Below, one piece after another: positions 1 through 8,101 of a DNA stretch of 8,101 nt. The number at the start of each line of letters is the position of its first letter. Positions within the stretch are counted from its first letter, which is position 1. The position numbers and the translations under genes were made by a program. Source of the stretch: an uncultured Archangium sp. (GTDB taxonomy: Bacteria; Myxococcota; Myxococcia; Myxococcales; Myxococcaceae); NCBI GenBank assembly GCA_946479335.1, contig CAMLFP010000258.1, positions 1-8,101 on the forward strand. Reading direction: 5' to 3'. The notes under the pieces were generated by a model. It searched no databases. It was not told the DNA's origin and saw only the letters and a list, made by a program, of their open reading frames with translations.

Positions 1-908
1 AACGCGTGCGTACTTGCGCTCGCGCTGCTTCTGGCTTTCCGCGGCTTAGCCTCTCCTCGCCGCTGGAGATTCCCGGCGAACTCGAAGAACTCGGCCCGCT
101 CGAGAAGGGCTCGATGGCGCACGAGGTGCAGTTCCAGTTGTTGAGTCAGCTGCGCGCGCAGGGCGTGGTGGTGACGCAGGAGACGCTGACGCAGGTGCAG
201 CTCCAGTTGCACGAGGTGGTGAAGGACGTCGCGGCGAGCGTGTACGACGAGTTCAAGCCGGCCATCGAGCGCGTCTGGCAAGACGGCGTGCACACGTTGG
301 AGGCCGACTTGCGCGAGTGGTTGAAGCGCGTCGCCGACGAGCACGACTGGAAGCCCGCGCACTTCGAATTGTCGTTCGGCTTGCCCGGCCGCGACGTCGA
401 CAGTCAGGACCCGCGCAGCACGCCCACGCCCGTGAAGCTGGTGGAAGGACTGCAGGTGCGCGGCTCCATCGACCTCGTGGAGAAGTCGAAGTCAGGCGCG
501 CTGCGAGCGACTGACTACAAGACCGGCCGCGCGCGCGCCGAAGAAGGCAACGTCATCGGCGGCGGGCGACACCTGCAGCCGTTGCTCTACGCGCTGGTGC
601 TGGAGCAGTTGTTCCCCGAGGTAAAGGTCGCGGGCGGCCGGCTGTTCTACACGACGCAGGTCGGCGGCTACCGCAGCGTGATGACCGAGCTGAACGCCGC
701 GAGTCGCGAGGAGTTCGGCACCGTCGCGCGCACCATCCGCTCCGCGCTGGAGACGGGCTTCTTCCCCGCGGCGCCTGAAGAGGGCGAGTGCACGTATTGC
801 GACTTCCGCGCGGTGTGCGGCCCGGAAGAGGAGCGCCGGATTCGCCGCACGCGCAAGTCGATGCGCCCGGAGCTCAAAGAACTCAATGACCTGAGGGCGA
901 AGCCGTGA
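1..908 (+). CDS. AddB-like PD-(D/E)XK nuclease with Fe-S cysteines, C-terminal part (5' partial, probable frameshift near the edge)
   Basis: This is the C-terminal nuclease end of a helicase-nuclease subunit of the AddB/RexB type; a full AddB is roughly 1000-1150 residues, so most of the gene lies left of the window. Numbering from the GTG at 6 gives: a GSMAHEV histidine motif (H39), GSIDLVE with D156, DYKTG with D170 and K172 (the (D/E)XK centre), QPLLY (Q191, Y195) and a closing C-x2-C-x5-C set (C262, C265, C271). In AddB those three cysteines plus one cysteine before the nuclease domain bind a 4Fe-4S cluster that holds the nuclease together. The GTG at 6 is not a real start: the frame is open to the edge, and the homologous part begins only around LSLSSPLEIP. 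Before about position 46 the sequence looks coding in a different frame (see findings). The stop overlaps the downstream helicase start by GTGA, indicating one operon and translational coupling. The nuclease assignment is firm; AddB, as against another RecB-like family, is inferred partly from the neighbour. Confidence 0.82.
   Translation, partial: RVRTCARAASGFPRLSLSSPLEIPGELEELGPLEKGSMAHEVQFQLLSQLRAQGVVVTQETLTQVQLQLHEVVKDVAASVYDEFKPAIERVWQDGVHTLEADLREWLKRVADEHDWKPAHFELSFGLPGRDVDSQDPRSTPTPVKLVEGLQVRGSIDLVEKSKSGALRATDYKTGRARAEEGNVIGGGRHLQPLLYALVLEQLFPEVKVAGGRLFYTTQVGGYRSVMTELNAASREEFGTVARTIRSALETGFFPAAPEEGECTYCDFRAVCGPEEERRIRRTRKSMRPELKELNDLRAKP
893..897 (+). promoter_or_regulatory. Ribosome binding site for the helicase gene (GAGGG)
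   Basis: GAGGG lies 7 nt before the GTG at 905, inside the last codons of the upstream nuclease gene. It supports GTG as the helicase start and translation coupled to termination of the upstream frame. Confidence 0.55.
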
Positions 909-3900
909 AGCAGCCAGGGGATTACGAGTCGCGCCGCCGGTTGCTCGAAGAACGCGACACGACCTTCGTCGTCGAAGCGGCGGCGGGCACGGGCAAGACG
1001 ACGGTGCTCGTCGAGCGCATCGTGCGTCTGGTGTCGAGCGGCGCGGCGCGGCTGGAGCAGATCATCTCCGTCACCTTCACTGAGAAGGCCGCGGGCGAGA
1101 TGAAGCTGCGCCTGCGTACGCGGCTGGAGCGCGCGCGCGTCGAGGCGAGCAACGCCGAAGAGTCGGCGCGGTTGACGGCGGCGCTGGAGGAACTCGAGGT
1201 CGCGCGCATCGGCACCATTCACGGCCTGTGCGGCGACCTGCTGCGCGAGTACCCGGTGGAGGCGCGCGTCGACCCGCTCTTCGACGTCGCGGCCGAAGGT
1301 GACGCCGACGCGCTGTTGTCGAACGCGTTCCACCGCAAGTTCCAGGAGTTGCTGCAGACGCAGCCTGAAGGTGTGCGGCGTGCGTTGCGGCGGCGCACGA
1401 AGTTCAACGACGAACCTCCGCGTCGGCAGCTCTACGCGGCGGTGCAGTCGTTGGTCGAACATCGTGACTTCGCGGCTCCGTGGCGGCGTGAGCCCTTCAA
1501 TCGCGAAGAAGAACTCGACGCGCTGTTGCCCGTGCTGGAGCAGTTCGCGTCGCGGCTGCCGAACATGAAGCGCAAACGCGACTCGGTGAAGTTCATCGAC
1601 CTCGCGGAGCGCGTGCAGCGGTTCCTCGATGAAGTGAAGCACCGCGAGTCGGTTTCTTCTCGCGACTACGACGGTCTGGAGGCGTTGCTGCGCGAACTCG
1701 GCGGCGATCGCTACTTCTGGGAGACGAAAGCGTGGGGCGCGTCGTTCACCGGCGTCACCGAAGCGCAGGTGCTCAAAGAGCGCGACGCCGCGTGGGATGC
1801 GCTGCGCGCCTTCAATCGCGCGGCCGATGCCGACCTCGCGGCGCGGCTCCACGAAGAGCTGCGGCCGGTCGTCGACGAGTACGAGCGTGAGAAGAAGCGT
1901 GCGGGTGTGCTGGATTTTGTCGACCTGCTGCTGCTGACGCGCGATCTGCTCCAGAACAACGAAGCGGTGCGCCGCTCACTGCAGCAGCGCTTCACGCGCA
2001 TCTTCGTCGATGAGTTTCAAGACACCGACCCGCTGCAGAGCGAGATCGTGCTGCTGCTGTCGTCGGAAGATCCGCGCGAGAGCCGGCCGTTCTCCACGCG
2101 CGCGGTGCCGGGGAAGTTGTTCGTCGTCGGCGACCCGAAGCAGAGCATCTACCGTTTCCGCCGCGCCGACATCCTCCTGTACCAGCGCGTGAAGGAGCAC
2201 CTCGTCGCGCAGGGCGCGTCGGTGGTCTACCTCTCGACGTCGTTCCGCAGCACGCCCGGCATCCAGGCCGCGGTGAACGGCGCGTTCGAGACCGCGATGC
2301 AGGGTGAACACCAGGCGACGTGGGTGCCGCTCGGCGAGTGGAGAGAGGCCAACAAGAAGCAGCCGTCGGTCATCGCGCTCCCCGCGCCGCGGCCGTTCGG
2401 CAACAACGGGCGGCCTACGAAGTCGGCCATCGAAGAGAGCCTCCCGCAGGCGGTGGGCGCGTTCATCGACTGGCTGGTGACGAAGAGCGGTTGGACCGTG
2501 GAAGAGGAGGGCAAGCCGGTGCCGATCCAGCCGCGGCACGTGTGCATCCTCTTCAAGCGGCTGCGGCGCTGGGGCGGCGTCGATGTGCCGCGCCCGTACG
2601 CGCAGGCGCTCGAAGCGCGTCGCGTGCCGCACGTGCTGGTCGGTGGGCGTTCGTTTCATCTCCGCGAAGAGGTGATGGCGCTGCGCACCGCGCTCTTCGC
2701 CGTCGAGCGCCCTGATGACGAGTACAGCGTCTACGCGACGCTGCGCGGGCCGTTCTTCGCCTTCACCGATGAGCAGTTGTTCGCCTTCAAGGAAGCGCGC
2801 GGAAAGCTGCACCCGCTGCGCCCGTGGGAAGACGTCGACCTCAACGACGCCGAGCGCGAGGTGGTGAGCGCGCTGAGCGTGCTCGGGCACCTGCATCGCT
2901 ACCGCAATCGCCGGCCGGTCTCCGCGACGGTGCATGAGTTCCTCGAGAAGACGCGCGCGCACGCCGGCGTCGCGTTCTGGACCGCGGGCGCGCAGGCGTT
3001 GGCCAACGTGCTGCAACTGGCGGAGCTGACGCGCGGGTACGAGCGCCGGGCCACTTCGTTCCGCGACGTCATCGAAGCGCTGCAAGACGAGGCCGATGAA
3101 GGCGAAGCGCCCGAAGCGCCGCTGGTCGAGGAGGGCACCGAAGGCGTGCGCATGATGACGGTGCACGCCGCGAAGGGCCTCGAGTTCCCCGTCGTCATCC
3201 TCGCCGAGCCGACGGCCAATGCCTCGCGCCCCGAGCCTTCGCATTGGGTCGATGCCGACAAAGGGCTGTGGGTGCACGCGCTCGCCGGCTGCGTGCCGGT
3301 GGAGCTGCGCGAACACGAAGACGAGGTGAAGCAGCGCGACGCCGAGGAGACGCTGCGGCTCACCTACGTCGCCGCCACGCGCGCGCGCGACGTGTTGGTG
3401 ATCCCCGTGTGCAGCGAGCGCCAACAGCAAGACACGTGGACCGAGGTGCTCTACCGCTCGGTGTACCCGCAGCTCGGCTTCGAGCACGACCCGAAGCCCG
3501 CGCCCGGGTGCCCGGAGTTCAAGTACGACCCCATCCTCGATCGCGATGGGCCGGTGCCCAACGAGGTGCCGCAGCCCGGGTTGCACCTCTCGCAGTCGCG
3601 CCGCAACCGCGTGGTGTGGTGGGACGCCAACGTGCTCCAGCTCAAGCAGGAGGAGCCCGCGGGCCTCGAGTCGTCGGAGGCGTTGAGCGAAGACGGCGAC
3701 GCCGCGCCGAAGAGCATCGCCGCCTGGGAGCGCTGGGCAGCGCAGCGCGCGGAAGCGCAGGCTGAGGGCTCCGTGCCCACCATGCGCGTGAAGGTCGCGC
3801 GTGAGCTCGAGCCGGTCGCCGCCACGGGCACCATGCCGCTCGAGAAGACCAGCGCGCCGCGGCAGGGCAGGCCCGCCGGCCGTCGCTTCGGTGAATTCGT

Positions 3901-4303
3901 CCACGCGGTGCTGGCGGTGATTCCGCTCGACGCGACGCGAGACACCATCGCCGCGACCGCTGCCATCTTCGCCCGCCAACTGGGTGCGACGCCGCGAGAG
4001 ACCGACGCGTGCATCGAAGCGGTGGAGGCTGCGTTGTCGCACCCGCGCCTCGTCGCCGCGCGCAGCTCGCCCGACGTTCGCCGCGAGGTGGCCATCGTCG
4101 ACTTCCTCGATGACGGCACCATCGTCGAAGGCGTGGTGGATCTCGCCTACGAGCTCGACGGCGTGTGGTGGGTGGTGGAGTTCAAGACCGACGCCGCCAT
4201 CGCCGAGTCACTCTCGCAATACGAAGCGCAGACTCAGGCGTACGTGCGGGCCATCACCGCGGCCACCGGGAAGGTGGCGCGCGGGGTGTTGCTCAACGTG
4301 TGA
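905..4303 (+). CDS. addA: AddA-like UvrD/Rep-family (SF1A) helicase-nuclease subunit
   Basis: This 1132-residue ATP-dependent 3'-5' DNA helicase carries a C-terminal PD-(D/E)XK nuclease and would unwind and trim double-strand ends for RecA loading. SF1A motifs are in order: Walker A AAAGTGKT (25-32), motif Ia VTFTEKAAGEMK (56-67), Walker B VDEFQDTD (368-375), motif III GDPKQSIYRFRRAD (409-422), motif IV STSFRST (444-450), motif V MMTVHAAKGLEFP (750-762) and motif VI LTYVAATRAR (819-828). A variable, partly acidic linker (about 910-990) leads to the nuclease: GRRFGEFVHAVL (H1000), EGVVDL (D1079), VVEFKTD (E1092, K1094) and QTQAY (Q1109, Y1113). It is somewhat shorter than Bacillus AddA (about 1230). 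The GTG start is supported by GAGGG at 893-897, 7 nt upstream, and by the short distance to Walker A usual in the family. It overlaps the upstream nuclease gene by 4 bp, in the addB-addA order known from Bacillus. All catalytic motifs look intact. AdnAB-type or other UvrD-like complexes are the alternative. Confidence 0.87.
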   Translation: MKQPGDYESRRRLLEERDTTFVVEAAAGTGKTTVLVERIVRLVSSGAARLEQIISVTFTEKAAGEMKLRLRTRLERARVEASNAEESARLTAALEELEVARIGTIHGLCGDLLREYPVEARVDPLFDVAAEGDADALLSNAFHRKFQELLQTQPEGVRRALRRRTKFNDEPPRRQLYAAVQSLVEHRDFAAPWRREPFNREEELDALLPVLEQFASRLPNMKRKRDSVKFIDLAERVQRFLDEVKHRESVSSRDYDGLEALLRELGGDRYFWETKAWGASFTGVTEAQVLKERDAAWDALRAFNRAADADLAARLHEELRPVVDEYEREKKRAGVLDFVDLLLLTRDLLQNNEAVRRSLQQRFTRIFVDEFQDTDPLQSEIVLLLSSEDPRESRPFSTRAVPGKLFVVGDPKQSIYRFRRADILLYQRVKEHLVAQGASVVYLSTSFRSTPGIQAAVNGAFETAMQGEHQATWVPLGEWREANKKQPSVIALPAPRPFGNNGRPTKSAIEESLPQAVGAFIDWLVTKSGWTVEEEGKPVPIQPRHVCILFKRLRRWGGVDVPRPYAQALEARRVPHVLVGGRSFHLREEVMALRTALFAVERPDDEYSVYATLRGPFFAFTDEQLFAFKEARGKLHPLRPWEDVDLNDAEREVVSALSVLGHLHRYRNRRPVSATVHEFLEKTRAHAGVAFWTAGAQALANVLQLAELTRGYERRATSFRDVIEALQDEADEGEAPEAPLVEEGTEGVRMMTVHAAKGLEFPVVILAEPTANASRPEPSHWVDADKGLWVHALAGCVPVELREHEDEVKQRDAEETLRLTYVAATRARDVLVIPVCSERQQQDTWTEVLYRSVYPQLGFEHDPKPAPGCPEFKYDPILDRDGPVPNEVPQPGLHLSQSRRNRVVWWDANVLQLKQEEPAGLESSEALSEDGDAAPKSIAAWERWAAQRAEAQAEGSVPTMRVKVARELEPVAATGTMPLEKTSAPRQGRPAGRRFGEFVHAVLAVIPLDATRDTIAATAAIFARQLGATPRETDACIEAVEAALSHPRLVAARSSPDVRREVAIVDFLDDGTIVEGVVDLAYELDGVWWVVEFKTDAAIAESLSQYEAQTQAYVRAITAATGKVARGVLLNV

Positions 4304-4855
4304 TTACGGCGCGCGCTGCCAGTCGGTCTTGATGCGCGCTCCGGTGACCGCGAGGTCGGTGAGCGAACATGCGATGTCGGAGTCGGTCGGGCAGCCGGTG
4401 CCTTCGCACTTGGTGCTCGCGCTGATGCTCGCGGTGCCGGTGAGCGGCCCGCCTCCGCGAGGGAAGGTGATGGTTGCCGAGCTCGACACCGTGGTGGTGA
4501 GGGTGCCCGCGCCGTTGGTCGTCTTGCGCTGCGCCGCGGTGGTGAAGGCCGTGCCCTTGCCGTCGGGCTTCGCGCCGTCGAAGACGCCGCCGACGTACAC
4601 CGCGCCCGCCTCGCCCAGCGTGTACTGCGCGTCGCCCTCGGTGACCGTCAGGTACGACGTCGCGTCAGGGCCATCGAAGACCTGCACCTGCACCAGCACG
4701 GAGGGGATCTCCGGGTGCGTGGTGTTCGGCTCGTTGCCCGTGCGGTAGCAGCTGTCGGGCGCGTCCTTCAGCTGGATGACGAGATTGTACAGCTCGGGTT
4801 CGACGCCACCGCACGCGGTGAGAGACAACGCCAACAGCGAGACGAGCTTCTTCAT
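4304..4855 (-). CDS. Small lipoprotein of unknown function
   Basis: This 183-residue protein has a textbook type II signal peptide: MKK, a hydrophobic stretch (residues 4-12), then the lipobox LTAC with the lipidated cysteine at 15. Gly follows the cysteine, so there is no Asp+2 inner-membrane retention signal, and outer-membrane placement is likely by the E. coli rule. The mature part is rich in Thr, Ser, Gly and Val (for example around 113-145) and looks like an all-beta extracytoplasmic domain. It has four further cysteines (36, 150, 155, 163) that could form two disulfides. No known domain is recognised. The ATG start has AAGGAG at 4860-4865, 4 nt away. A possible promoter overlaps the end of the response-regulator gene upstream on the same strand. 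The stop (TAA) abuts the addA stop with no base between. Lineage-restricted myxobacterial lipoproteins often look like this, but no function can be assigned. Confidence 0.8.
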   Translation of the reverse strand: MKKLVSLLALSLTACGGVEPELYNLVIQLKDAPDSCYRTGNEPNTTHPEIPSVLVQVQVFDGPDATSYLTVTEGDAQYTLGEAGAVYVGGVFDGAKPDGKGTAFTTAAQRKTTNGAGTLTTTVSSSATITFPRGGGPLTGTASISASTKCEGTGCPTDSDIACSLTDLAVTGARIKTDWQRAP

Positions 4856-4859
4856 GACG

Positions 4860-4865
4860 CTCCTT
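4860..4865 (-). promoter_or_regulatory. Ribosome binding site for the lipoprotein gene (AAGGAG)
   Basis: On the minus strand AAGGAG is followed by 4 nt and then the ATG at 4855. The match is strong and the spacing slightly short. It fixes the start that begins the signal peptide. Confidence 0.6.
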
Positions 4866-4888
4866 GGGTGTGGGGAAAAGACCCGGGC

Positions 4889-4916
4889 ACCCTAGGAGCG
4901 GCCACGGAGATTTCAA
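4889..4916 (-). promoter_or_regulatory. Candidate sigma-70-type promoter for the lipoprotein gene
   Basis: On the minus strand TTGAAA (4911-4916, 5 of 6 to TTGACA) is followed by a 16-nt spacer and TAGGGT (4889-4894, only 3 of 6 to TATAAT). The -35 box overlaps the stop codon of the response-regulator gene (4913-4915). A start near 4881 would leave a short leader containing the AAGGAG site. The poor -10 match makes this tentative. Confidence 0.3.
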
Positions 4917-6286
4917 ATATCCTTGAGGGCGGCCTCGACCTCGGCCGGGCCGTAGGTCTCGAGCTTGCGGTACAGCGTCTTGCGATCGAGCCCGAGGATC
5001 TTCGCGCACTGCGTACGGTGGCCCTTCACCGCGCGCAGCACCCGCAAGATGTGCTGCTTCTCGATGAGGTCCATCGGCACGAGGATGGACTCGTCCGACT
5101 CCGCGGCGCTGGTCGCCGGCGTCGGCAGCTGCACCTTCTCAGGCAGGTCGGCCGCGGTGAGCTGCTCGTACTGCGCGACGGCCACCGCGCGCTCGATGAC
5201 GTTGCGCAGCTCGGTGACGTTGCCCGGCCACGAGTACGCGACCAGCTTCTCCGCCGCGTTCGAGGCGAGGCCCGTGACCTTCTTCTTGCTCTTCTCGGCG
5301 AAGGTCCGCACGAAGTGCTGCGCCAGCAGCAGCACGTCGTTGCCGCGCATGCGCACCGGCGGCACGTGCACGTTCACCACGTTGAGCGCGAAGTGCAGCT
5401 CGGGGCGGAAGGTGCCGTCGTCGACCAGCGTCTGGAGGTCCTTCGTCGTGGCGCTCACCACCCGCGCATCGAAGGCCACCTCGTTGGCGCCGCCCACCGG
5501 CTTCACCTTGCGGTCGAGCAACGCCTTGAGCAGCTTGGCCTGGAGCTCCGCGGGCACCTCGTCGACGTCGTCGAGGAACACCGTGCCGCCGGCCGCGCGC
5601 ACGAAGGCGCCGGGCTGTGCGCGGTCGCTCCCCGTGCCCCTGGCGAAGCCGAACAGCTCGCCTTCCAGCACCGCCGCGGGCACGCCCGCGCAGCTGATGG
5701 AGATGAACAGCCCATTGCGCCGCTTGCTCGCGTCGTGGATGGCGCGCGCCACCATCGCCTTGCCGGTGCCGCTCTCGCCGGAGACCAGCACCGCCGACTC
5801 GGTCGCGGCCACGCGGTTCACCAGCGCCACGGTCTCGTGCATCGCCGGGCTCTCACCCAGCAGCGGCGAGGTGCCCTTCTTGCTCGTCACCTCTTCACGG
5901 AGGCGCTTCACCTCTTCGCGCAGCGCCTCGTGCTGCACGGCGCGCTTCACCGCGAGGCCGATGGCCTCCATCTCGAAGGGCTTGTTGAGGAAGTCGTAGG
6001 CCCCGACGCGCATCGCGCGGATGGCGCTCTCCATGTTGCCGAAGGCGGTGATGACCAGCACCGGCATGTTCGGGTGCGCGGCGGTGATGCGCTCGCACAG
6101 CTCGAGGCCGTTCATGCCCTTCATGTTGATGTCGGTGATGACAGCGTGGAAGTCATGCTCCTTGAGCGCTACCAGCGCCGACTCGCCACCATGCACGGCC
6201 TTCGCGCTGAAGCCCTTGCGCTGAAGCCCCTCCACCAACAGCTGCGCCATCGCGACATCGTCTTCGACAATCAAGACCTGGTTCAT
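4913..6286 (-). CDS. NtrC-family response regulator with degenerate AAA+ domain (REC-AAA+-Fis HTH), probably not a sigma-54 activator
   Basis: This 457-residue protein has three domains. The receiver (1-120) is intact: D9 and D10, phosphoacceptor D52 (ITDINMKG), T80 and K102. The AAA+ domain (about 140-385) keeps Walker A GESGTGKA (170-177). However, the GAFTGA loop that contacts sigma-54 is reduced to GTGS (217-220) with no AF, Walker B reads LDD instead of LDE (D240), the second arginine-finger position is A300, and the sensor II arginine in WPGNVREL is T358. The C-terminal Fis-type HTH (about 407-446, ending in RKTLYRKLETYG) looks complete. It is therefore probably a phosphorylation-controlled DNA-binding regulator acting without sigma-54 remodelling, as known for other NtrC-like proteins lacking GAFTGA. 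The ATG at 6286 is chosen over an upstream in-frame start at 6376 because it begins exactly at the receiver (MNQVLIVEDD) and has GAGGAG 9 nt upstream. No histidine kinase lies nearby, so its partner and targets are unknown. Confidence 0.9.
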   Translation of the reverse strand: MNQVLIVEDDVAMAQLLVEGLQRKGFSAKAVHGGESALVALKEHDFHAVITDINMKGMNGLELCERITAAHPNMPVLVITAFGNMESAIRAMRVGAYDFLNKPFEMEAIGLAVKRAVQHEALREEVKRLREEVTSKKGTSPLLGESPAMHETVALVNRVAATESAVLVSGESGTGKAMVARAIHDASKRRNGLFISISCAGVPAAVLEGELFGFARGTGSDRAQPGAFVRAAGGTVFLDDVDEVPAELQAKLLKALLDRKVKPVGGANEVAFDARVVSATTKDLQTLVDDGTFRPELHFALNVVNVHVPPVRMRGNDVLLLAQHFVRTFAEKSKKKVTGLASNAAEKLVAYSWPGNVTELRNVIERAVAVAQYEQLTAADLPEKVQLPTPATSAAESDESILVPMDLIEKQHILRVLRAVKGHRTQCAKILGLDRKTLYRKLETYGPAEVEAALKDI

Positions 6287-6295
6287 TGCGTGCGT

Positions 6296-6301
6296 CTCCT
6301 C
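6296..6301 (-). promoter_or_regulatory. Ribosome binding site deciding the response-regulator start (GAGGAG)
   Basis: GAGGAG on the minus strand is separated by 9 nt from the ATG at 6286. Together with the receiver domain beginning at that ATG, it rules out the longer in-frame start at 6376. Confidence 0.65.
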
Positions 6302-6351
6302 GCGGGGGAAAACAGCAAGAACCGTACCCGTGATTCCGGTGGCGAACGCAC

Positions 6352-6382
6352 CGCGGGGCGTGTCGTCCTGACACACCCCGCG
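6352..6382 (-). terminator. Strong stem-loop after hsp20, probable terminator
   Basis: Left arm 6352-6364 and right arm 6370-6382 pair over 13 bp around a 5-nt loop. The only imperfection (6359/6375) is a G-U wobble in minus-strand RNA but a C-A mismatch in plus-strand RNA, which favours function on the minus strand. It starts 27 nt after the hsp20 stop and lies in front of the response-regulator gene. No U-tract follows the stem, so it is not a classic intrinsic terminator. It could instead stabilise the hsp20 mRNA end or serve as a protein-binding site. Confidence 0.5.
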
Positions 6383-6409
6383 AAAATTCGACGCACTTTC
6401 AGGCGTTGA

Positions 6410-6826
6410 TCAGGCTTCGACCTTCACCTTGAGCGAGCGCGGCTGCGTCTCTTCACGCTTGGGGATGCTGACCGTCAGCACGCCGTGCTTGAAGGTCGCC
6501 TGCGGCGCGCTGCCGTCGAGCGAGTCGTCGAGCGTGAAGCTGCGGAGGAACTCGCCGGTGGTGCGCTCACGGCGGATCCACCCCTTGTCGTCGGTGGTCT
6601 TCTCCTCGTGGCGCTCGGCGCGGATGGTGAGCGTCTTGCCTTCGAGCTTCACGTCGATGGCCTCCGGGTTGACGCCGGGGAGGTCGAGGCGCAGCTCGAC
6701 GGCCTTGTCGGTCTCACGCACGTCGGCGGCGGGGCGCACGGCGGCGTCGTCCTTCGTGGGCACGGTGAAGAGTTCGTCGAAGTCACGGAAGGCAAAGCGG
6801 GGGTTGAAAGCGAAGCGGGTCAGCAT
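6410..6826 (-). CDS. Hsp20/alpha-crystallin family small heat-shock protein
   Basis: This 138-residue ATP-independent cytoplasmic holdase would bind unfolding proteins under stress. A short N-terminal arm (about 1-31) rich in Phe and Arg (FAFNPRFAFRDFDELF) precedes the alpha-crystallin domain (about 32-125), recognisable by VELRLDLPGVNPEAIDVKLE, LTIRAERHEE, the FLRSFTLDDSLD segment and the hallmark A/G-x-x-x-x-G-V-L strand KHGVLTVSIPK (113-123). The C-terminal tail has a VKV motif (134-136) in the place of the I-x-I/V oligomerisation anchor. The length is typical of bacterial class A sHsps. The ATG at 6826 is chosen because AAGGAG lies 8 nt upstream and the family N-terminus starts there. The longer frame to 6967 would run over the intergenic region and into the divergent regulator's start. 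A stem-loop follows the stop. The XRE-cupin gene is divergent, so shared control is possible. Confidence 0.93.
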   Translation of the reverse strand: MLTRFAFNPRFAFRDFDELFTVPTKDDAAVRPAADVRETDKAVELRLDLPGVNPEAIDVKLEGKTLTIRAERHEEKTTDDKGWIRRERTTGEFLRSFTLDDSLDGSAPQATFKHGVLTVSIPKREETQPRSLKVKVEA

Positions 6827-6834
6827 GGTGTGTT

Positions 6835-6840
6835 CTCCTT
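6835..6840 (-). promoter_or_regulatory. Ribosome binding site deciding the hsp20 start (AAGGAG)
   Basis: AAGGAG on the minus strand lies 8 nt before the ATG at 6826. It is the best ribosome binding site in the window and rejects the 47-codon upstream extension. Confidence 0.7.
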
Positions 6841-6868
6841 GTGTGTCGTCCACTCTCGTGGCCGGGGG

Positions 6869-6897
6869 GAACGTCAGACAGAAACCGTGGGTGTCAA
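6869..6897 (-). promoter_or_regulatory. Candidate hsp20 promoter with perfect TTGACA -35 box
   Basis: Minus-strand TTGACA (6892-6897) is followed by a 17-nt spacer and ACGTTC (6869-6874), a poor -10. The -35 match and the position 43 nt before the hsp20 start suggest a promoter, but the -10 does not support ordinary sigma-70. The CTTGACA segment also resembles the heat-shock sigma -35, yet no CCCCAT-like -10 sits at the right distance. Confidence 0.3.
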
Positions 6898-6936
6898 GGC
6901 GACGCGCGCGGGGCGCGCTGATCACCCGAAAGACCA

Positions 6937-6960
6937 GGGCGTGCGCTAAAGGGCGTGCGC
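6937..6960 (+). repeat. 10-bp direct repeat GGGCGTGCGC with 4-bp spacer, candidate operator
   Basis: GGGCGTGCGC occurs at 6937-6946 and again at 6951-6960, separated by TAAA, and ends exactly at the XRE-cupin ATG. The 14-bp period is not an integral number of helical turns. The second copy overlaps the AAAGGG ribosome binding site, so protein bound here could block translation-start formation or transcription. It may be an autoregulatory site or chance repetition in GC-rich DNA. Confidence 0.4.
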
Positions 6961-7563
6961 ATGGCACGAGCCAGAAAGTCAGAGAGCGCGGCGGAGGGAG
7001 CGGATCTCGCGCCCGTCGTGGGCCGCAACCTGAAGCGCCTGCGCACCGAGCGCGGCCTGTCGTTGGAGAAGCTGTCGCAGAGCTCCGGGGTGTCGCGCGC
7101 GATGCTGGGGCAGGTGGAGCTCGGGCAGAGCGCGCCGACCATCAACGTGCTGTGGAAGATGGCGAAGGCGCTCGACGTGCCGTTCTCCGCGCTCATCGCG
7201 GCGACGCCGTCGAGCGGCGCGCGCGTGCTGCGGGCTGATCAGGCCAAGCGGCTGTTGTCGTCAGACGGCTCGTTCCAGTCGCGCGCGCTGTTCCCCTTCG
7301 AAGAGTCGCGCCGCGTGGAGTTCTACGAGCTCAAGCTCGCGCCGAAGGGCGTCGAGAAGGCCGACGCGCACGCGCCGGGCACGGTGGAGAACCTGGTCGT
7401 CTCGAAGGGCTCCGTCGACATCGTGGTGGGCGACGTGACGCACGCGCTGCAGGCCGGCGACGCCATCGTGTTCGACGCCGACGTGAAGCACGAGTACCGG
7501 AACGTGGGCGCCACCGAGGCCGTGATGTTCCTGGTGATGACCTACGCCGAAGAGGTCGGCTGA
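6961..7563 (+). CDS. XRE-family HTH transcriptional regulator with C-terminal cupin domain
   Basis: This 200-residue cytoplasmic regulator belongs to the widespread HTH-cupin class (PuuR and SutR are E. coli examples), in which a small-molecule or metal-binding cupin controls DNA binding. The HTH_3 domain spans about 19-77: VGRNLKRLRTERGLSLEKLS, the recognition-helix region GVSRAMLGQVELGQSAPT, then INVLWKMAKALDV. The cupin spans about 105-195: motif 1 H137-x5-E143-x6-G150 and motif 2 GDAIVFDADVKHEYRN with H177, so a metal site is plausible but only partly conserved. The ATG at 6961 is preferred over the in-frame GTG at 6955 because AAAGGG (6948-6953) is 7 nt from the ATG and only 1 nt from the GTG. 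It is divergent from hsp20 and convergent with the nucleotidyltransferase gene, with abutting stop codons. The direct repeat at its start suggests autoregulation. The ligand is unknown; it could control genes for amino-acid, polyamine or sulfur metabolism, as relatives do. Confidence 0.9.
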   Translation: MARARKSESAAEGADLAPVVGRNLKRLRTERGLSLEKLSQSSGVSRAMLGQVELGQSAPTINVLWKMAKALDVPFSALIAATPSSGARVLRADQAKRLLSSDGSFQSRALFPFEESRRVEFYELKLAPKGVEKADAHAPGTVENLVVSKGSVDIVVGDVTHALQAGDAIVFDADVKHEYRNVGATEAVMFLVMTYAEEVG

Positions 7564-8034
7564 CTATTTCTTCGCGCGCTCGAGGATCTCGACGTCGAGG
7601 AGATCTTTCGGCCGCGCCGCTGCGCGCTTGTTCTTGATCAGCGCCTCGCGCCCCAGGAATGGCACGGGCACCCCGTTGACCTCGAGGACCACGCGGCCCG
7701 GCCACGCCTCGTCGAACGTGATGCCGCTGAGCTGCGTGATGATGTCGATGCGGCCTGGAGCGACTCCCATCTGGTACACGCTCCCGAGCTTCGCGAAGTC
7801 TGCGGGCGTGACGTTGAACGCTGAGAGTGGCGCGCCGAAGCGGAGAAGCGCGCGGTGAACGCGTACCGCGTTTTCCTCCGACGCGCGGACCCACACGTCG
7901 AGATCGCCGGTCGCGCGAGGCGTGACGTGCACACCGACAGCGTACGCGCCGACGATGATGAACTCCGCTCCCTCGAGGTGGAGGCTCGACACGATGTCGA
8001 AGAAGTCGCCCTTGAGGCGCTCTTCGAAGCTCAT
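7564..8034 (-). CDS. Small nucleotidyltransferase-fold protein (AbiEii/DUF6036-like)
   Basis: This 156-residue single-domain protein has the DNA polymerase-beta-type nucleotidyltransferase pattern: FIIVGAYAVGVHVTPRATGDLDVWV (25-49, given here by its key residues G29, A30, R40, T42, D44, D46) and a third acidic residue D97 in GRIDIIT. Two Asp in the D-x-D pair plus the later Asp are the expected metal ligands, so it may be catalytically competent. The C-terminus (EALIKNKRAAARPKDLLDVE) is shared with AbiEii-like and stand-alone bacterial members. The substrate is unknown; relatives modify tRNA, proteins or small molecules, and some are toxin or antitoxin parts. The ATG start overlaps the end of an upstream minus-strand gene as ATGA. 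The nearest Shine-Dalgarno (GGGGAG, 8037-8042) is only 2 nt away, so initiation probably relies on coupling. The stop codon (TAG) abuts that of the XRE-cupin gene with no gap. Confidence 0.82.
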   Translation of the reverse strand: MSFEERLKGDFFDIVSSLHLEGAEFIIVGAYAVGVHVTPRATGDLDVWVRASEENAVRVHRALLRFGAPLSAFNVTPADFAKLGSVYQMGVAPGRIDIITQLSGITFDEAWPGRVVLEVNGVPVPFLGREALIKNKRAAARPKDLLDVEILERAKK

Positions 8035-8101
8035 GACTCCCCGGCGCGCACGATGCGGGTCGGCATCTCTGCGCGAGAGTAGCTCGGCCAGTCGCGCCCG
8101 C
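8031..8101 (-). CDS. C-terminus of an unidentified upstream gene (partial, runs off the right edge)
   Basis: On the minus strand a frame enters at the window edge and ends in TGA at 8031-8033, giving 22 complete codons (beginning GRDWPSYSRAEM and ending VRAGES). About 19 of the 22 have G or C in the third position, clearly better than the frame that continues into the nucleotidyltransferase gene, so this is the coding frame here. Its stop overlaps the next start as ATGA, the signature of a translationally coupled operon pair. The fragment is too short to identify. Its partner gene suggests a possible two-component module with the nucleotidyltransferase, but this is only inference. Confidence 0.55.
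   Translation of the reverse strand, partial: GRDWPSYSRAEMPTRIVRAGES

Follow-up and report, generated by a model that had tools for sequence, protein, structure and literature searches.

A clade of NtrC-type response regulators from Archangium-like myxobacteria that lacks the GAFTGA loop and shows repeated replacement of AAA+ motor residues

Introduction

NtrC-type (group I) bacterial enhancer-binding proteins (bEBPs) have as their hallmark a GAFTGA-type loop 1 in the AAA+ domain, and the Phe and Thr of this loop are sigma-54 contacts. About 110 bEBP homologues with minor GAFTGA defects have been reported, and HupR, TyrR, and DhaR are described as sigma-70 dependent (PMC3162934). The NtrC of Caulobacter crescentus, which has no GAFTGA, is reported to act at sigma-70 promoters and to need its Walker residues (PMC10274813); for Rhodobacter capsulatus NtrC, ATP binding is said to be essential and hydrolysis not (as cited in PMC10274813). 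Some deviant GAFTGA motifs may still function (PMC4641369), and mutants of the GAFTGA-less Caulobacter NtrC are described as raising some sigma-54-dependent flagellar genes (PMC12421884). In the motor itself, the Walker B Glu (E108 of PspF, E239 of NtrC1) is reported to be the gamma-phosphate sensor, an asparagine connects it to loops L1 and L2, and R168 of PspF (R299 of NtrC1) contacts the gamma-phosphate in trans and helps keep loop 1 raised (PMC7175178). Here we describe a degenerate NtrC-family response regulator encoded in a stretch of 8,101 nucleotides from an uncultured Archangium sp. (contig CAMLFP010000258.1), which we call the window.

Results

A canonical domain order around a loop without GAFTGA

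The regulator gene occupies 4913..6286 of the minus strand, on which all of the features below lie unless stated, and encodes 457 residues; its start, a Met at 6286, agrees in the alignment with the starts of its relatives. Pfam matches identified a receiver domain at residues 3-113 (5948..6280, PF00072), an AAA+ sigma-54-interaction domain at residues 142-307 (5366..5863, PF00158, 171.6 bits), and, after the lid, a highly conserved Fis-type HTH at residues 405-446 (4949..5074, PF02954). This is the domain order of NtrC-type (group I) bEBPs, as a sequence-only reading of the window had claimed, and minus the GAFTGA loop it is that of the Caulobacter/Rhodobacter NtrC and HupR kind. The receiver of the window protein carries the full response-regulator set, namely the acidic pocket D9/D10, the phospho-acceptor D52 (6131-6133), T80, and K102.

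The same reading had placed a segment without GAFTGA at residues 210-228. That placement proved exact: loop 1 runs from 5659 down to 5603 (5603..5659, minus strand), reads ELFGFARGTGSDRAQPGAF, and does not contain the motif. As canonical stand-ins we aligned NtrC1 and ZraR, whose loops are ELFGYEKGAFTGAVSSKEGFF and ELFGHEKGAFTGADKRREGRF, respectively, while PspF was brought in via its published residue numbers only. Aligned with NtrC1 and ZraR, the window loop has neither the F nor the T of the motif and falls two residues short, measuring 19 aa instead of 21 when length is counted from ELFG to the Phe following the invariant Gly. The loss of GAFTGA thus stands as first read, while the accompanying letter account (A and F missing, GA changed to GS) represents just one of the possible alignments. 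We also considered PGAFVRA, just downstream, as a displaced GAFTGA and rejected it upon alignment with relatives, because its Gly occupies the column of the invariant Gly that these proteins have at the C-terminal base of loop 1.

The motif is missing from a whole clade

A protein search found 7701 homologues, of which we took the best 120. GAFT[DG]A was missing in 45 of these and present in 75. The 45 proteins without it are 57-98% identical to the window protein, and the 75 carriers consist of seven proteins at 55-60% identity (P0039, P0040, P0042, P0043, P0045, P0048, and P0052) and all 68 from P0053 on. We then built a main tree of 99 rows, comprising the query, 60 of the 120 listed homologues, and 38 proteins from loci. 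The loop columns were left out of this tree, and the 51 rows without the loop motif all fell into one clade (SH-aLRT 96), in which four locus-derived rows are identical to P rows, leaving 47 distinct sequences. A second tree, with both loop and catalytic columns removed and with L164, L174, P0004, P0015, and P0016 left out, held 48 clade and 46 other rows; it supported the clade at 100/97 and the clade together with six GAFTDA sister proteins at 100/100. By source names and one contig title, members belong to Archangium or Myxococcota assemblies; the clade is myxobacterial and Archangium-like, and in a scan of genome contigs one clade member was among the best 80 loci.

Within the loop, GAF[TS] occurs in 0/51 clade rows (47 distinct, window included) vs 48/48 other rows. 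We looked for the case, set beforehand, of orthologues with an intact motif and the window strain alone deviating, and found the whole clade without GAF[TS]; the claim that the loss evolved and is no sequencing error is upheld by these counts. The exact two-residue deletion, in contrast, is not common to the orthologues. Loop length varies from 12 to 22 aa across the clade, while it is 21 in 48/48 other rows, and only one further clade row has the 19-aa loop of the window. The nearest relative, P0001, is 98% identical and has a full-length, 21-aa loop reading GAAPSD, which implies that the shortening in the window is recent; four of the nine residue differences between the two proteins at aligned positions fall within residues 216-222. 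The Phe and Thr that touch sigma-54, by contrast, are missing throughout the clade.

Motor residues are replaced repeatedly, receiver and HTH residues are not

What the sequence-only reading overlooked is the degradation of the motor, at residues 240, 300, 358, and 198, and the missing adjacent kinase gene; its central inference, sigma-54 independence with receiver and HTH intact, agrees with the findings. In the window protein, the Walker B pair D239-E240 (5567..5572) is D-D, with Glu240 replaced by Asp. R300, the second arginine finger (NtrC1 R299, PspF R168), is Ala (5387..5389), the switch asparagine N198 is Ser (5693..5695), and R358 is Thr (5213..5215), a position that we take from our alignment to be the sensor II Arg. 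From the set of Walker A, the Walker B D-E, two arginine fingers, and the sensor II Arg, the window protein keeps only Walker A (5756-5779) and the first arginine finger, R294 (5405-5407).

These replacements are widespread in the clade. E240 is missing in 28/51 clade rows, R300 in 25/51, R358 in 26/51, the Walker A Lys in 4/51, and the first arginine finger in 3/51, each vs 0/48 others; on the tree they require 5, 6, 6, 2, and 1 changes, respectively, where each figure is the fewest changes of state and does not tell loss from regain. By the same count, the switch Asn took 7 changes, being missing in 25/51 clade rows vs 1/48 others, with the change in that other row counted in. The replacements at 240, 300, and 358 are also found in P0001 and P0002, while S198 is common to P0001 only and P0002 retains N. 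All five scored catalytic residues (K176, E240, R294, R300, R358) are kept in 20/51 clade rows, P0024 for example, none of which has the loop motif, and 0/48 rows with an intact loop lack any of the five. From these distributions it is most likely that the loop went first and the motor after it, several times. At the sensor I column, 281, Asn is present in 10/51 clade rows and 39/48 others, the remaining nine of which have His; we regard this difference as weakly telling.

The ends of the protein behave differently from the motor. D9, D52, T80, and K102 of the receiver and R435, T437, Y439, R440, and K441 of the HTH are present in 51/51 clade rows, window included, in agreement with the claim that both domains are intact. 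The predicted model of the window protein (mean pLDDT 86.7, pTM 0.61) retains the AAA+ fold, with target-normalized TM values of 0.87-0.94 to many AAA+ structures of ZraR, NtrC1, FlrC, and FleQ. Its top fold match is full-length NtrX, and the packing of domains in the model is unreliable.

The adjacent kinase gene is gone in the window

An adjacent kinase gene is common for two-component response regulators, though not obligatory. Genomic context was available for five clade loci (L001 and L115-L118), and each has a histidine kinase gene immediately upstream of the regulator. Except in L116, this kinase gene is itself preceded by hsp20, beyond which lies an XRE-cupin gene facing away. AddA follows further downstream in four of the five, being ~3 kb on in L118, while the L115 contig ends earlier. 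The kinase of L115 is an open frame with an H-box recognizable by eye. In the window the order is XRE-cupin, hsp20, regulator, small protein, AddA, and AddB-like, and the kinase is missing. hsp20 (6410..6829, PF00011) is the same-strand upstream neighbor of the regulator there, and the two are separated by a gap of 123 bp (6287..6409) at the place where relatives have the kinase gene. Both genes are full-length at this junction, and when the L001 kinase served as query in a permissive tblastn, no kinase remnant was detected in the window (best E 0.92). Among the six loci with context, the window is the sole one without the kinase. For canonical proteins outside the clade, a kinase-like match of >70 bits lies within 9 kb in 30 of 33 cases, though it is not always the adjacent gene.

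The gap contains a hairpin with a 13-bp stem (6352-6382, minus strand), perhaps an hsp20 terminator without a T-run, or an operator; folding of the whole gap gave an MFE of -56.3 (z -3.24). Downstream of the regulator, a small gene that looks lipoprotein-like by eye (4304-4855, minus strand) has no Pfam match; its counterparts are only 35-39% identical, yet such a gene lies downstream of the regulator in 5/5 clade loci. TTCTTT(T)GACA occurs upstream of it in four clade loci, but not in the window or L115. The AddB-like nuclease and AddA/UvrD-like helicase genes (3-4303, plus strand) have counterparts close to the regulator in several of the clade loci. A 156-aa frame at 7564-8034 (minus strand) has no Pfam match at E 0.001 and resembles a nucleotidyltransferase by eye only.

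A probable alternative route of gene control

The loss of the loop, the motor residues, and the adjacent kinase, with receiver and HTH kept, points to another mode of gene control, and the regulator very likely controls its genes by a non-sigma-54 route. We consider it probable that the protein is a sigma-54-independent DNA-binding regulator whose AAA+ domain serves as a non-hydrolyzing scaffold. The intact Walker A and first arginine finger of the window protein are a counterpoint to this reading.

We asked whether sigma-54 itself is still present. PF04552 (RpoN) gave a single match in each of five clade genomes and in one canonical relative (6/6), so these relatives have not lost sigma-54, and it seems that the regulator alone has left it. 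The five clade genomes also gave 31-67 PF00158 matches each, a count that is an upper bound for bEBPs, given that the search was also positive in 14/14 control genomes, archaea included. With rpoN and so many PF00158 proteins at hand, an interplay with sigma-54 is possible. Rather than working at sigma-70 promoters, the protein could be a hetero-oligomer or dominant-negative subunit that joins intact bEBP paralogues and in this way affects sigma-54 promoters in trans, and hetero-oligomeric bEBPs have been reported for Myxococcus (Volz 2012).

A comparison of divergence by domain weighs on the other side. From the clade we used 51 rows, thinned to 30, and for comparison 19 selected canonical rows, thinned to 15; the loop was excluded from AAA+. 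The mean pairwise differences were 0.360 for AAA+, 0.247 for the receiver, and 0.120 for the HTH in the clade, vs 0.231, 0.300, and 0.234 in the canonical rows. In pairs matched at a receiver difference of 0.20-0.35 (323 clade, 23 canonical), AAA+ differed by 0.391 in the clade vs 0.206 in the canonical rows, and the HTH by 0.134 vs 0.203. The HTH is the least divergent domain within the clade, which points to DNA sites of the regulator's own. The AAA+ domain as a whole is fast-diverging, a poor fit with a conserved partner interface, although surfaces were not separated in this comparison. Taken together, we regard a trans-acting subunit as unlikely.

A second alternative is that the gene is decaying, in which case the losses of kinase and motor are steps toward a pseudogene in the window's lineage. 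That the motor residues and adjacent kinase are gone, and that the window alone of six loci is kinase-less, would fit such a course. Selection does not. By Nei-Gojobori counts against L115, dN/dS for the window gene is 0.40 overall; by domain, the receiver has 0.38, AAA+ 0.47, the lid 0.24, and the HTH 0.14. The overall and HTH values indicate purifying selection, which on these counts is relaxed mainly in the motor. Since the protein is also full-length in the window, P0001, and P0002, and the key receiver and HTH residues are intact in 51/51 rows, we think a pseudogene in the making quite improbable.

It might also be that sigma-54 polymerase is still activated, via a different loop sequence. 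Odd loops may work, as a GVATGV protein is predicted for sigma-54 promoters (PMC4641369), and Walker A and the first arginine finger remain in the window protein. For promoter elements we scanned 30 upstream regions, 13 of them canonical, with a -24/-12 consensus. No strict match was found in any of the 30, the 13 canonical regions included, and the scan did not discriminate between the groups; because the canonical regions too are without a match, the absence of a strict site near the operon is uninformative. A looser score detected a weak GG-N10-GC, -24/-12-like element just upstream of the window regulator (6314-6329, minus strand), whose score was reached by 2/100 shuffles; the canonical regions L181 and L180 score as high (0 and 3 of 100 shuffles), and the remaining clade regions score lower. 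Against such activation stand the loose constraint on both the length (12-22 aa) and the letters of the clade loop and the repeated replacement of residues in Walker B, the arginine finger, and sensor II, and we hold continued activation of sigma-54 polymerase to be very improbable.

A separate element, TTGAC-N15-YTGAC, lies upstream of hsp20 at 6870-6897 (minus strand) in the window and also in L001, L115, L117, and L118. It was found in 0/33 other sequences, a contrast to be read with the pattern having been drawn from the five and this hsp20 not being found in the others. It resembles a -35 region of the housekeeping type or an operator made of direct repeats; a link to the regulator is a guess.

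Lastly, a sequencing or assembly error in the loop or at the hsp20-regulator junction, both known from one assembly and the former shortened relative to P0001 only in the window, with 4/9 differences clustered at 216-222, is extremely improbable given that GAFTGA is absent across the clade from loops of many different lengths, that P0001 and P0002 have the same replacements at 240, 300, and 358, and that the hsp20 and regulator genes on either side of the junction are full-length.

Discussion

Our preferred reading is that of a regulator working independently of sigma-54. The proposal that this state evolved is supported by the clade-wide loss of the loop, the degraded motor, and the kept receiver and HTH; from these we infer that the protein is sigma-54 independent, makes no sigma-54 contact, does not hydrolyze ATP, and acts at sigma-70-type promoters. 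In the mechanism we propose, an NtrC-type ancestor would have abandoned sigma-54 activation once, in the ancestor of the Archangium-like clade, while keeping a receiver that can be phosphorylated and an HTH that recognizes specific sequences. The AAA+ domain would persist as a folded, probably nucleotide-binding oligomerization scaffold that no longer couples ATP hydrolysis to the remodeling of sigma-54 polymerase, although some clade members may still hydrolyze ATP. The regulator would most likely bind its sites in dimeric or small oligomeric form and activate or repress housekeeping-sigma promoters, as reported for the GAFTGA-less NtrC of Rhodobacter and Caulobacter. The adjacent kinase gene would then have been lost in the window's lineage, leaving the regulator without a neighboring kinase; it may now receive phosphate from another kinase or from a small phosphodonor, or work unphosphorylated.

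We lean toward seeing the clade as a rewiring series, in which a single loss of the sigma-54 contact was followed by repeated destruction of the AAA+ motor, with receiver and HTH strongly conserved, and then by kinase loss, so that the window would hold an orphan, motorless regulator acting via ordinary promoters in a lineage with rpoN and tens of PF00158 proteins. The clade supplies graded intermediates: members in which the loop is lost with the scored motor residues intact, members in which the motor is broken in various ways, and a locus from which the kinase is gone. With these real homologues, both the order of steps from sigma-54 activator to ordinary regulator and the use of the leftover AAA+ domain are testable. 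There is also a consequence for annotation, as at least six clade members (P0005, P0007, P0024, P0025, P0030, and P0034) are named 'sigma-54-dependent' or 'sigma-54 dependent'.

Loss of GAFTGA is a known kind of change, seen in scattered cases. What appears to be new is graded, repeated decay within one clade with kinase loss at its tip; among the literature matches listed, with subscription papers outside the scope, none describes this clade by its title or the start of its abstract.

Several described proteins are similar in part. HsfA of Myxococcus xanthus is, by description, likewise myxobacterial, NtrC-like, and tied to a heat-shock gene (PMC9109919), a likeness for which we claim no orthology. 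NtrX (5m7n, 5m7o, 5m7p), the top fold match, shares the three domains and, by alignment, a shortened loop 1; unlike the window protein, to which it is ~33% identical, it keeps the second arginine finger and the Walker B D-E. HupR, TyrR, DhaR, VpsR, and YplP are likewise described as bEBP homologues with a defective GAFTGA (PMC3162934), VpsR being otherwise a fold and sequence match of the window protein only. Rhodobacter capsulatus NtrC is, as described, GAFTGA-less like the window protein and itself a sigma-70 activator (PMC10274813); its loop deletion is larger than that of Caulobacter, and it needs phosphorylation. Caulobacter crescentus NtrC has the same receiver-AAA+-HTH order without GAFTGA (PMC10274813, PMC12421884). 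By description it differs in having an eight-residue loop deletion and in needing its Walker A and B residues, whereas in the window the Walker B Glu, an arginine finger, and the sensor II Arg are replaced and the adjacent kinase gene is gone. By analogy with these two systems, the window regulator is best read as resembling the NtrC of Rhodobacter or Caulobacter in a further decayed form.
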